Part shown: positions 1 to 64,000 of the stretch, piece after piece
Position numbering within the stretch: the first letter of the stretch is position 1
How the letters are laid out: every line of letters begins with the position of its first letter
Assembly (NCBI RefSeq): GCF_014643635.1
Contig: NZ_BMJV01000007.1
Location: forward strand, 71,736 to 135,735
Reading direction: 5' to 3'
DNA length: 64,000 nucleotides
DNA from: Salipiger pallidus
Lineage (GTDB): Bacteria; Pseudomonadota; Alphaproteobacteria; Rhodobacterales; Rhodobacteraceae
Translations under genes and position numbers: made by a program
Notes under the pieces: generated by a model
Told to the model about the DNA's origin: nothing
Database searches by the model: none
The model's input: the letters and a program-made list of their open reading frames with translations, nothing else

Positions 1-401
1 AGCGCCACCACAGACCCGGTTGCCATGCGCGGCTGGAGGGAGTTTTCAGACGCACCACAAAGCCGTTCGACGGCTTCATGGCGAACATTGACCGGTCCAC
101 CTTGTCGATATCGGCCACCTCGGCCAGCACCGCGCCGGAACTGTCACTCAGGGCGGTTTCGGTCAGGATGAGTTCACGCGAAGTGGCGCGCCACATCAAC
201 TGCGCCATCCAGACCGCGGCCACGCCCAGCATCACGAGGAACAGCAGCCACAGGATCTCGGCCGGCGGCTCGACCACGGCGAGCCAGAGCAGCAGTAGTC
301 CCAGAAGGCCAAGCGTGCCGGTGCCGAAGATGCGCCGTCCCGGCGTTGCCCGGATGCGCAGCAGCTCGGCGCCGCCAGCAGATTTGTCGATATCGTCCAT
401 G
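1..401 (-). CDS. Hypothetical membrane protein, C-terminus beyond window edge
   Basis: The frame opens with ATG at 401 and stays open for 133 codons to the window edge, so only the N-terminal part is visible. A soluble start (MDDIDKSAGG) is followed by two closely spaced hydrophobic stretches at about residues 24-43 and 47-66, which look like a membrane hairpin. A polar segment then begins (WRATSRELILTETALSDSSG). It lies 27 bases downstream of pheA on the same strand, so the two are probably co-transcribed. I do not recognise the family and assign no function. Confidence 0.75.
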
Positions 402-428
402 GTCAGCCCCCCACGGGTCCGGACCGTC

Positions 429-1262
429 TCAGTTCCGGCGGGAATCGCGCGGATAGACGCCCAGGATCTCCAGTTTGTCGGTGAAATACTCCAGCTCCTC
501 GAGCGCGAGGCGCACGCCGGGATCGTCCGGGTGGCCCTCGATGTCCGCGTAGAACTGAGTTGCAGTGAACGATCCGCTGACCATGTAGCTTTCCAGCTTG
601 GTCATGTTCACGCCGTTGGTGGCAAAGCCACCCATCGCCTTGTAAAGCGCCGCCGGAATGTTGCGCACCTGGAAGATGAAGGTGGTCATCATGCCATGAT
701 CGCCGCGGCGGCCGTGGTCGGCATCCTTCCCCATCACGAGGAACCGCGTGGTGTTGTGCGCGTGATCCTCGATATGCCGCGCCAGCAGCTCGAGCCCGTA
801 GATCTCGGCCGCGAGATCCGAGGCGAGCACGCCACAGGTTCTGTCCCCGGTGCGGGACAGTTCGGCGGCAGCGCCGGCACTGTCGGCATAGGGCTCACCC
901 TTGATGCCATATTTCGACAGGAAGCTCGCCGCCTGCGGCAGCAGCACGAGATGCGCGCGCACCTTTTTCAGCTCTTCGAGCGTCACGCCCGGCAGCGCCA
1001 TGAGGCTGATGTGCACCCGCACGAAGGCTTCGCCAAGGATCTTCAGACCGCTTTCGGGCAGCAGCCGGTGAATGTCGGCCACACGCCCGTAAGTGGTGTT
1101 CTCGACCGGCAGCATGGCCAGCTCGGCCCGCCCGGTACGCACCGCCTCGATCACCTCCTCGAAGGTGCGGCAGGGCAGCGCCTCCATGTCGGGGCGCGCG
1201 TCGCGGCAGGCCTCATGGGAATAGGCGCCGAGTTCGCCCTGGAATGCGATGCGATTTGTCAT
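429..1262 (-). CDS. pheA: Prephenate dehydratase
   Basis: This enzyme converts prephenate to phenylpyruvate, the committed step to phenylalanine, in the cytoplasm. The 277-residue protein opens with IAFQGELGAYSHEA, then has the catalytic-domain patterns LPVENTTYGRV and TTRFLVMG. A C-terminal ACT domain (TTFIFQVRNIPAALYKAM, then KLESYM) would give feedback control by phenylalanine. It is a monofunctional dehydratase with no chorismate mutase domain. ATG 1262 was chosen because the conserved fold begins directly after it. The frame stays open to 1370, but that extension (SRVSKPFWQG...) looks non-coding. It is divergent from the cytochrome c gene at 1460, leaving about 200 bases for both promoters. 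Confidence 0.95.
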   Translation of the reverse strand: MTNRIAFQGELGAYSHEACRDARPDMEALPCRTFEEVIEAVRTGRAELAMLPVENTTYGRVADIHRLLPESGLKILGEAFVRVHISLMALPGVTLEELKKVRAHLVLLPQAASFLSKYGIKGEPYADSAGAAAELSRTGDRTCGVLASDLAAEIYGLELLARHIEDHAHNTTRFLVMGKDADHGRRGDHGMMTTFIFQVRNIPAALYKAMGGFATNGVNMTKLESYMVSGSFTATQFYADIEGHPDDPGVRLALEELEYFTDKLEILGVYPRDSRRN

Positions 1263-1459
1263 GTGCGGCCTTTTGTCTTCATCTTTTGATGGCATTCCCG
1301 TGCGAAAGGTCTTTGCGCATCTGGTCGCGGCTTCTATACCTTGCCAGAACGGTTTGGAAACCCTAGACACCCGCGGGGGTGTAGAGGAAGCACCCTATAT
1401 TGATGTCGTCAAGGGCAAGGGACGCCCAGCGGCATCGCAACATGTGAGGGAGGTCATGC

Positions 1460-1975
1460 ATGTTTGACACGATGACAATCACCAAGGCGGTTGGTGGCGC
1501 ATGCGGCGCCCTGCTGATCTACCTGCTTGGCGGCTGGGTTGGCGACACCCTCTACAGCACCGGTGGTGGCGGTCACGGCGAAGAGCATGCGGCGGCCTAT
1601 GTCATCGACACCGGGTCCTCGGGCGAGGAAGAGCCCGCAGAGGAAGTCGATTTCGAGACCCTCTTCGCATCCGCCGATGCCGGCGCGGGCGAGCGCCAGT
1701 TCAACAAGTGCCGCGCCTGCCACAAGCTCGACGGCACCAACGCCACCGGCCCGCACCTCGACGGCGTCGTCGGTCGCGAGATCGACTCCGTCGACGGCTT
1801 CGCCTATTCCGGCGCGCTGGAACAGGTCGGCGATGTCTGGACCCCGGAAAACCTCTTTGCCTTCCTCGAAAGCCCGCGCAGCGCGGCGCCCGGCACGATC
1901 ATGAGCTTCTCCGGCCTCAGCGGCGCCGAGGACCGGGTGAACCTGATCGCCTATCTTGAGACCTTCGGCGGCTGA
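1460..1975 (+). CDS. Membrane-anchored c-type cytochrome (CycM/cytochrome c-y type)
   Basis: The protein has 171 residues. An uncleaved N-terminal membrane segment (about residues 8-30, AVGGACGALLIYLLGGWVGD) is followed by an acidic glycine-rich linker and a class I cytochrome c domain. The domain has one haem site, CRACH, near residues 84-88, and a plausible Met axial ligand in the IMSFSGL segment. Membrane-anchored cytochromes of this type carry electrons from the bc1 complex to terminal oxidases, so it could feed the cbb3 oxidase encoded 11 kb away; that link is inference. GGAGG lies 6 bases before ATG 1460. A second ATG at 1456 meets a stop almost at once. A clear terminator follows. Confidence 0.9.
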   Translation: MFDTMTITKAVGGACGALLIYLLGGWVGDTLYSTGGGGHGEEHAAAYVIDTGSSGEEEPAEEVDFETLFASADAGAGERQFNKCRACHKLDGTNATGPHLDGVVGREIDSVDGFAYSGALEQVGDVWTPENLFAFLESPRSAAPGTIMSFSGLSGAEDRVNLIAYLETFGG

Positions 1976-2010
1976 CACCGCCCTGCCCCACAGGGCAGAC
2001 CATGGACAGG

Positions 2011-2040
2011 AAAGGGCCGCGCATTGCCGCGGCCCTTTTT
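2011..2040 (+). terminator. Rho-independent terminator after the cytochrome c gene
   Basis: A perfect inverted repeat AAAGGGCCGC/GCGGCCCTTT with an 8-base loop runs into TTTTT, 35 bases after the stop codon. This is the clearest intrinsic terminator in the window. Confidence 0.9.
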
Positions 2041-2241
2041 CATATCTCCCCGTCACGCAGAACCAATATGCCTGCCCCGGGTGCGCGCTGGCTCGCCGCC
2101 ACCCGGCCAAATCGCAGGCTCATCACGCAAACTCTAGCAATGACCGCTTGAATGTGGCCGCCGCGCTCTCTTAGCTTAGATGAATCTATAGAATAATGCG
2201 CCATTGCTGCCAGAACGGTCGCAACGCCAAGGGGAGAGCAC

Positions 2242-4131
2242 ATGATCCGGACGACGCCGCGCGCCGCCAACACCCGACCCGCCCGCTTCATCGGTTCCGC
2301 GCTACTTGCCCTGGGCATTGCAATGGCCCCCGCAGCCCATGCCCAGGATGACGAGAAGATCATCACCTCCCACGGCGTGTCGTCCTTCGGGGAGCTGAAA
2401 TACCCCGAGGGGTTTGAGCATTGGGAGTACGTCAATCCCGACGCCCCCAAGGGCGGCGAGATGTCGACCTGGGCCTTCGGCACCTTCGACAGCCTGACGC
2501 CCTTCATTCTCAAGGGCAACGCGGCGGCCATGTCCGCCGTCTTCTACGACAGCCTGTTGACCGGCAACCTCGACGAGCCCGACTCCATGTACGGCCTTGT
2601 CGCCGAAAGCGTCGAATACCCCGAAAGTCGCGAGTGGATCACCTTCCACATGCGTCCCGAGGCGATGTTCCGCGATGGCACGCCGGTTACCGCCGATGAC
2701 GTCGTATTCTCGTTCGAGACCCTGCGCGACAAGGGCCGCCCCGCTTTCCGGGTGCAGTTTCAGGACATCACCAGCGCTGAGGCGATCGACGAACACACCG
2801 TGAAGTTCACCTTCAATCCCGAAGGCCCCCTGCGCGAGCTGCTGATGACCGCCGGCGGCCTGCCGATCTTTTCCAAGGCCTATTACGAGAACCGCGATTT
2901 CGCCGAAAGCTCGCTCGAGCCCCCCATGGGGTCCGGCCCGTTCGAGCTTTTGTCCGTGGATCCGGGCCGATCGGTCGCCTACAAGCGCCGCGATGACTAC
3001 TGGGCCAAGGATCTCCCGGTGAACGTGGGCGAGAACAACTTCGACGTGCTGCGGGTGGAATACTTCGCCGACTACACCACCGCCTTCGAGGCGTTCAAGG
3101 CGGGCGCCTACACCTACCGTGAGGAATACCAGTCGCGCATTTGGGCCACAGGCTACAACTTCCCGGCCATCGCAGACGGGCACGTGGTCGTGGAAACCCT
3201 GCCTGACGGGCGCCCGGCGGGCACGCAGGGGTTCTTCTTCAACCTGCGCCGCGACAAGTTCCAGGATGCCCGGGTGCGCGAGGCCATCGGCATGGCCTTC
3301 AACTTCGAATGGGCGAACGAAAGCTTGTTCTACGGTCTTTACGAACGCACCGACAGCTTCTGGGAAAATTCGGACACCCTGCAAGCCACCGGTACGCCTT
3401 CTGAGGCCGAGTTGGAGCTGCTCGAGCCGATCCGCGAGTTCATCCCGGAAACTGTCTTCACCGAAGAGGCGTTCTCGCCGGCGCAATCCTCGCCCGACGA
3501 CCTTGCAGACCGCCGCGCCCTGCGTGCAGCGGGCAGGCTTCTGACCGACGCAGGCTGGGAGGTTGCCGATGACGGTTTCCGCTACAAGGACGGCCAGCGG
3601 CTGACCATCGAGGTACTCAACGACAGCCCGTCCTTTGACCGCATCGTCAATCCCTACATCGACAACCTCAAGCGCCTTGGCATCGAGGCCACCGCCAACC
3701 GCGTCGACGCCGCCGAGGCGCAGGAGCGCGAGAAGAACTTTGAGTACGACATCGTCACCCAGCGCTTTGCCATGAGCCAGACCCCCGGGGACGAGCTGCG
3801 GTCCGTCTTCGGCTCGGAAACTGCCGAGGTCCCGGGGTCTGCCAATGTGGCGGGCCTTGCCAACGAAGGCGTCGACCAGCTGATCCGCGCCATTGCCGAC
3901 GCCGAAAGCCGTGATGAGCTGGTGACCGCCGTGCATGCGCTCGACCGGGTGCTGCGGGCCATGCACATCTGGGTGCCGCAGTGGTACAAGGGCGTTCACA
4001 GCGTCGCCTACCGCGACGTGTACGAACGCCCCTACGAAGACACGCCCCCGCCCTACGGGCTTGGCGAGATGTCAATCTGGTGGTGGAACGAAGACCGCGC
4101 GACCGAACTTCGCGCCGCAGGAGCGCTGTAA
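2242..4131 (+). CDS. yejA: Periplasmic peptide-binding protein (family 5 solute-binding, YejA type)
   Basis: The binding protein of a peptide/oligopeptide importer has 629 residues, long for the family but normal for YejA. It has a Sec signal peptide (hydrophobic core ALLALGIAMAPAAHA, cleavage after about residue 34). Family 5 features follow: HGVSSFGELKYPEGFEHWEYVN-type N-terminus, FKAGAYTYREEYQSR, and a C-terminal WWWNEDRATELR. It heads a four-gene operon (yejABEF) whose members overlap or nearly touch. GGGGAGAGCAC precedes the ATG. YejABEF in other bacteria imports peptides including microcin C; the substrate here cannot be read from sequence. Confidence 0.93.
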   Translation: MIRTTPRAANTRPARFIGSALLALGIAMAPAAHAQDDEKIITSHGVSSFGELKYPEGFEHWEYVNPDAPKGGEMSTWAFGTFDSLTPFILKGNAAAMSAVFYDSLLTGNLDEPDSMYGLVAESVEYPESREWITFHMRPEAMFRDGTPVTADDVVFSFETLRDKGRPAFRVQFQDITSAEAIDEHTVKFTFNPEGPLRELLMTAGGLPIFSKAYYENRDFAESSLEPPMGSGPFELLSVDPGRSVAYKRRDDYWAKDLPVNVGENNFDVLRVEYFADYTTAFEAFKAGAYTYREEYQSRIWATGYNFPAIADGHVVVETLPDGRPAGTQGFFFNLRRDKFQDARVREAIGMAFNFEWANESLFYGLYERTDSFWENSDTLQATGTPSEAELELLEPIREFIPETVFTEEAFSPAQSSPDDLADRRALRAAGRLLTDAGWEVADDGFRYKDGQRLTIEVLNDSPSFDRIVNPYIDNLKRLGIEATANRVDAAEAQEREKNFEYDIVTQRFAMSQTPGDELRSVFGSETAEVPGSANVAGLANEGVDQLIRAIADAESRDELVTAVHALDRVLRAMHIWVPQWYKGVHSVAYRDVYERPYEDTPPPYGLGEMSIWWWNEDRATELRAAGAL

Positions 4132-4137
4132 CCCCAT

Positions 4138-5214
4138 ATGGGCGCCTACATCCTAAGACGACTGCTGCTCATCATCCCCACGCTTCTGGGGATCATGGTC
4201 ATCAACTTTGCCCTCGTCCAATTCGTGCCCGGCGGCCCCATCGAGCAGATCATCGCCGAGGTCCAGGGCCAGGGCGACGTGTTCCAGGGCATCGCCGGGG
4301 GCGGCGGTGAAGTCGCCGGTGGCGGTTCGGACGAATACGCCGGCGCCCGCGGGCTGCCGCCCGATTTCATCGAGGAACTCGAGCGCGAGTTCGGCTTTGA
4401 CAAGCCCCCGCTTGAGCGGTTCCTGAGCATGATGTGGAACTACATGCGGCTAGATTTCGGCGACAGCTACTTCCGTTCGATTTCAGTCATCGATCTGGTG
4501 CTGGAAAAGATGCCGGTGTCGATCTCGCTTGGCCTGTGGTCGACGCTGATCGCCTACATCATCTCGATCCCGCTGGGCATCCGCAAGGCGGTCAAGGACG
4601 GCAGCTCCTTCGATACATGGACCTCGGGCGCGATCATCGTGGCCTACGCCATCCCCGGCTTCCTCTTCGCGATCCTGCTGCTGGTGCTGTTCGCAGGCGG
4701 GTCCTACTGGCAGATCTTTCCGCTGCGGGGCCTCACCTCGGACAACTTTGCGCAGCTGAGCTGGCCCGCCAAGATCGCCGACTATTTCTGGCACATCGCA
4801 CTGCCGGTTTTCGCCTCGACCATTTCGGCCTTCGCTACCCTGACGCTGCTGACCAAGAACAGTTTCCTCGACGAGATCAAGAAACATTACGTCATGACTG
4901 CCCGCGCAAAGGGCCTGACGGAGGGCCGCGTCCTTTATGGCCACATCTTCCGCAACGCCATGCTGATCGTCATCGCGGGCTTCCCGGCGGTCTTCATCGG
5001 GGTGTTCTTTTCCGGCAGCCTCATCATCGAGACGATCTTCTCGCTCGACGGGCTGGGGCGGCTTGGCTTTGAAGCGGCGGTGGCCCGCGATTACCCCGTG
5101 ATCTTTGGCACGCTGTTCATCTTCGGCCTGATCGGTCTGGTCGTCGGCATCATCTCCGACATGTGCTACGTGCTTGTCGATCCGCGCATCGACTTCGAGA
5201 AACGGGAGGGCTGA
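4138..5214 (+). CDS. yejB: Peptide ABC transporter permease (YejB type)
   Basis: Inner-membrane permease of the importer, 358 residues. It has the typical N-terminus ([20 protein letters not shown]), a periplasmic loop with a glycine-rich insert (about residues 55-70), and five further membrane segments. The permease EAA-type loop is near residues 262-280 ([19 protein letters not shown]). It begins 6 bases after yejA stops and is followed by yejE one base after its own stop. Its own ribosome-binding site is weak: AGGAG lies well upstream inside yejA, so translational coupling is likely. Confidence 0.93.
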
Positions 5215-5215
5215 G

Positions 5216-6421
5216 ATGTCTTACGAGCCCGATCCCCAGGCCCCTGCATCGCAGGGCGTCCGCCCCGAACCATCCCCGGCGGCCCCCGTGGCGCCGCAGC
5301 CCAAACCCGGCCGCTTTGCCCTGTCGCCGCTGAACAAGCGGCGCTGGCGGAACTTCCGCAAGAACGGCCGTGCCTTCTGGTCGCTGATCATCTTCACGGT
5401 GGTCTTCACCCTGTCGCTGTTCGCCGAGTTCATCGCCAACGACAAGCCAATCCTCGTGAACTATCGCGGCGAATACCGCATGCCGATCTTCACCTTCTAC
5501 CCCGAGACGGAGTTTGGCGGAGACTTCCGCACCGAGGCCGTCTATCGCGACCCCGAGGTCCGCTGCCTGATCCGCACCGGTGGGCTCGACACCTGTTTCG
5601 ACGACCCCGAGGGGCTGATCGAGACCGTGGACGCGGGCGGCACCCCAGATGGCGATTTCGCCGAAGGCTGGATGATCTGGCCGCCGATCCCCTACAGCTA
5701 CCAGACCCCGGTGGACCGCCCCGGCGCGGCCCCCCTTCCCCCGAACGGCCAGAACTGGCTGGGCACCGACGACACGAAACGCGATGTCGCGGCGCGGGTG
5801 ATCTATGGCTTCCGCCTGTCGATCCTGTTCACGCTGATCGTGACGGTCTGCGCCTCGGTCATCGGCATCATCGCGGGCGCGCTTCAGGGCTATTTCGGAG
5901 GCTGGCTCGATCTCATCTTCCAGCGCGTGATCGAGATCTGGTCGGCGACGCCGTCGCTTTACATCATCATTATCCTCTTCGCCATCTTGGGGCGAAGTTT
6001 CTGGCTATTGGTCTTCCTCACCATTGCATTCGGCTGGACGGCCCTCGTGGGCGTGGTCCGGGCGGAATTCTTGCGCGCGCGCAATCTTGAATACGTGCGC
6101 GCAGCCAAGGCGCTTGGGGTCGGCAACATCACCATCATGTTCCGCCACATGCTGCCCAACGCCATGGTGGCAACACTGACCATGCTGCCCTTCATCGTCA
6201 CCGGCACGATCTCGACCCTCGCGGGGCTCGATTTCCTCGGCTTCGGCCTACCGTCCTCGGCCCCGTCGCTGGGCGAGCTAACCCTGCAGGCGAAACAGAA
6301 CCTTCAGGCGCCGTGGCTGGCTTTCACTGCCTTCACCGTCTTCGCCCTCATGCTGTCGCTGCTGGTCTTCATCTTCGAAGGCGTGCGCGATGCCTTCGAC
6401 CCGAGAAAGACGTTCTCATGA
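5216..6421 (+). CDS. yejE: Peptide ABC transporter permease (YejE/DppC type)
   Basis: Second permease subunit, 401 residues. A proline-rich cytoplasmic start is followed by a first membrane segment (WSLIIFTVVFTLSLFAEFIA) and a large periplasmic insert typical of YejE. The DppC-like core carries GTDDTKRDVAARVIYGFRLS and the ATP-binding-protein contact loop RAAKALGVGNITIMFRHMLP. The start ATG 5216 follows an AACGGGAGGGCTG ribosome-binding region. It overlaps yejF by ATGA (6418-6421), so the two are translationally coupled. Confidence 0.93.
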   Translation: MSYEPDPQAPASQGVRPEPSPAAPVAPQPKPGRFALSPLNKRRWRNFRKNGRAFWSLIIFTVVFTLSLFAEFIANDKPILVNYRGEYRMPIFTFYPETEFGGDFRTEAVYRDPEVRCLIRTGGLDTCFDDPEGLIETVDAGGTPDGDFAEGWMIWPPIPYSYQTPVDRPGAAPLPPNGQNWLGTDDTKRDVAARVIYGFRLSILFTLIVTVCASVIGIIAGALQGYFGGWLDLIFQRVIEIWSATPSLYIIIILFAILGRSFWLLVFLTIAFGWTALVGVVRAEFLRARNLEYVRAAKALGVGNITIMFRHMLPNAMVATLTMLPFIVTGTISTLAGLDFLGFGLPSSAPSLGELTLQAKQNLQAPWLAFTAFTVFALMLSLLVFIFEGVRDAFDPRKTFS

Positions 6422-8007
6422 CCATCCTCGACGTTAACGGCCTCAAGGTCAGCTTCCGCCAGGACGGGCAGGTCAGCCAGGCTGTCAAGGGCGTGAGCTT
6501 TTCCATCGAAGAGGGCGAGACTGTCGCCCTCGTGGGCGAAAGCGGTTCGGGCAAGTCGGTGACCGCGCTGTCAACCGTGTCCCTACTGGGGGATGCCGCG
6601 ATGGTCGAAGGGTCGGTTCGGTACAAGGGACAGGAGATGATCGGCGCGCAGGACAAGCTTCTGCGGAAGGTGCGCGGCAACGACATCAGCTTCATCTTTC
6701 AGGAGCCGATGACATCGCTCAACCCGCTGCACACGCTGGAAAAGCAGCTGGGCGAAAGCCTCGCGCTGCACCAGGGGCTGACCGGCGATGCGGCGCGGGC
6801 GCGCATTCTGGACCTGCTGCACAAGGTCGGCATCCGCGACCCTGAAAGCCGCCTCTCGGCCTACCCCCACCAGCTGTCCGGCGGGCAGCGCCAGCGGGTC
6901 ATGATCGCCATGGCGCTGGCCAACGGGCCAGAGCTGCTCATCGCGGACGAGCCGACCACCGCTCTCGACGTGACGATCCAGGCCCAGATCCTCGAGCTGC
7001 TGGCCGAGCTGAAAGAGGCCGAAGGCATGAGCCTTCTGTTCATCACCCATGACCTCACCATCGTGCGCAAATTCGCCGACAAGGTCTGCGTGATGAAGAA
7101 CGGCGAGATCGTCGAACATGGCCGCACGTCCGAGATCTTTGCCGACCCGCAGCATCCCTACACGCAAATGCTTCTGTCGGCAGAAAGCACCGGTCTGCCC
7201 GATCCGGTAGCGCCGGGCGCCGAGGAGATTGCTCGCGCCGACGGGCTCCGCATCTGGTTCCCGATCCAGAAGGGCTTCATGAAAAAGACCGTGGGGCACG
7301 TGAAGGCGGTGAACGACGCCAGCTTCTCGGTCCGCGCTGGCGAAACCGTGGGCATCGTCGGCGAATCCGGGTCAGGCAAGACCACGCTGGCGCTTGCGGT
7401 GATGCGGCTCATCGGCTCGGAAGGCGGGATCACCTATCGCGGGCAGGATGTGCGCGGCTGGTCCACCCGGCGGCTGCGCAAGCTGCGCTCGGAGATCCAG
7501 ATCGTGTTCCAGGACCCGTTCGGTTCACTCTCGCCGCGCATGACCTGCGAGCAGATCATCGCGGAGGGGCTCGGGGTGCACGGATCGCCTGACGGCAAGC
7601 CCAAGGACCAGGCGGTGGACGAGGTGATGCGCGAGGTGGGGCTCGACCCTGCTACCAAGCACCGCTACCCGCACGAATTCTCGGGCGGTCAGCGCCAGCG
7701 CATCGCCATTGCGCGCGCCATGGTACTGCGTCCGAAACTGGTGGTTCTGGACGAGCCGACCTCGGCGCTGGACATGACGGTGCAGGTGCAGATCGTCGAC
7801 CTTCTTCGCGAGCTTCAGCGCAAATACGACCTCGCCTTCCTGTTCATCAGTCACGACCTCAAGGTGGTGCGGGCCATGTCGCACAAGGTGATCGTGATGA
7901 AACAGGGCGACGTGGTCGAGATGGGCGAAGCGTCCGAGATCTTTGCGGCGCCCAAGACCGAGTACACGCAAAAGCTCTTTGCCGCGGCATTCGACCTGGC
8001 GGGCTGA
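6418..8007 (+). CDS. yejF: Peptide ABC transporter ATP-binding protein with two NBDs (YejF type)
   Basis: A 529-residue fused ATPase carrying two complete nucleotide-binding domains in tandem. The first has Walker A GESGSGKS near residue 40, signature [15 protein letters not shown] and Walker [13 protein letters not shown]. The second has Walker [13 protein letters not shown], signature [15 protein letters not shown] and Walker [13 protein letters not shown]. Each signature is followed by a switch histidine (THD, SHD). Double-NBD ATPases are normal for Yej systems and power both permeases. Upstream in-frame codons exist, but ATG 6418 overlapping the yejE stop is the natural start. A bidirectional hairpin lies 20 bases downstream. 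Confidence 0.95.
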
Positions 8008-8026
8008 CCTCCGGGCCGGCGCAGCG

Positions 8027-8051
8027 CCAAAAATCTTGCCAAGATTTTTGG
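8027..8051. terminator. Bidirectional terminator between yejF and hemN
   Basis: CCAAAAATCTT/AAGATTTTTGG form a perfect 11-base stem with a 3-base loop. Each strand carries a T-run in its 3' arm. It lies between the convergent genes yejF and hemN and could stop transcription from both sides. Confidence 0.75.
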
Positions 8052-8148
8052 GCCCCCGCGCTGTGCCCGGCCCCCCCCGTTTCGCGGGTCGGAGCGTTCC
8101 AGGGGGTCCCCCGGATTATGGTTCTGCCGCCAGGCCCGGTGCCCCGGA

Positions 8149-9504
8149 TCAGACCGCCGAGCTGTGCCTTGCCTTCGACATATCGTAAGCGTCGAACTCC
8201 CGCGCGATCATCCGCGTCAGGGGCCGGGCCGAGGCCGGAATGTAAAGCCCCTCCCCGGTGACCTCGAGCAGCCCTTCGAAGCGGGCATTGGTCCGGGCGT
8301 ACAACGCCGCAAGCTCTGACGGGTCGGCACCGTAGTCGGCCACCAGCTCATCGCTGTGGATGCGGAAATCGCACATCAACATCTCGATCATGCGGGCGCG
8401 CAGCAGGTCGTCCCCTGCGAAGGCATGTCCGCGCGTCGTGGCAAAGCTGCCCTCGCGGATCGCCGCCGTGTAGGCGCTGGTGGCGGGGGCGTTCTGTGCG
8501 TAGCCCTGCGGGAAGCGTGAGATCGACGACGCGCCAAGCCCGATCAGCACCTCTGCGCCGTCATCCGTATAGCCTTGGAAGTTACGCCGCAGCCGCCCGG
8601 TCTTGCGCGCGATGGCAAGGCCATCGTCTGGGGCCGCGAAATGGTCGATGCCGATCTCGGCATAGCCATCCCAGGCGAAGAGCCGGCGCGCCGTTTCGAA
8701 AAGCTCGAGCCGCTCCGGCGGGGTCGGCAGCGCGTCCGAAGGGATCAGCTGCTGGCGCTTGGCCATCCACGGCACGTGCGCGTACCCATAAAGCGCCACG
8801 CGGTCCGGAGCGAAGGACAGCAGCTTCTGCACTGTCTCGGTGATCCGGGCCCGGGTCTGATGCGGCAGGCCGTAAAGAATGTCCGCGTTCAGGCTCGCCA
8901 CGCCCCGGGCGCGGATCATCTCGACCGCGCGGCGGGTGATCTCGAACCCCTGCGGTCGGCCGATGGCCTCCTGGATCTGTTCATCGAAATCCTGCACGCC
9001 GATGGAAGCGCGGTTCATGCCGCCCCCCGCCAGCACATCGAGGCGCGCCTCGTCGATTTCGTTCGGGTCGATCTCGACCGAGAACTCGGCGCCCTCGGCG
9101 AAGGGGGCGACCTGCCGCACCTTGTCGATGAGGCCCTGCATCAGTTCGGGCGTCAGCAGTGTCGGGGTGCCCCCGCCCCAGTGCAGCCTCGACAGCCGGG
9201 TGCCGGCGGGCAGGTGCGTCGCCAGCATGTCGAGTTCGGCCTTCAGGGTTTCGACGTAGGCTGCCACTGGAGACATGGTTGCCGTGCCCTGCGTGCGGCA
9301 GGCACAGAACCAGCAGAGCTTGCGGCAAAACGGCACATGAAGGTAGAGCGAGATCGTCCCGTTTTCGGGCAAACCCCTTATCCAGCTTGCGAAATCACCG
9401 CCAGTCACCGCCGCGCCGAAATGCGGCGCCGTGGGATAGCTGGTGTATCTGGGTACCTTCGCATCGAAAAGACCAAGGCGGGAGAGTTGTGTTCGCGTGT
9501 TCAT
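8149..9504 (-). CDS. hemN: Oxygen-independent coproporphyrinogen III oxidase
   Basis: Radical-SAM enzyme that decarboxylates coproporphyrinogen III in haem synthesis when oxygen is low. The [4Fe-4S]-SAM motif is C-x3-C-x2-C (FCRKLCWFCACRTQ), with family features RYTSYPTAPHF near the N-terminus, HWGGGTPTLL and YGLPHQT. It has 451 residues from ATG 9504. An in-frame ATG at 9510 exists, but a TATAAT box at 9514-9519 places transcription start at about 9505-9507, so 9504 is the credible start and the mRNA would have almost no leader. No ribosome-binding site is visible. It is divergent from fnrL, with a shared FNR box between them. Confidence 0.95.
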   Translation of the reverse strand: MNTRTQLSRLGLFDAKVPRYTSYPTAPHFGAAVTGGDFASWIRGLPENGTISLYLHVPFCRKLCWFCACRTQGTATMSPVAAYVETLKAELDMLATHLPAGTRLSRLHWGGGTPTLLTPELMQGLIDKVRQVAPFAEGAEFSVEIDPNEIDEARLDVLAGGGMNRASIGVQDFDEQIQEAIGRPQGFEITRRAVEMIRARGVASLNADILYGLPHQTRARITETVQKLLSFAPDRVALYGYAHVPWMAKRQQLIPSDALPTPPERLELFETARRLFAWDGYAEIGIDHFAAPDDGLAIARKTGRLRRNFQGYTDDGAEVLIGLGASSISRFPQGYAQNAPATSAYTAAIREGSFATTRGHAFAGDDLLRARMIEMLMCDFRIHSDELVADYGADPSELAALYARTNARFEGLLEVTGEGLYIPASARPLTRMIAREFDAYDMSKARHSSAV

Positions 9505-9513
9505 GCGCATACA

Positions 9514-9519
9514 ATTATA
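9514..9519 (-). promoter_or_regulatory. -10 box of the hemN promoter
   Basis: Read on the minus strand this is a perfect TATAAT. It ends 9 bases before ATG 9504. The FNR box centre (9546.5) lies about 40 bases upstream of the implied start site, the spacing of a class II FNR-activated promoter. Confidence 0.65.
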
Positions 9520-9539
9520 AAGGTAATCGGACCGCGACC

Positions 9540-9553
9540 TTGACCCAGATCAA
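9540..9553. promoter_or_regulatory. FNR/FnrL box between hemN and fnrL
   Basis: TTGACCCAGATCAA matches the FNR consensus TTGAT-N4-ATCAA in 9 of 10 positions. It lies 35 bases from the hemN start and 54 from the fnrL start, so it could serve both genes, including autoregulation of fnrL. Confidence 0.85.
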
Positions 9554-9607
9554 GAGAACTTCCGGAAGGCCGATCCTGTCGGCAGCATAGCGACAAATGG
9601 TGAAGTC

Positions 9608-10354
9608 ATGTTAAACGAGCGCACCGGCGTCCCCCCCCATGATTGCGAAGAGTGCCCCATTCGCCATCGTGCCGTCTGTGCCCGGTGCGAATCGGATGAG
9701 CTCGAACAGCTCGACGGAATCAAGTATTATCGCAAGTACGAGGCCGGCCAGACGGTCATCTGGTCGGGAGACCGCATGGATTTCGTCGGCTCGGTGGTGT
9801 CGGGGATCGCCTCCCTGACCCAGACCATGGAAGACGGGCGCACCCAGATGGTTGGCCTTCTGCTGCCATCGGATTTCGTCGGACGCCCGGGTCGCGCCAC
9901 CGCCGCCTATGACGTGGTGGCCACCACGGACATTGTCATGTGCTGCTTCCGCAAGGCACCCTTCGAGGAGATGATGGTGCGCACGCCGCATATCGCTCAG
10001 CGCCTGCTCGAGATGACGCTGGACGAGCTTGATGCCGCCCGCGAATGGATGCTGGTGTTGGGCCGCAAAACCGCGCGCGAGAAGATCGCGTCGCTGCTGT
10101 CGATCATCGCCCGCCGCGACGCATCGGTGAACGCCCGTCCTGACAAGAGCGAGATCGTTTTCGACCTGCCGCTGACCCGTGAGGCCATGGCCGACTACCT
10201 CGGGCTGACGCTGGAAACCGTAAGCCGGCAGATCTCGGCCTTGCGCAAGGACGGGGTGATCGCGCTCGAGGGCAAGCGTCATGTGACCGTCCCCGACATG
10301 ACCCGGCTTCTCGAGGAAGCTGGGGATGATGCGGATGGCGGCGTGTTCGCCTGA
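9608..10354 (+). CDS. fnrL: FnrL, oxygen-sensing Crp/Fnr-family regulator
   Basis: A 248-residue global regulator of microaerobic and anaerobic genes. Its N-terminal cysteine cluster (C13, C16, C24, C27) plus a cysteine pair in IVMCCFRKAPF provides candidate ligands for an oxygen-labile [4Fe-4S] cluster. A cyclic-nucleotide-binding-like beta roll (about residues 40-130) and a long dimerisation helix follow. The C-terminal HTH recognition helix LTLETVSRQISAL has the E-x2-S-R pattern that reads TTGAT half-sites. Matching boxes occur upstream of hemN/fnrL, usp/ccoN and ccoG, so the local regulon is visible in sequence. It is divergent from hemN. Confidence 0.96.
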   Translation: MLNERTGVPPHDCEECPIRHRAVCARCESDELEQLDGIKYYRKYEAGQTVIWSGDRMDFVGSVVSGIASLTQTMEDGRTQMVGLLLPSDFVGRPGRATAAYDVVATTDIVMCCFRKAPFEEMMVRTPHIAQRLLEMTLDELDAAREWMLVLGRKTAREKIASLLSIIARRDASVNARPDKSEIVFDLPLTREAMADYLGLTLETVSRQISALRKDGVIALEGKRHVTVPDMTRLLEEAGDDADGGVFA

Positions 10355-10542
10355 GGATCAGGTGACGTGATCGGCTGCGGCTCTGACCGCCGGGCCTTTT
10401 CCGTCCATGGCTTTTGATCGACCTGGTCGCTTGGCCACGCCCGGCTGTCTCCGCCCACGATCTTTGATCTTGGCCGATTCCGTGACCCAAAGGCTCGGGT
10501 CGTCAGGCAGGCCGAGGTCGGGGCGGTGAATTGCCCCTCAGA

Positions 10543-10890
10543 TCAGACCTCGAACACCGTTTCAAACCCGCCATAGATCATCCGCTTGCCATCGAAGGGC
10601 ATGGTCATTTGCTGCCAGCGCTCGTCGGTTTCCATTGAGGCCATGCAGGTGTCGGCAGTCGCCTTATCCGGCCACATCACCGAGGAAAACACCACCACCT
10701 CGCCCTCTTCGCGCTTCACCGCCATGGGGAAAGAGGTGACCTCGCCATCGGGCACGTCGGCCTGCCAGCCTTCGGTCATGCCAAGGGCTCCGTAATCCTT
10801 GAAGAGCGGCCAAGCAGCATTGGCGCTGTCGATATAGGCCTGCTTGTTGGCCACGGGCACCGGCGTCAGGAAACCGAAAACATAGCTCAT
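10543..10890 (-). CDS. DUF1428 family protein
   Basis: A small cytoplasmic protein of 115 residues belonging to the DUF1428 family (ferredoxin-like fold, function unknown). It starts MSYVFGFLTPVPVANKQAYI and contains VVVFSSVMWPDKATAD and a GKRMIYGGFETVFEV tail, all typical of the family. It is divergent from a MarR regulator with only 57 bases between starts. A palindrome lies in that gap, so MarR may control it. Confidence 0.88.
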   Translation of the reverse strand: MSYVFGFLTPVPVANKQAYIDSANAAWPLFKDYGALGMTEGWQADVPDGEVTSFPMAVKREEGEVVVFSSVMWPDKATADTCMASMETDERWQQMTMPFDGKRMIYGGFETVFEV

Positions 10891-10935
10891 CTCGAGTCCT
10901 TTCTAAGGATTGTTCCGTATCAGCGGGAATGATAA

Positions 10936-10947
10936 GTTGATATCAAC
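10936..10947. promoter_or_regulatory. Putative MarR operator
   Basis: GTTGATATCAAC is a perfect 12-base palindrome that ends directly before the marR ATG. It fits the TTG-centred dyads bound by MarR proteins and would cover the marR transcription start. No experimental support. Confidence 0.5.
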
Positions 10948-11409
10948 ATGAATCCGGAAACCGATCCAGACCTTTCTTTCGCGACCACGCTCGAGGTGAG
11001 GGACCGATGCCTCTGCCTGCAGGCGCAGCGCTCGGCCCGGGCGCTGGCGCGGCGGTTTGATGCGGTTCTGAAACCACTGGGGCTGACAAACGGGCAGTTC
11101 TCAATCCTGATGTCACTGAACCGGCCCGAGCCGCCACGGATCTCGGATCTTGCGCCCTTCCTGGCCATGGACCGCACCACGCTGACCGCCGCTTTCAAGG
11201 TATTGCAGCGGCGCGGCCTCGTGATTGCCGCCCCAGACCCCGACGATGGCCGCAACCGTCGGCTTGTGCTCAGCGATGAGGGGCGCGCCCTGCTGGTGCG
11301 CGCGGTGCCGCTGTGGCGGGCCGAGCATGACAGGCTGGATGCGGAGCTGGCGCAGATCGATCCGGCGGCGGTGCGCGCGGCGCTGGCGATCATCGGCAGC
11401 AGCGGCTGA
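10948..11409 (+). CDS. MarR-family transcriptional regulator
   Basis: A 153-residue winged-helix regulator. The HTH core is LTNGQFSILMSLNRPEPPRISDLAPFLAMDRTTLT-like (about residues 48-85), followed by the wing DPDDGRNRRLVLSDEGRALL, a MarR hallmark. The effector is unknown. No ribosome-binding site is seen because the palindrome GTTGATATCAAC abuts the ATG, so the mRNA may have almost no leader. It is divergent from the DUF1428 gene and convergent with the universal stress gene, with a shared hairpin terminator between. Confidence 0.9.
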   Translation: MNPETDPDLSFATTLEVRDRCLCLQAQRSARALARRFDAVLKPLGLTNGQFSILMSLNRPEPPRISDLAPFLAMDRTTLTAAFKVLQRRGLVIAAPDPDDGRNRRLVLSDEGRALLVRAVPLWRAEHDRLDAELAQIDPAAVRAALAIIGSSG

Positions 11410-11418
11410 CATGACAAA

Positions 11419-11443
11419 GGGGCGGCACCATCGGCACCGCCCC
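11419..11443. terminator. Hairpin terminator between marR and usp
   Basis: GGGGCGG...CCGCCCC with additional inner CC/GG pairing forms a strong stem. On the minus strand it is followed by TTTGT, so it best terminates usp. It lies between convergent genes. Confidence 0.65.
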
Positions 11444-11475
11444 TGACTGGCCGTCTCTCCTTTCGGCGCCCTGCC

Positions 11476-12309
11476 CTAGTGGGCGAGGAACACCGGCACC
11501 TCGGCCTGTTCCAACATGTTCCGCGTCGCGCCCCCGAGGATCGCCTCACGGAAGCGCGAATGCCCGTAGGCCCCCATCACCACCATGTCGGCATCCACAT
11601 CCTGCACGTGGCGGCGCAGCACGTCCGAAACCTGGGGCAGCGTCTTGGTCAGCACGTCCACCTCGGGCTTCACCCCGTGGCGGGCAAGGAACTGCGACAG
11701 CGCGCCGCCCGGGTCGGACCGGGTTGGCCCGTGCTGCGGCGGGTCGATCACCGCCACGTGGACATAATCCGCGCCCATGAGCAGGGGCATCGCCGCGCGG
11801 ACGGACCGCAGCGCCTCGTTGCTTTCGTTCCAGCCGATGACCACCCGCGACGGGCGGGGATTGACCGCTTCGGGGGCGATCAGCACCGGGCACTGCCCCT
11901 CGAAGAGCGCGCCTTCAGTCACAGGCTCAAGCTCAACGCAGTGTTCGGGGCCATAGGGGCGTGGCAGCACCACCATGTCCGTAAAGCGCGCCCGCGCGGC
12001 CACGTGACGGCCCACGTCCGCAAGCTGCGCCACGCCTTCCTCAAGCGCCCAGCGCACGTCGGTTTCGGCCAGGATCTTGCGTGAGACAGCGGCCAGCCCG
12101 GCGGCTTCGCTGGTGGCGCGGGCGATCGTTTCCTGCAGGATCATCGCGTCGGCGCCGGCGTAGTAATAGCCGGTCTGGGTGCGATCGACCCCGAAACAGA
12201 GCACATCAAGGTGCGCGTCCCAGGCCTTGGCCACCTCGGCCGCGCGAAGGATCGTGCCGCGGGCCTGCGCCTCGTCAGTCACGACCGTGAGTATCGTCTT
12301 GTAGCCCAT
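11476..12309 (-). CDS. Universal stress protein, two Usp domains
   Basis: A 277-residue tandem universal stress protein. The first half ([20 protein letters not shown]) is a degenerate Usp domain. The second ([20 protein letters not shown]) keeps the ATP-binding G-x2-G-x9-G pattern in [20 protein letters not shown] near the C-terminus. ATG 12309 was chosen because the first beta strand follows at once; the upstream extension is arginine-rich and unlike the family. It is divergent from ccoN across an FNR box at 12402, so co-induction at low oxygen is likely (inference). Confidence 0.9.
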
Positions 12310-12401
12310 GGCATGGCCTCCTCGGGTTGGTCTGCGCCGCCGGCCCATAGGGCCCGGCAATGCGTCTGCAATGACCATGAGGCAGTCGGGGTGTGAAAGC
12401 C

Positions 12402-12415
12402 TTGATGCAGATCAA
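12402..12415. promoter_or_regulatory. FNR/FnrL box upstream of ccoN and usp
   Basis: TTGATGCAGATCAA is a perfect match to TTGAT-N4-ATCAA. Its centre is 97 bases from the ccoN start; a class II site would give transcription start near 12450 and a leader of about 56 bases. It is about equally distant from usp on the other strand. Confidence 0.9.
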
Positions 12416-12505
12416 GGATCGCACTGCCGTGAACCATCATTAAGCGGTCAGTCAGAAAAGCGCTCGTGCGCGACGAATCGCGCGAGTCAGACGAAGGGAC
12501 GAAAT

Positions 12506-14119
<1,614 letters not shown>

Positions 14120-14133
14120 GGAGGGCCGCAGCA

Positions 14134-14931
14134 ATGGCAACCAACGACAAGAAGCCTCCGATGCCGGCATCGGCCACCGGACTTGGCGATCGCCCGAAGA
14201 AGCGCTCCTTCCTCGATCGTCACGCCATCCTCGAGAAGAACGTCACGCTTCTGGCCATCTTCGCCTTCCTCGTGGTGACCATCGGGGGGCTCGTGCAGAT
14301 CGTCCCGCTGTTCTACCTCGAGAACACCATTGAGGACGTGGAGGGCATGCGCCCCTACACGCCTCTCGAGCTGGCGGGGCGCGAGGTCTACATCCGCGAG
14401 GGCTGCTATGTCTGCCACAGCCAGATGATCCGGCCCATGCGCGACGAGGTGGAACGCTACGGCCACTACTCGCTGGCGGCGGAATCGCAGTACGATCACC
14501 CGTTCCAATGGGGGTCGAAGCGCACCGGGCCGGACCTTGCCCGCGTCGGTGGCCGCTATTCCGACGACTGGCACGTGGATCACCTGCGCAACCCGCAGTC
14601 CGTGGTGCCTGAATCGGTGATGCCCAAGTACGGCTTCCTCGAGACCGCCTATGTCGAGGGCGAGCATATCGAGGACCTGATGGCCACCCACCAGTTCGTC
14701 GGTGTGCCCTACACCGACGAGCAGATCGAGAACGGCCAGCGCGATTTCCTCGCCCAGGCCGATCCCGACAGCGATGGCTACGATGACCTCGTGGACCGCT
14801 ACGGCGAGGTCAACATCCGCAACTTCGACGGGCAGCCCGGGGTTTCCGAGGCCGACGCCCTGATTGCCTACCTGCAGATGCTCGGAACGCTGGTCGATTT
14901 CTCGACCTTCGAACCCGACGCAAGCCGCTGA
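14134..14931 (+). CDS. ccoO: Cytochrome cbb3 oxidase subunit II (monohaem cytochrome c)
   Basis: A 265-residue subunit with one N-terminal membrane anchor (about residues 38-60) and a periplasmic monohaem cytochrome domain. The haem site CYVCH is at residues 91-95, followed by [18 protein letters not shown], a CcoO signature. It passes electrons from CcoP to CcoN. The start follows AAGGAGGGCCGCAGCA, a strong ribosome-binding site, 14 bases after ccoN. Confidence 0.97.
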
Positions 14932-14942
14932 GGAGTCCGGAC

Positions 14943-15122
14943 ATGGATCACTATTCCGCCCTTCGCCACTTCGCGGACAGCTGGGGACTGCTGGCAATGT
15001 TCGTGTTCTTCCTTGGGGTCATCGTCTGGGCCTTCCGCCCGGGCAGCCGCAAGGAACATCACAACGCCGCCACCATCCTGTTCCGCAACGAGGACAAACC
15101 CGCCCCGAGCGAGCAGGACTGA
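14943..15122 (+). CDS. ccoQ: Cytochrome cbb3 oxidase small subunit
   Basis: A 59-residue protein (MDHYSALRHFADSWGLL...) with one membrane helix at about residues 15-33 (GLLAMFVFFLGVIVWAFRPG) and a charged cytoplasmic tail ending in PAPSEQD. Size, topology and position between ccoO and ccoP identify it as CcoQ, which stabilises the complex and in Rhodobacter is linked to oxygen signalling. GAGGAGT precedes the ATG. Confidence 0.93.
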   Translation: MDHYSALRHFADSWGLLAMFVFFLGVIVWAFRPGSRKEHHNAATILFRNEDKPAPSEQD

Positions 15123-15134
15123 GGACCGAAGACA

Positions 15135-16022
15135 ATGAGCGACAACAAGCAAAAGAGAGACGATCTCGACTACGAGACGACCGGTCACTCCTGGGATGGG
15201 ATCGAGGAATACAACAAGCCCCTGCCCCGCTGGTGGCTGATCGTGTTCTACCTCTCCATCGTCTGGGGGATCGGCTATTCCATCGCCTACCCCGCATGGC
15301 CGGGCATCAAATCCGCCTCTGCAGGTCTGCTGGGCTGGTCGACCCGCGGCGACGTGGAACAAGCCATCGAGGATCACGCCGCAGAGCTGGCGCCGATCAA
15401 CGAACAGCTTGCCTCGGTCGAGCTGACGGCCATCTCGGACGATCCACAGCTGAGCACCTATGCCCAGAACGCGGGTGGTGCGATCTTCCGCACCTGGTGC
15501 GCGCAATGTCACGGATCGGGGGCTGCGGGGGCCAAGGGCTATCCCAACCTGCTCGACGACGACTGGCTCTGGGGCGGCACGATGGAGGACATCCACTACA
15601 CCGTTACCCATGGCATCCGGAACGAACAGGACGATGACGCCCGCTTCAGCCAGATGCCCTCTTTCGGGCGGGACGATCTGCTGGCCGATGAAGAAATCGA
15701 GCAGGTGGCCAACTTCGTCATGGACCTTTCGGGCCAGACCCCGCCCTCGCCGGACATGGTGGATGCCGGAGCCGAGGTCTTCGACATCAACTGTTCCTCC
15801 TGCCACGGTGAGGACGGCACCGGCGACCGCTTCCAGGGCGCGCCGAATCTGACGGACGCGATCTGGCTTTACGGTGGCAGCTATGACGCCATCCACGAAA
15901 GCGTCTGGAATGCCCGCTTCGGCGTGATGCCCCCCATGGGCGGCGCCGACCTGTCCGAGGCCGAGATCCGCGCCGTGGCCACCTATGTCCACGGGCTGGG
16001 CGGCGGCGAGGCGTCCGAGTAA
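15135..16022 (+). CDS. ccoP: Cytochrome cbb3 oxidase subunit III (dihaem cytochrome c)
   Basis: A 295-residue subunit with an N-terminal membrane anchor (about residues 32-52, WWLIVFYLSIVWGIGYSIAY) and two periplasmic haem domains with CAQCH at 122-126 and CSSCH at 220-224. It receives electrons from soluble or anchored cytochrome c. The motif YETTGHSWDGIEEYNKPLP near the start is typical of CcoP. It is the last gene of the ccoNOQP operon and is followed by a terminator. Confidence 0.97.
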   Translation: MSDNKQKRDDLDYETTGHSWDGIEEYNKPLPRWWLIVFYLSIVWGIGYSIAYPAWPGIKSASAGLLGWSTRGDVEQAIEDHAAELAPINEQLASVELTAISDDPQLSTYAQNAGGAIFRTWCAQCHGSGAAGAKGYPNLLDDDWLWGGTMEDIHYTVTHGIRNEQDDDARFSQMPSFGRDDLLADEEIEQVANFVMDLSGQTPPSPDMVDAGAEVFDINCSSCHGEDGTGDRFQGAPNLTDAIWLYGGSYDAIHESVWNARFGVMPPMGGADLSEAEIRAVATYVHGLGGGEASE

Positions 16023-16114
16023 CGGAACACCTTCGGGTTCCCGAGCCCGGAGGCCAGCGCCGGTGTCCGCAGCAGTTAGCGCGTTTCCAACGGGCACCGG
16101 CGCAAGAATTTCCA

Positions 16115-16150
16115 GAAGGGGCGCTTCCGAAAGGAGGCGCCCCTTTCCCT
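16115..16150 (+). terminator. Terminator after ccoP
   Basis: GAAGGGGCGC and GCGCCCCTTTC pair around a loop (TTCCGAAAGGAG) about 95 bases after the ccoP stop. The tail is short (TTTCCCTT). Confidence 0.7.
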
Positions 16151-16440
16151 TGGGCCAAAGGGCAGGACGTCATCGGACCGGCAAACCAAAGCGCCCTCAT
16201 CCCGAATAGCAAGGCGCATCCGGGAGCCGCTGGAACACGTGCGACCGACGGGTATAGCGCGGCACGCAAGTGCGGGATTTTACTGCGGGTGCAGATTGGT
16301 CGGTGAAGCGTTGGCGACCTGCCCTTCGGGACCGGGGCCTGTGGCGCCCCCAGCCCGACAAGCCTCCGCAGACCGTCTCAGGCAGTCTCCGGCGAGCGGT
16401 TGTTCCCCTGCCTAAGCCACCACGCTTTTTGCGGACAAGC
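16151..16440. other. Gap without recognisable gene
   Basis: About 290 bases between the ccoP terminator and a convergent hypothetical gene. Short open frames here are rich in Arg, Pro and Ser with no recognisable motif. I see no tRNA-like fold or palindrome. A non-coding RNA cannot be excluded. Confidence 0.5.
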
Positions 16441-16878
16441 TCAGCCCGCCAGATCCGCCAGGTTGGCATCAAGCAGCGCTTGCTGATCGATCGGTGTCAG
16501 CCCTTCGTCGAGAATGTCGCAGATCACCTCGAAGGTCGCGGCGGCCTCGCCATCAGACACGGTCTGCCATATCCGTTCAGACCCCGCGACCGCGACATCG
16601 AGCAGATCCCCACGAACGGCATCAAGATCGCTCTCCGGCAGATCGAGCGCGACGGTGACAGCGCCGATGCCCTGCCGGGGCAGGTTCTCTTCGTTCGCGT
16701 AGCGCTCGAAGTTGTCAAAGAATTCCTGCTGGATACCGGACGACACTGCGCGCGTCACGATTTCCAGGATGGGGCGCAACAGGGCCTTGGTCTGCTGGCT
16801 TCCTTCCACGGCCTCAAGCGCATCCAGCATCACGGTCTGGCCACGAAGGCTCGCGGGGAGGGTCAATTCAAGTCTCAC
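16441..16878 (-). CDS. Hypothetical acidic protein
   Basis: About 145 residues from GTG 16878, acidic and helix-rich (EAVEGSQQTKALLRPILEIV, RYANEENLPRQGIGAVTVAL, ATFEVICDILDEGLTPIDQQ). I do not recognise the family. The amino-acid pattern looks coding from the GTG onward. The 20 residues before it, from ATG 16938, are rich in Arg/His/Ser and look non-coding, so the start is uncertain. GGGAG lies 12 bases before the GTG. There is no signal peptide or membrane segment. It is divergent from map at 17131 and has no operon partner. Confidence 0.6.
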   Translation of the reverse strand: MRLELTLPASLRGQTVMLDALEAVEGSQQTKALLRPILEIVTRAVSSGIQQEFFDNFERYANEENLPRQGIGAVTVALDLPESDLDAVRGDLLDVAVAGSERIWQTVSDGEAAATFEVICDILDEGLTPIDQQALLDANLADLAG

Positions 16879-17130
16879 TCTGGCGAATATCTCCCGGCAA
16901 CGGTTGCTTTGATGCAACCTATCGTGACGCGAAGGCATGACAAGGTGAACCCGCTGTGCATCTTTTCGGCGCGCCCCGGTCCGACCCCGACGAAGGGCAC
17001 CTGCACGCCACGCAACCGAGGTCATCTCGGGGGCCGAGACGTCCGGCATCCCCGCTTCGGGCAACCCGGCGGCATCCCCCCGGGACTTCCCCACCGGCGC
17101 ATGCTACGAGGCCCCCGACAGGAGGCCTGC

Positions 17131-17880
17131 ATGACCATCACCCATGAAGACGAACTCGCAGCACTCAGAATCATCGGCCGGATCTGCGCCAACACCATGC
17201 AGGCCATGGCATCAGCCATCGTGCCCGGCATGACCACGCGCGAGCTTGACGACATCGGTCGCCGCCTGCTCGAGGCCGAGGGCGCGGTCTCGGCGCCTGA
17301 AAGCGTCTACGCTTTCCCGGGCGCCACCTGCATCAGCGTCAACGAGGAGGTCGCCCACGGCATCCCAGGCGATCGCATCATCAAGGCCGGAGACCTCGTG
17401 AACATCGACGTGTCTGCCTCCAGGGATGGATATTTTGCCGACACGGGCGCCAGCTTCCGGGTGGCTGATGTCCCTCGGATCCTGGAAAAGCTGTGCAAGG
17501 ACGGCAAGCGCGCCATGCAGGTCGGGATCGACCAAGTGGCCACCGACAAACCCATCGCCGGCATCGGCAACGCGATTGAGAAGTTTGCCACGCAGCGCGG
17601 CTATACCTTGATCCGGAACCTCGCCAGCCACGGGGTCGGCCATTCGCTGCACGAGTATCCCGAAGAGGTCGCCACCTGGGCCACGAAGGGCGACCGCCGC
17701 CGCATCACCAAGGGGCTTGTCCTGACGGTCGAGCCGTTCCTGTCGACCGGCGCGGTCTGGGCCGAGAACGGTGACGATCCTTGGACGCTCTACAGCGATC
17801 CCTGCGCGCCGGTCGTCCAGTATGAACACACGGTGGTGGCCACCGACAGCGGCGCAATCATCATCACGCTTCCCGGCTGA
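17131..17880 (+). CDS. map: Type I methionine aminopeptidase (second-copy type)
   Basis: A 249-residue metallopeptidase of the M24 family that removes initiator methionine. Metal ligands are visible in the expected order: Asp in VNIDVSASRDGYFADTGASF, His in NLASHGVGHSLHEYP, Glu in LTVEPFLS and Glu in QYEHTVV. It is flanked by regulators and unknowns rather than translation genes, and VNIDVSASRDG replaces the usual VNIDV-x-DG pattern, so it may be an accessory paralogue rather than the housekeeping copy (inference). ATG 17131 follows GGAGGCCTGC; an open frame continues far upstream but is not coding. Confidence 0.9.
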   Translation: MTITHEDELAALRIIGRICANTMQAMASAIVPGMTTRELDDIGRRLLEAEGAVSAPESVYAFPGATCISVNEEVAHGIPGDRIIKAGDLVNIDVSASRDGYFADTGASFRVADVPRILEKLCKDGKRAMQVGIDQVATDKPIAGIGNAIEKFATQRGYTLIRNLASHGVGHSLHEYPEEVATWATKGDRRRITKGLVLTVEPFLSTGAVWAENGDDPWTLYSDPCAPVVQYEHTVVATDSGAIIITLPG

Positions 17881-18022
17881 ACGGCCCCGAGCGCAGCCTC
17901 TCGTCCCGGCGCAGGCGCTCTTCGCGCAGCGCCTCCCGAGACGGCGCAGGCGGCGTCCAGCGATCCCGGGCGCGGTCTACCCTGCTGGCGGTCATGAAAG
18001 ATTTCGCAAAGATCCCAAGCAT
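17864..18022 (-). CDS. Small basic hypothetical protein
   Basis: 52 residues starting MLGIFAKSFMTASRVDRARD and then very rich in Arg, Glu and Pro. The start is supported by a strong ribosome-binding site (GAAAGGAGAACGCG before ATG 18022). The 3' end overlaps the map 3' end by 17 bases on the opposite strand. It is divergent from the LysR gene at 18119, so it could be that regulator's target. Family and function unknown. Confidence 0.55.
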   Translation of the reverse strand: MLGIFAKSFMTASRVDRARDRWTPPAPSREALREERLRRDERLRSGPFSREA

Positions 18023-18118
18023 CGCGTTCTCCTTTCGCTCTTTGATCTGTCTCACATATTGCGCCAAAGGCGATTTCGGGCCAGTCAGGAACCCTGACAC
18101 CATGTAAGTGAGACTTTC

Positions 18119-19006
18119 ATGAACTGGTCTACGCTACCGCCCCTCTCGGCCCTTCGGGCCTTTGCCGCCTACGCGCAGCACCGCTCGGTCGAAGAGGCGG
18201 GCGCGGCGCTCAATGTCAGCCATGCCGCCATCAGCCAGCAGATGCGCAATCTCGAGGCGCACATGGGCCTTGCCCTCCTCGACCGGCAGGGGCGGCGCAT
18301 GACACTCACCGCCGATGGCGAACGGCTGGCCGAGGCGCTGATCGATGGCTTCGGCCTCATCTCCCGCACCGCAGACGAGCTGACGGGCCGCGACGCCGAC
18401 CGACCCTTGGAAATTTCAGCCACGCCTGGCTTTGCCTCCACTTGGCTGATGCCCCGCCTGCCCGATTTCCGCGCCCGCCACCCCGAGCTCAACCTGATGA
18501 TCGACCCCTCGAGCCAGGTGCGCAGGCTCGAGCCGGGCGGGCTCGACGTGGCGATCCGCTACGGGGACGGCAACTGGCACGGGCTCGAAGCCGAACGGCT
18601 GTTCCTGTCGCCCATCGTGGTGGTCGCAGCGCCCGCGCTGGTGGGCGAGCGTCAGACCGTCAGCCCTGCCGACCTGCGCAGCCTGCCATGGCTGCAGGAG
18701 CTGGGCACCAACGAGGCCACCGACTGGTTCGCCGAGCACGGCATCGAACAGAACCGCGCTATCGGTCTTACCGCCCTGCCCGGCAACCTCATGGTCGAGG
18801 CCGCGCGGCTGGGGCAAGGCGTCATCGTCACCGCACGGCTTTTCGTCGAGGCGGACATCCGCGCCGGACGCCTTCGCCTGCTGTTCGAGGACGACCGAAA
18901 GAAAGGCTACTGGATGGTCACCCGCCCCGGCATCGCCCGGCCGCCGCTGCGCCAAATCACCGCTTGGCTGCGACGAGAAGCCGCGAAAGCTTCATCACAG
19001 ATGTGA
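18119..19006 (+). CDS. LysR-family transcriptional regulator (GcvA-like)
   Basis: 295 residues. The N-terminal HTH (ALRAFAAYAQHRSVEEAGAA, then NVSHAAISQQMRNLE) is followed by a LysR substrate-binding domain with the GcvA-like phrases ATPGFASTWLMPRLPDFRARH and LDVAIRYGDGNWHGLEAERL. The effector is unknown. It is divergent from a small basic gene (97 bases between starts), the usual arrangement for a LysR target. It ends 4 bases before the FNR box of ccoG. Confidence 0.92.
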   Translation: MNWSTLPPLSALRAFAAYAQHRSVEEAGAALNVSHAAISQQMRNLEAHMGLALLDRQGRRMTLTADGERLAEALIDGFGLISRTADELTGRDADRPLEISATPGFASTWLMPRLPDFRARHPELNLMIDPSSQVRRLEPGGLDVAIRYGDGNWHGLEAERLFLSPIVVVAAPALVGERQTVSPADLRSLPWLQELGTNEATDWFAEHGIEQNRAIGLTALPGNLMVEAARLGQGVIVTARLFVEADIRAGRLRLLFEDDRKKGYWMVTRPGIARPPLRQITAWLRREAAKASSQM

Positions 19007-19009
19007 GAA

Positions 19010-19023
19010 TTGATGCAGGTCAA
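19010..19023 (+). promoter_or_regulatory. FNR/FnrL box upstream of ccoG
   Basis: TTGATGCAGGTCAA matches the FNR consensus in 9 of 10 positions. Its centre is about 70 bases before the ccoG GTG; a class II site would start transcription near 19058, leaving a 29-base leader. Confidence 0.82.
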
Positions 19024-19086
19024 AGCCGGCAGGCGGCGACAGGGCCAAAAGGGCCGAAGCCAAGCACGCAAGCCGGAGCCTTTCCC

Positions 19087-20523
19087 GTGGCCGATACCAA
19101 CAATTCCGCCCCATCCCTCTACGAATCGCGCGAGCCGATCTTTCCACGCCGGGTGAAGGGCAACTTCCGCACGCTCAAGTGGTGGCTGATGGGGCTGATG
19201 CTGGGCATCTATTACATCACGCCATGGCTGCGCTGGGATCGGGGGCCTGAGCTGCCCGATCAGGCGGTGCTGCTTGATCTTGCGCACCGGCGGTTCTTTT
19301 TCTTCTTTATCGAGATCTGGCCGCACGAGTTCTACTTCGTCGCCGGTTTGCTGGTCATGGCGGGGCTTGGTCTGTTCCTCTTCACCTCGGCGCTGGGGCG
19401 GGTGTGGTGTGGCTACGCCTGTCCGCAGACCGTCTGGACCGACCTCTTCATTCTTGTGGAACGCTGGATCGAGGGTGACCGCAACGCCCGCCTGCGCCTG
19501 CACCGGCAGAAAAAGTGGGATGTCCGCAAGGCCCGGCTGCGCGTCACCAAGTGGGCGGCGTGGCTACTGATCGCGCTGTTCACCGGCGGGGCGTGGGTGT
19601 TCTACTTCACCGATGCGCCGACGCTGCTCGTGGATCTCGTGACCGGTCAGGCGCACCCGGTGGCCTATACCACCATCGCCGTGCTCACCGGGACCACCTT
19701 CGTCTTCGGCGGTTTCGCCCGCGAGCAGATCTGCATCTACGCCTGCCCATGGCCGCGCATCCAGGCCGCCATGATGGACGAGGACACGCTGACCGTGGGC
19801 TACCGCGACTGGCGGGGCGAGCCGCGCGGCAAGCACCGCAAGGGCGAAGGGGCGGACAAACTGGGCGATTGCATCGACTGCAACGCCTGCGTCAACGTCT
19901 GCCCCATGGGCATCGACATCCGCGACGGCCAGCAGATGGCCTGCATCACCTGCGCCCTGTGCATCGACGCCTGCGACGACGTGATGGACAGGATCGGCAA
20001 GCCGCGTGGCCTTATCGACTACCTTGCCCTGTCGGACGAGACCCGCGAGCGCGAAGGCCACGCCCCCCGCGCGGTCTGGAGCCACGTGTTCCGCCCCCGG
20101 GTGATCCTCTATACCGCGCTATGGTCTCTGGTGGGCGTCGGCCTGCTGGTGGCGCTGGTGCTGCGCCCGGACGTGGAGATGACCGTCGCCCCGGTGCGCA
20201 ACCCCACCTTTGTGGTCCTCTCGGACGGGTCGATCCGCAATACCTACGACGTGCGCCTGCGCAACAAGCACGGCGAAGACCGGCCCTATGCGCTGTCAAT
20301 CATCGGCAATGACACGCTGCAGATCGCCCTTGAAGGTGAGGACGGCCTGATCACCATGGTGCCCGCCAACGAGACCTACCTGCAGCGCGTCTACGTCACC
20401 GCCCCCTCTGGCAGCGCCGAGGCGCAGGACGAGCGGACCGAGTTCGAGCTGCGCCTCGAGGACACCACAACCGGCGACGATGCCACCACCGAAACCGTCT
20501 TCAACGGAAGGGACAACGGATGA
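19087..20523 (+). CDS. ccoG: Cytochrome c oxidase accessory protein CcoG (FixG, ferredoxin-like)
   Basis: A 478-residue membrane iron-sulfur protein needed for copper loading of cbb3 oxidase. It has several membrane segments, a four-cysteine-type N-terminal motif (GYACPQTVW, IYACPWPRIQ) and two ferredoxin-like clusters (CIDCNACVNVCPMGIDI and CITCALCIDACDDVM), then a C-terminal periplasmic immunoglobulin-like domain. GTG 19087 is chosen: GGAG lies 8 bases upstream and homologues begin with a short polar stretch before YESREPIFPRRV. The open frame runs far upstream through the LysR gene but is a shadow there. First gene of ccoGHIS. Confidence 0.95.
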   Translation: MADTNNSAPSLYESREPIFPRRVKGNFRTLKWWLMGLMLGIYYITPWLRWDRGPELPDQAVLLDLAHRRFFFFFIEIWPHEFYFVAGLLVMAGLGLFLFTSALGRVWCGYACPQTVWTDLFILVERWIEGDRNARLRLHRQKKWDVRKARLRVTKWAAWLLIALFTGGAWVFYFTDAPTLLVDLVTGQAHPVAYTTIAVLTGTTFVFGGFAREQICIYACPWPRIQAAMMDEDTLTVGYRDWRGEPRGKHRKGEGADKLGDCIDCNACVNVCPMGIDIRDGQQMACITCALCIDACDDVMDRIGKPRGLIDYLALSDETREREGHAPRAVWSHVFRPRVILYTALWSLVGVGLLVALVLRPDVEMTVAPVRNPTFVVLSDGSIRNTYDVRLRNKHGEDRPYALSIIGNDTLQIALEGEDGLITMVPANETYLQRVYVTAPSGSAEAQDERTEFELRLEDTTTGDDATTETVFNGRDNG

Positions 20524-20993
20524 CCACCTCCACCAAGCGGCAATTCAGGCTGACCGGCTGGCATGTGCTGGCGATGTTCGTGGCGGCCTTCGGCGTCATC
20601 ATCGGGGTCAACCTCACGCTGGCCTTCAACGCGGTCTCGACCTTCCCCGGCCTCGAGGTGCCCAACTCCTACGTCGCCTCCCAGACCTTCGACGATCGCC
20701 GCGCCGCGCAGGAGGCGCTTGGCTGGACCGTCGAGGCCAGCCACGACAACGGTGAGGTGATCCTCGCCATCACGGACCCCAAGGGCTACCCGGTGCAGCC
20801 GGCGAGCCTTGGCGCCAAGATCGGCCGCACCACCACCGCCCGCGACGACCGCACGCCGGAGTTCCGGTTCGACGGGCGTGCGTGGATCGCCGATGATCCA
20901 CTGGCGCCGGGAAACTGGACCGTGTGGCTGACCGCCCGCGCCCATGACGGCACCGAGTTCCAGCAGCGGCTGGACCTGCACGTGAAAGGCTAA
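20520..20993 (+). CDS. ccoH: CcoH (FixH-like) cbb3 assembly protein
   Basis: 157 residues with one N-terminal membrane helix (LTGWHVLAMFVAAFGVIIGV) and a periplasmic FixH domain (YVASQTFDDRRAAQEALGW). Needed for assembly or stability of cbb3 oxidase. It overlaps ccoG by ATGA and ends 4 bases before ccoI, so the genes are tightly coupled. Confidence 0.93.
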   Translation: MTTSTKRQFRLTGWHVLAMFVAAFGVIIGVNLTLAFNAVSTFPGLEVPNSYVASQTFDDRRAAQEALGWTVEASHDNGEVILAITDPKGYPVQPASLGAKIGRTTTARDDRTPEFRFDGRAWIADDPLAPGNWTVWLTARAHDGTEFQQRLDLHVKG

Positions 20994-20997
20994 CGCC

Positions 20998-23184
20998 ATG
21001 ACTGCCACGATGCGCGCCCCCGTCTCGGCCTGCCCGGCCTGCGCAGCCGCCCCCGCCGCCGAGGCGCTGGCGGCAGCCTCTGCGCCCACCGAGGCGCGGC
21101 TGGCCCTGTCCCTGCCGACGATCCACTGCGCGAACTGCATCCGCGGCGTCGAAGAGGCGCTGGCGAAGGTGCCGGGGGTACGATCCTCGCGGGTGAACCT
21201 CACCCTGCGGCGGGTCAGCATCGACGCCGATCCGTCGCTGAGTGCCCAAGACCTCATCCCCGTGGTCGAGGCGGCGGGATTCGAGGCGCATGAACTCGAC
21301 GCGACCGCACTGGCCGCCACCCGCACCGACCGGGCGGGGCGCGATCTGCTGATGCGGCTGGCCGTGGCGGGGTTCGCCATGATGAATGTCATGCTGCTGT
21401 CGATCTCGGTCTGGTCCGGGGCCGAGGGCCCCACCCGCGACATGTTCCACTGGGTGTCGGCGGCGATCACCCTGCCCGCCATCGCGTTTTCCGGGCAGAT
21501 CTTCTTTCGCAACGCGTGGTCGGCGCTGAAAGCCGGGCGGCTCAACATGGATGTGCCCATTGCGCTGGCCATCGGGCTGGCGGTGGTGACATCACTTTGG
21601 GAGACATCGCTGTCGGGTGAGCACGCCTATTTCGACGCGGCCATCGCACTGACCTTCTTCCTGCTTACCGGGCGCTACCTCGACCACCGCACCCGGTCCA
21701 TCGCCCGCTCTGCCGCCGAGGAGCTGGCGGCGCTCGAGGTGCCGCGCGCGTGGCGCGTCACGGCAGAGGGCGAGGAGCAGGTCTCCGTTGCCGATCTGCG
21801 CGTGGGCAATCTGCTGCATGTGCGCCCCGGCGGGCGGATGCCGGTGGATGGCGAGATCATCGAAGGCCAGTCCGAGCTGGATCGTTCGCTGCTCACCGGC
21901 GAGACGCTGCCGGTCTATGCCGCCCCCGGACGGGCGGTGAGCGCGGGGGAGGTGAACCTTACCGGGCCGCTGACCGTGCGAGCCACCGCCGTGGGGCGCG
22001 ACAGCTCGCTCCAGCGGATGGCGGATCTGGTGGCGGTGGCCGAGTCGGGCCGGGCCAACTACACGCCCCTCGCCGACAGGGCGGCCAAGCTCTATGCGCC
22101 GGGGGTGCATATCCTGTCGGCGCTGGCCTTCGCGGGCTGGCTGGTCTGGAGCGGCGATCTGCGCATCGCCCTCAACATCGCGGCGGCGGTGCTGATCATC
22201 ACCTGCCCCTGTGCGCTTGGGCTGGCGGTACCGGCGGTGACCACGGCGGCCTCGGGACGGCTGTTCCGCAAGGGGATGCTCATCAAGGACGCAACCGCGC
22301 TCGAGCGGCTAGCCGAGGTCGACACGGTGGTCTTCGACAAGACCGGCACGCTGACCGCCGGGACGCCCCGGGTGACGAACCTGTCCGATTTCCCGGATGG
22401 GGAGCTTGCCGTGGCGCTGGCGCTGGCGGCGGGGTCGTCGCATCCGCTGTCGGTGTCTCTGACGGAGGCGCTGAGGGCGCGCGGCATCCTGCCCGCGAAG
22501 GTCACGGGCGTGACCGAGGTGCCGGGGCATGGCACCGAAGGGATGCTGGACGACCAGCGCGTACGGCTGGGCCGGGCGGCCTGGACCGGGGGCGGTGCGA
22601 GCGGGTTGACCTCGAGCTGGCTGCAGGTCGGCGATGCGCCCGCGCGGGCCTTCACCTTCGAGGACAGCCTGCGGGACGGCGCCGAAGAGGCGGTGTCGGG
22701 CCTGCTGGCATCGGGCAAGAGAGTTACCCTGATCTCGGGCGATACCGCGCCCAGCGTCGAGGCGCTGGCGCTGCGGCTGGGCATTCCGGAGTGGACCGCC
22801 GAGGCCCTGCCCGAGGACAAGGCCGCCCGCATCCGGGCGCTGACGAACGAGGGCGCGCATGTGCTGATGGTGGGGGACGGGCTGAACGATACCGCCGCGC
22901 TGGCACAGGCGCATGTGTCTATCTCCCCGGCATCGGCGCTGGATGCGGCGCGGGTGGCGTCGGACATCGTGCTGCTGGGCAAGTCGCTGGAGCCGATCCC
23001 CGGCGCACTGGGGCTGGCGGAGCGGGCGACAAGGCGCATCCGGCAGAATTTCGGCATCGCCACATGGTACAATGTCATCGCCGTGCCGCTGGCCATCGCG
23101 GGCCTCTGTTCGCCGCTCATCGCCGCGCTTGCCATGTCGGCGTCGTCGATTACCGTGTCGCTCAATGCGCTGCGGCTGAAATAG
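20998..23184 (+). CDS. ccoI: P1B-type copper-exporting ATPase for cbb3 assembly (CcoI/FixI)
   Basis: A 728-residue copper ATPase. An N-terminal CPAC motif and a heavy-metal-associated domain (TIHCANCIRGVEEAL) are followed by eight membrane helices, the transport motif CPC in IITCPCALGLAVPA, the phosphorylation site DKTGTLTAG and the hinge MVGDGLNDTAALAQA. CcoI-type ATPases deliver copper to the periplasm or to the oxidase CuB site. It follows ccoH by 4 bases and precedes ccoS. No frameshift or missing motif. Confidence 0.96.
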   Translation: MTATMRAPVSACPACAAAPAAEALAAASAPTEARLALSLPTIHCANCIRGVEEALAKVPGVRSSRVNLTLRRVSIDADPSLSAQDLIPVVEAAGFEAHELDATALAATRTDRAGRDLLMRLAVAGFAMMNVMLLSISVWSGAEGPTRDMFHWVSAAITLPAIAFSGQIFFRNAWSALKAGRLNMDVPIALAIGLAVVTSLWETSLSGEHAYFDAAIALTFFLLTGRYLDHRTRSIARSAAEELAALEVPRAWRVTAEGEEQVSVADLRVGNLLHVRPGGRMPVDGEIIEGQSELDRSLLTGETLPVYAAPGRAVSAGEVNLTGPLTVRATAVGRDSSLQRMADLVAVAESGRANYTPLADRAAKLYAPGVHILSALAFAGWLVWSGDLRIALNIAAAVLIITCPCALGLAVPAVTTAASGRLFRKGMLIKDATALERLAEVDTVVFDKTGTLTAGTPRVTNLSDFPDGELAVALALAAGSSHPLSVSLTEALRARGILPAKVTGVTEVPGHGTEGMLDDQRVRLGRAAWTGGGASGLTSSWLQVGDAPARAFTFEDSLRDGAEEAVSGLLASGKRVTLISGDTAPSVEALALRLGIPEWTAEALPEDKAARIRALTNEGAHVLMVGDGLNDTAALAQAHVSISPASALDAARVASDIVLLGKSLEPIPGALGLAERATRRIRQNFGIATWYNVIAVPLAIAGLCSPLIAALAMSASSITVSLNALRLK

Positions 23185-23202
23185 GCCACCGGAAGGGACG
23201 CC

Positions 23203-23364
23203 ATGAATATCCTGCTCTACCTCATCCCGATTTCACTGGTGCTTGGCGGGTTGGGACTTTTGTTCTTCGTCATCACCATCCGGACGAAGCAATACGACGA
23301 CCCCGAGGGCAATGCCGCGCGTATCCTGTCGGGCCAGTACGATGACGCGCCGAAGCAGGACTGA
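23203..23364 (+). CDS. ccoS: CcoS, cbb3 oxidase assembly protein
   Basis: 53 residues: one membrane helix (NILLYLIPISLVLGGLGLLF) followed by TIRTKQYDDPEGNAARIL, the CcoS signature (QYDD-x2-G-x2-RIL). Needed for insertion of cofactors into CcoN. ATG 23203 lies 18 bases after ccoI with GGAAGGGACGCC upstream. Last gene of ccoGHIS. Confidence 0.93.
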   Translation: MNILLYLIPISLVLGGLGLLFFVITIRTKQYDDPEGNAARILSGQYDDAPKQD

Positions 23365-23390
23365 GGCTGTGCCTAGGGGCGGCGGCGGAC

Positions 23391-23441
23391 AGGGGGGCGC
23401 TGCCCCCCTCGGCGCAGGGCGCCTCACCCCCCGGGATATTT
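23391..23441 (+). repeat. Two-hairpin intergenic repeat, copy 1
   Basis: AGGGGGGC-GCT-GCCCCCCT forms a perfect stem. A second hairpin GGCGC-AGG-GCGCC and then CCCCCCGGGATATTT follow. The same order of elements, inverted, occurs at 38575-38620. It sits between convergent ccoS and the GMC gene, so it may also terminate transcription. Confidence 0.7.
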
Positions 23442-23510
23442 GAGGTCAAAGGAAATCCGGGAGAGGTTGCCTGTGCCCTGCTGCATGGATGATCCCGGTC
23501 CTGGGGGTGT

Positions 23511-25091
23511 TCAGGCCGAAAGTATCATGTCGGCGGCTTTTTCGGCGATCATGATGGTGGGGGAGTTGGTGTTGCCACTGACGATGCGGGGCATGACGCT
23601 GGCGTCTACAACGCGCAGGCCGGCGATACCCTTCATTCGGCATTGTGCGTCGAGGGGGGCTGTTTCATCCATCCCCATCCGGACCGTGCCCACAGGGTGG
23701 AAGATCGTGGTGCCAACGTCTCCGGCGGCGCGGGCGAGGTCTTCGTCGGTCTGGTAGGCATTACCCGGCTTGACCTCTTCGGGGGCGTATTTGGCCATCG
23801 GTCCTTGCGCCATGACCCGGCGCGACAGGCGGATGCTGTCAATGGCGGTGCGGCGGTCGCCTTCGGTCGAAAGGTAGTTCGGGGCGATGACCGGGGGCGT
23901 TGTGGCATCGTTTGAAGCGATGGTGACCGTGCCACGGCTTTCAGGGCGCAGGTTGCACACGCTCGCGGTGATCGCAGGATAGCTGTGCAGGGGCGAGCCG
24001 AATGCGTCGAGCGAGAGAGGCTGAACATGGAACTCCACGTCGGCGGTTGCCAAGCCCTCGCGGGATTTCGCGAAGGCCCCGAGCTGCGAGGGGGCCATGG
24101 ACATCGGCCCGGTGCGGCGGGCGACGTATTCGAGTCCGATGGCCAGCTTGCCCATCAGTGAATTGGCCATCTGGTTCAGGGTCTTCGCTCCGGTGAGACG
24201 CCACGCGCAGCGCAGTTGCAGATGGTCCTGCAGGTTGGCGCCGACGCCGGGCGCGTCTTGGGCGACCTCGATCCCGTGCTCGCGCAGCAGCGCCCCGGGG
24301 CCGATGCCCGAGAGCTGCAGGATCTGCGGCGAATTCACCGCCCCCGCCGACAGGATGACGTCGCCGCCGCAGCGCGCCTCGTGGCGCTTGCCGCCCTGTT
24401 CGTAGCGCACGCCGACCACCTTGCGACCCTCGAAGATGAGGCCCAGCACATGGGCATGGGTTTCGACGCGCAGGTTGTCGGTGTCCGTGGTCCGCAGGAA
24501 GGCCTTGGCGGTGTTCATCCGCCAGCCATTGCGCTGATTGACGCGGAAATATCCGACGCCTTCGTTGTCGCCGGTGTTGAAGTCGCTGACCTTGGGGATG
24601 CCCGCCTCGGCGGCGGCCTCCATCCAGTCATCGAGCACGGCCCAGTGCAGACGCTGGTTCTCGACCCGCCATTCGCCCCCTGCCCCGTGATGATCGCTGG
24701 CGCCTTCGACGAAATCCTCGGAGCGCTTGAAATAAGGCAGCACGTCATCCCAGCCCCAGCCCGCAAGTCCCATCTGCTGCCAGCCGTCGTAATCCGCCGC
24801 CTGTCCCCGCAGGTAGAGCATCCCGTTGATTGACGAGCAGCCGCCCAGCACCTTGCCGCGCGGATAGATCAGCGACCGGCCGTTCAGCCCCGCATCCGGC
24901 GCGGTACCGTAGCACCAGTCCGTGCGCGGGTTGTCGATGCAGTAGAGATACCCCATCGGGATATGGATCCAGTGGTAGGTGTCGCGCCCCCCCGCCTCGA
25001 GCAGAAGCACCCGGCGGCCCGCCTCGGACAGCCGTTTGGCCAGCACGCAGCCCGCGCTGCCCGCTCCGATGATGACATGATCCCAGGACAT
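23511..25091 (-). CDS. GMC-family oxidoreductase (choline dehydrogenase-like)
   Basis: A 526-residue FAD enzyme that oxidises an alcohol; the substrate is not clear. It has the FAD-binding N-terminus HVIIGAGSAGCVLAKRLSEA, the GMC signature GCSSINGMLYLRGQAADYD, catalytic FHPVGTVRMG and the C-terminal NTNSPTIMIAEKAADMI. BetA and its relatives share this layout, but no betB, betI or transporter gene is adjacent, so a general alcohol or choline role is only possible. ATG 25091 is chosen because the dinucleotide fold starts directly after it; the extension upstream is not coding. Confidence 0.9.
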   Translation of the reverse strand: MSWDHVIIGAGSAGCVLAKRLSEAGRRVLLLEAGGRDTYHWIHIPMGYLYCIDNPRTDWCYGTAPDAGLNGRSLIYPRGKVLGGCSSINGMLYLRGQAADYDGWQQMGLAGWGWDDVLPYFKRSEDFVEGASDHHGAGGEWRVENQRLHWAVLDDWMEAAAEAGIPKVSDFNTGDNEGVGYFRVNQRNGWRMNTAKAFLRTTDTDNLRVETHAHVLGLIFEGRKVVGVRYEQGGKRHEARCGGDVILSAGAVNSPQILQLSGIGPGALLREHGIEVAQDAPGVGANLQDHLQLRCAWRLTGAKTLNQMANSLMGKLAIGLEYVARRTGPMSMAPSQLGAFAKSREGLATADVEFHVQPLSLDAFGSPLHSYPAITASVCNLRPESRGTVTIASNDATTPPVIAPNYLSTEGDRRTAIDSIRLSRRVMAQGPMAKYAPEEVKPGNAYQTDEDLARAAGDVGTTIFHPVGTVRMGMDETAPLDAQCRMKGIAGLRVVDASVMPRIVSGNTNSPTIMIAEKAADMILSA

Positions 25092-25155
25092 TGGCGCCTC
25101 CCCTCGCAATTGTCTGACAATTGATAGACCGAGGACCGGCGGGGTGCAACAGGGC

Positions 25156-25641
25156 TCAGACCGGCAGGGCAGTTGTCTTGAAGACAGTCTTGAGCGCGAA
25201 ACTCGATTGCATCTGCGCCACCCCGGGCAGGCGGGCGAGATGCTGGCGGTGGATGCGGGCGTAGTCCTCAGTGTCCTGCGCAATTATCTTGAGGATGTAA
25301 TCCGCGCTGCCCGCCATCAGGTGGCATTCCAGCACGTCCGGAATGCGTGACACGGCCTTTTCGAAGGCATCCAGCACCTCATCGGCTTGCGTGCTGAGGG
25401 TGATCTCGACGAAGACCGTGGTGGGCATGTTCATGCGCCGCGCATCCAGCAGGGCCACATACCCCCTGATGAAGCCATCCGCCTCGAGCCGCTGAACCCG
25501 GCGGTGACAGGCGGAGGCCGAGAGGTTCACCTGCTCCGACAGATCGGCATTCGACATGCGCCCCTGCTTTTGGAGCACGCGCAGGATGCGCAGGTCGGTG
25601 TCATCGAGACTGGGGGAGATTTCTTTCAAGGAGTGCGGCAT
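25156..25641 (-). CDS. Lrp/AsnC-family transcriptional regulator
   Basis: 161 residues. N-terminal HTH (DDTDLRILRVLQKQGRMSNA, NLSASACHRRVQRLEADGFI) and C-terminal RAM/AsnC ligand domain (FVEITLSTQADEVLDAFEKA, HLMAGSADYILKIIAQDTED). It is divergent from ald, with 118 bases between starts, so it is the likely alanine-responsive activator of ald, as in other Lrp-ald pairs. An alternative ATG at 25662 would add seven residues; neither has a strong ribosome-binding site. Confidence 0.92.
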   Translation of the reverse strand: MPHSLKEISPSLDDTDLRILRVLQKQGRMSNADLSEQVNLSASACHRRVQRLEADGFIRGYVALLDARRMNMPTTVFVEITLSTQADEVLDAFEKAVSRIPDVLECHLMAGSADYILKIIAQDTEDYARIHRQHLARLPGVAQMQSSFALKTVFKTTALPV

Positions 25642-25759
25642 TCTTCGAAGGTTCTGCGACATTGTGCGCAAACACCGCACCAAATCCGCAAAGAAAATGC
25701 AAGCGAAGCGCGGCAGGATTATTCCATAACTTGCCCTCACAACATGGAAGAGGACGAAA

Positions 25760-26878
25760 ATGAAGCTTGGATGCCCCACCGAGATCAAGCCGCAGGAATA
25801 TCGGGTGGGCCTGACGCCCAACGCCGCCCGCGAGGCGGTGGCCCACGGGCACGAGGTGCTCATCCAGTCGGGCGCCGGGATCGGCGCCGGGTTCGAGGAT
25901 GCCGATTACATCGCCGCCGGCGCGCGCATCGTCGACACCGCAGCCGAGATCTTTGCCGAGGCCGAGATGGTGGTTAAGGTCAAGGAACCCCAGCCCGCCG
26001 AGCGCGCCATGCTGCGCCCCGGCCAGCTGCTGTTCACCTACCTGCACCTTGCCCCGGATCCCGAACAGACGCAGGATCTGCTGCGCTCGGGGGCGACCTG
26101 CATCGCCTATGAGACGGTGAGCGACCGCATGGGCGGGCTGCCGCTGTTGGCGCCGATGTCCGAGGTTGCGGGGCGGCTTGCGCCGCAGATGGGCGCCTGG
26201 GCGCTGCAGAAGGCGAACGGCGGTCGCGGCGTACTCCTGGGCGGCGTGCCCGGGGTCGGCCCGGCCAAGGTCGTGGTGCTGGGCGGCGGCAATGTCGGCA
26301 CCCACGCCGCGCGGATCGCCGCGGGAATGGGCGCGGAGGTCACCGTGCTCGACCGGTCGCTGCCGCGGCTGCGCTACCTTGACGACGTCTTCGCAAGCCA
26401 GTTCCGCAACCGCTATTCCACCGAAGGTGCCGTGGCCGAACTGCTGGCCGAGGCGGACATGGTGATCGGCGCGGTGCTGATCCCCGGGGCTGCCGCGCCC
26501 AAGCTGGTGACGCGGGAGATGCTGGCAGACCTGAAGCCCGGCTCGGTTCTCGTGGATGTCGCCATCGATCAGGGCGGCTGTTTCGAGACCTCGAAACCCA
26601 CCACCCATGATGATCCGGTCTACGAAGTGGACGGCATCCAGCACTATTGCGTGGCGAACATGCCCGGCGCAGTGCCGCGCAGTTCGACCATCGCGCTTGG
26701 GAACGCCACCCTGCCCTTCGTGCTGGCGCTGGCGGACAAGGGCTGGAAGGCGGCCTGCGCTGCCGATCCGCACCTTGCCGAAGGGCTCAACGTCCATGAC
26801 GGGCGGCTGACCAACGCTGCCGTTGGCGCGGCGCTGGGGCTTGAGGCGATCAGCCCGGCCGAGGCGCTGGCGCTCTGA
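25760..26878 (+). CDS. ald: Alanine dehydrogenase
   Basis: A 372-residue NAD-dependent enzyme that interconverts alanine and pyruvate plus ammonia. Features include MKLGCPTEIKPQEYRVGLTP at the N-terminus with the pyruvate-binding arginine, MVVKVKEPQPAER with the catalytic lysine, the Rossmann motif VVVLGGGNVGTHAARIAAGM, and VDVAIDQGGCFETSKPTTHD. Length matches the family (about 371). Divergent from an Lrp regulator; convergent with the cation efflux gene. Confidence 0.96.
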   Translation: MKLGCPTEIKPQEYRVGLTPNAAREAVAHGHEVLIQSGAGIGAGFEDADYIAAGARIVDTAAEIFAEAEMVVKVKEPQPAERAMLRPGQLLFTYLHLAPDPEQTQDLLRSGATCIAYETVSDRMGGLPLLAPMSEVAGRLAPQMGAWALQKANGGRGVLLGGVPGVGPAKVVVLGGGNVGTHAARIAAGMGAEVTVLDRSLPRLRYLDDVFASQFRNRYSTEGAVAELLAEADMVIGAVLIPGAAAPKLVTREMLADLKPGSVLVDVAIDQGGCFETSKPTTHDDPVYEVDGIQHYCVANMPGAVPRSSTIALGNATLPFVLALADKGWKAACAADPHLAEGLNVHDGRLTNAAVGAALGLEAISPAEALAL

Positions 26879-26885
26879 ACTAAGG

Positions 26886-26920
26886 CGGCCCGGCACTCCG
26901 CGAGGTGGCCGGGCCGTTTC
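26886..26920. terminator. Hairpin after ald
   Basis: GGCCCGGC and GCCGGGCC form an 8-base stem followed by GTTTC, 8 bases after the ald stop. The T-tract is short, so termination strength is uncertain. Confidence 0.6.
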
Positions 26921-26983
26921 ATGTCGGGACGTCAGGGCTCGCAGAACAACGGGCCAGAAAACGGACGATCAGGGAACGGCGGG

Positions 26984-27871
26984 TCAGAGCACGACGATGC
27001 CGTCGTGCTTGGCCTTGTGCTCGGGCTCAACGTGGATGGTCACGCGGCTCTTCTCGAAGGCGGCATGCAGCGCGGTTTCGATCCTGTCGCAGATGTCATG
27101 GGCGGCATCCACAGTCATCTCGCCCGGCACCACGAGGTGGAATTCCACGAACAGGGCAGACCCGGCGCGGCGCGAGCGCAAATCATGCGCCTCGACCGCG
27201 CCGTCGGCATTGGCGGAGATCAGGGAGCGGATCTGCTCAACCTCGCCCTCGGGCGCGGCCTCGTCCATGAGGCCACCGACGGAATGGCGCATCACCTGCC
27301 AGCCGGACCAGATGATGTTCACCGCGACCAGCGCCGCCAGCAGCGGATCGAGCCACGCCCACCCCGTAAGCACTGCCGCCGTCACGCCCACGGTGACGCC
27401 CACCGATGACACCACGTCGGTCAGCAGGTGCTTGCCATCCGCTTCGAGCGCCGGGGAGTTGAGCCGCCGACCATTGCGGATGAGCACCGTGCACCAGATC
27501 GCGTTGATGACGCTGGCCACGATGTTGATGGCAAGACCAAGCCAAGGTGCCTCGATGATGCGCGGGTCGTTCCACGCATGCCATGCCTCGCGCAGGATGA
27601 GGATGGCGGCGACCACGATCAGCACGCCTTCGAGCACGGCGCTGAAATACTCGGCCTTGTGATGGCCGAAGGGGTGGTCCGCGTCCGGGGGCTGCTGGGC
27701 GATGTTCAACGCCAGCAGGGCGGCCAGAGCGGTGGCCACGTTGACGATGCTTTCCAGCGCATCCGACAGCAGCGCGACCGACCCGGTCAGCCACCACGAC
27801 AGCGTCTTGATCCCGAGGACCACGATTCCGACAGCCACGCTGCCGGCGGCGATTTTCATGGCTTGGGTCAT
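26984..27871 (-). CDS. Cation diffusion facilitator (zinc/iron/manganese efflux)
   Basis: A 295-residue CDF transporter with six predicted membrane helices. The metal-site patterns of the family are present: ALLSDALESIVNV in helix II, DADHPFGHHKAEYFS in the following loop, and DVVSSVGVTVG in helix V. A cytoplasmic C-terminal dimerisation domain (VPGEMTVDAAHDICDRIETA) follows. The helix II site is S-D-A-L-E rather than the common D-x3-D, so metal choice cannot be assigned. It follows mscL on the same strand with a 111-base gap. Confidence 0.88.
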   Translation of the reverse strand: MTQAMKIAAGSVAVGIVVLGIKTLSWWLTGSVALLSDALESIVNVATALAALLALNIAQQPPDADHPFGHHKAEYFSAVLEGVLIVVAAILILREAWHAWNDPRIIEAPWLGLAINIVASVINAIWCTVLIRNGRRLNSPALEADGKHLLTDVVSSVGVTVGVTAAVLTGWAWLDPLLAALVAVNIIWSGWQVMRHSVGGLMDEAAPEGEVEQIRSLISANADGAVEAHDLRSRRAGSALFVEFHLVVPGEMTVDAAHDICDRIETALHAAFEKSRVTIHVEPEHKAKHDGIVVL

Positions 27872-27982
27872 CGGCCTCTCCGCGTCTTGCGGGCCTGATA
27901 ATCAGGTGCGGCAGGGCGCGCAACAACGCCCCGGCGCATGGCGGCCTCCCGCTGGGGGGAGGCCATTTTCACTGGACCTGCC

Positions 27983-28405
27983 TCACTTTTTGAGGGCGTC
28001 GCGAATCTCGATCAAGATGTCGATCTCCGAGGGGCCGGCAGGCACCTGCGGCACCACCTCGGCGGGCTTTTCGGCGGCGGCCTTGATGCGGTTGACCATC
28101 TTCACCAGCATGAAAACCACGAAGGCGATGATGAAGAAGTTGATCACTGCCATAACGAACTTGCCCGCGGCAAAGACCGGCGCACCCGCTTCCATCGCCG
28201 CCTCGCGCGAGACGTAGGTTTCCCCGTCGAGCACGTAGAACCAGCCCGAGAAATCAATACCGCCGGTGAACAGCGCGATGATCGGGTTGATGATGTCGCC
28301 CACAAGCGATTGCACGATGGCAGTGAAGGCGGCACCGATGATGATGCCGACGGCCATGTCCATGACGTTGCCCTTGGCAATGAACGCCTTGAATTCATTT
28401 ATCAT
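27983..28405 (-). CDS. mscL: Large-conductance mechanosensitive channel
   Basis: 140 residues with two membrane helices and a periplasmic loop. The N-terminus [20 protein letters not shown] with the following [20 protein letters not shown] is diagnostic of MscL, and the C-terminal helix ends in [10 protein letters not shown]. It opens on hypo-osmotic shock to release solutes. It lies between the YtoQ gene and the cation efflux gene on the same strand. Confidence 0.96.
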
Positions 28406-28532
28406 GCTGTCTGTCCCCGGAGAATGGCCCGGCCCTTTGCCGGTACTTTTGGTTGACCTTGCGTCGGTGATGGCACGGGGGCGGGACGTTGAAAACAGGC
28501 AATGCGCCCGCCTGCCCCGCCCGGAGGATCGG

Positions 28533-28982
28533 TCAGCCCGGAAGCACGCCGGTTTCCACGTAGCGCAGGATCGACACCACCTCTTCGGGGGTGCGGGTCA
28601 CCGCGAGGGCGGCGGCGTCCACTTCCTTGAGGGCGTGATCGTGTTCCGGCGGCTGCAGGATGATGAGCGACTTGCCCAGCGCCGCGGCCATGCCCGCATC
28701 GAAGGCGGCGTTCCACTGCTTGTATTTCTCACCGAAGCGCACGACGATCACGTCCGCGTCGGCGATGGCCTTGCGGGTGCGGATGGCGTTGATCTGCGCG
28801 CCCTTGCGGTCATGCCAGAACTTGTCCGCCTCGGCCCCGAGGATCGCCACGCCGCAATCGTCGCTGGCGTCATGGTCGGTCACCGGCGAGGTGAAGTAAA
28901 GGTCGAGCCCGCGCGCGCCGGAGATGATTTTCTCGCGCCAGTCGGTGTGGATCTCGCCCGAGAGGTAGATGTTGAGGGCCAT
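28533..28982 (-). CDS. ytoQ: YtoQ family protein
   Basis: 149 residues. It starts [20 protein letters not shown], then has [20 protein letters not shown] and [20 protein letters not shown], typical of YtoQ. The fold resembles nucleoside 2-deoxyribosyltransferases, but the reaction is not established. ATG 28982 has GGAAAGGACGCCGCA upstream. It lies 150 bases downstream of the dehydrogenase gene, with a terminator between. Confidence 0.85.
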
Positions 28983-29073
28983 TGCGGCGTCCTTTCCGGT
29001 GAACTGCGTGTTGCTCCAAGTGATAGGACGGATGTCCGCCGGGACCAACCCGGGACGGCATGTAGACGGCATG

Positions 29074-29107
29074 GAAAAGGGGCGCGGCCACCGCTGGCCA
29101 CGCCCCT
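29074..29107 (-). terminator. Terminator after the dimethylglycine dehydrogenase-like gene
   Basis: On the minus strand GGGGCGTGGCCA pairs with TGGCCGCGCCCC around a short loop and is followed by TTTTCC, 24 bases after the stop codon. Confidence 0.85.
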
Positions 29108-29131
29108 CCTGTTCGCCACGTCGACCGGCAA

Positions 29132-31633
29132 TCAGCCGTCGATACGGATCCGGGCGTTGGAGGGATCGAAGGGGCTGTCCTCGGTCACTTCCGCATCCCA
29201 CATCTCGTCCATGATCAGCACCTTGAGCTTGGTCCCCGGCACGGCATGCTCAGGTTTGACGTAGCCCATGCCGATGGCCTTGCCGAAGGCCACCGAATAG
29301 CCGCCCGAAGTGAGACGCCCCACCTTGGTGTCGCCCAGGTACAGCGCCTCGCGGCCCCACGGATCGGCATCTTCCGGTCCGTCGATAAGCACGGTGATGC
29401 ACTTGGAACGGATGCCGGTGGCTTCCATCTCGGCCTTGCCGAAGAAGTCCTTCGACAGGTCAACGAAGCGCGGCAGGTCCGCCTCGAGCGGGGTCGCGTC
29501 GCGGCCAAGTTCGTGACCGTAGGCACGGTAGCTCTTTTCCATGCGCAGCCAGTTCTGGGCACGGGCGCCCACCGGCTTCAGCCCATGCTTTTCGCCCACC
29601 GACATCAGCAGATCCCACAGGTAGTTCTGCATCTCGATCGGGTGGTGCAGTTCCCAGCCAAGCTCGCCGGTGTAGGCCACGCGGATGGCACGGATCGGGC
29701 ACATGCCCAGTTCGATGTCGCGCATGGAGAGCCACGGGAAGCGCTTGTTGGACAGCACGGTGTCCGGCGAGGCATCCTTGACCAGCTCATTGAGCAACGC
29801 GCGGGCGTTGGGACCGGCAAGGGCGAAGACGCCCCATTGGGTGGTCACGTCCTGAATGTGGAAATACCCGTGATCGAAGCCGAAATCCTCGGCGGATTTC
29901 ATCAGGTAATCCTGGTCGTAGGCATGCAGGCCACCGGCGGAGACGAGGTAGTATTCGTCCTCGGCGATGCGCACGATGGTGTATTCCGTGCGGGTGGTGC
30001 CCTTTGCCGACAGCGCGTAGGTCAGGTTGATGCGGCCCACCTTGGGCAGCTTGTTGCAGGTCAGGTGATCGAGGAACGCGGTCGCGCCGGGGCCCTTGAC
30101 CACATGCTTGGCAAAGGCAGTCGCATCGACAAGGCCGACGGTTTCGCGCACGGCCTTGGCCTCGGCCTCGGCGTATTGCCACCAGCCGCCGCGACGGAAG
30201 CTGCGGGCGTCATGGTCGAAGCTGTCCGGCGCATCGAGCGGGCCATAGTAGTTCGGACGCTCGAACCCGTTGACCACGCCGAACTGGGCGCCAAGCTTTT
30301 TCTGGCGCTCGTAGGCGGGTCCGGTGCGCAGGGGGCGGCAGTTCGGACGCTCTTCGTCCGGATGGTGCAGGATGTAGACGTGCTCGTAGGCTTCCTCGTT
30401 CTTGCGCGCCGCGTACTCGGTGGTCATCCAGTCCTGACCATAGCGCTTGGGATCGAGCGAACCCATGTCGATCTCGGCCTCGCCTTCGGTCATTAGCTGG
30501 GCAAGGTAGTAGCCAGTGCCACCCGCGGCGGTGATGCCGAAGCTGAAGCCTTCAGCCAGCCACATGTTGCGCAGACCCGGCGCCGGGCCGACCAGCGGGT
30601 TGCCGTCGGGGGTGTAGCAGATCGGGCCGTTAAAATCGTCCTTGAGGCCAACGGTCTCGGAGGACGGGATGCGGTTGATCATCGACATGTACTCTTCCTC
30701 GATCCGCTCGAGGTCGAGCGGGAAGAGGTCGGCACGGAAGCTGTCGGGCACGCCGTATTCGAACCGCGCCGGAGCATTGAGCTCGTAAGGGCCAAGGATC
30801 CAGCCACCGCGCTCTTCGCGGACGTACCACTTGGCGTCCGCATCGCGCAGCACAGGGTGCTGTTCGTTGGTCTTGCGCCATTCCACGAGCGCGGGGTCGG
30901 GTTCGGTCACGATGAACTGGTGCTCGACCGGGATCGCCGGGGTCTTGATGCCCAAGAGCTTGGCGGTGCGCTGTGCGTGGTTGCCGGTGGCGGTCACGAC
31001 GTGCTCGGCTTTGATGACGACGGTTTCCTCGGTGGGCACGAGGTTGCCGCCCTTCTCGGCGGTGCGGGTGACGGTCACTTCCCAGTGATCATCCTTCCAC
31101 TCGTAGCCGTCGACCTGCCACTTGCGCTCGATGATGACGCCGCGCTGACGGGCCCCCTTGGCCATCGCCATGGTGACGTCCGCCGGGTTGATGTAGCCGT
31201 CGGTGGGGTGGTAAAGCGCGCCTTCCAGCCCGTCCACGTTGACCAGCGGCCAGCGCTCCTTGATCTGCGCGGGGGTCATGAACTCGTGCGGGATGTCGCA
31301 GGTGTGCGCGGTGGTGGAGTAGAGACGGTATTCGTCCATCCGCTCCTTGGTCTGGGCCATGCGCAGGTTGCCCACCACGAAGAAGCCCGCGTCGAGGCCG
31401 GTTTCCTCCTCGAGCGTCTTGTAGAACTTGATCGAGTAGTCGTGGATGTGGGTCGTGGCATACGACATGTTGAAGTAGGGCAGCAGACCGGCGGCATGCC
31501 AGGTCGACCCCGAGGTGAGCTCGTCCCGTTCGAGCAGCATCACATCGGACCAGCCTGCGCGGGCAAGGTGGTAGGCAATCGAGGTTCCGACGGCACCGCC
31601 GCCGACAACCAGTGCTTTGACTTCAGTCTTCAT
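29132..31633 (-). CDS. FAD-dependent oxidoreductase with GcvT domain (dimethylglycine/sarcosine dehydrogenase-like)
   Basis: An 833-residue two-domain enzyme. The N-terminal DAO-type FAD domain begins ALVVGGGAVGTSIAYHLARA, with SGSTWHAAGLLPYF and the late AEGFSFGITAAGGTGYYLAQ. The C-terminal half is a GcvT/aminomethyltransferase domain (about residue 430 onward) with GPNARALLNELV and VAYTGELGWELHHPIEMQ. Enzymes of this plan oxidatively demethylate dimethylglycine or sarcosine and pass the one-carbon unit to tetrahydrofolate. Which amine is used cannot be told. It is a single-gene unit, with a terminator after it and paired dyads upstream. Confidence 0.9.
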   Translation of the reverse strand: MKTEVKALVVGGGAVGTSIAYHLARAGWSDVMLLERDELTSGSTWHAAGLLPYFNMSYATTHIHDYSIKFYKTLEEETGLDAGFFVVGNLRMAQTKERMDEYRLYSTTAHTCDIPHEFMTPAQIKERWPLVNVDGLEGALYHPTDGYINPADVTMAMAKGARQRGVIIERKWQVDGYEWKDDHWEVTVTRTAEKGGNLVPTEETVVIKAEHVVTATGNHAQRTAKLLGIKTPAIPVEHQFIVTEPDPALVEWRKTNEQHPVLRDADAKWYVREERGGWILGPYELNAPARFEYGVPDSFRADLFPLDLERIEEEYMSMINRIPSSETVGLKDDFNGPICYTPDGNPLVGPAPGLRNMWLAEGFSFGITAAGGTGYYLAQLMTEGEAEIDMGSLDPKRYGQDWMTTEYAARKNEEAYEHVYILHHPDEERPNCRPLRTGPAYERQKKLGAQFGVVNGFERPNYYGPLDAPDSFDHDARSFRRGGWWQYAEAEAKAVRETVGLVDATAFAKHVVKGPGATAFLDHLTCNKLPKVGRINLTYALSAKGTTRTEYTIVRIAEDEYYLVSAGGLHAYDQDYLMKSAEDFGFDHGYFHIQDVTTQWGVFALAGPNARALLNELVKDASPDTVLSNKRFPWLSMRDIELGMCPIRAIRVAYTGELGWELHHPIEMQNYLWDLLMSVGEKHGLKPVGARAQNWLRMEKSYRAYGHELGRDATPLEADLPRFVDLSKDFFGKAEMEATGIRSKCITVLIDGPEDADPWGREALYLGDTKVGRLTSGGYSVAFGKAIGMGYVKPEHAVPGTKLKVLIMDEMWDAEVTEDSPFDPSNARIRIDG

Positions 31634-33037
<1,404 letters not shown>

Positions 33038-33071
33038 TCGACGGCGGCGTCTGCCCACGGGACATGGGTGA

Positions 33072-34010
33072 ATGGCCAGGAACGGATCAAGCTCTGACGA
33101 TTACGCGGGGCCGCTGAAGCGTCTGCTTCTGGCGGTTCTCGTGCTGTGCCTCGTGGGCCTCTTCATCTTCTGGCGGATCGACAGCCCGCGGATGGAGCGG
33201 TTTCGTGCGCAGGTCATCGACCGGGTGCTGCCCGGCTTCGACTGGGCCATGGCCCCGGTCACCGGCACCGTGCGCATCCTGCGCGATTTCCAGAGCTACC
33301 AGCGCATCCACGAGCAAAACCAAGAGCTGCGCCGCGAGCTGCGCCAGATGACCGCCTGGAAAGAGGCCGCCCTGCAGCTGGAGCAGGAGAACGCCCGGCT
33401 GCGCGATCTCAACAACGTGCGGCTCGATGCGCGGCTGACCTACATCACCGGCGTGGTGCTGGCCGACAGCGGCTCGCCCTTCCGGCAATCGGTGCTGATC
33501 AACGTGGGCAGCCGCGACGGCATCGTCGATGGCTGGGCCACCATGGACGGCATCGGCCTCGTGGGGCGGGTGTCGGGCGTGGGGCCGAACACTTCCCGCG
33601 TGATCCTGCTGACCGATGCCACCAGCCGCATCCCGGCGGTGATCCAGCCCTCGGGGCAACGCGCGCTCATCACCGGCGACAATTCCGCCGCCCCGCCCAT
33701 CGACTTCCTAGAGGATGACGACCAGGTGCGGCCCGGCGATCGCATCGTGACCACCGGCGACGGCGACGTGTTCCCCCCGGGGCTGCTCATCGGGCAGGTG
33801 GCCGAGGATCCGGGCGGGCGCCTTCGGGTGCGCCTTGCCGCCGATTACGAACGGCTGGAATTCCTGCGGGTGCTGCGAGACCACGGCGCGCGGCGGGTGA
33901 ATGCCCCCTCCGCCCTCGTGCTGCCCGAGGTGCCCCCCGGCACCGAGGATACGGCCATCGAGGCGCTGCCCACCCTCGACACAGACAGCGCAGATCAGCC
34001 TGATGGCTGA
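33072..34010 (+). CDS. mreC: Rod shape-determining protein MreC
   Basis: 312 residues with an N-terminal membrane helix (about residues 17-34, LLAVLVLCLVGLFIFWRI), a coiled coil (about 75-110, HEQNQELRRELRQMT) and a periplasmic beta-barrel domain with VINVGSRDGI-like and LVGRVSGVGPNTSRVILLTD phrases. It links cytoplasmic MreB to periplasmic wall enzymes. It overlaps mreD by 8 bases. The C-terminal tail is Pro/Glu/Asp-rich. Confidence 0.95.
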   Translation: MARNGSSSDDYAGPLKRLLLAVLVLCLVGLFIFWRIDSPRMERFRAQVIDRVLPGFDWAMAPVTGTVRILRDFQSYQRIHEQNQELRRELRQMTAWKEAALQLEQENARLRDLNNVRLDARLTYITGVVLADSGSPFRQSVLINVGSRDGIVDGWATMDGIGLVGRVSGVGPNTSRVILLTDATSRIPAVIQPSGQRALITGDNSAAPPIDFLEDDDQVRPGDRIVTTGDGDVFPPGLLIGQVAEDPGGRLRVRLAADYERLEFLRVLRDHGARRVNAPSALVLPEVPPGTEDTAIEALPTLDTDSADQPDG

Positions 34011-34542
34011 CCGTCGTCCCGCCCGGGTCTGGGCCATGCGCGCGGCCTTCTGCGGTCTTGCTGTGCTGGTGATGTTCTACCACCTGCTGCCGCTGGACAT
34101 GATGCCGCCGCTCTATGCCGGTCCGGACCTGCTGACCGCCATGTGCTTTGCCTGGGTGCTGCGCCGCCCCGACTACGTGCCAGCGCTTCTTGTGGCCGCC
34201 GTGATGCTGCTGGCGGACATCCTGTTCCAGCGGCCGCCGGGCCTATGGTCGGCACTGGTCCTGCTCGCGACCGAGTTCCTGAAATCGCGCGACCGGCGGG
34301 ACCGGGAAAGCACCTTCGTGCTGGAATGGATCGCGGTGGCCACCACGCTGGCCACGATCACGATCCTGTACCGGCTGGCGCTTGCCCTCTTGATCGTGCC
34401 GACAGGTTCGTCTTTCCTGTCGTTGATGCGATACGCCATGACTGTGATCTGCTATCCTCTGGTGGTCATCGTATCGCAATACCTGCTTGGCGTGAGACGC
34501 CTCGCGCCAGGCGATTTCGACCACTCCGGCAAACGCCTCTGA
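34003..34542 (+). CDS. mreD: Rod shape-determining protein MreD
   Basis: 179 residues, mostly membrane helices (YHLLPLDMMPPLYAGPDLLT, VPALLVAAVMLLADILFQRP). Sequence identity to the family is always low; position between mreC and mrdA and topology support the call. The start ATG 34003 overlaps the mreC 3' end by 8 bases. Confidence 0.9.
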   Translation: MADRRPARVWAMRAAFCGLAVLVMFYHLLPLDMMPPLYAGPDLLTAMCFAWVLRRPDYVPALLVAAVMLLADILFQRPPGLWSALVLLATEFLKSRDRRDRESTFVLEWIAVATTLATITILYRLALALLIVPTGSSFLSLMRYAMTVICYPLVVIVSQYLLGVRRLAPGDFDHSGKRL

Positions 34543-34553
34543 GGACCGAGCCC

Positions 34554-36473
34554 ATGAGACGCACCCCCAAGGACACCGCCGACAGCGCCCGCCGCATCAC
34601 CCGCCGCGGGCTGCTTCTGGGCACCGCGCAGCTGGCCTTTGCCGGGGCTCTGGGGCTGCGCATGCGCTACATGCAGGTGGATCAGGCCGACGAATTCCGC
34701 CTGCTGGCGGAAGAGAACCGCATCAACATCCACCTCATCCCGCCCTCGCGCGGACGGATCTTCGACCGCAACGGCCAGACCATCGCCGAGAACGAACCCA
34801 CCTACCGCATCACCATGCGGCGCGAGGATGCCGGCGATCTCGAGGATACGGTGGCGCGCCTTGCGCAGCTGGTGGACCTTGACGAGGCATCGGTGGCACG
34901 CGCGCTCGAGGAAATGCGCACCTCGCCGCCCTTCCTGCAGGTGACGGTGGCCGACCGCGTCAGCTGGGAGGAGATCTCCCGCGTGGCCGTCAACGCCCCT
35001 GCCCTGCCCGGCGTCACGCCGGAGGTGGGGCTGTCGCGCTTCTACCCGCAGCACGAGACCTTCGCCCACGTGGTGGGCTACGTCGGCCCGGTGTCCGAAC
35101 GCGATCTCGAGAAATACGAAGACCCCGAACCGGTTCTGCGCATCCCGCGCTTCCAGATCGGCAAGGTCGGGATCGAGACCAAGTTCGAGGAACAGCTGCG
35201 CGGCGGTGCCGGGGCCAAGCGCGTCGAGGTCAACGCCGTGGGCCGCGTCATGCGCGAGCTCGACCGCCGCGAAGGCACGGCGGGGGACGACCTGCAACTC
35301 ACACTCGACAGTGAGCTGCAGGATTACATCAAGGCGCGGCTGGGCCATGAAAGCGCCAGCGCCGTGGTGATGGACGTGGAGAGCGGCGACATCCTCGCCA
35401 TCGCCTCGTCGCCGTCCTACGACCCCAACAAATTCGTGCGGGGAATCTCGGTCGCGGATTATTCCGTACTTCGCGAGAACAACCACCGCCCGCTGGCCTC
35501 GAAGACCGTGCAGGACGCCTATCCTCCCGGCTCGACCTTCAAGATCATCACCGCGCTCGCGGGGCTCGAGGCCGGTGTGATCGGCCCGGACGACACGGCC
35601 TATTGCCCGGGCCACCTCGAACTGGGCTCGCGCCGGTTCCACTGCTGGAAGCGGTCGGGCCATGGTCGGGTGAACCTTGAACAAAGCCTGCGCGACAGCT
35701 GCGATGTCTATTACTACGAGCTGGCCATGAAGGTCGGGATCGAGAACATCGCCGCCATGGGTCGCAAGATGGGTCTTGGTTCGGCGCCGGATGTGCCGAT
35801 GTCGGCGGTGACCTCCGGGCTGATGCCCGACAAGGACTGGAAGCGGCGCGAACGTGGCGCCGAGTGGCTGGTGGGCGATACCGTGAACGCCTCAATCGGC
35901 CAGGGCTTCGTGCTGACCTCGCCGCTGCAGCAGGCGATCATGACCGCACGCCTTGCAACGGGGCGCAAGATCGAGCCGCGCCTCGTGCGCAGCATCGGTG
36001 GGCAGGACACCCCGATCACCGGGGGCGAGCCGCTGGACATCGACCCGCTGCACCTGCGCTATGTCCGCAAGGGCATGGACAGCGTGGTGAACTCCAGCCG
36101 AGGCACCGCCCGCCGGTCGCGTATCGTCGCGGACGGCATGCAGATGGCTGGAAAAACCGGCACCAGCCAGGTGCGCAACCGCGTGGTTCGCAACTCGGAC
36201 GTGCCGTGGGAGGAACGCGACCACGCGCTCTTCATCTCCTACGCGCCGGTAGTGAATCCGCGCATCGCAGTGGCGGTGGTGATCGAGCACGGCGGCGGCG
36301 GCTCGTCCGCTGCGGCGCCCGTCGCTCGGGACATCATGCTTCAGGCGCTCTACAATGGCACGCCCCCGCTCGAGGCCTACCCGGCTTCGGAACGCGAGGG
36401 CGCGCGACAACTGCAGGAACGCATCGAGGCCGAACGCACCGCCCGCGCCCGGGCCGAGGGGCGCCGCGCATGA
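34554..36473 (+). CDS. mrdA: Penicillin-binding protein 2 (elongasome transpeptidase)
   Basis: A 639-residue class B PBP that cross-links lateral-wall peptidoglycan. It has an N-terminal anchor (LLLGTAQLAFAGALGLRMRY), a pedestal domain starting RGRIFDRNGQTIAENEPTY, and transpeptidase motifs S-x2-K (PGSTFKI), S-x-N-type (RDSCDVYYYE, giving SCD) and KTGTSQV. All three catalytic motifs are intact. ATG 34554 follows GAGGACCGAGCCC. It overlaps rodA by ATGA, so synthesis of transpeptidase and glycosyltransferase is coupled. Confidence 0.96.
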   Translation: MRRTPKDTADSARRITRRGLLLGTAQLAFAGALGLRMRYMQVDQADEFRLLAEENRINIHLIPPSRGRIFDRNGQTIAENEPTYRITMRREDAGDLEDTVARLAQLVDLDEASVARALEEMRTSPPFLQVTVADRVSWEEISRVAVNAPALPGVTPEVGLSRFYPQHETFAHVVGYVGPVSERDLEKYEDPEPVLRIPRFQIGKVGIETKFEEQLRGGAGAKRVEVNAVGRVMRELDRREGTAGDDLQLTLDSELQDYIKARLGHESASAVVMDVESGDILAIASSPSYDPNKFVRGISVADYSVLRENNHRPLASKTVQDAYPPGSTFKIITALAGLEAGVIGPDDTAYCPGHLELGSRRFHCWKRSGHGRVNLEQSLRDSCDVYYYELAMKVGIENIAAMGRKMGLGSAPDVPMSAVTSGLMPDKDWKRRERGAEWLVGDTVNASIGQGFVLTSPLQQAIMTARLATGRKIEPRLVRSIGGQDTPITGGEPLDIDPLHLRYVRKGMDSVVNSSRGTARRSRIVADGMQMAGKTGTSQVRNRVVRNSDVPWEERDHALFISYAPVVNPRIAVAVVIEHGGGGSSAAAPVARDIMLQALYNGTPPLEAYPASEREGARQLQERIEAERTARARAEGRRA

Positions 36474-37609
36474 GCTATCTCGAATACGCAGTCAAGACGA
36501 CGCCCAGTGGCTGGCGCAAGATCTTCTACATCAACTGGCCGCTGGTGCTGCTGCTGACGGCGGTGGCCAGCGTAGGTTTCCTGATGCTGTACTCCGTCGC
36601 GGGCGGCGAGCTTGGCACCTGGGCCGAGCCGCAGATGAAGCGATATGCGCTTGGCCTTGCCGCCATGTTCCTTGTGGCGCTGGTGCCAATCTGGCTGTGG
36701 CGCAACCTGTCGGTGGTGATCTACCTCGCGGCGCTTGCGCTGCTGGTGGGGGTTGAGCTTTTCGGCACCGTCGGCATGGGCGCGCAGCGCTGGATCGACC
36801 TCGGGGTGATCCGCCTGCAGCCGTCCGAGATCATGAAGGTCGCTCTCGTGATGGTGCTTGCCGCCTATTACGACTGGCTGCCCATGAAAAGGGTATCGAA
36901 CCCGATCTGGGTGCTGGCGCCCATCGTGCTGATCCTCGCGCCCACCGCGCTGACGCTGATCCAGCCCGACCTCGGCACCGCACTGCTGCTGCTGATCTCG
37001 GGCGCGCTGATGATGTTCCTCGCCGGGGTGCACTGGCTCTATTTCGCAGTGGTGGCCGCTGGAGGCGTCGGCGCGGTCTACTCGGTGTTCCTGTCGCGAG
37101 GGACCGACTGGCAACTGCTCAAGGATTACCAGTTCCGCCGCATCGACACGTTCCTCGATCCCTCCACCGACCCGCTTGGCGCGGGCTACCACATCACCCA
37201 GGCCAAGATCGCCATGGGTTCGGGAGGGTGGACCGGGCGCGGCTTCATGCAAGGCACGCAATCGCGGCTGAACTTCCTGCCGGAAAAGCACACTGACTTC
37301 ATCTTCAACACGCTGGCCGAGGAATTCGGCTTTGTCGGGGGGATGTCCCTGTTGGTCCTCTACGTGCTGGTGCTGGTGTTCTGCATCATCGCGGCGCTTC
37401 AGAACCGTGACCGCTATTCATCGCTGCTGATCCTGGGCGTAGGGCTGACCTTCTTCCTGTTCTTCGCGGTGAACATGTCGATGGTCATGGGCCTCGCCCC
37501 GGTCGTCGGCGTGCCGCTGCCGCTGGTCAGCTACGGCGGCTCGGCCATGCTGGTGCTGATGATCGCCTTCGGCCTCGTGCAGAGCGCCCATGTTCACCGC
37601 CCCCGCTGA
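36470..37609 (+). CDS. rodA: RodA, SEDS-family peptidoglycan glycosyltransferase
   Basis: A 379-residue membrane protein with about ten helices that polymerises lipid II with PBP2. SEDS features include GAQRWIDLGVIRLQPSEIMK, LIQPDLGTALLLL, LPEKHTDFIFNTLAEEFGFV and the end VPLPLVSYGGSAMLVLM. The conserved Asp expected in the catalytic loop region (QPDLG) is present. The start overlaps mrdA. Last gene of the rod-shape operon; the hydroxypyruvate reductase gene follows after 29 bases and could be read through. Confidence 0.96.
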   Translation: MSYLEYAVKTTPSGWRKIFYINWPLVLLLTAVASVGFLMLYSVAGGELGTWAEPQMKRYALGLAAMFLVALVPIWLWRNLSVVIYLAALALLVGVELFGTVGMGAQRWIDLGVIRLQPSEIMKVALVMVLAAYYDWLPMKRVSNPIWVLAPIVLILAPTALTLIQPDLGTALLLLISGALMMFLAGVHWLYFAVVAAGGVGAVYSVFLSRGTDWQLLKDYQFRRIDTFLDPSTDPLGAGYHITQAKIAMGSGGWTGRGFMQGTQSRLNFLPEKHTDFIFNTLAEEFGFVGGMSLLVLYVLVLVFCIIAALQNRDRYSSLLILGVGLTFFLFFAVNMSMVMGLAPVVGVPLPLVSYGGSAMLVLMIAFGLVQSAHVHRPR

Positions 37610-37638
37610 CAGACCTTTCCCCACCAACCGGAAGACTC

Positions 37639-38559
37639 ATGACCAATATCCTCTTCGCCGCCGGTGCCCAGCGCTGGACCACCTACGAGCCGCTGCTGCG
37701 CGCGGAACTGCCCGATGCCACCATCGCCTGCGATCTGCCTCCGGAAGAAGTTGATTACATCGTCTACGCCCCCGGCTCCGAGGTGCAGGATTTTACTCCC
37801 TTCACCCGGCTCAAGGCGGTTCTGAACCTCTGGGCGGGGGTGGAAAACGTCACGGGCAACGACACCCTCAAGGTGCCGCTGGCCCGTATGGTCGACACCG
37901 AAGGGCTGACCCAGGGCATGGTGGAATATGTCACCGGCCACGTGCTGCGCCATCATCTCGGGATGGATCGCTTCATCAACCAGCCCCTCGAGGGCTGGGG
38001 CCAGGAGGCACCGCCGCTGTCAGCGGATCGCCCGGTGACCATCCTCGGGCTCGGCACGCTGGGCAGCGCCTGCGCCGCCGCCATCGCCGCGCTCGGCTTC
38101 CCGGTGACGGGCTGGTCGCGCACGCCGCGAGATGTGCCCGGCATCACCTGCCTGCACGGCGCCGACGGCCTCGACACCGCCCTGCGCAGCGCCGAGATCC
38201 TCGTGCTTCTGCTGCCGCACACCCCTGCCACGCGCAACCTCATGGACGCCGCGGCAATCGCGAAGCTGCCGAAGGGTGCTGCCATCGTGAACCCCGGCCG
38301 CGGCCAGCTCATCGATGATGACGCTTTGCTGGCGGCACTGGACTCCGGCCAACTGTCGCATGCCACGCTGGACGTTTTCCGCACCGAACCGCTGCCCGAG
38401 GATCACCCCTTCCGCAGCCACCCCAAGGTAACCCCCACGCCCCACATCGCCGCTTTCACCCGCGCCGAAACCGCCGCCCGCGTGATCGCAGGCAACGTGC
38501 GCCGGGGCGAAGCAGGCGAGCCGTTCGAGCATCTGGTCGACCGCGACGCAGGGTACTGA
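37639..38559 (+). CDS. ghrA: Glyoxylate/hydroxypyruvate reductase A (GhrA-like)
   Basis: A 306-residue D-2-hydroxyacid dehydrogenase that reduces glyoxylate or hydroxypyruvate with NAD(P)H. The N-terminal substrate half contains LKAVLNLWAGVENVTGND and ARMVDTEGLTQGMVEYV; the Rossmann motif is TILGLGTLGSACAAAIAALG, with the catalytic Arg in NPGRGQLIDD, Glu in RTEPLPEDHPF and His in TPHIAAFT. The GhrA subfamily lacks the longer N-terminal extension of PGDH. It directly follows rodA. Confidence 0.9.
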   Translation: MTNILFAAGAQRWTTYEPLLRAELPDATIACDLPPEEVDYIVYAPGSEVQDFTPFTRLKAVLNLWAGVENVTGNDTLKVPLARMVDTEGLTQGMVEYVTGHVLRHHLGMDRFINQPLEGWGQEAPPLSADRPVTILGLGTLGSACAAAIAALGFPVTGWSRTPRDVPGITCLHGADGLDTALRSAEILVLLLPHTPATRNLMDAAAIAKLPKGAAIVNPGRGQLIDDDALLAALDSGQLSHATLDVFRTEPLPEDHPFRSHPKVTPTPHIAAFTRAETAARVIAGNVRRGEAGEPFEHLVDRDAGY

Positions 38560-38574
38560 GATCTTCTTCTCTTG

Positions 38575-38620
38575 AAAAATACGCCGGGGGTCTCCGCAGG
38601 AGACGGGGGCAGCGCCCCCT
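38575..38620 (-). repeat. Two-hairpin intergenic repeat, copy 2
   Basis: On the minus strand: AGGGGGC-GCT-GCCCCC, then a hairpin GTCTCC-TGC-GGAGAC, then CCCCCGGCGTATTTTT. The outer hairpin and the CCCCCGG-N-TATTT tail match the copy at 23391-23441, while the middle hairpin differs in sequence but not in form. It sits between convergent ghrA and the thioesterase gene. Confidence 0.7.
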
Positions 38621-38811
38621 CCCCTGCCATCCGCCCTCGGCATGCCCCCCTGACGCGGCGCGGGCCTCATTCCGTGCCCGGCGGCACAGGCTTGATCTCG
38701 TAACTGGTGCGACACGGGCCTGGATTGGGGCGGGGTGCGGGCTTTGCCCGGTGTCGGCTGGGGTGCGGCCCACATCGAGGCAGTCCCCGGTTGATGGCAA
38801 GCCGAAGCGTC

Positions 38812-39207
38812 TCAGCTCCGGCGGTAGCGGAACACCCCGGTGCCCTTTGCCACCAGCATCCCGGTTTCGTCGTGCACCGCACCCTCGGCAAAGAAGGTGC
38901 TGCGCCCGCCGCCGGTCTTGCGGGCCTCGGCGATCAGTCGGGCGCCCTTGGCCTGCCCGATATACTGCACGTTGAGGGACAGTGTCAGCGCATGGATGCG
39001 CCCGCCGTCCTCGCCGGGCCAGCAGCCGCACAGGCCCATGGCCGCATCCAGCAGCGATGCAATCGCCCCGCCATGGGGCAGCCCCTGCCGGTTGCCGATG
39101 AACGCGGCGACGGGCATCTCGTAGCGGGCAAAGCCCTCGTCCCAGGCGGTCAGGTCGTACCCCAGGTGCAGCCCGAAGGCGCTGGTCGGCTCATTGAATT
39201 CGGTCAC
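38812..39207 (-). CDS. PaaI-type hotdog thioesterase
   Basis: 131 residues with a single hotdog domain. The helix motif NRQGLPHGGAIASLLDAAMG is the PaaI-family signature (HGG-x-n-D). It probably hydrolyses an acyl-CoA; the substrate is unknown. The start is GTG 39207, which overlaps the stop of the helicase gene (GTGA), so the two are translated together. Confidence 0.88.
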   Translation of the reverse strand: MTEFNEPTSAFGLHLGYDLTAWDEGFARYEMPVAAFIGNRQGLPHGGAIASLLDAAMGLCGCWPGEDGGRIHALTLSLNVQYIGQAKGARLIAEARKTGGGRSTFFAEGAVHDETGMLVAKGTGVFRYRRS

Positions 39208-40739
39208 AGAAGATCCCCGGTTTCGGCCTCGAGTTCCAGCGGCACCGCGGGCACGACGAGGTCATCCACGGACAACGGCCCCGACGGGCGCGCCAGCCGG
39301 TTGCGGACCACCCAGTGCAGCCGGTTCGAAGCGCGGGTGATGGCCACGTAGGCGAGCCGCTTCCACAGCGGCTGCCCCGCCTCGAGACGGTTCATGCGGG
39401 CGGCCACGAAGAGATCGGGAGCGAACACCTGCACGTCGGGCCATTGCGAGCCCTGCGCCTTGTGAATGGTCACCGCCGCCCCGTGCAGGAAGGTGGCCCC
39501 CATGCGGGCGGCATAGGGGATGAAGGGCTCTTCCTCGTCGGGCTTCTCGATCTTGACGATCGAGGCGGCGGACAGCTGCGGGTCTGGTGCGCCCATGACA
39601 TGCAGGCGCGAAAAGCCCGGCTTGCGCCCCGGCCCGAGATAGATCACCTGCGCGCCCTTGATGAGGCCCCGTGCCTCGAGATCCAGGCGCTTCTTGCGGT
39701 GCTTGAGCGGCAGCTCGAGCCCGTCGCAGATCAGCGGCTCGCCGGGCAGCAGCTCGGTCTCGGGGGCGCCATGCACGTTGCGGAAGGCGTTGATCAGCCG
39801 GATGCGTGTGGCATTGCGCCAGACCAGTACCGGCGAGCGCGCCATCAGGTCCACCTCGACCCGCTGTGCCAGCACCACGCGGTCATCCTCGCGCGATTTT
39901 TCCTCCACGAGTCGCTCGAAGGCCGCGAAGTCGATGTCCGGATCGGAAAGCGCGTGGGCAAGGTCGAGGATCGGGTTGTCCGCTTCCTGCCGGTGGATGC
40001 GGCTCAGCTCGAGGCTGTCTTCCTCGGGGATCGCGTCAAAGACCATGCGGCCCGACTGGTTGACCGGGGCCAGCTGCGCCGGGTCCCCGAACAGCACGAG
40101 GTTGGGAAAGATCTCCTTGAGGTCTTCGAACTGCTTGTCGTCGAGCATCGACGCCTCGTCCACGAAGCCGATGTCGAGCGGCTCTTCCCGTCGCTTCCAG
40201 CCGGTGATGAAGTCGCTCCCCCGGGCGCCTGCGGCGGCCAGCGCGGCGGGCACGGACTTGTGGGTCTGATAGGCCGCAAGGGCGCGGTCCAGCGCCTCGG
40301 GCGACAGGTCCTCGATCTCGGGCTTTTCCACGTTACCCATGAGCCATTCGGCGATCTGCTCGTAGAGCGGGTCATAGACCGGCGTATAGATGATGCGGTG
40401 GATCGTGGTGGCCGGCACGCCGCGCATGCGCAGCACGCTGGCGGCCTTGTTGGTGGGGGCAAGCACGGCAAAGCTGCGCTTTTCCTTGCTCTTGCGACTC
40501 TCGTAATCGCCCGAGACGATGTCGGCCCCTGCTTCGCCAAGCGCCTTGCACAGCTCGGACAGCAGCAGCGTCTTGCCCGAGCCCGCCTTGCCCATCACCG
40601 CCATAACCTGTCCCGGCCCGTCATGCGCAGGTTCGGTGTGCCCGTCGCTGAGATGCACGCCTGCGTCGGCGAGCATGTCGGCCACGCGGTCCCAGGCCTC
40701 GGCCTGGTCGTCGGAGAAGGTCACTGCGGGAAGCGTCAT
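39204..40739 (-). CDS. RecD-like superfamily 1 DNA helicase/ATPase
   Basis: 511 residues. SF1B motifs: Walker A MAVMGKAGSGKTLLLSELCK, motif Ia-like APTNKAASVLRMRG, Walker B GFVDEASMLDD, motif III LFGDPAQLAPV and the C-terminal UvrD_C_2 KAQGSQWPDVQVF with YVAITRASNRLHWV. It is a stand-alone RecD-like enzyme without RecB/RecC partners and lacks a long N-terminal RecD2 domain. Role probably in repair or replication fork processing (inference). It is upstream of and overlaps the thioesterase. Confidence 0.88.
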   Translation of the reverse strand: MTLPAVTFSDDQAEAWDRVADMLADAGVHLSDGHTEPAHDGPGQVMAVMGKAGSGKTLLLSELCKALGEAGADIVSGDYESRKSKEKRSFAVLAPTNKAASVLRMRGVPATTIHRIIYTPVYDPLYEQIAEWLMGNVEKPEIEDLSPEALDRALAAYQTHKSVPAALAAAGARGSDFITGWKRREEPLDIGFVDEASMLDDKQFEDLKEIFPNLVLFGDPAQLAPVNQSGRMVFDAIPEEDSLELSRIHRQEADNPILDLAHALSDPDIDFAAFERLVEEKSREDDRVVLAQRVEVDLMARSPVLVWRNATRIRLINAFRNVHGAPETELLPGEPLICDGLELPLKHRKKRLDLEARGLIKGAQVIYLGPGRKPGFSRLHVMGAPDPQLSAASIVKIEKPDEEEPFIPYAARMGATFLHGAAVTIHKAQGSQWPDVQVFAPDLFVAARMNRLEAGQPLWKRLAYVAITRASNRLHWVVRNRLARPSGPLSVDDLVVPAVPLELEAETGDLL

Positions 40740-40790
40740 GGCGCGGACCCTAAAGCGGCGCGCGGGCGAGGGCCAGATGCGATCTGCGCG

Positions 40791-42077
40791 TCACTGCGCG
40801 AGGAAGGGCACCGGCAGCCCGAAGAACTGCGCCAGCAGCACGAAGTTGAGGCCCAGCACCGCGACCGTCCCAAGGACCGCCGCCCAGCGCAGCAGCGGCC
40901 CCAGTGCGTAGTCCCCCATTACGTCGCGGCGCGACACGAAGTGGATCAGCGCCAGCATGGGCACCGGCAGCGCGATGGACAGGATCACCTGGCTGAGGAC
41001 AAGCGCCTGCGTGGCGTCCACCCCGGCCAGCACCACCGCGAAGGCGGGGGCCATGGTGACCAGCCGCCGAAGCCAGATCGGCACCCGGAAATGCAGGAAG
41101 CCCTGCATGATCATCTGCCCCGCCATGGTCCCCACGACCGAGCTCGAGATCCCCGAGGCGATGAGCGAGACAAGGAACACCCCCGCCGCCGCCGACCCCA
41201 GAAGCGGGGTCAGCGTGTGATAGGCCGTCTCGATCTCGGCCACCTCGGAATGGCCCCGGTGGAAAGCGCTGGCGGCCATAATCACCATTGCCATGTTGAC
41301 CAGCCCCGCGACGGCAAGGGCCACGACCACCTCGGTGTTGGAAAAGCTCAGCACCCGGCGGCGGTCGGCCTCGTTGCGGATGGTGACCCGGTTCTGGGTG
41401 AGGCCGGAATGCAGGTAGATGGCATGCGGCATGACCGTGGCCCCGATGATCCCCACGGCGATGGTCAGCGCGGCGGCATCGGGCAGGTTCGGCGTGAGCA
41501 GCCCCGCCCCCGCCTCGCCCCATGCCACGGGGGCGATGAGCAGCTCGATCAGGTAGCACAGGCCGATGACCCCCACCATCGCCCCGATGATAAGCTCCAT
41601 GGGCCGGAAACCCTGCCGCTCGAACACCAGCAGGCCGTAGGTGACGATGGCGGTCACCCCCATGCCCCAGATGAGCGGCATGTCCATGAGCAGCGCAAGC
41701 CCGATGGCTCCCCCGAGAAACTCCGCTAAGTCAGTGGCCATGGCGGCGATCTCGGAAACCGCCCACATCACCCAGACCAACGGGCGGGGCAGGTGATCGC
41801 GGGAAAGCTCGGCAAGGTTGCGCCCCGTCACGATCCCCAGCCGCGCGGACAGCGCCTGGAACAGCATTGCGATGAGGTTGGCCACCAGCACCACCCAAAG
41901 CAACTGGTAGCCATAGCCAGCCCCTGCCTGGATGTTCGTGGCGTAATTGCCGGGGTCCATGTAGGCGATCGAGGCGATGACCGCCGGCCCCACGAACAAA
42001 AGTCGCGCTCTGATGCCATGGCGCTGCCCGGAGAGGACGGCGGCCATGCCGAGGCGGGCTTTGTCGGTGCTGGACAT
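40791..42077 (-). CDS. mntH: Nramp-family Mn2+/Fe2+ transporter
   Basis: A 428-residue proton-coupled divalent metal importer with about 11 membrane helices. The metal-site motif AYMDPGNYATN in helix 1 and the helix 6 motif GATVMPHAIYLHSGLTQNR are both intact. ATG 42077 with GGAAGGACCAGCACCC upstream is preferred to the earlier in-frame ATG at 42161. No MntR or Fur box is evident. It is downstream of luxI on the same strand after 160 bases. Confidence 0.95.
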   Translation of the reverse strand: MSSTDKARLGMAAVLSGQRHGIRARLLFVGPAVIASIAYMDPGNYATNIQAGAGYGYQLLWVVLVANLIAMLFQALSARLGIVTGRNLAELSRDHLPRPLVWVMWAVSEIAAMATDLAEFLGGAIGLALLMDMPLIWGMGVTAIVTYGLLVFERQGFRPMELIIGAMVGVIGLCYLIELLIAPVAWGEAGAGLLTPNLPDAAALTIAVGIIGATVMPHAIYLHSGLTQNRVTIRNEADRRRVLSFSNTEVVVALAVAGLVNMAMVIMAASAFHRGHSEVAEIETAYHTLTPLLGSAAAGVFLVSLIASGISSSVVGTMAGQMIMQGFLHFRVPIWLRRLVTMAPAFAVVLAGVDATQALVLSQVILSIALPVPMLALIHFVSRRDVMGDYALGPLLRWAAVLGTVAVLGLNFVLLAQFFGLPVPFLAQ

Positions 42078-42237
42078 GGGTGCTGGTCCTTCCTGCGTCC
42101 GGGCTCGCGCGGGTGCGCGGGATGCAGGGGCCATCAATAGCCTGCGGGCCGTGGATGGCAATGCGGCACGCAGGCATCGCGGCGGGCAACCTCCGGGGCT
42201 GCCCGCCGCACAGGCAGAGAGCCTCTGGCGGCGTTTC

Positions 42238-42906
42238 TCAGGCGGCGACGGACGGCATAGCCTGCTGAGGGCCGACAGGCGCGGCCATGGCCGGGGTCAC
42301 CGAACCGAACGCCGCATCGAACCACGCGCGGGATTGCGCGAGGCTGATGCCGGCGCTGGCGCTGACGCGGGCCTGCGCTTCGGGGGTGAATTCCCACAGC
42401 CCCACCGAGATCCGCTCGCGCCCCTCGCCTTGCGTTCCCAGCACATCGGGCGAGGCACCGATGCGCTTGTAGATGCGCACCATCCGGGCGTCGAACACCC
42501 CGAGGTAATGGCGCACGCCAAAGCCCTGCATGATCTCGCCCCCCGCCAGCATCAGCGCAGCGGCAGCGCCCGGGTCGGTGTCGCGGGCAAGGCAGAAGCG
42601 GGTGCATTCCCAGATCGCCGGGCTTTGGATGCGCACTCCGTCCGTCAGGTGCAGGAAATGGTCATTGACCATGCAGCCCTCGACCGTGGGCAACAGCCGC
42701 ATGGAACCGCCATGGCTGCCGTCCGTCTTTTCCCAGATCACGTAAAGCGGGTTCCTGTCGTCGTATTCGTCGCGCTCTTCGCCATCGGCACCGACCCGCA
42801 CGTCCCAGCCAAGCCGGGTGCGGAACTGGTCCGCCCGGTCGAGGAACATGCTGCGGGCAAGCTGCGGAAAGGCGTGAAGCTGGTCTGCATAGAGGTAGCG
42901 GATCAT
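42238..42906 (-). CDS. Acyl-homoserine-lactone synthase (LuxI family)
   Basis: A 222-residue autoinducer synthase that makes an acyl-homoserine lactone from SAM and acyl-ACP. The invariant residues are in register: R24, F28 and W34 in the first helix region, then the E-x-D-x2-D cluster (E44, D46, D49) and R70 in GGSMRLLPT, followed by WECTRFCLARD. The C-terminal 25 residues are Ala/Pro-rich and extra. Acyl chain length cannot be predicted. A LuxR gene lies 215 bases upstream on the same strand, so it is likely part of a feedback loop. Confidence 0.95.
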   Translation of the reverse strand: MIRYLYADQLHAFPQLARSMFLDRADQFRTRLGWDVRVGADGEERDEYDDRNPLYVIWEKTDGSHGGSMRLLPTVEGCMVNDHFLHLTDGVRIQSPAIWECTRFCLARDTDPGAAAALMLAGGEIMQGFGVRHYLGVFDARMVRIYKRIGASPDVLGTQGEGRERISVGLWEFTPEAQARVSASAGISLAQSRAWFDAAFGSVTPAMAAPVGPQQAMPSVAA

Positions 42907-43018
42907 TGGCGTGTCTCCCGTGTCGTTCGATGGGAGAAGCCTGCAGATGCATGATTAAACCGGTTTTCCGACCCCGCGCGGTGCGGTTAAGCAAGGCCGC
43001 GCGCAACGCACGGACGCC

Positions 43019-43032
43019 TTACCATGGGGTAA
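43019..43032. promoter_or_regulatory. Inverted repeat upstream of luxI
   Basis: TTACC-ATGG-GGTAA is a 5+5 dyad, 113 bases before the luxI start. It does not match the classical lux box. It could be an operator for the adjacent LuxR protein or chance. Confidence 0.3.
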
Positions 43033-43121
43033 AACGGCGCGAAGGCCCTGTGCCGCTGGGACTGGATGGCATGTTGACGGCCCTATGGCGGTCGGGACCG
43101 GAGTTGCGGGGAGGCGCCACC

Positions 43122-43865
43122 TCAGACGACGATCAGCCCCCGCGACAGGGCACGCGCAACGGCATGGGTGGTGTTCATTGCCCCCAGCTTGAACCGCGCG
43201 CTTTCGATGTAGACCCGCAAGGTGTGCTCAGAGATCGACAGCGCCTCTGCCACCTGCGCACGGCTGTTGCCCACCGCCAGCAGCGTCATCGCCTCGATCT
43301 CGCGCGGGCTGAGCGGCTGCGCCGGTTCCGGCTGGCGACCCGGTTCAAGCTCGAGCGCTTTTTGATTGAAGTAATGGGCAAGCAAGATGAGATCGCCGCG
43401 GTTCTGGCTGGTGAAGTCATCCCACGTGTCGTCGTCGCAGGCGTGATTCACGGTGAATAGCGCAAACTGACCATTGGGGCCGCGAAGGGGAACCGAATAC
43501 CCTTGGTTGCCAAGCCCGTGCGCCATGGCGTCCCGATGGAACGCGCGGGCGGCTCTCGATGACCAGTCGAGCTGCTTCCAGTCCACCGGGTGGAAATGCT
43601 GGTAGCACCCCTGGATGACCGGGTCGATCCGCAGGTAGCCCTTGTCGATATAGCGCTGCACCCACGCGGGATCATAGGTGCCGCAGCCGTATTGCTCGCC
43701 GTCGGCACTGACCCAATGGTAGATTAGGTGCCTGATCCTCAGCTTATCGCGAAAGTTTTCGCTGACCGCCTGCAGCTGTTCGCGCCGTTCGGCGCGATCA
43801 AGCTCTTCCAGAAACCCTCCTGTCGAGGGGTTGCTCTCCACAACGCCCAAAGCCCGTTCCTTCAC
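43122..43865 (-). CDS. LuxR-family autoinducer-binding regulator
   Basis: A 247-residue quorum-sensing regulator. The autoinducer-binding domain keeps the conserved residues in YDPAWVQRYIDKGYLRIDPV and FHPVDWKQLDW, and the C-terminal LuxR HTH is LSPREIEAMTLLAVGNSRAQ with VAEALSISEHTLRVYIESAR. No ATG is available: the frame opens with GTG 43865, while TTG 43850 has AAGGA 7 bases upstream and may be the true start. Its 5' end overlaps the 65-residue gene by 68 bases if GTG is used. It is upstream of luxI on the same strand. Confidence 0.93.
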   Translation of the reverse strand: MKERALGVVESNPSTGGFLEELDRAERREQLQAVSENFRDKLRIRHLIYHWVSADGEQYGCGTYDPAWVQRYIDKGYLRIDPVIQGCYQHFHPVDWKQLDWSSRAARAFHRDAMAHGLGNQGYSVPLRGPNGQFALFTVNHACDDDTWDDFTSQNRGDLILLAHYFNQKALELEPGRQPEPAQPLSPREIEAMTLLAVGNSRAQVAEALSISEHTLRVYIESARFKLGAMNTTHAVARALSRGLIVV

Positions 43866-43995
43866 CCCACGACGTCAGCTCGACCCTTGCCACAAGCTCA
43901 ACCGCGTCCAGCTGCTCGGCAAGGGCGTCGAGATCGTTGGACCGCGCGAACTTCTTCAGATCGGTCAGGACGTCGATGATCCAGTCATGTCGCAT
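43798..43995 (-). CDS. Small hypothetical protein upstream of luxR
   Basis: 65 residues beginning MRHDWIIDVLTDLKKFARSN, then DLDALAEQLDAVELVARVEL. ATG 43995 has GGAAAAGGCTCATC directly upstream, a good ribosome-binding site. The first 40 residues look like a real helical protein; the last 20 (GFGRCGEQPLDRRVSGRA) overlap the luxR 5' end in another frame and look incidental. Function unknown; position suggests co-expression with luxR. Confidence 0.6.
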   Translation of the reverse strand: MRHDWIIDVLTDLKKFARSNDLDALAEQLDAVELVARVELTSWGEGTGFGRCGEQPLDRRVSGRA

Positions 43996-44142
43996 GATGA
44001 GCCTTTTCCGGAGTGAGTTAACAAAGCGTTAAGAGAACAATAGCAAGTCCGGCCGGCCCCTGAATACTCGCGCATTCCCCCTCCCCGGAACTGGCGAGGG
44101 CCGGATTTCGAAGCGCCTGAAGGCAAACACCCCTCCCCCGCG

Positions 44143-44182
44143 CAAAACAAAGCCCGCGAGTCGCTGTTGCGATTCGCGGGCC
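44143..44182 (-). terminator. Terminator after ccr
   Basis: On the minus strand GCCCGCGA-A-TCGC pairs with GCGA-C-TCGCGGGC (one mismatch) around an AACA loop, followed by TTTGTTTTG, 34 bases after the ccr stop. Confidence 0.88.
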
Positions 44183-44214
44183 GAGATGGCGGGGGCCAGG
44201 CGGCAGCGGTGCTC

Positions 44215-45501
44215 TTAGCTGCGGGCGGTCAGTGCCTCTTCGAAGGTGCGCAGGCCAACCTTGGGGGCTTGCACCAGCACTGACATGTTGCCGGGCTTAT
44301 GCTGATTGCGCAGCATCTTCATGTGGGCTTGGGGGATCTGATCCCATTCGAAGACCTCGGACATACATGGATCAAGCCGCCGCTCGACCATCAGCCGGTT
44401 GGCCGACGCCGCCTGCTTTAGGTGCGCGAAGTGCGAGCCCTGAAGGCGCTTCTGGTGCATCCACATGTACCGCACGTCGAAGGTGCAGTTGAAGCCGGTG
44501 GTGCCGGCGCAGATCACGACCATGCCGCCCTTCTTGCAGACCAGAGTGGAGACCGGGAAGGTGCTCTCGCCCGGATGCTCGAACACCATGTCGACGCTCA
44601 CGCCCTTGCCGGTGATCTCCCAGATCGCCTTGCCGAACTTACGCGCCTCTTTCAGCCATTCGTTGTACTCGGGCGTATTGACCGTGGGCAGCTGGCCCCA
44701 GCAGTTGAAGTCCTTGCGATTGATGACCCCCTTGGCGCCAAGGCCCAGCACGAAATCGCGCTTGTCCTCGTCCGAGATCACCCCGATCGCATTCGCGCCC
44801 GCGGTGTTGATGAGCTGGATCGCGTAGGAGCCAAGCCCCCCCGACGCGCCCCAGACCAGCACGTTCTGGCCGGGCTTGAGTTCGTGCGGGTGATGGCCGA
44901 ACAGCATCCGGTAGGCGGTGGCAAGCGTCAGCGTGTAGCAGGCGCTCTCTTCCCATGTCAGGTGCTTGGGGCGCGGCATCAGCTGCTGTGCCTGAACGCG
45001 GGTGAACTGGCTGAACGAGCCGTCGCCGGTCTCGTAGCCCCAGATCCGCTGGGTGGGCGAGAACATCGGGTCGCCGCCGTTGCATTCCTCGTCGTCGCCG
45101 TTGTCCTGGTTGCAGTGGATGACGACCTCGTCCCCGACTTTCCAGTTGGTGACCTTATCCCCCACGGCCCAGACAATGCCCGATGCATCGGACCCGGCGA
45201 TATGGAACGGATCGCCGTGCACGTCGAAGGGCGAAATCGGAATACCGAGTCCGGCCCAGACGCCGTTGTAGTTGACTCCGGCGGCCATCACGAGAACCAG
45301 CACCTCGTGACTGTCGACCTGCCAAGTGTCGACCACTTCCTTCTGGAACGACTTGTCCGGCTCGCCGTGACGCTCGCGGCGGATGGCCCACGCGTACATC
45401 TTCTTGGGCACGTACCCCAGAGGCGGCATCTCGCCGATCTCGTAGAGGTCTTTTTCGGGCGCATCGTAGGGCGCGATCCCGGTCTGCGTATCCAAAGCCA
45501 T
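44215..45501 (-). CDS. ccr: Crotonyl-CoA carboxylase/reductase
   Basis: A 428-residue zinc-independent medium-chain dehydrogenase that carboxylates and reduces crotonyl-CoA to ethylmalonyl-CoA with NADPH, the key step of the EMC pathway for acetate assimilation. Features: PLGYVPKKMYAWAIRRERHG, AAGVNYNGVWAGLGIPISPF, HIAGSDASGIVWAVGDKVTN, the NADPH site VLVWGASGGLGSYAIQLINT and VFEHPGESTFPVST. Length matches Ccr (about 430). ATG 45501 is chosen; six extra residues upstream (RKEAPM) lack support. It is divergent from ecm, the pathway mutase. Confidence 0.97.
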   Translation of the reverse strand: MALDTQTGIAPYDAPEKDLYEIGEMPPLGYVPKKMYAWAIRRERHGEPDKSFQKEVVDTWQVDSHEVLVLVMAAGVNYNGVWAGLGIPISPFDVHGDPFHIAGSDASGIVWAVGDKVTNWKVGDEVVIHCNQDNGDDEECNGGDPMFSPTQRIWGYETGDGSFSQFTRVQAQQLMPRPKHLTWEESACYTLTLATAYRMLFGHHPHELKPGQNVLVWGASGGLGSYAIQLINTAGANAIGVISDEDKRDFVLGLGAKGVINRKDFNCWGQLPTVNTPEYNEWLKEARKFGKAIWEITGKGVSVDMVFEHPGESTFPVSTLVCKKGGMVVICAGTTGFNCTFDVRYMWMHQKRLQGSHFAHLKQAASANRLMVERRLDPCMSEVFEWDQIPQAHMKMLRNQHKPGNMSVLVQAPKVGLRTFEEALTARS

Positions 45502-45927
45502 CGGGGCCTCCTTCCTCAAGCGATCCGTGTGCGGATCTTTGTCCTCTCCGCGACGCCGCGACGCAGAATCGCGGGCCGTCTAAAGGGGAGATAAACTTGG
45601 AGACGAAACAATGCAACTCCAACTAAGGTCGTTTTTGTAATTTTATGACCGAGCGGATGCAGAAAAATCCAGAGACCTGCCAGTCACACCGTGACTTCAG
45701 GCGTTTCGCGCATGTCATTGAAGCAAAATACACGTTCTGCGCGGCTTCACGTCACGCATACGCGCATCACGATCCTATTCTGGCGATGACCGCCGCGAAA
45801 CGCCCCGAAAGTCGCAACGTCGCCGCAGCGCGGCGAATTGACGAGACACATTATTTCCAATATCACCCATTCAGCGCAACATGATTGCCCCATCATATTC
45901 CTGCTTTTGTAGAGGGAGCCCGACGTC
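45502..45927. promoter_or_regulatory. ccr/ecm divergent promoter region
   Basis: 426 bases without a gene. It holds GTCAC-ACC-GTGAC (45683-45695), a perfect 5+5 dyad, and TCGCCGC-AGC-GCGGCGA (45820-45836), a perfect 7-base stem. Two short ATG frames exist but resemble chance translation. A shared regulator of the EMC genes may bind here (inference). Confidence 0.5.
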
Positions 45928-47892
45928 ATGACCGAACCGAACCGCGACCGCCCCTGGCTGATCCGCACCTATGCCGGCCATTCGACCGCAGAGGCGTCGA
46001 ACGCGCTCTACCGGAGCAACCTTGCGCGCGGGCAGACCGGCCTGTCGGTGGCCTTCGACCTGCCCACCCAGACCGGCTATGACAGCGACCACATCCTCGC
46101 TCGCGGCGAAGTCGGCAAGGTCGGCGTTCCAGTCTGCCACCTGGGAGACATGCGCACCCTGTTCGACCAGATCCCTCTCGAGCAGATGAACACCTCGATG
46201 ACGATCAACGCCACCGCACCGTGGCTGCTGGCGCTTTATATCGCCGTGGCCGAGGAACAGGGTGCCGATGTCACCAAGCTTCAGGGCACGGTGCAAAACG
46301 ATCTCATCAAGGAATATCTCAGCCGGGGTACCTATATCTGCCCACCCAAACCGTCGCTCAAGATGATCGGAGACGTGGCCGAGTATTGTTATGCCAATGT
46401 CCCGAAATGGAACCCGATGAACGTGTGTTCCTATCACCTTCAGGAGGCCGGCGCGACGCCTGAACAAGAGCTGTCCTTTGCCCTCGCCACCGGCATCGCG
46501 GTGCTGGACGAATTGCGCCCCCGCGTCGATCCCGCGGATTTTCCGGCGCTGTGCGGGCGGATTTCCTTCTTCGTCAACGCGGGCATCCGTTTCGTGACCG
46601 AGATGTGCAAGATGCGCGCTTTCGTCGATCTCTGGGACGAGATCCTAGCGACGCGCTACGGCATCGAGGACCCCAAGTTCCGCCGCTTCCGCTATGGCGT
46701 GCAGGTCAACAGCCTTGGCCTGACCGAACAGCAGCCCGAAAACAACGTCTACCGCATCCTTATCGAGATGCTTGCGGTGACCCTGTCGAAAAAGGCCCGC
46801 GCCCGCGCCGTGCAGCTGCCTGCCTGGAACGAGGCGCTTGGCCTGCCCCGCCCCTGGGATCAGCAGTGGTCCATGCGCATGCAGCAGATCCTGGCCTACG
46901 AAACCGACCTTCTGGAATATGGCGATCTCTTCGACGGCAACCCGGCCGTGGATGCCAAGGTCGAGGCGCTGAAGGATGGCGCTCGCGCCGAGCTGGCCAA
47001 TATCGAGGCGATGGACGGGGCCATCGGCGCGATCGAGTACATGAAGGCCCGCCTTGTCGACAGCAACGCCGAGCGCCTGAACCGCATCGAGAAAAACGAG
47101 ACGATCGTGGTCGGAGTCAACAAGTGGACCGAGGGCGAGAAATCCCCCCTCTTGGGCGAGGACGGTGGCATCATGGTCGTCGACCCGGCGGTCGAACAGG
47201 CGCAGGTCGCAAAGCTGGCCGAATGGCGAGAGGGCCGCGATCAGGCAGCGGTCGAAGCAGCGCTGGCCGACTTGCGCGCCGCCGCGAGCGAGGGGCGCAA
47301 CGTCATGCCGGCATCCATCGCGGCGGCGAAGGCCGGGGTGACCACAGGCGAATGGGCTCAGCAGATGCGCGTCATCCACGGCGAATATCGCGGCCCCACC
47401 GGGGTGTCCAAGGCGGTGAGCAACAAGACGGAGGGACTCGAGGATATCCGCGATGCCGTCAACGCTGTGTCGGACCGGCTCGGAAAACGTCTGCGGTTCC
47501 TCGTGGGTAAGCCGGGGCTCGACGGTCATTCCAATGGCGCCGAGCAGATCGCCTTCCGCGCACGCGACTGCGGCATGGAGATCGATTACGAAGGCATTCG
47601 CCTCACCCCGGACCAGATTGTCACGGCTGCGCAGAATGGCGCACATGTGGTCGGCCTGTCGATCCTGTCGGGCAGCCATATTCCACTGGTCGAGGACCTG
47701 ATGGAGCGGATGCGTGCGGAGGGGCTGGGGCATGTGCCGGTCATCGTCGGTGGCATAATTCCCGACGAGGACGCGCGCCGTCTTCTGTCTATGGGAGTGG
47801 CCAAGGTCTATACGCCAAAGGACTTCGTGCTCAACACGATCATGATGGATATCGTCACCCTCGCCGATCCCGAGGCAGTGGCTGCAGAATAA
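45928..47892 (+). CDS. ecm: Ethylmalonyl-CoA mutase
   Basis: A 654-residue coenzyme B12-dependent enzyme converting ethylmalonyl-CoA to methylsuccinyl-CoA in the EMC pathway. The N-terminal mutase barrel has RTYAGHSTAEASNALYRSNL, GLSVAFDLPTQTGYDSDH and MNTSMTINATAPWLLALYIA. The C-terminal B12 domain carries D-G-H-S-N-G (the D-x-H-x2-G cobalamin-ligating motif) in GKPGLDGHSNGAEQIAFRAR. This short form matches Ecm rather than the longer methylmalonyl-CoA mutase. GAGGGAGCCCGACGTC precedes the ATG. Divergent from ccr. Confidence 0.95.
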   Translation: MTEPNRDRPWLIRTYAGHSTAEASNALYRSNLARGQTGLSVAFDLPTQTGYDSDHILARGEVGKVGVPVCHLGDMRTLFDQIPLEQMNTSMTINATAPWLLALYIAVAEEQGADVTKLQGTVQNDLIKEYLSRGTYICPPKPSLKMIGDVAEYCYANVPKWNPMNVCSYHLQEAGATPEQELSFALATGIAVLDELRPRVDPADFPALCGRISFFVNAGIRFVTEMCKMRAFVDLWDEILATRYGIEDPKFRRFRYGVQVNSLGLTEQQPENNVYRILIEMLAVTLSKKARARAVQLPAWNEALGLPRPWDQQWSMRMQQILAYETDLLEYGDLFDGNPAVDAKVEALKDGARAELANIEAMDGAIGAIEYMKARLVDSNAERLNRIEKNETIVVGVNKWTEGEKSPLLGEDGGIMVVDPAVEQAQVAKLAEWREGRDQAAVEAALADLRAAASEGRNVMPASIAAAKAGVTTGEWAQQMRVIHGEYRGPTGVSKAVSNKTEGLEDIRDAVNAVSDRLGKRLRFLVGKPGLDGHSNGAEQIAFRARDCGMEIDYEGIRLTPDQIVTAAQNGAHVVGLSILSGSHIPLVEDLMERMRAEGLGHVPVIVGGIIPDEDARRLLSMGVAKVYTPKDFVLNTIMMDIVTLADPEAVAAE

Positions 47893-47940
47893 TCATTCGC
47901 ATCAAAAGCAGCGAATCCTCAACCCAAGAGCGAATACAGC

Positions 47941-47985
47941 CATCGGCCTCCCGTCAATTTGATGAGGGGCCGATCGCATTTTATT
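47941..47985 (+). terminator. Terminator after ecm
   Basis: ATCGGCC and GGCCGAT form the stem, with further TC/GA pairing inside, then CGCATTTTATTCTTTC. Confidence 0.75.
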
Positions 47986-48070
47986 CTTTCTTTGATGAGT
48001 TGGCGCAATATACCTTGAATTTACAGAACTCCTGAGGAATGACCGTCGCTATATTCTGATAAGGATCGAA

Positions 48071-48385
48071 ATGATGAACATCGAACTCGAAACGCTCTCG
48101 CGCCCGGAACTGGAAAAGCTCAAGGCCGACGTTGAAAAAGCTCTCAAAACGATAGACTCCCGCCGTCGCGCAGAGGCCAAGCGCGCCGCTGAAAAGGCCG
48201 CCAAGGAATTTGGCTTCTCTCTCGAAGAAGTCGTGACCGCGACGGATTCCAAAACCTCCAAGGGTGCGCCGAAATACGCCAATCCCGCCGACCCGAGCCA
48301 GACCTGGACCGGCCGTGGCCGCAAACCCAACTGGGTGATCGAGGCGCTCGATTCCGGCAAGTCCATCGACGACCTCGCCATCTGA
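48071..48385 (+). CDS. H-NS-family nucleoid protein (HvrA type)
   Basis: 104 residues. An N-terminal coiled coil ([38 protein letters not shown]) is followed by the H-NS DNA-binding motif [20 protein letters not shown]. HvrA/SPB-type proteins of photosynthetic and marine alphaproteobacteria regulate genes by binding AT-rich DNA. AAGGATCGAA precedes ATG 48071; ATG 48074 is an equal alternative. It shares a TGATG junction with deoD. AT-rich sequence precedes it. Confidence 0.92.
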
Positions 48386-49089
48386 TGACAGTCCATATCG
48401 GCGCAGAACCCGGCCAGATTGCGGAAACCGTTCTGATGCCCGGTGATCCGCTCCGGGCGGAATGGGCGGCCCATGAATTTCTCGAAAACCCGGTTTGCGT
48501 AAACCGAGTCCGCGGGATGCTGGGCTTTACCGGCACATGGAAAGGCAATCCGGTCACCATTCACGGTTCCGGCATGGGAATGCCCAGCCTTTCCATCTAT
48601 GCCAATGAACTCATTCAGGAATACGGCGCAAAAACGTTGATCCGCATTGGCTCGTGCGGGGCGATGCAAAGCCATGTGAACATCCGTGACGTGATCCTCG
48701 CGATGACCGCTTCGTCGATTTCCACGCCGTCAGTCGGAATCTTTAAGGAATTGAATTTCGCGCCATGCGCGAATTATCAATTGCTGACTGCCGCGGAAAC
48801 CGCCGCACGCAAGCTTGATGCCGCGTGCCACGTGGGCGGGATCTATTCGGCGGACGTCTTCTATGACGAGCGCCCTGATCTCAACGAGATGATGACCCGC
48901 CACGGCATCCTCGGGGTCGAGATGGAAGCGGCCGAGCTTTACAATCTTGCTGCCCGGCACGGCGCTCGGGCGCTTGCGGTGCTTACGGTCTCGGATCACC
49001 TGCTGACCCACGAGGCACTGCCTGCCGAGGACCGTCAGAGCTCGTTCGGGGACATGGTGCAGATCGCTCTGGAGGCGGCCTTTGCCTGA
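48385..49089 (+). CDS. deoD: Purine-nucleoside phosphorylase (DeoD type)
   Basis: A 234-residue hexameric-type phosphorylase that splits purine nucleosides into base and pentose-1-phosphate. Features: [45 protein letters not shown] and the nucleoside-binding Glu/Asp in [17 protein letters not shown] and VSDHLLTHE. Length is normal. Its ATG overlaps the H-NS stop by one base, and the following PLP gene overlaps its 3' end by 8 bases. Confidence 0.95.
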
Positions 49090-50401
49090 TCCGGCCAAGC
49101 GCACGTGGTGGCCAGAGGCCTCTCGAGACCTCTTTGACCGGATTGCCCCCGTGGCGTCCGGTCAGTCTGCGGATATCGCGGACCGGCTGGATGCGCTTGC
49201 CAACCGCAACCGCGAGATTCACGAACGCGATTGCTTCAACCTGAACCCCGCCACCAATGTCATGAACCCGCGCGCCGAGGCGCTGCTGGCTTCCGGCCTT
49301 GGCATGCGCCCATCCCTCGGGGCGCCGGGGGACAAGTACGAAACCGGGCTCGAGGCCATCGAGGAGGTTGAGCTGATCGCCGCCTCCCTCGCCTGCGAGA
49401 TCTTCGGCGCCCGTTTCGCCGAGGTTCGCGTCGGGTCCGGCGCGCTCGCCAACCTCTACAGCTTCATGGCGCTGGCCGAGCCCGGCGATTGCATCATCGC
49501 CCCACCGGGCGAGATCGGCGGCCATGTCACACATCACGCGTCGGGATGCGCCGGGCTCTATGGCCTGCTGAGCCACCCTGCCCCGGTCAAAGTCTCCGAC
49601 TACACCGTGGACGTGGACGCGCTGGCCCTGATGGCGCGCGACGTGCGCCCCTCGGTCATCACCCTTGGCGGGTCGCTGAACCTTTGGCCTCACCCGGTGG
49701 CAGAGGTGGCGCAGATCGCCCGCGACGTGGGTGCAAAGTTGGTCTTCGACGCGGCGCATCAATGCGGCATCATCGCGGGGGGCGCGTGGGAAAACCCGCT
49801 TGACCTCGGGGCGGACGTGATGACCATGAGCACCTACAAGTCGCTCGGGGGGCCGCCCTCCGGCCTTATCGTCACCAATGATGCGGCACTGGCCGAAAAG
49901 CTCGACACCATCGCCTTCCCCGGCATGACCGCCAATTTCGATGCATCCAAGACGGCGGCGCTGGCCATGTCCCTGCTCGACTGGCGCGATTACGGCCCGG
50001 CCTACGCGCAGGCCATGCTTGGCCTCGCACAGGCACTAGCCGAGGCGCTGGAAGCCGAGGTGCTTGAGGTGTTCTGCGGCGAGAAAGGTCTTACAGCGTC
50101 CCATCAGTTCGCACTCATGGCCGCGCCCCTCGGTGGCGGTCAGGCAGCATCTCAGCGGCTGCGCAAGGCAGGTTTCCTCGCCTGCGGCATCGGCCTGCCC
50201 GGTCCAGCCGTCGCGGGCGACATGAACGGCCTGCGCATCGGCACGCCAGAGCTCGTGCGCTGGGGCATGACGCCCGACCACGCCCCCCGCCTTGCCGCGC
50301 TGATCGCCACGGCCCTGCGCGGCGGCACCCCCGAGGCGCTGGCCCCGGAGGTTGCGGAGTGGCGGCGCACATTCGATTCGGTCCACTTCATCCACGGCTA
50401 A
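49082..50401 (+). CDS. Divergent serine hydroxymethyltransferase-like PLP enzyme
   Basis: A 439-residue fold-type I PLP enzyme related to GlyA. The Schiff-base region is [20 protein letters not shown] with [14 protein letters not shown] (the lysine is in TYKSL), where GlyA usually has T-x-THKTLRGPRGG. The substrate loop is [19 protein letters not shown] instead of GYPGKRYYGGC. The reaction may therefore differ from SHMT. Start is TTG 49082, supported by GGAGG at 49071-49075, 6 bases upstream; no ATG exists until [10 protein letters not shown]. It overlaps deoD by 8 bases, linking it to nucleoside use. Confidence 0.82.
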
Positions 50402-50534
50402 GATGCCGCCGACGCAGGTTTTCGAGCAGGCGCTGTCTTCGGCATCCGGCCCCTCGGCCGGCGTTCACAAGCCGGGCGAAGGCGATGAGACTTCGATGCC
50501 GTTTCTCGCCTGGGCTAGAGCGCAGCGCGGCCCG

Positions 50535-51380
50535 CTAACGCCCGTGGCTTCCGTCGTAGCCATTGCGCTGCGGCGACTGCCAGTCGGACAACGCCCCCGC
50601 TTCTGGTGTCAGCACCTCGACCTTCAGCGGGAAACAGGCCGCCGTGTCCGAGCTGTGCTCAGACGAGCAATCGCCCCCCGGACAGGCGCTGAGCGCGCCC
50701 AGCAGATCAATTTCGGCGAACAGCGTCAGGTGATCGCCGGGGCGCACGGGGCTGGCCTTCATGAAGTACTGCCCGGTGTCGCGGGTAAAGCCGGTGCACA
50801 TGAAGACGTTGAGCACGTCATGCACATGCGGCTCGGCCTCCTTCAAGGTCATCCCCGTGGCGTCTGCCAATGCGCGGACAAGGTTGGAATGGCAGCAATG
50901 GTGGTACTGCGAGTCCGCCAGAAGGTTGCCGGTGTAGGGATCGCAGCGCGTGCCGATCACGTCATGCACCGACCCGCCGAAGCCGTCGATGCCGTACCAG
51001 CCCAGCGTGTCCTCCACGATGGTCGCCATGGGGCGCAGGTGGGGGAAGCTGGACCAGAGCCGTTCACCGGTGGTGACATGGGTGCCGTGCAGGGCGCGGG
51101 TCTTGCCGCTGTAGAAGCGCTCGGTAAGGTCCTGCGCGTTCCACAGGTTGAGGTCCCCCACCTGCGGCCCGTCGACCGAGGTGATGCGGAAGAAGCTGCC
51201 CGCAGGCACCCGGAAGGCGCAGGCGTCGCGCGGCGGGGCAAGGACGGTGTCGGTGACCTCTGCCCCGGCAAGCGCCTGCCCGTAGAGGCCGAGGTCCGGC
51301 TGCGGCAGGCTGTCGTTGGGATAGCAGATGACGGGCGGAACGGCGCGGCGCGCCTCGGCGTCGGGGGGCGGTTTGGTCAT
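50535..51380 (-). CDS. DUF1989 family protein (urea carboxylase-associated type)
   Basis: 281 residues. The family signature is visible in CAFRVPAGSFFRITSVDGPQ, VGDLNLWNAQDLTERFYSGK and GFGGSVHDVIGTRCDPYTG with the late CCHSNLVRALAD and EPHVHDVLNVFMCTGF. Histidine and cysteine residues probably hold a metal. Members are found with urea carboxylase or guanidine and amine use; the reaction here is unknown. It is the last gene of a six-gene unit after livF (54 bases). Confidence 0.85.
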   Translation of the reverse strand: MTKPPPDAEARRAVPPVICYPNDSLPQPDLGLYGQALAGAEVTDTVLAPPRDACAFRVPAGSFFRITSVDGPQVGDLNLWNAQDLTERFYSGKTRALHGTHVTTGERLWSSFPHLRPMATIVEDTLGWYGIDGFGGSVHDVIGTRCDPYTGNLLADSQYHHCCHSNLVRALADATGMTLKEAEPHVHDVLNVFMCTGFTRDTGQYFMKASPVRPGDHLTLFAEIDLLGALSACPGGDCSSEHSSDTAACFPLKVEVLTPEAGALSDWQSPQRNGYDGSHGR

Positions 51381-51434
51381 TGGATGGCTCCTTCTCCCGG
51401 CGAGGGAACCCTACCGACGCGCAATAGGCAAGGC

Positions 51435-52121
51435 TCAGACCCCGAGATGCCGCGCGCTGATGTCCGGCGTGAGCGCCGCCATCTCCCCGGCCCAGACGCT
51501 GCGCCCCCGTTCGAGGATCACCGCGCGGTCACAGGCGCCGCGCAGCTCCTTCAGGGACTTGTCGATGACCAGCATGGCCATGCCGCTGTCGCGCTTGAGG
51601 CGGGCGATGGCGGCCCAGATCTCGGCGCGGACGGTGGGGGCCAGCCCCTCGGTCGCCTCGTCAAGGATCAGAAGGCGCGGATTGGTCATCAGCGCTCGGC
51701 CGATGGCCAGCATCTGCTGTTCCCCCCCCGAGAGCGATGCCGCCCTCTGACCATGCCGCTCGCCCAGCCGGGGAAACAGCGCCTCGACGCGGGCTATGTC
51801 CCAATGGCCGGGCCGGGCAGCGGCCACGAGGTTCTCGGACACCGTAAGGTCGCGGAAACAGCGCCGCCCCTCGGGCACGAGGCCAAGCCCCAGCCGCGCC
51901 GCCTTGTGGCTGGGAAGGCGCGACAGGTCATGGCCGTCGAACACGAGCGTGCCCTTGGCGGGCAACATCCGGCAGATGCATCGCACCGTGGTGGTCTTGC
52001 CCATGCCGTTGCGGCCCATCATGGCCACCGCCTCACCCTCAGCAATGTCCAGCGACACGCCGAACAGCGCCTGCGCCGCGCCGTAGGAGGCGGTCACATC
52101 GGTCAGCGACAGCAGCGTCAT
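51435..52121 (-). CDS. livF: Liv-type ABC transporter ATP-binding protein
   Basis: 228 residues. Walker A MGRNGMGKTTTV, signature LSGGEQQMLAIGRAL and Walker B LLILDEATEGLAP. The LivF pattern VTASYGAAQALFGVSLDIAEG starts the protein. It works with LivG, LivH, LivM and LivK. It overlaps livG by ATGA (52118-52121). Confidence 0.94.
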   Translation of the reverse strand: MTLLSLTDVTASYGAAQALFGVSLDIAEGEAVAMMGRNGMGKTTTVRCICRMLPAKGTLVFDGHDLSRLPSHKAARLGLGLVPEGRRCFRDLTVSENLVAAARPGHWDIARVEALFPRLGERHGQRAASLSGGEQQMLAIGRALMTNPRLLILDEATEGLAPTVRAEIWAAIARLKRDSGMAMLVIDKSLKELRGACDRAVILERGRSVWAGEMAALTPDISARHLGV

Positions 52122-52864
52122 GCCTCATCCCCCAAGTAGGCCTCGCGCACCGCGGCATCGCGGCGGATCTCGTCCACGGTGCCGGTGGCGATGATGCGCC
52201 CGTAGACCAGCACGCTGATCCGATCTGCAAGGGCAAACACCGCGTCCATGTCATGCTCGACCAGCAGGATCGGCGCGGTGCGTTTCAGATCCGCAAGGAA
52301 GCTGGTGAGCTGGGCCGAGCCCTCCTGCCCCAGCCCCGCCATCGGCTCGTCCATCACGAAGGCCTTCGGCTCCAGCGTCAGAGCTACGGCAACCTCGAGC
52401 TGGCGGCGCTGGCCGTGGCTGAGATCGGCGGTGCGCACATCCCTCAGATCAGCCAGACCCACCGCATCCAGCGCGGCCTCGGCCCTGCCCTTCAGGCCTC
52501 GGTCGCGGGCCACGGGGGCAAAGAAGTGCCACGGCTTGCCGCTGGCCCCAAGCGCACCCAGCAGGGCGTTTTGCAGCACCGTGTCCTCCATCGCCAGCGC
52601 CGAGGTCTGGAAGGTCCGCGCCAGCCCCATCCGCGCCCGCGCCGCCACCGGCTGAGCTGTCACGTTGCACCCGAGGAAGCTCACCGTCCCTGCATCGGGG
52701 GCAAGCGATCCGCACAGCTGCGCGATCAGCGTGGATTTGCCCGCGCCGTTGGGGCCGATTATGGCGTGGATCTCGCCCTCACGCAGGGTCAGGCTCACCC
52801 CGTCGGTGGCCTTGAGTGCGCCGAAGGATTTGCGCAAGTCGGTGGCGGCAAGAACGGCGGTCAT
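52118..52864 (-). CDS. livG: Liv-type ABC transporter ATP-binding protein
   Basis: 248 residues. Walker A GPNGAGKSTLIAQL, signature LSHGQRRQLEVAVAL (the SHGQ form typical of LivG), Walker B FVMDEPMAGLG and the C-terminal TGTVDEIRRDAAVREAYLGD. The start ATG 52864 lies in ATGA shared with livM. The frame stays open upstream into livM but only as a shadow. Confidence 0.94.
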   Translation of the reverse strand: MTAVLAATDLRKSFGALKATDGVSLTLREGEIHAIIGPNGAGKSTLIAQLCGSLAPDAGTVSFLGCNVTAQPVAARARMGLARTFQTSALAMEDTVLQNALLGALGASGKPWHFFAPVARDRGLKGRAEAALDAVGLADLRDVRTADLSHGQRRQLEVAVALTLEPKAFVMDEPMAGLGQEGSAQLTSFLADLKRTAPILLVEHDMDAVFALADRISVLVYGRIIATGTVDEIRRDAAVREAYLGDEA

Positions 52865-53835
52865 TTGCGTGCCCCCGCGATCATGCCCACAAGGCCGCCC
52901 TTCCCGAACAGCACCACCAGCAGTAGCACGAGGCCAAGGAAGATCTGCCAGTATTCGCTGACCCCGCCCAGCCAGTGTTCGATCAGCACGTAGAACCCTG
53001 CCCCGGCCACCGGGCCGAACAGGCGCGCCACGCCGCCGATGATGACGAAGACCATGATTTCGCCCGACATCTGCCAGCTGAGCATGGTGGGCGACACAAA
53101 GCGGTTGAGGTCCGCGAACAGCGCTCCTGCCAGCCCGGTGATCGCCCCCGACAGCACCAGCGCCACCAGTTGCAGGCGGGGCGGGTCGAGCCCCACCGCC
53201 CGCACACGGTCCGGTACCTGCCGCGCTGCGTTCAGAGCCAGCCCGAAGCGCGAGCGCATCAGCGCCCGGTTCAGCGCCAATACCAGCAAAAGCCAGGCAA
53301 GGCAGATGCCATAGAACTGGATCGGGACAAGCGTGTTCAGCCCCGGAAAGCCGTTGCGGACATAGATCGACAGCCCGTCCTCGCCACCGTAGGTGGGCCA
53401 TGAGGTGGCGAAGAAATAGGCCATCTGACCGAAGGCCAGCGTGATCATGATGAAGTAGACGCCCGAGGTCCGCAGGCTCAGCAGCCCGATGAGCCATGCC
53501 GCCAGCCCTGAGGCTAGCACCGCCACCAGCCAGATGATGGGCATGGACTTGGTGCCTTCGATCAGGAAGGGCGCCTCCATGATCGGCGTATAGTTTTGCG
53601 CGTGGCTGGCGAGGATGCCCATGGCATAGCCGCCGATGCCGAAGAACACCGCGTGGCCGAGGCTCACCAGCCCGCCAAGGCCAAGCGCGATATTGAGGCC
53701 CACGGCAGCCAGCGCGAAGATCACCGCGCGGGTGGCAAGGGTGATGGTGAAGGGCTCATCGGCCCAGAGCGCCCACGCGGGCACGGCAAACAGCGCCAGC
53801 ACCAGCGCGGCGTTCAGCAGGCGTTCGCGGGTCAT
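52861..53835 (-). CDS. livM: Liv-type ABC transporter permease
   Basis: 324 residues, about ten membrane helices. LivM features: GLNIALGLGGLVSLGHAVFF, GIGGYAMGILASH and the coupling loop LNAARQVPDRVRAVGLDPPR. It overlaps livH by 4 bases and livG by 4 bases. Confidence 0.94.
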   Translation of the reverse strand: MTRERLLNAALVLALFAVPAWALWADEPFTITLATRAVIFALAAVGLNIALGLGGLVSLGHAVFFGIGGYAMGILASHAQNYTPIMEAPFLIEGTKSMPIIWLVAVLASGLAAWLIGLLSLRTSGVYFIMITLAFGQMAYFFATSWPTYGGEDGLSIYVRNGFPGLNTLVPIQFYGICLAWLLLVLALNRALMRSRFGLALNAARQVPDRVRAVGLDPPRLQLVALVLSGAITGLAGALFADLNRFVSPTMLSWQMSGEIMVFVIIGGVARLFGPVAGAGFYVLIEHWLGGVSEYWQIFLGLVLLLVVLFGKGGLVGMIAGARK

Positions 53836-54752
53836 GAGCGGGCTCCGAACAGGCCCGTGGGACGCCAGATCAGCACCCCGGCCATTAGCACGTAGATCGC
53901 CATGGACGAGAACGCCGACCCGAGGGTCGCCGCGCTCGACGCATCGGTGAAGAGCTTGAAGAGTTCCGGCAAAAGCACGCTTCCCAGCGTGCCAGTCAGG
54001 CCCACCAGAAGCGCCCCGATGAGCGCCCCCCGGATGGAGCCGATGCCACCGATGACGATGACCACGAAAGCGAGGATCAGAACCGGCTCGCCCATACCCA
54101 CCTGCACCGACTGGATCGCACCGACCAGCGCCCCCGCCAGCCCCGCAAGCCCCGCCCCAAGGGCAAAGACCAGCGTGTAGAGCCTGCCGATGTCGACGCC
54201 GAGGGCGGCGATCATCTCGCGGTCGTTCTCACCGGCGCGGATGCGGATGCCAAGCCTCGTGCGGGCGTTCAGCCACCACAGCCCAACGCCCACCACCAGC
54301 CCCACGCCGATCAGCGCTAGCCGGTAGGCAGGATAGGTGATGCCGCCCGGCAGCTGAACCGTACCCGACAGCCAGTCCGGCGTGTCTAGGTACAGCGGGA
54401 AGGAGCCAAAGGCCCAGCGGGTGCCTTCCGAAAAGATCAGGATCAGCGCGAAGGTGGCCAGCACCTGATCGAGGTGATCCCGGGCATAAAGCCGCCGGAT
54501 CACCACCACCTCCATCAGAGCCCCCGCAAGCGCCGCTCCTGCAAGAGCTGTCACCAGCGCCAGCACGAAGGACCCGGTGAGGCCCGCCACCGTGGCCGCC
54601 GCGAAGGCCCCCACCATGTAAAGCGAGCCATGGGCAAGGTTGATGAGCCCCATGACGCCGAAGATCAGCGTGAGGCCCGCCGCCATGAGGAACAGCATGA
54701 CGCCGGATTGCAGGCCGTTGAGGACCTGTTCAGCAAGCAGGATCGGGGACAT
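53832..54752 (-). CDS. livH: Liv-type ABC transporter permease
   Basis: 306 residues, about eight membrane helices. LivH features: LNGLQSGVMLFLMAAGLTLI, FGVMGLINLAHGSLYMVGAF and the coupling loop RAGENDREMIAALGVDIGRL. It is separated from livK by 155 bases, where I see only a weak GCGGA/TCCGC stem. Confidence 0.94.
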   Translation of the reverse strand: MSPILLAEQVLNGLQSGVMLFLMAAGLTLIFGVMGLINLAHGSLYMVGAFAAATVAGLTGSFVLALVTALAGAALAGALMEVVVIRRLYARDHLDQVLATFALILIFSEGTRWAFGSFPLYLDTPDWLSGTVQLPGGITYPAYRLALIGVGLVVGVGLWWLNARTRLGIRIRAGENDREMIAALGVDIGRLYTLVFALGAGLAGLAGALVGAIQSVQVGMGEPVLILAFVVIVIGGIGSIRGALIGALLVGLTGTLGSVLLPELFKLFTDASSAATLGSAFSSMAIYVLMAGVLIWRPTGLFGARS

Positions 54753-54907
54753 CTTGGGGCCGTTTTCGTGAGCGCGGACCGGGGAAGAACGCAGACTGAG
54801 AGACAGAGGCGAGCAGCACAGGGCCGGTCGGCTGCGATAGGTGCGGTCAGGGCGACGCGGACCGGTTCTCGCGGATCAAGTCCGCAGCCGGGCCGCGCCC
54901 CGCGCCA

Positions 54908-56053
54908 TCACATCTTGCACTCGTCCACGTAGGCCGACGAGCGGTCCTCGATCACCGTGGAAACAAGGTGGTTGGTCAGCACGTCACCTTCCTTGACCAC
55001 CTCGCGGATGTAGATGTCCTGAATCGGGTGGTTGTTGGTATCGAACTTGAAATCGCCACGCACACTGTCGAAATCAGCCTCTTTCAGCGCCGCGCGGAAG
55101 GCATCCGCATCCGACGGCTCGGCCTTCTCGAGCGCCGATAGCATGAGGTTCGCGGTGTCATAGCCGTAGGCTGCGTAGATCGACGGCAGGCGGTCGTACT
55201 TTTCCTCAAAGGCCGAGACGAAGGCGGCGTTCGCCTCATTGTCGAGATCCTTGGACCAGTTCGCGCCATTCTTCACCCCGAGCGCCGCGTCCCCGAGGGC
55301 GGGCAGCATCGACTGGTCGAACGAGAACGCCGGGCCCATCACCGGCAGGTCGATCCCCGCATCGGCGAACTGCTTGACGAAGCTGATGCCCATGCCGCCC
55401 GGCAGGAAGAAGAAGATGCTGTCAGCTCCACTGGCGCGGATCTGCGCGATCTCGGCGGCATAGTCGGTCTGGCCCAGCTGGGTATAGACCTCGCCCGCGA
55501 GATCGCCCTCGTAGTAGCGCTTGAACCCTGCAAGGCTGTCCTGCCCGGCGGGGTAGTTGGGTGCCATGATGAAGGGGTTCGAGAACCCTTCGGACTTGGC
55601 ATAGGCCCCTGCCGCCTCGTGCAGGTTGTCGTTCTGGTAGCTCACCGCGAAGTAGTTGGGGTTGCAGCCACGACCCGCCAGCTGCGCGGGGGCGGCGTTG
55701 GTGGACAGGTAGAACTTGCCCTGCGCCGTCGCGGCAGGCACCACCGCCATGGCAAGGTTGGACCACACGATGCCGGTGAGAATGTCGACCTTGTCTGACT
55801 GGATCATCTTGTCGGCGATCTGCACCGCCACGTCCGGCTTGCGCTGATCATCCTCGATGGCGATCTCGATGTCATCACGCGCCGCCTGCTCCATCCCGAG
55901 CATGAAGCCATCGCGGGTGTCGATGCCAAGGCTTGCACCGCCGCCCGACAGCGTGGTGATGACGCCGACCTTGACCTCGGCCTGCGCGGCGGCGGTCATG
56001 GCGGCAGTCGTGGCAGCAAGGCTTGCAGCCGCAAGCAGCGTGGTCCTGATCAT
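54908..56053 (-). CDS. livK: Liv-type periplasmic substrate-binding protein
   Basis: 381 residues with a Sec signal peptide (LLAAASLAATTAAMTAAAQA, cleavage near residue 24). The family 6 binding domain shows VGVITTLSGGGASLGIDTRD and YGYDTANLMLSALEKAEP. Related proteins bind branched-chain amino acids, amides or urea; with the downstream DUF1989 gene, a nitrogen compound such as urea or an amide is a fair guess but not shown. First gene of the livKHMGF-DUF1989 cluster. Confidence 0.9.
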   Translation of the reverse strand: MIRTTLLAAASLAATTAAMTAAAQAEVKVGVITTLSGGGASLGIDTRDGFMLGMEQAARDDIEIAIEDDQRKPDVAVQIADKMIQSDKVDILTGIVWSNLAMAVVPAATAQGKFYLSTNAAPAQLAGRGCNPNYFAVSYQNDNLHEAAGAYAKSEGFSNPFIMAPNYPAGQDSLAGFKRYYEGDLAGEVYTQLGQTDYAAEIAQIRASGADSIFFFLPGGMGISFVKQFADAGIDLPVMGPAFSFDQSMLPALGDAALGVKNGANWSKDLDNEANAAFVSAFEEKYDRLPSIYAAYGYDTANLMLSALEKAEPSDADAFRAALKEADFDSVRGDFKFDTNNHPIQDIYIREVVKEGDVLTNHLVSTVIEDRSSAYVDECKM

Positions 56054-56166
56054 GTGGAAACTCCCTGTCGTCCCGTGGCCGGATCTGCGCCCGGCGCGTC
56101 ATTTGCGCCAAGGGTTAACGGAAAAACGAGGGATGTCCATGCAGGAAGGCCCGCAAAAGCCGAGGC

Positions 56167-56370
56167 TCAGGCGTCCTTGCCGGGGGCGAAGCAGCGGTCG
56201 GGGCTTTTGCCCGGCACACCGTCCACCTCGGCGCCGCACTGGATGCAGGTCCAGTGGGTGATCTCACCCTGCCTGCGCTCGCGCCAGCGGCAGGCACGCT
56301 GATCGCGGTGCCGCATGTTGAAGACAAGCAGGATGATGAAAGCGACAACGAAGCCCACGGCGAAGATCAC
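56167..56370 (-). CDS. Small membrane protein with CxxC motif
   Basis: 67 residues. It starts with a hydrophobic helix (IFAVGFVVAFIILLVFNM), then basic residues and a short cysteine region (CRWRERRQGE, WTCIQCGAEVDGVPGKSPDR, C near the end) suggesting a zinc-ribbon-like metal site. GTG 56370 is the start, with GAGG 6 bases upstream. Family and function unknown. It lies 114 bases upstream of livK on the same strand. Confidence 0.7.
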   Translation of the reverse strand: MIFAVGFVVAFIILLVFNMRHRDQRACRWRERRQGEITHWTCIQCGAEVDGVPGKSPDRCFAPGKDA

Positions 56371-56458
56371 CGGGGGCCTCGTTCGGATCCGTGACTAACC
56401 ATGAGGGAAAGAATGGCGCGGAAGATCCGTTTGTCCAGAGCCGGAATCGCGAGCGCGA

Positions 56459-56608
56459 TCAGGCAGCTTCGTAATAGGTGAAGCCAGCGTCATCGTCTTC
56501 GGAAACGGCTTCGGCAGCCTGATGCACCAGAACGGGCTCGGGCTGGTAGTAGGCATAGGCTTCGTCGAGAATGGCGAGCGCTTCGGCGGCGGAGGTGGTC
56601 TGGGTCAT
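56459..56608 (-). CDS. Small acidic hypothetical protein
   Basis: 49 residues: TTSAAEALAILDEAYAYYQP, then PVLVHQAAEAVSEDDDAGFT and a YYEAA end. It is acidic and Tyr/Ala-rich. ATG 56608 has AAAGG 8 bases upstream; an in-frame ATG 56641 with GGGAGG just before it would add 11 residues (MEPKTHRKVQP). Either could be used. Function unknown. It lies downstream of sdhB across a hairpin. Confidence 0.6.
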   Translation of the reverse strand: MTQTTSAAEALAILDEAYAYYQPEPVLVHQAAEAVSEDDDAGFTYYEAA

Positions 56609-56742
56609 CGGTTGGACCTTTCGGTGCGTCTTTGGTTCCATCGTTCCTCCCTCTGACCTCCAGATAGTCCTTGCTGCTGTGCAGCGCACCCCGTGATTGC
56701 GCAAACTTGCCCTGCGCGCTGTGCAATGCTCGCGCCAACGCA

Positions 56743-56776
56743 GACGCGCCGCCCTCTTTCCAGAGAGCGGCGCGTC
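56743..56776 (-). terminator. Hairpin after sdhB
   Basis: GACGCGCCG and CGGCGCGTC pair, with inner CTCTC/GAGGG, 29 bases after the sdhB stop. No T-run follows, so it may stabilise the 3' end rather than terminate. Confidence 0.45.
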
Positions 56777-56804
56777 CAAATTTGCGGCAAATCGCTGCGC
56801 TGGC

Positions 56805-57584
56805 TCAGACTTGGCGGTTGAGCATCATCTTCTTGATCTCTGCGATGGACTTTGCCGGGTTGAGACCCTTGGGGCAGGTCTTGGTGCAGTTCATGATCGT
56901 GTGGCAACGGTACAGCTTGAACGGATCCTCGAGCGCATCGAGACGCTCGCCAGTGGCCTCATCGCGGCTGTCAATGATCCAGCGGTAGGCGTGCAGCAGC
57001 GCGGCCGGGCCGAGGTAGCGGTCGGAGTTCCACCAGTAGCTTGGGCACGCGGTCGAGCAGGACGCACACATCACGCATTCATAGAGACCATCGAGCTTCT
57101 TGCGGTCCTCGATGGACTGCCTCCACTCCTTCTCGGGGCGGTTTGTCTTGGTCTCCAGCCACGGCATGATCGAGGCGTGCTGCGCGTAGAAATGCGTCAG
57201 GTCGGGGATCAGGTCCTTGACCACGGGCATGTGCGGCAGCGGGTAGATGCGCACGTCACCCTTCACCTCGTCGAGGCCGTAGATGCAGGCCAGCGTGTTG
57301 ATCCCGTCGATGTTCATGGCGCAGGATCCGCAGATCCCCTCGCGACAGGAGCGACGGAAGGTCAGGGTCGGGTCGATCTCGTTCTTGATCTTGATAAGCG
57401 CGTCGAGAACCATCGGGCCGCACTTGTCCATGTCGAGGTAGTAGGTGTCGACGCTGGGGTTCTGGCCGTCTTCGGCGTTCCAGCGATAGATCTTGAACGC
57501 CCGGACATTGGTCGCGCCCTCGGGCTTCGGCCAGGTCTTGCCGGTACGGATCTTGGAGTTCTTGGGAAGCGTGAACTGAACCAT
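56805..57584 (-). CDS. sdhB: Succinate dehydrogenase iron-sulfur subunit
   Basis: 259 residues. The plant-type [2Fe-2S] motif [15 protein letters not shown] is near residues 80-95; the C-terminal [4Fe-4S]/[3Fe-4S] motifs are [13 protein letters not shown] and [20 protein letters not shown]. It moves electrons from SdhA flavin to quinone at the membrane. Last core gene of the sdh operon, separated from sdhA by three extra genes. Confidence 0.97.
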
Positions 57585-57679
57585 GGCGAGCCTCTGCTAT
57601 CCTTTCGGGTGATACATTGGGTTGGCAAGGTCCGGTCCGGCGGGGCCGGGCCGTTCTATGATATATGTCGGCAGGTGCA

Positions 57680-58501
57680 TCATGGGCGGAAGACCTGCCC
57701 GTTGGCCTCGACCACGTCGGCGACGCGGCGGCGGTCGCGCGGCGCAAGGCCGAGGGCATTGATCTGCTGCATCAGTTCCAGCGCGCCGGCGGGCAGCGCG
57801 TTGTTCGAGCTTTGGGGGGTGTCAAAGGCCGCAATCTGGGCGCTCGTCAGTCCGATGTGACGGAACAGCCCTTGCCCCATCAATCCACCGGCTGTCACGT
57901 CATCTTCCATCGAGAACACCGTCAGAGGCGCGCGGATGGCAGTGCGGATCTTGGCAAGGCCGCTGTCCCAGTCAAGGGAAGGAAGCCCTGCGCGCCAGTC
58001 AGCATGATCGCGGGTTTCCCCCTTGCGCTTGACCGCCTGCCCCCAAGAGCTGCGTAGCCACTTGTCCATGTCACGGGTGTAGAGGACGAATTCGATGGGG
58101 GCCCCTTCGAACGCCTCTTCCAGCAATGGCAGGTAACGCGCCGCAAGGTCAAAGATCGTTTCGCCGTCAGGTGCGATCAGGTCCGCACCGAACAGGTTCT
58201 CGTCAGAGACAAGGAACGTCTCCGCCGGGCTGGCCTCAATGGCGCTGCGCAGGGCCCTGCCCTGATCGCGCACCGCGCGGGCGCTGGCGCGGCTGCGCTT
58301 GGCAATGTCCTCGTCCACGGCACGACGCCATGGGCGGGTGACGTCGTCACGGGCGCTGGCGGCAAGGCCGTCAGGCAACGCGTTGGCGGCCAGCACGTCC
58401 TGAATGAAGGTCGTGCCGGTCTTGCGGAAGCCGCAGTGCAGCACCACCCGGCGCGGGCCGGACCACGCAGTGGCGCGTGTGGTGGTGCCGAACAGTGGCA
58501 T
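57680..58501 (-). CDS. Sulfotransferase-like protein within the sdh operon
   Basis: 273 residues from ATG 58501. The N-terminal phosphosulfate-binding-type loop VVLHCGFRKTGTTFIQDVL (G-x2-K-x-G-T-T) is intact, as in PAPS sulfotransferases. Further on are TFLVSDENLFG and FVLYTRDMDKWLRSSWGQAV, matching the 3'-phosphate-binding R/S region. The acceptor is unknown. A short upstream extension from a non-ATG codon (SVLQGPACADG) is possible. It is 6 bases from the lipoprotein gene upstream and 95 before sdhB, so it is probably read with the sdh operon. Confidence 0.75.
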   Translation of the reverse strand: MPLFGTTTRATAWSGPRRVVLHCGFRKTGTTFIQDVLAANALPDGLAASARDDVTRPWRRAVDEDIAKRSRASARAVRDQGRALRSAIEASPAETFLVSDENLFGADLIAPDGETIFDLAARYLPLLEEAFEGAPIEFVLYTRDMDKWLRSSWGQAVKRKGETRDHADWRAGLPSLDWDSGLAKIRTAIRAPLTVFSMEDDVTAGGLMGQGLFRHIGLTSAQIAAFDTPQSSNNALPAGALELMQQINALGLAPRDRRRVADVVEANGQVFRP

Positions 58502-58506
58502 CGCGG

Positions 58507-58830
58507 TCACATCCCCCCCCGCGCCATCAGCGCAGGCAGGCCCTTGGAGGACAGACACTGCACGGTGGAGGGCTGGACGATGATGTCGCTCACCACCTCG
58601 ATGGTGCTGCGGGTCGGGCCGGTGAGGCCATCGGCGGCAAGCGCGTAGATCTGGGTCGAGCTGGCATTGTTGATGACGCAGTCGATCATCGGCTGCACCG
58701 GCACACCGGGCAGCCGTTCGGCCACGACCTTGGACACGGTCGAGCGTGCCGCCTGCCGGGCGATCTGATCCTGGCTCTGGGCCGAGCAGGCGGACAGGAG
58801 GACGATTGCGATGAGGGCCTTGCGAAACAT
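58507..58830 (-). CDS. Putative lipoprotein A in the sdh operon
   Basis: 107 residues. A short lipoprotein signal (RKALIAIVLLSAC, lipobox LSAC) would attach it to a membrane facing the periplasm. The body shows PGVPVQPMIDCVINNASSTQ, then VVSDIIVQPSTVQCL. The same arrangement of PG(V/I), C-x-(I/L)-x-x-AS, V-x-D-I-(I/L) and QCL occurs in the neighbouring lipoprotein B, so they are paralogues with two conserved cysteines. Function unknown. It lies 8 bases from lipoprotein B. Confidence 0.75.
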   Translation of the reverse strand: MFRKALIAIVLLSACSAQSQDQIARQAARSTVSKVVAERLPGVPVQPMIDCVINNASSTQIYALAADGLTGPTRSTIEVVSDIIVQPSTVQCLSSKGLPALMARGGM

Positions 58831-58838
58831 GTCTTGTC

Positions 58839-59192
58839 CTAGAACATCAGCCAGTACACGGGGCCACCGCGCAGGCATTGCCGGACACCGGGCTTGTAGA
58901 GGATGTCCATGACGATGTTGTCGTTGAGCGCCGGCTGGCCGGTCGCCTGGTTGAAGGATAGCGCCTCGACCTGCCCTTTCGAGGCATAGTCGAGGATGCA
59001 GGCCACCGCCCGGTCGGGCGATATGCCGGGGGCCTTGCGTGCCATGATCGGTGTCACCGCGATCTCGGCATTGCGGAAGGCCAGCGCGTTGCGATCCGGT
59101 GGCGGCAGGATCGCATCCCTTGCAGGCGCGACGAGGTCGCAGGCCGACATGGCCAGCATCCCCATCGCTGCAATGACGATCCCGCCCCGCAT
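58839..59192 (-). CDS. Putative lipoprotein B in the sdh operon
   Basis: 117 residues with a lipoprotein signal (IVIAAMGMLAMSAC, lipobox MSAC). The body contains APGISPDRAVACILDYASKG, then VMDILYKPGVRQCLRGGPVY. It is a paralogue of lipoprotein A (58507-58830), with both cysteines kept. Its start overlaps the sdhA stop by one base (TGATG), so it is translated with sdhA. Function unknown; no domain recognised. Confidence 0.78.
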   Translation of the reverse strand: MRGGIVIAAMGMLAMSACDLVAPARDAILPPPDRNALAFRNAEIAVTPIMARKAPGISPDRAVACILDYASKGQVEALSFNQATGQPALNDNIVMDILYKPGVRQCLRGGPVYWLMF

Positions 59193-60997
59193 CAGAAGGT
59201 CCGGGCCTTGGGCGCGATCTTGGCGAGGCTGATGCCGCCCTCGGCCTCGGTGGTCAGGGTGTCGAGCACCACCGGGCGGTGGGTGAGCGTCACCTTGGTA
59301 TCGTCCACGTGGGCGATGGTGTGCACCCGCCAGTCGTCATCGTCCCGCGTCGGGTAATCCTCGTGCGCGTGGGCGCCGCGGCTTTCCTTGCGTGCCTCGG
59401 CACCGACGATGGTCGCCAGCGCGTTCGGCATCAGGTTGGTCAGCTCAAGCGTTTCCATGAGATCCGAGTTCCAGATCAGCGTGCGGTCGGTGACCTTGAT
59501 GTCGGCCATCTTGCCGGCAACGGCGGTCATCTTCTCGACGCCTTCCTTCAGGGTCTTGTCGGTGCGGAACACCGCCGCGTCTTCCTGCATGGTCTTTTGC
59601 ATCTCGAGCCGCAACTCGGCGGTGGGAAGGCCGCCGCTGGCGTGGCGAAGCGTGTCGAACCGGTCGAAGGCCTTGTCCACGGACGCCTGGTTGGCGAGGG
59701 GGTTCTTCGTCGTCGGGTCCACCAGTTGGCCGGCACGGATGGCCGAGGCGCGGCCGAAGACCACGAGGTCGATCAGCGAGTTGGACCCAAGGCGGTTCGC
59801 ACCGTGCACCGACGCGCAGCCCGCTTCGCCCACGGCCATCAGGCCCGGCACGGTGGCGTTGGGGTTGTCGGCGGTGGGGTTGAGCACCTCGCCCCAGTAG
59901 TTCGTGGGGATGCCGCCCATGTTATAGTGCACCGTCGGCAGAACCGGGATCGGTTCCTTGGTGACATCGACACCGGCAAAGATCTTGGCGGATTCCGAGA
60001 TGCCCGGCAGGCGCTCGGCCAGCGCTTCGGCGGGCAGGTGCTGCAGGTTCAGGTGGATGTGGTCGCCATGTTCGCCCACACCGCGCCCTTCGCGAATCTC
60101 CATGGTCATCGAGCGCGAGACGTAGTCGCGCGGCGCGAGATCCTTGTACTGTGGCGCATAGCGCTCCATGAAGCGCTCGCCCTCGGAGTTGGTGAGGTAG
60201 CCGCCTTCGCCCCGTGCGCCCTCGGTGATGAGGCAGCCCGAACCGTAGATGCCGGTGGGGTGGAATTGCACGAATTCCATGTCCTGCAGCGCAAGACCCG
60301 CACGGGCCACCATGCCGCCGCCGTCACCGGTGCAGGTGTGCGCCGAGGTGGCCGAGAAATAGGCACGGCCGTAGCCGCCGGTCGCCAGCACCACGGTCTT
60401 GGCGTTGAAGATATGGAAGGTGCCATCGTCGAGCTTCCAGCACACCACGCCCTGGCACACGCCATCGTCGGACATGATGAGGTCGATGGCGAAATACTCG
60501 ATGTAGAATTCCGCGTTGTTCTTCAGCGACTGGCCATAAAGCGTGTGCAGGATGGCGTGACCGGTCCGGTCCGCGGCGGCGCAAGTACGCTGCACGGCGG
60601 GACCTTCGCCGAATTCGGTGGTGTGGCCGCCAAAGGGACGCTGGTAGATCTTGCCCTCTTCGGTGCGGCTGAACGGTACGCCGTAATGTTCCAGCTCGTA
60701 GACCGCGGCGGGGGCATTGCGCGCGAGGTACTCCATCGCGTCGGTATCCCCCAGCCAGTCCGAGCCCTTGACGGTGTCGTACATGTGCCATTGCCAGTTG
60801 TCGGGGCCCATGTTGGACAGCGACGCGGCGATGCCGCCCTGTGCGGCGACGGTGTGGGAACGGGTCGGGAAGACCTTGGTCACACAGGCGGTGCGCAGGC
60901 CCTGCTCGGCCATGCCGAGCGTGGCGCGCAGTCCGGCGCCGCCGGCCCCCACGACCACGACGTCATAATTATGCGTCTCGTATTCGTATGCTGCCAT
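59192..60997 (-). CDS. sdhA: Succinate dehydrogenase flavoprotein subunit
   Basis: 601 residues. FAD-binding [20 protein letters not shown], the covalent-flavin histidine motif [27 protein letters not shown] and the active-site stretch [16 protein letters not shown] are all present. It oxidises succinate to fumarate. The gene follows sdhD and overlaps lipoprotein B by one base. Confidence 0.98.
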
Positions 60998-61015
60998 TTT
61001 GCTGGTCTTCCTGTC

Positions 61016-61387
61016 TCAGAGCGCGATCTTGACGAGCGCGAAAAGCCCGCAGGCGATCATGACGTAGCTGAAGCCGACGAAGGCCATGATCAGCAGCTTG
61101 CGGGTGGTGCCTTGGGTGTAATCCTCGAGCATGGTGCGCGCGCCCTTGTGGAAGTGGATCATGCCCACGACGAGGACTAGCGCGGTGAGGATCGCGGGGA
61201 ACGGGCGCGCCATGGTCTCCAGCGCGGCATCGTAGCCCGAGCCAAGCGCCTTGCCGAAGATGATGACCCAGGTCGGCAGCATGAAGGCCAGCGCGACGGA
61301 GCTGACGATCATGAACCAGTGGTGCTCCGCCCCGTGGTGGGCCGAACCCTTGCCGACGGCGCGCTGACGATCGGTGATGTAACGCAT
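61016..61387 (-). CDS. sdhD: Succinate dehydrogenase membrane anchor subunit
   Basis: 123 residues, three membrane helices. It starts MRYITDRQRAVGKGSAHHGA, with HHWFMIVSSVALAFMLPTWV, and the haem/quinone region near the second helix. With SdhC it anchors SdhAB and binds haem b. It is 9 bases after sdhC and 18 before sdhA. Confidence 0.95.
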   Translation of the reverse strand: MRYITDRQRAVGKGSAHHGAEHHWFMIVSSVALAFMLPTWVIIFGKALGSGYDAALETMARPFPAILTALVLVVGMIHFHKGARTMLEDYTQGTTRKLLIMAFVGFSYVMIACGLFALVKIAL

Positions 61388-61396
61388 GGGGATCCC

Positions 61397-61792
61397 TCAG
61401 AGCCAGATGATGATGACGGCGAGAACGGTCAGGACGCCCGACCCGTAGATGCAGACCCAGCCGAGCTTTTCGGCGGTCTCGAGGTCGAGTCCCTTGCCCG
61501 CGTCCCAGATCAGGTGACGCAGACCGGCAAGGTAGTGGTAGCACAGCCCCCAGAGCGACACGAACATCACGAGGTTGCCGACCCAGGAGGTGATCCACCA
61601 CTCGGCGGTCTCGAAGGCCTCTGGGCCTGCGGCAAGCGCCAACAGCCACCACACGATCAACAGGGTCGCCACCATGAGGGCGTTGCCGGTGATGCGTGTG
61701 AGGATGGAGCTCATGGAGGTGAGCTGCGGGCGGTAATACTGTCCGATCATGAAGGGGGAGAGCGGGCGCTCGATCCGTTTAGCTTCGGCCAT
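61397..61792 (-). CDS. sdhC: Succinate dehydrogenase cytochrome b556 subunit
   Basis: 131 residues, three membrane helices. The SdhC signature is RPLSPFMIGQYYRPQLTSMS, and the haem-ligand histidine lies in YHYLAGLRHLIWDAGKGLDL. First gene of sdhCDAB. The upstream region carries the tandem GTGATCAC sites and a possible 30-residue ORF. Confidence 0.96.
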   Translation of the reverse strand: MAEAKRIERPLSPFMIGQYYRPQLTSMSSILTRITGNALMVATLLIVWWLLALAAGPEAFETAEWWITSWVGNLVMFVSLWGLCYHYLAGLRHLIWDAGKGLDLETAEKLGWVCIYGSGVLTVLAVIIIWL

Positions 61793-61908
61793 GGCTAGTC
61801 CTTTCGGTTCCCTTGTGGGGGCGTTCTACCGAGTTTGTAGCCCTCCTGTCACCATTGTGCACATGCAGCGCAGTGGTTTTTTCGATCAATTCGGAAAAAA
61901 CTCCGTGA

Positions 61909-61940
61909 TGCGTGATCACAGGATAAATTGCGTGATCACA
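61909..61940. promoter_or_regulatory. Tandem GTGATCAC operators upstream of sdhC
   Basis: TGCGTGATCACA occurs at 61909-61920 and again at 61929-61940, a direct repeat exactly 20 bases apart (two helix turns). Each carries the palindrome GTGATCAC. They lie 117-148 bases upstream of sdhC. This strongly suggests cooperative binding of a dimeric regulator, identity unknown. Confidence 0.6.
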
Positions 61941-62045
61941 TTTTTGACGCTAACAGGGCAGTTCGCTAAGATACGCCGCTTCCCGGAACGCGGCGCAGTG
62001 ATTCTGTCAGGAATTTCCAAGGATCAGCCCAGCGGTAGGCTTCGC

Positions 62046-62138
62046 CTACTCGGTGAGGCCAAGGCGCCAAAGGGCCAGTGCGCCGTCGGAAAACACCAGC
62101 ACGTCATTGGTACCATAAAGCAGTGCAGTTGCAGACAT
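62046..62138 (-). CDS. Possible 30-residue small protein upstream of sdhC
   Basis: ATG 62138 to TAG 62046 gives 30 residues: MSATALLYGTNDVLVFSDGA, then LALWRLGLTE. GGAGG lies 6 bases before the ATG, the best-placed ribosome-binding site in this gap. A perfect hairpin GTAGGC-TTC-GCCTAC (62035-62049) covers the stop codon. No homologue is known to me. It could be a real small protein or a translated leader between mch and sdhC. Confidence 0.45.
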   Translation of the reverse strand: MSATALLYGTNDVLVFSDGALALWRLGLTE

Positions 62139-62236
62139 GGCGACCTCCATCGCGTGAAATGTCTTCCGTCCCCATAGCAATGCTATGCCCTCTGAAATGA
62201 TTCGACGAAGCACTCATTCACGCATGACGCGAACCC

Positions 62237-63268
62237 TCACTGCGGCATAAGAGCCCAGTAATCGAGGTCGAGCAGCACCTCGGGCCGGTACTTGCCGTTG
62301 TCATCCTTCAACTCGAACGGTGCCCCGCCCTTCGTGGCCACCAGCCGCAGCCGGATTGCGCCGACGCCGGGCGCGGGGGTATCGGCCTTGTCCAGCACCT
62401 CCGTCCAGGCCTTCACCGTGTCGCCGGCAAAGCACGGGTTGGCATGCGCCCCGCCGTTCAGGCCCACGATCAACTGCGCATTGGCCAGACCGTTGAACGA
62501 CAGCGCCCGAGCCATGGAGATGACATGCCCGCCGTAGATCAGCCGCTTCCCGTCCTCGCGGAAGGTGGCGTCGAAATGCACCTTGGCGGTGTTCTGCCAC
62601 AGGCGCGTGGCCATCATGTGCTCGGCTTCCTCGATGGTGACGCCGTCGACGTGGTCGATGGTCTCGCCCACCTCGTAATCGCCCCAGCGATGCCGCTCGC
62701 CCGCGAGGGTGAAATCGTAGGCGCTGAAATCAAGGCCCTCGGGGATCACCAGATCTTCCGGGGGCAGCACCGCCTTGAGGTCTGGCACCACGGTCTCGGG
62801 CGCCGGGGCTGACGCGTCGCGTTTGCGCACCATGACCCAGCGCACGTACTCCATCACCGTCTCGCCGCGCTGGTTGGTGCCGGTGGTGCGCACCCAGACA
62901 ACCCCCGTCCGGCCATTGGAGTTCTGCTTGAGCCCGATCACCTCGGACGAGGACCGCAGCGTGTCCCCTGCGTGCACCGGCAGCAGCCAGCGCCCCTCGG
63001 CATAGCCGAGGTTTGCGACGGCGTTCAGCGACACGTCGGGTACCGACTTGCCAAAGACCACGTGGAACGCGGCGAGGTCATCCAGCGGAGAGCCCGCCAG
63101 CCCGCAGGCCCGCGCGAATTCGTCCGATGAATGAAGCGCATGCCGCGCAGGGTAAAGCGCGTGGTACAGCGCCCGCTCCCCGCCCGACACGGTGCGCGGC
63201 ACGGCATGGTCGATGACCTGCCCAACCGCGTAATCCTCGAAGAAGCGTCCCGCGTTGGTCTTGGCCAT
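62237..63268 (-). CDS. mch: Mesaconyl-CoA hydratase (beta-methylmalyl-CoA dehydratase)
   Basis: 343 residues with two MaoC-like hotdog halves. N-terminal half: NAGRFFEDYAVGQVIDHAVP, with PLDDLAAFHVVFGKSVPDVS. C-terminal half: RHRWGDYEVGETIDHVDGVT and YGGHVISMARALSFNGLANA. It hydrates mesaconyl-CoA to beta-methylmalyl-CoA in the EMC pathway, the same pathway as ccr and ecm in this window. ATG 63268 overlaps the DUF1737 stop (TGATG); a GTG one codon earlier is less likely. Length and domain plan match Mch. Confidence 0.92.
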   Translation of the reverse strand: MAKTNAGRFFEDYAVGQVIDHAVPRTVSGGERALYHALYPARHALHSSDEFARACGLAGSPLDDLAAFHVVFGKSVPDVSLNAVANLGYAEGRWLLPVHAGDTLRSSSEVIGLKQNSNGRTGVVWVRTTGTNQRGETVMEYVRWVMVRKRDASAPAPETVVPDLKAVLPPEDLVIPEGLDFSAYDFTLAGERHRWGDYEVGETIDHVDGVTIEEAEHMMATRLWQNTAKVHFDATFREDGKRLIYGGHVISMARALSFNGLANAQLIVGLNGGAHANPCFAGDTVKAWTEVLDKADTPAPGVGAIRLRLVATKGGAPFELKDDNGKYRPEVLLDLDYWALMPQ

Positions 63269-63471
63269 CACTGCTCTCCCAGCTTGGTGTCCGGGGTGTA
63301 TTCGCCAGGGGCCTCCTTGGTCACGGCCTGCCCACAGCGCATGACGCCATTGGCCGCGTCATAGGCATAGGTGGGATCGCCGTGCAGTTCCCAGCCCTTG
63401 TTCAGGGCCGCTGTCACCTTGTGGCAGAATTCCGACGTGTCGTCGGCAGAGAGAAAACGATAGAGTTTCAT
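63268..63471 (-). CDS. DUF1737 family protein
   Basis: 67 residues: MKLYRFLSADDTSEFCHKVT, then AALNKGWELHGDPTYAYD, the DUF1737 core. Its stop overlaps the mch start by one base, so the two are translated together. Function unknown. Confidence 0.85.
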   Translation of the reverse strand: MKLYRFLSADDTSEFCHKVTAALNKGWELHGDPTYAYDAANGVMRCGQAVTKEAPGEYTPDTKLGEQ

Positions 63472-63480
63472 AGCGTTACC

Positions 63481-64000
63481 TTATCCAAAGACCGGGTAGC
63501 CCAGCCAGGTGTGGATCATCCCGATGACGAACAGCAGCACGAGACTGGCGACGAGGAACATGGCATCCTTGGCGATGCTGCCCTTGGCGGGCGGGGTCCA
63601 GCCGGGCTCGGTCCGGTTGATGATGATCATCTCGACGATGGCCCAGAGGCCAAGACCGCCGAACAGAACGAAGGACGGCGTATCGCCGTTCACCAGCAGG
63701 TGCGCGATGGTCCAGAGCAGGAAGCCCAGCAGCATCGGATGACGCATCCTGTAGAACAATGCGCCCTTCTTCGGCCCGGGCGAGGCGAAGTAAAGCGCCG
63801 CGACCATGATGAGGTTGTTGATCCCCACAGTGGCCGGATGGCGGCCCCAGAAGAACGCCCCATCCCACATGCGGTAGCCGAAGATCATCAGCAACACCGA
63901 AGCGACCAGCGCAAGCGCGATGAGGCCCTTGCCCTTGGAGCCCATGGCGGCGCGCTGCGCCGGTGCGAGGCGCTTGAACAGATGGGCGCCCCACCAGAGG
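63481..64000 (-). CDS. NnrU family membrane protein, N-terminus beyond window edge
   Basis: The frame is open to the window edge. The visible part begins LWWGAHLFKRLAPAQRAAMG, a typical NnrU N-terminal region, so the internal ATG 63945 is not the real start. Several membrane helices follow (LIALALVASVLLMIFGYRMW, MRHPMLLGFLLWTIAHLLVN). NnrU was first linked to nitric oxide metabolism, but most members lack that context and are of unknown role. It ends 9 bases before the DUF1737 gene on the same strand. Confidence 0.85.
   Translation of the reverse strand, partial: LWWGAHLFKRLAPAQRAAMGSKGKGLIALALVASVLLMIFGYRMWDGAFFWGRHPATVGINNLIMVAALYFASPGPKKGALFYRMRHPMLLGFLLWTIAHLLVNGDTPSFVLFGGLGLWAIVEMIIINRTEPGWTPPAKGSIAKDAMFLVASLVLLFVIGMIHTWLGYPVFG

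Follow-up and report, generated by a model that had tools for sequence, protein, structure and literature searches.

Paired sites upstream of the sdh operon

The window, that is, the whole 64-kb stretch of DNA that was analyzed, carries a succinate dehydrogenase operon on its minus strand. The first gene of this target operon is sdhC, encoding the cytochrome b556 subunit (61397..61792; TIGR02970), followed by sdhD (membrane anchor; 61016..61387; TIGR02968), sdhA (flavoprotein subunit; 59192..60997; TIGR01816), and sdhB (iron-sulfur subunit; 56805..57584; NF004616 and TIGR00384), all of which matched the respective models above cut-off. Upstream of sdhC, two direct repeats of the 12-base word TGCGTGATCACA were located at 61909-61920 and 61929-61940 of the plus strand, with a gap of 116 bp between the repeats and the sdhC start. 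Each repeat contained the palindrome GTGATCAC. The proximal palindrome (61912..61919) was the one nearer to sdhC, with 119 bp between this core and the sdhC start, and the distal palindrome (61932..61939) lay 20 bp farther from the gene. An earlier note, made from the window alone, had described identical 12-base repeats with a 20-base period and a palindrome inside each, and this description was exact. The same note had placed both sites on one face of the helix on account of a two-turn spacing, and the family bore this out: among 75 pairs listed for 37 genomes, the period was 20 in 6 and 21 in 64 (70 of 75 together), with another value in 5.

The core GTGATCAC occurred exactly twice in the window, starting at 61912 and 61932. 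The whole genome contained four exact copies of the 12-mer TGCGTGATCACA, two of them outside the sdhC pair, and relatives kept the 8-mer GTGATCAC with short flanks rather than the whole 12-mer. Random density had been named as a reason to discard the motif, and loose matches to the 12-mer were indeed at chance density in the window, where six with up to two mismatches were found versus 6.4 expected. Given these loose matches at chance density and the 12-mer copies elsewhere, the extra four bases are not what matters, and the pair is the signal.

Frequency of the pair in the genome and the family

For pairs, the density argument turned the other way. The genome (4.44 Mb, 23 contigs) contained 85 GTGATCAC sites, from which about 0.05 pairs with 2-32 bp between sites were expected, by arithmetic from the site density under uniform placement. 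Two were found, one before sdhC (period 20) and one before sucC (period 21; C7:139756-139784, 110 bp before the gene). Across a family set of 296 genomes, this one included, which represented 295 genera, such pairs were present in 273. A control with the reversed pattern gave pairs in 1 of 296 genomes, but it was too lenient in that the reversed word contains CTAG. This tetranucleotide is rare in many bacteria, and the density estimate was therefore preferred. Among genomes of the class, pairs with 12-13 bp between sites were present in 5 of 5 family members but were rare outside the family (2 of 284). A chance repeat could draw on how common the single site is, and at the 19 loci inspected among the 85 sites, GTGATCAC was mostly inside long reading frames, with no further convincing target. 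However, the excess of pairs, their position before two TCA-cycle operons, and their presence throughout most of the family make chance a practically negligible explanation.

The search for the motif before sdh and other TCA-cycle genes of relatives, which the earlier note had proposed as a check, showed a pair upstream of sdhC and another upstream of sucC in all 20 relatives fetched around listed pairs, these relatives having been chosen for holding pairs. In this genome, a 366-residue reading frame lay on the opposite strand between mdh and sucC (L003:6867-7967), and the distance between mdh and sucC differed among relatives.

Flanks of the pair and predicted promoters

Bases flanking the pair were counted for 37 sdhC and 48 sucC promoters, all of them distinct and most of them from genomes chosen for having the pair. 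The outer flanks were T-rich before the distal site and A-rich after the proximal site. At sucC, T occupied positions -3, -2, and -1 of the distal site in 37, 36, and 48 of 48 promoters, and A occupied the three bases after the proximal site in 47, 42, and 47. The corresponding numbers at sdhC were 28, 21, and 31 of 37 for T and 30, 25, and 22 of 37 for A. The inner flanks at sucC also mirrored each other, with A (42 of 48) and C (30) after the distal site and G (24) and T (36) before the proximal site, whereas those at sdhC hardly did so. Based on the outer T and A runs and the mirrored inner flanks, the best description of the pair is a single symmetric operator, most clearly so before sucC. 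The sdh pair of the window itself fitted these symmetric flanks poorly.

In 27 of 37 sdhC promoters, the pair was followed by a word of the form GTGAC[AT] that started 58-62 bases beyond the proximal site, mostly at 59 or 60. In the window, GTGACA began at position 60, the most frequent position among relatives (14 of 37). Comparison with relatives thus gave a predicted sdhC promoter at 61823..61852 of the minus strand, consisting of GTGACA (61852-61847), an 18-bp spacer, and TAGAAC. A sigma-70 consensus scan of 61750-62250 returned no promoter on the minus strand and one match on the plus strand, so that the sdhC promoter is a reading of conserved columns. In sucC promoters, the best-conserved TTT lay 48-50 bases after the proximal site, and C[GT]TT started at 45-48 in 25 of 48. 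The distance from the pair to the likely -35 box was about 59 bp at sdhC and about 47 bp at sucC, an offset of about one helical turn.

Two other features were observed in this region. The plus-strand sigma-70-like match (TTGACG, 17, TAAGAT; 61944-61972) begins beside the distal site and faces away from sdh. A reading frame of 30 residues (about 62046-62138, minus strand) follows a GGAGG between the MaoC-like gene and sdh; it had no convincing match among 20 relatives.

A candidate regulator of the pair

The earlier note had held that the regulator could not be read from the window, which was correct; once the whole genome and published work were added, AkgR could be inferred. We take RSP_0981 of Rhodobacter sphaeroides to be AkgR. 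In passages of PMC4344238, the GntR protein RSP_0981 was given as the predicted regulator of sucCD, sdh, and 2-oxoglutarate dehydrogenase in that species, and a passage of PMC6365646 named GTGATCAC among the binding sites of R. sphaeroides AkgR.

The present genome had 40 GntR-domain matches at E 0.001 or better, of which 35 were over the cut-off. This abundance leaves room for another regulator with the same preference for GTGATCAC, such as a GntR paralog, to use the pair, and the passage of PMC6365646 also linked GTGATCAC to a GntR protein of Pseudomonas that shares 32% identity with AkgR. Thirty GntR loci of 3 kb each were checked for the site. GTGATCAC was present in 4 of the 30, but only C2:356343-356990 had it within 200 bp of the GntR match, with the site 21 bases ahead of the start codon. 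The protein encoded there had GntR (PF00392) and FCD (PF07729) domains, both above cut-off, and its gene was on a contig other than that of sdh. From its profile, motif, and gene neighborhood, we infer that C2:356343-356990 would be the true AkgR ortholog.

The neighborhood was compatible with this assignment in Gemmobacter lanyuensis, where akgR lay about 5 kb from sdhB. The candidate was about 7-12 kb from sucD in four further stretches (G143, G063, G189, and G278), which had been chosen because the candidate was listed on the same contig as a pair. When two GntR candidates were searched for in 20 kb around sdh of 20 relatives, no regulator gene was found beside sdh at E 1e-5.

A GntR paralog (C7:184223-184912; L049) was located on the same contig as sdh and was 38-40% identical to the AkgR-like proteins of four relatives. 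It was found in 140 of 296 genomes, comprising 138 of the 273 with pairs and 2 of the 23 without. This paralog was rejected as the main regulator because it was absent from 135 pair-holding genomes, and its leaning in the same direction as the pairs is probably due to shared ancestry.

Joint presence and absence of pair and regulator

The C2:356343-356990 protein had a match at E 1e-30 or better in 280 of the 296 genomes. With this preset line, 272 genomes had both pair and regulator, 15 had neither, 8 had the regulator only, and 1 had the pair only. An ortholog line was also set after the data had been seen, in a score gap between E 5.7e-75 and 4.3e-60, and the numbers became 270 with both, 20 with neither, 3 with the pair only, and 3 with the regulator only (Fisher p 5e-25, which overstates the case since the genomes are related). 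Pair and candidate gene thus agreed in 290 of 296 genomes, whereas the one paralog tested agreed far less. Together with the result of the 30 loci, this agreement makes it improbable that a different GntR protein uses the pair.

The exceptions and negatives were examined at sucC. Three genomes had a perfect pair without an ortholog-level match (G230, G023, and G110). Their assemblies consisted of 210-320 contigs, and fragmentation may hide the regulator in them, although G110 was scored 100% complete. Of the three genomes with the regulator and no pair (G040, G144, and G263), G040 and G263 had a one-mismatch pair at the usual place. No match to sucC was obtained in G144, G111, and G157. Among the 20 genomes with neither pair nor regulator, sucC could be read in 18, and in 16 of these no site with up to one mismatch was present in the 260 bp upstream. 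The other two were G105, with one such site, and G021, with one that formed part of a three-mismatch pair. When genomes were labeled on a SucC tree of 71 rows, the label 'no pair' took 10 changes (8-10 in bootstraps), of which well-supported branches forced only 2. Repeated loss of the pair is likely. The pair was also recovered from the opposite direction: in promoters reached via the akgR gene instead of via listed pairs, it was present in 8 of 8 distinct ones (7 sucC and 1 sdhC).

The joint disappearance of the pair and a DNA-binding protein also bears on the nature of the repeats. They might be hairpins that act as a terminator or an RNA element instead of a protein site, and a terminator-like match on the minus strand (61921-61903) did take in one of the palindromes, with two such matches in the region versus 0.6 in shuffled sequences. 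An RNA element would not account for this joint loss, however, or for a 20/21-bp period and flanks that were kept while the intervening bases varied, and we regard this explanation as very improbable.

A single site at the akgR gene

The regulator gene itself carried one site instead of two. Among the 30 closest orthologs, 29 had one perfect GTGATCAC starting 16-21 bases before the start codon. In a larger collection, from which 80 loci out of at least 567 relatives (at least 594 stretches) were kept, the site was present at 61 loci and absent from 19, and at 59 of the 61 it was 16-20 bases before the ATG; R. sphaeroides was not among the 80, and the two samples may overlap. The word TTGAC was located exactly 13 bp before the akgR site in 25 of 29 and 45 of 61 cases. 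With the usual 17-bp spacing, the -10 box of akgR would run into the end of the site, and a transcript starting there would be almost leaderless.

Proposed regulation by AkgR

The two repeats at 61909..61940 were annotated as a predicted two-dimer AkgR operator. We consider it very probable that the pair is the AkgR operator, at which two dimers would activate sdh and suc, and that a lone dimer would repress akgR. Each of the two GTGATCAC palindromes would be bound by one AkgR dimer, and their spacing of about two helical turns would place the dimers on one face of the helix, where they probably touch. Acting from some 90-120 bp ahead of the predicted start, the dimers would raise transcription of sdh, and at the second pair AkgR would likewise raise that of sucC and the genes behind it. 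At the single site over the akgR promoter, a lone dimer would shut the gene down. We infer from sequence the two dimers, their contact, the sign of regulation at each promoter, and the promoter boxes. The name AkgR, and only the name, suggests 2-oxoglutarate as the effector.

The sign of regulation at sdh and suc deserves separate consideration. AkgR could bind the pair and repress both operons, by looping or by blocking an upstream activator, with release by a metabolite. Numerous FCD regulators act as repressors, and at akgR the single site overlaps the predicted promoter in a manner that fits repression there. A distance of about 90-120 bp is also long for sites that would touch RNA polymerase directly, which counts against activation. 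On the other side, about 47-59 bp separate the pairs from the likely -35 boxes downstream, without overlap, and AkgR was called a transcriptional activator in one phrase of a later paper, PMC6365646, on which the sign of regulation rests. On balance, repression of sdh and suc by AkgR is unlikely, and activation is the preferred reading.

A rule of copy number may extend this preferred reading to the family, whereby a symmetric pair at near-fixed distances from the -35 boxes of sdhC and sucC stands for activation, the lone copy at akgR stands for self-repression, and the circuit has been lost whole in several lineages. We give this rule an even chance of being right. The operator of this rule, in its clearest form, before sucC, would read TTT-GTGATCAC-AC...GT-GTGATCAC-AAA with the palindromes 20 or 21 bp apart. 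For akgR, the rule would have the copy 13 bp behind TTGAC, overlapping the -10 box of a probably leaderless transcript.

Relation to known regulons

The regulon itself is known from R. sphaeroides, and the present genome adds another member, with a modest refinement. As in the passages on the R. sphaeroides AkgR regulon, the core here is GTGATCAC, the predicted targets are sdh and sucCD, and the regulator belongs to the GntR family; unlike in those passages, the 20/21-bp layout, the flanks, and the site at the regulator's own promoter were computed here. The paired layout was absent from the passages considered of PMC4344238, PMC6365646, PMC11323563, PMC5507952, PMC4419725, PMC7471390, and PMC5343134, a set that excludes the paper defining AkgR. 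The added detail (operator geometry, own-gene site, and joint absence) may or may not be unpublished. NanR of Escherichia coli resembles the arrangement proposed here in that several GntR-type dimers occupy one repeated operator, according to the part of PMC8012715 consulted. It differs in that its operator is (GGTATA)3, with three repeats, and in that it represses sialic acid genes.

These results place both sdh and suc in a single small regulon of this Rhodobacteraceae genome, with an operator layout that can be tested, and the natural one-mismatch and lost pairs provide ready-made test cases. Across the family, pair and regulator co-occur and are jointly missing, so that the pair can serve to predict AkgR control from sequence alone.

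The other central-carbon regulator of the group, CceR, belongs to the LacI family; it has a different motif and is not a GTGATCAC binder. Passages of PMC4344238 and PMC11323563 gave sdh of R. sphaeroides as a predicted or reported target of CceR too, and the former described the CceR motif as a GTT N6-8 AAC inverted repeat. A possible CceR-like site, TGTTAGCGTCAAAA, abuts the distal AkgR site at 61942..61955 of the minus strand. It is a weak match, with three mismatches to a 14-mer consensus, and was the only word in the window within three mismatches of that consensus. By the same measure, CceR-like words were present in 7 of 37 sdhC and 5 of 48 sucC promoters, with this genome among those counted, versus about 1% in crude shuffles, and this excess suggested that AkgR and CceR may share the regions upstream of sdhC and sucC.
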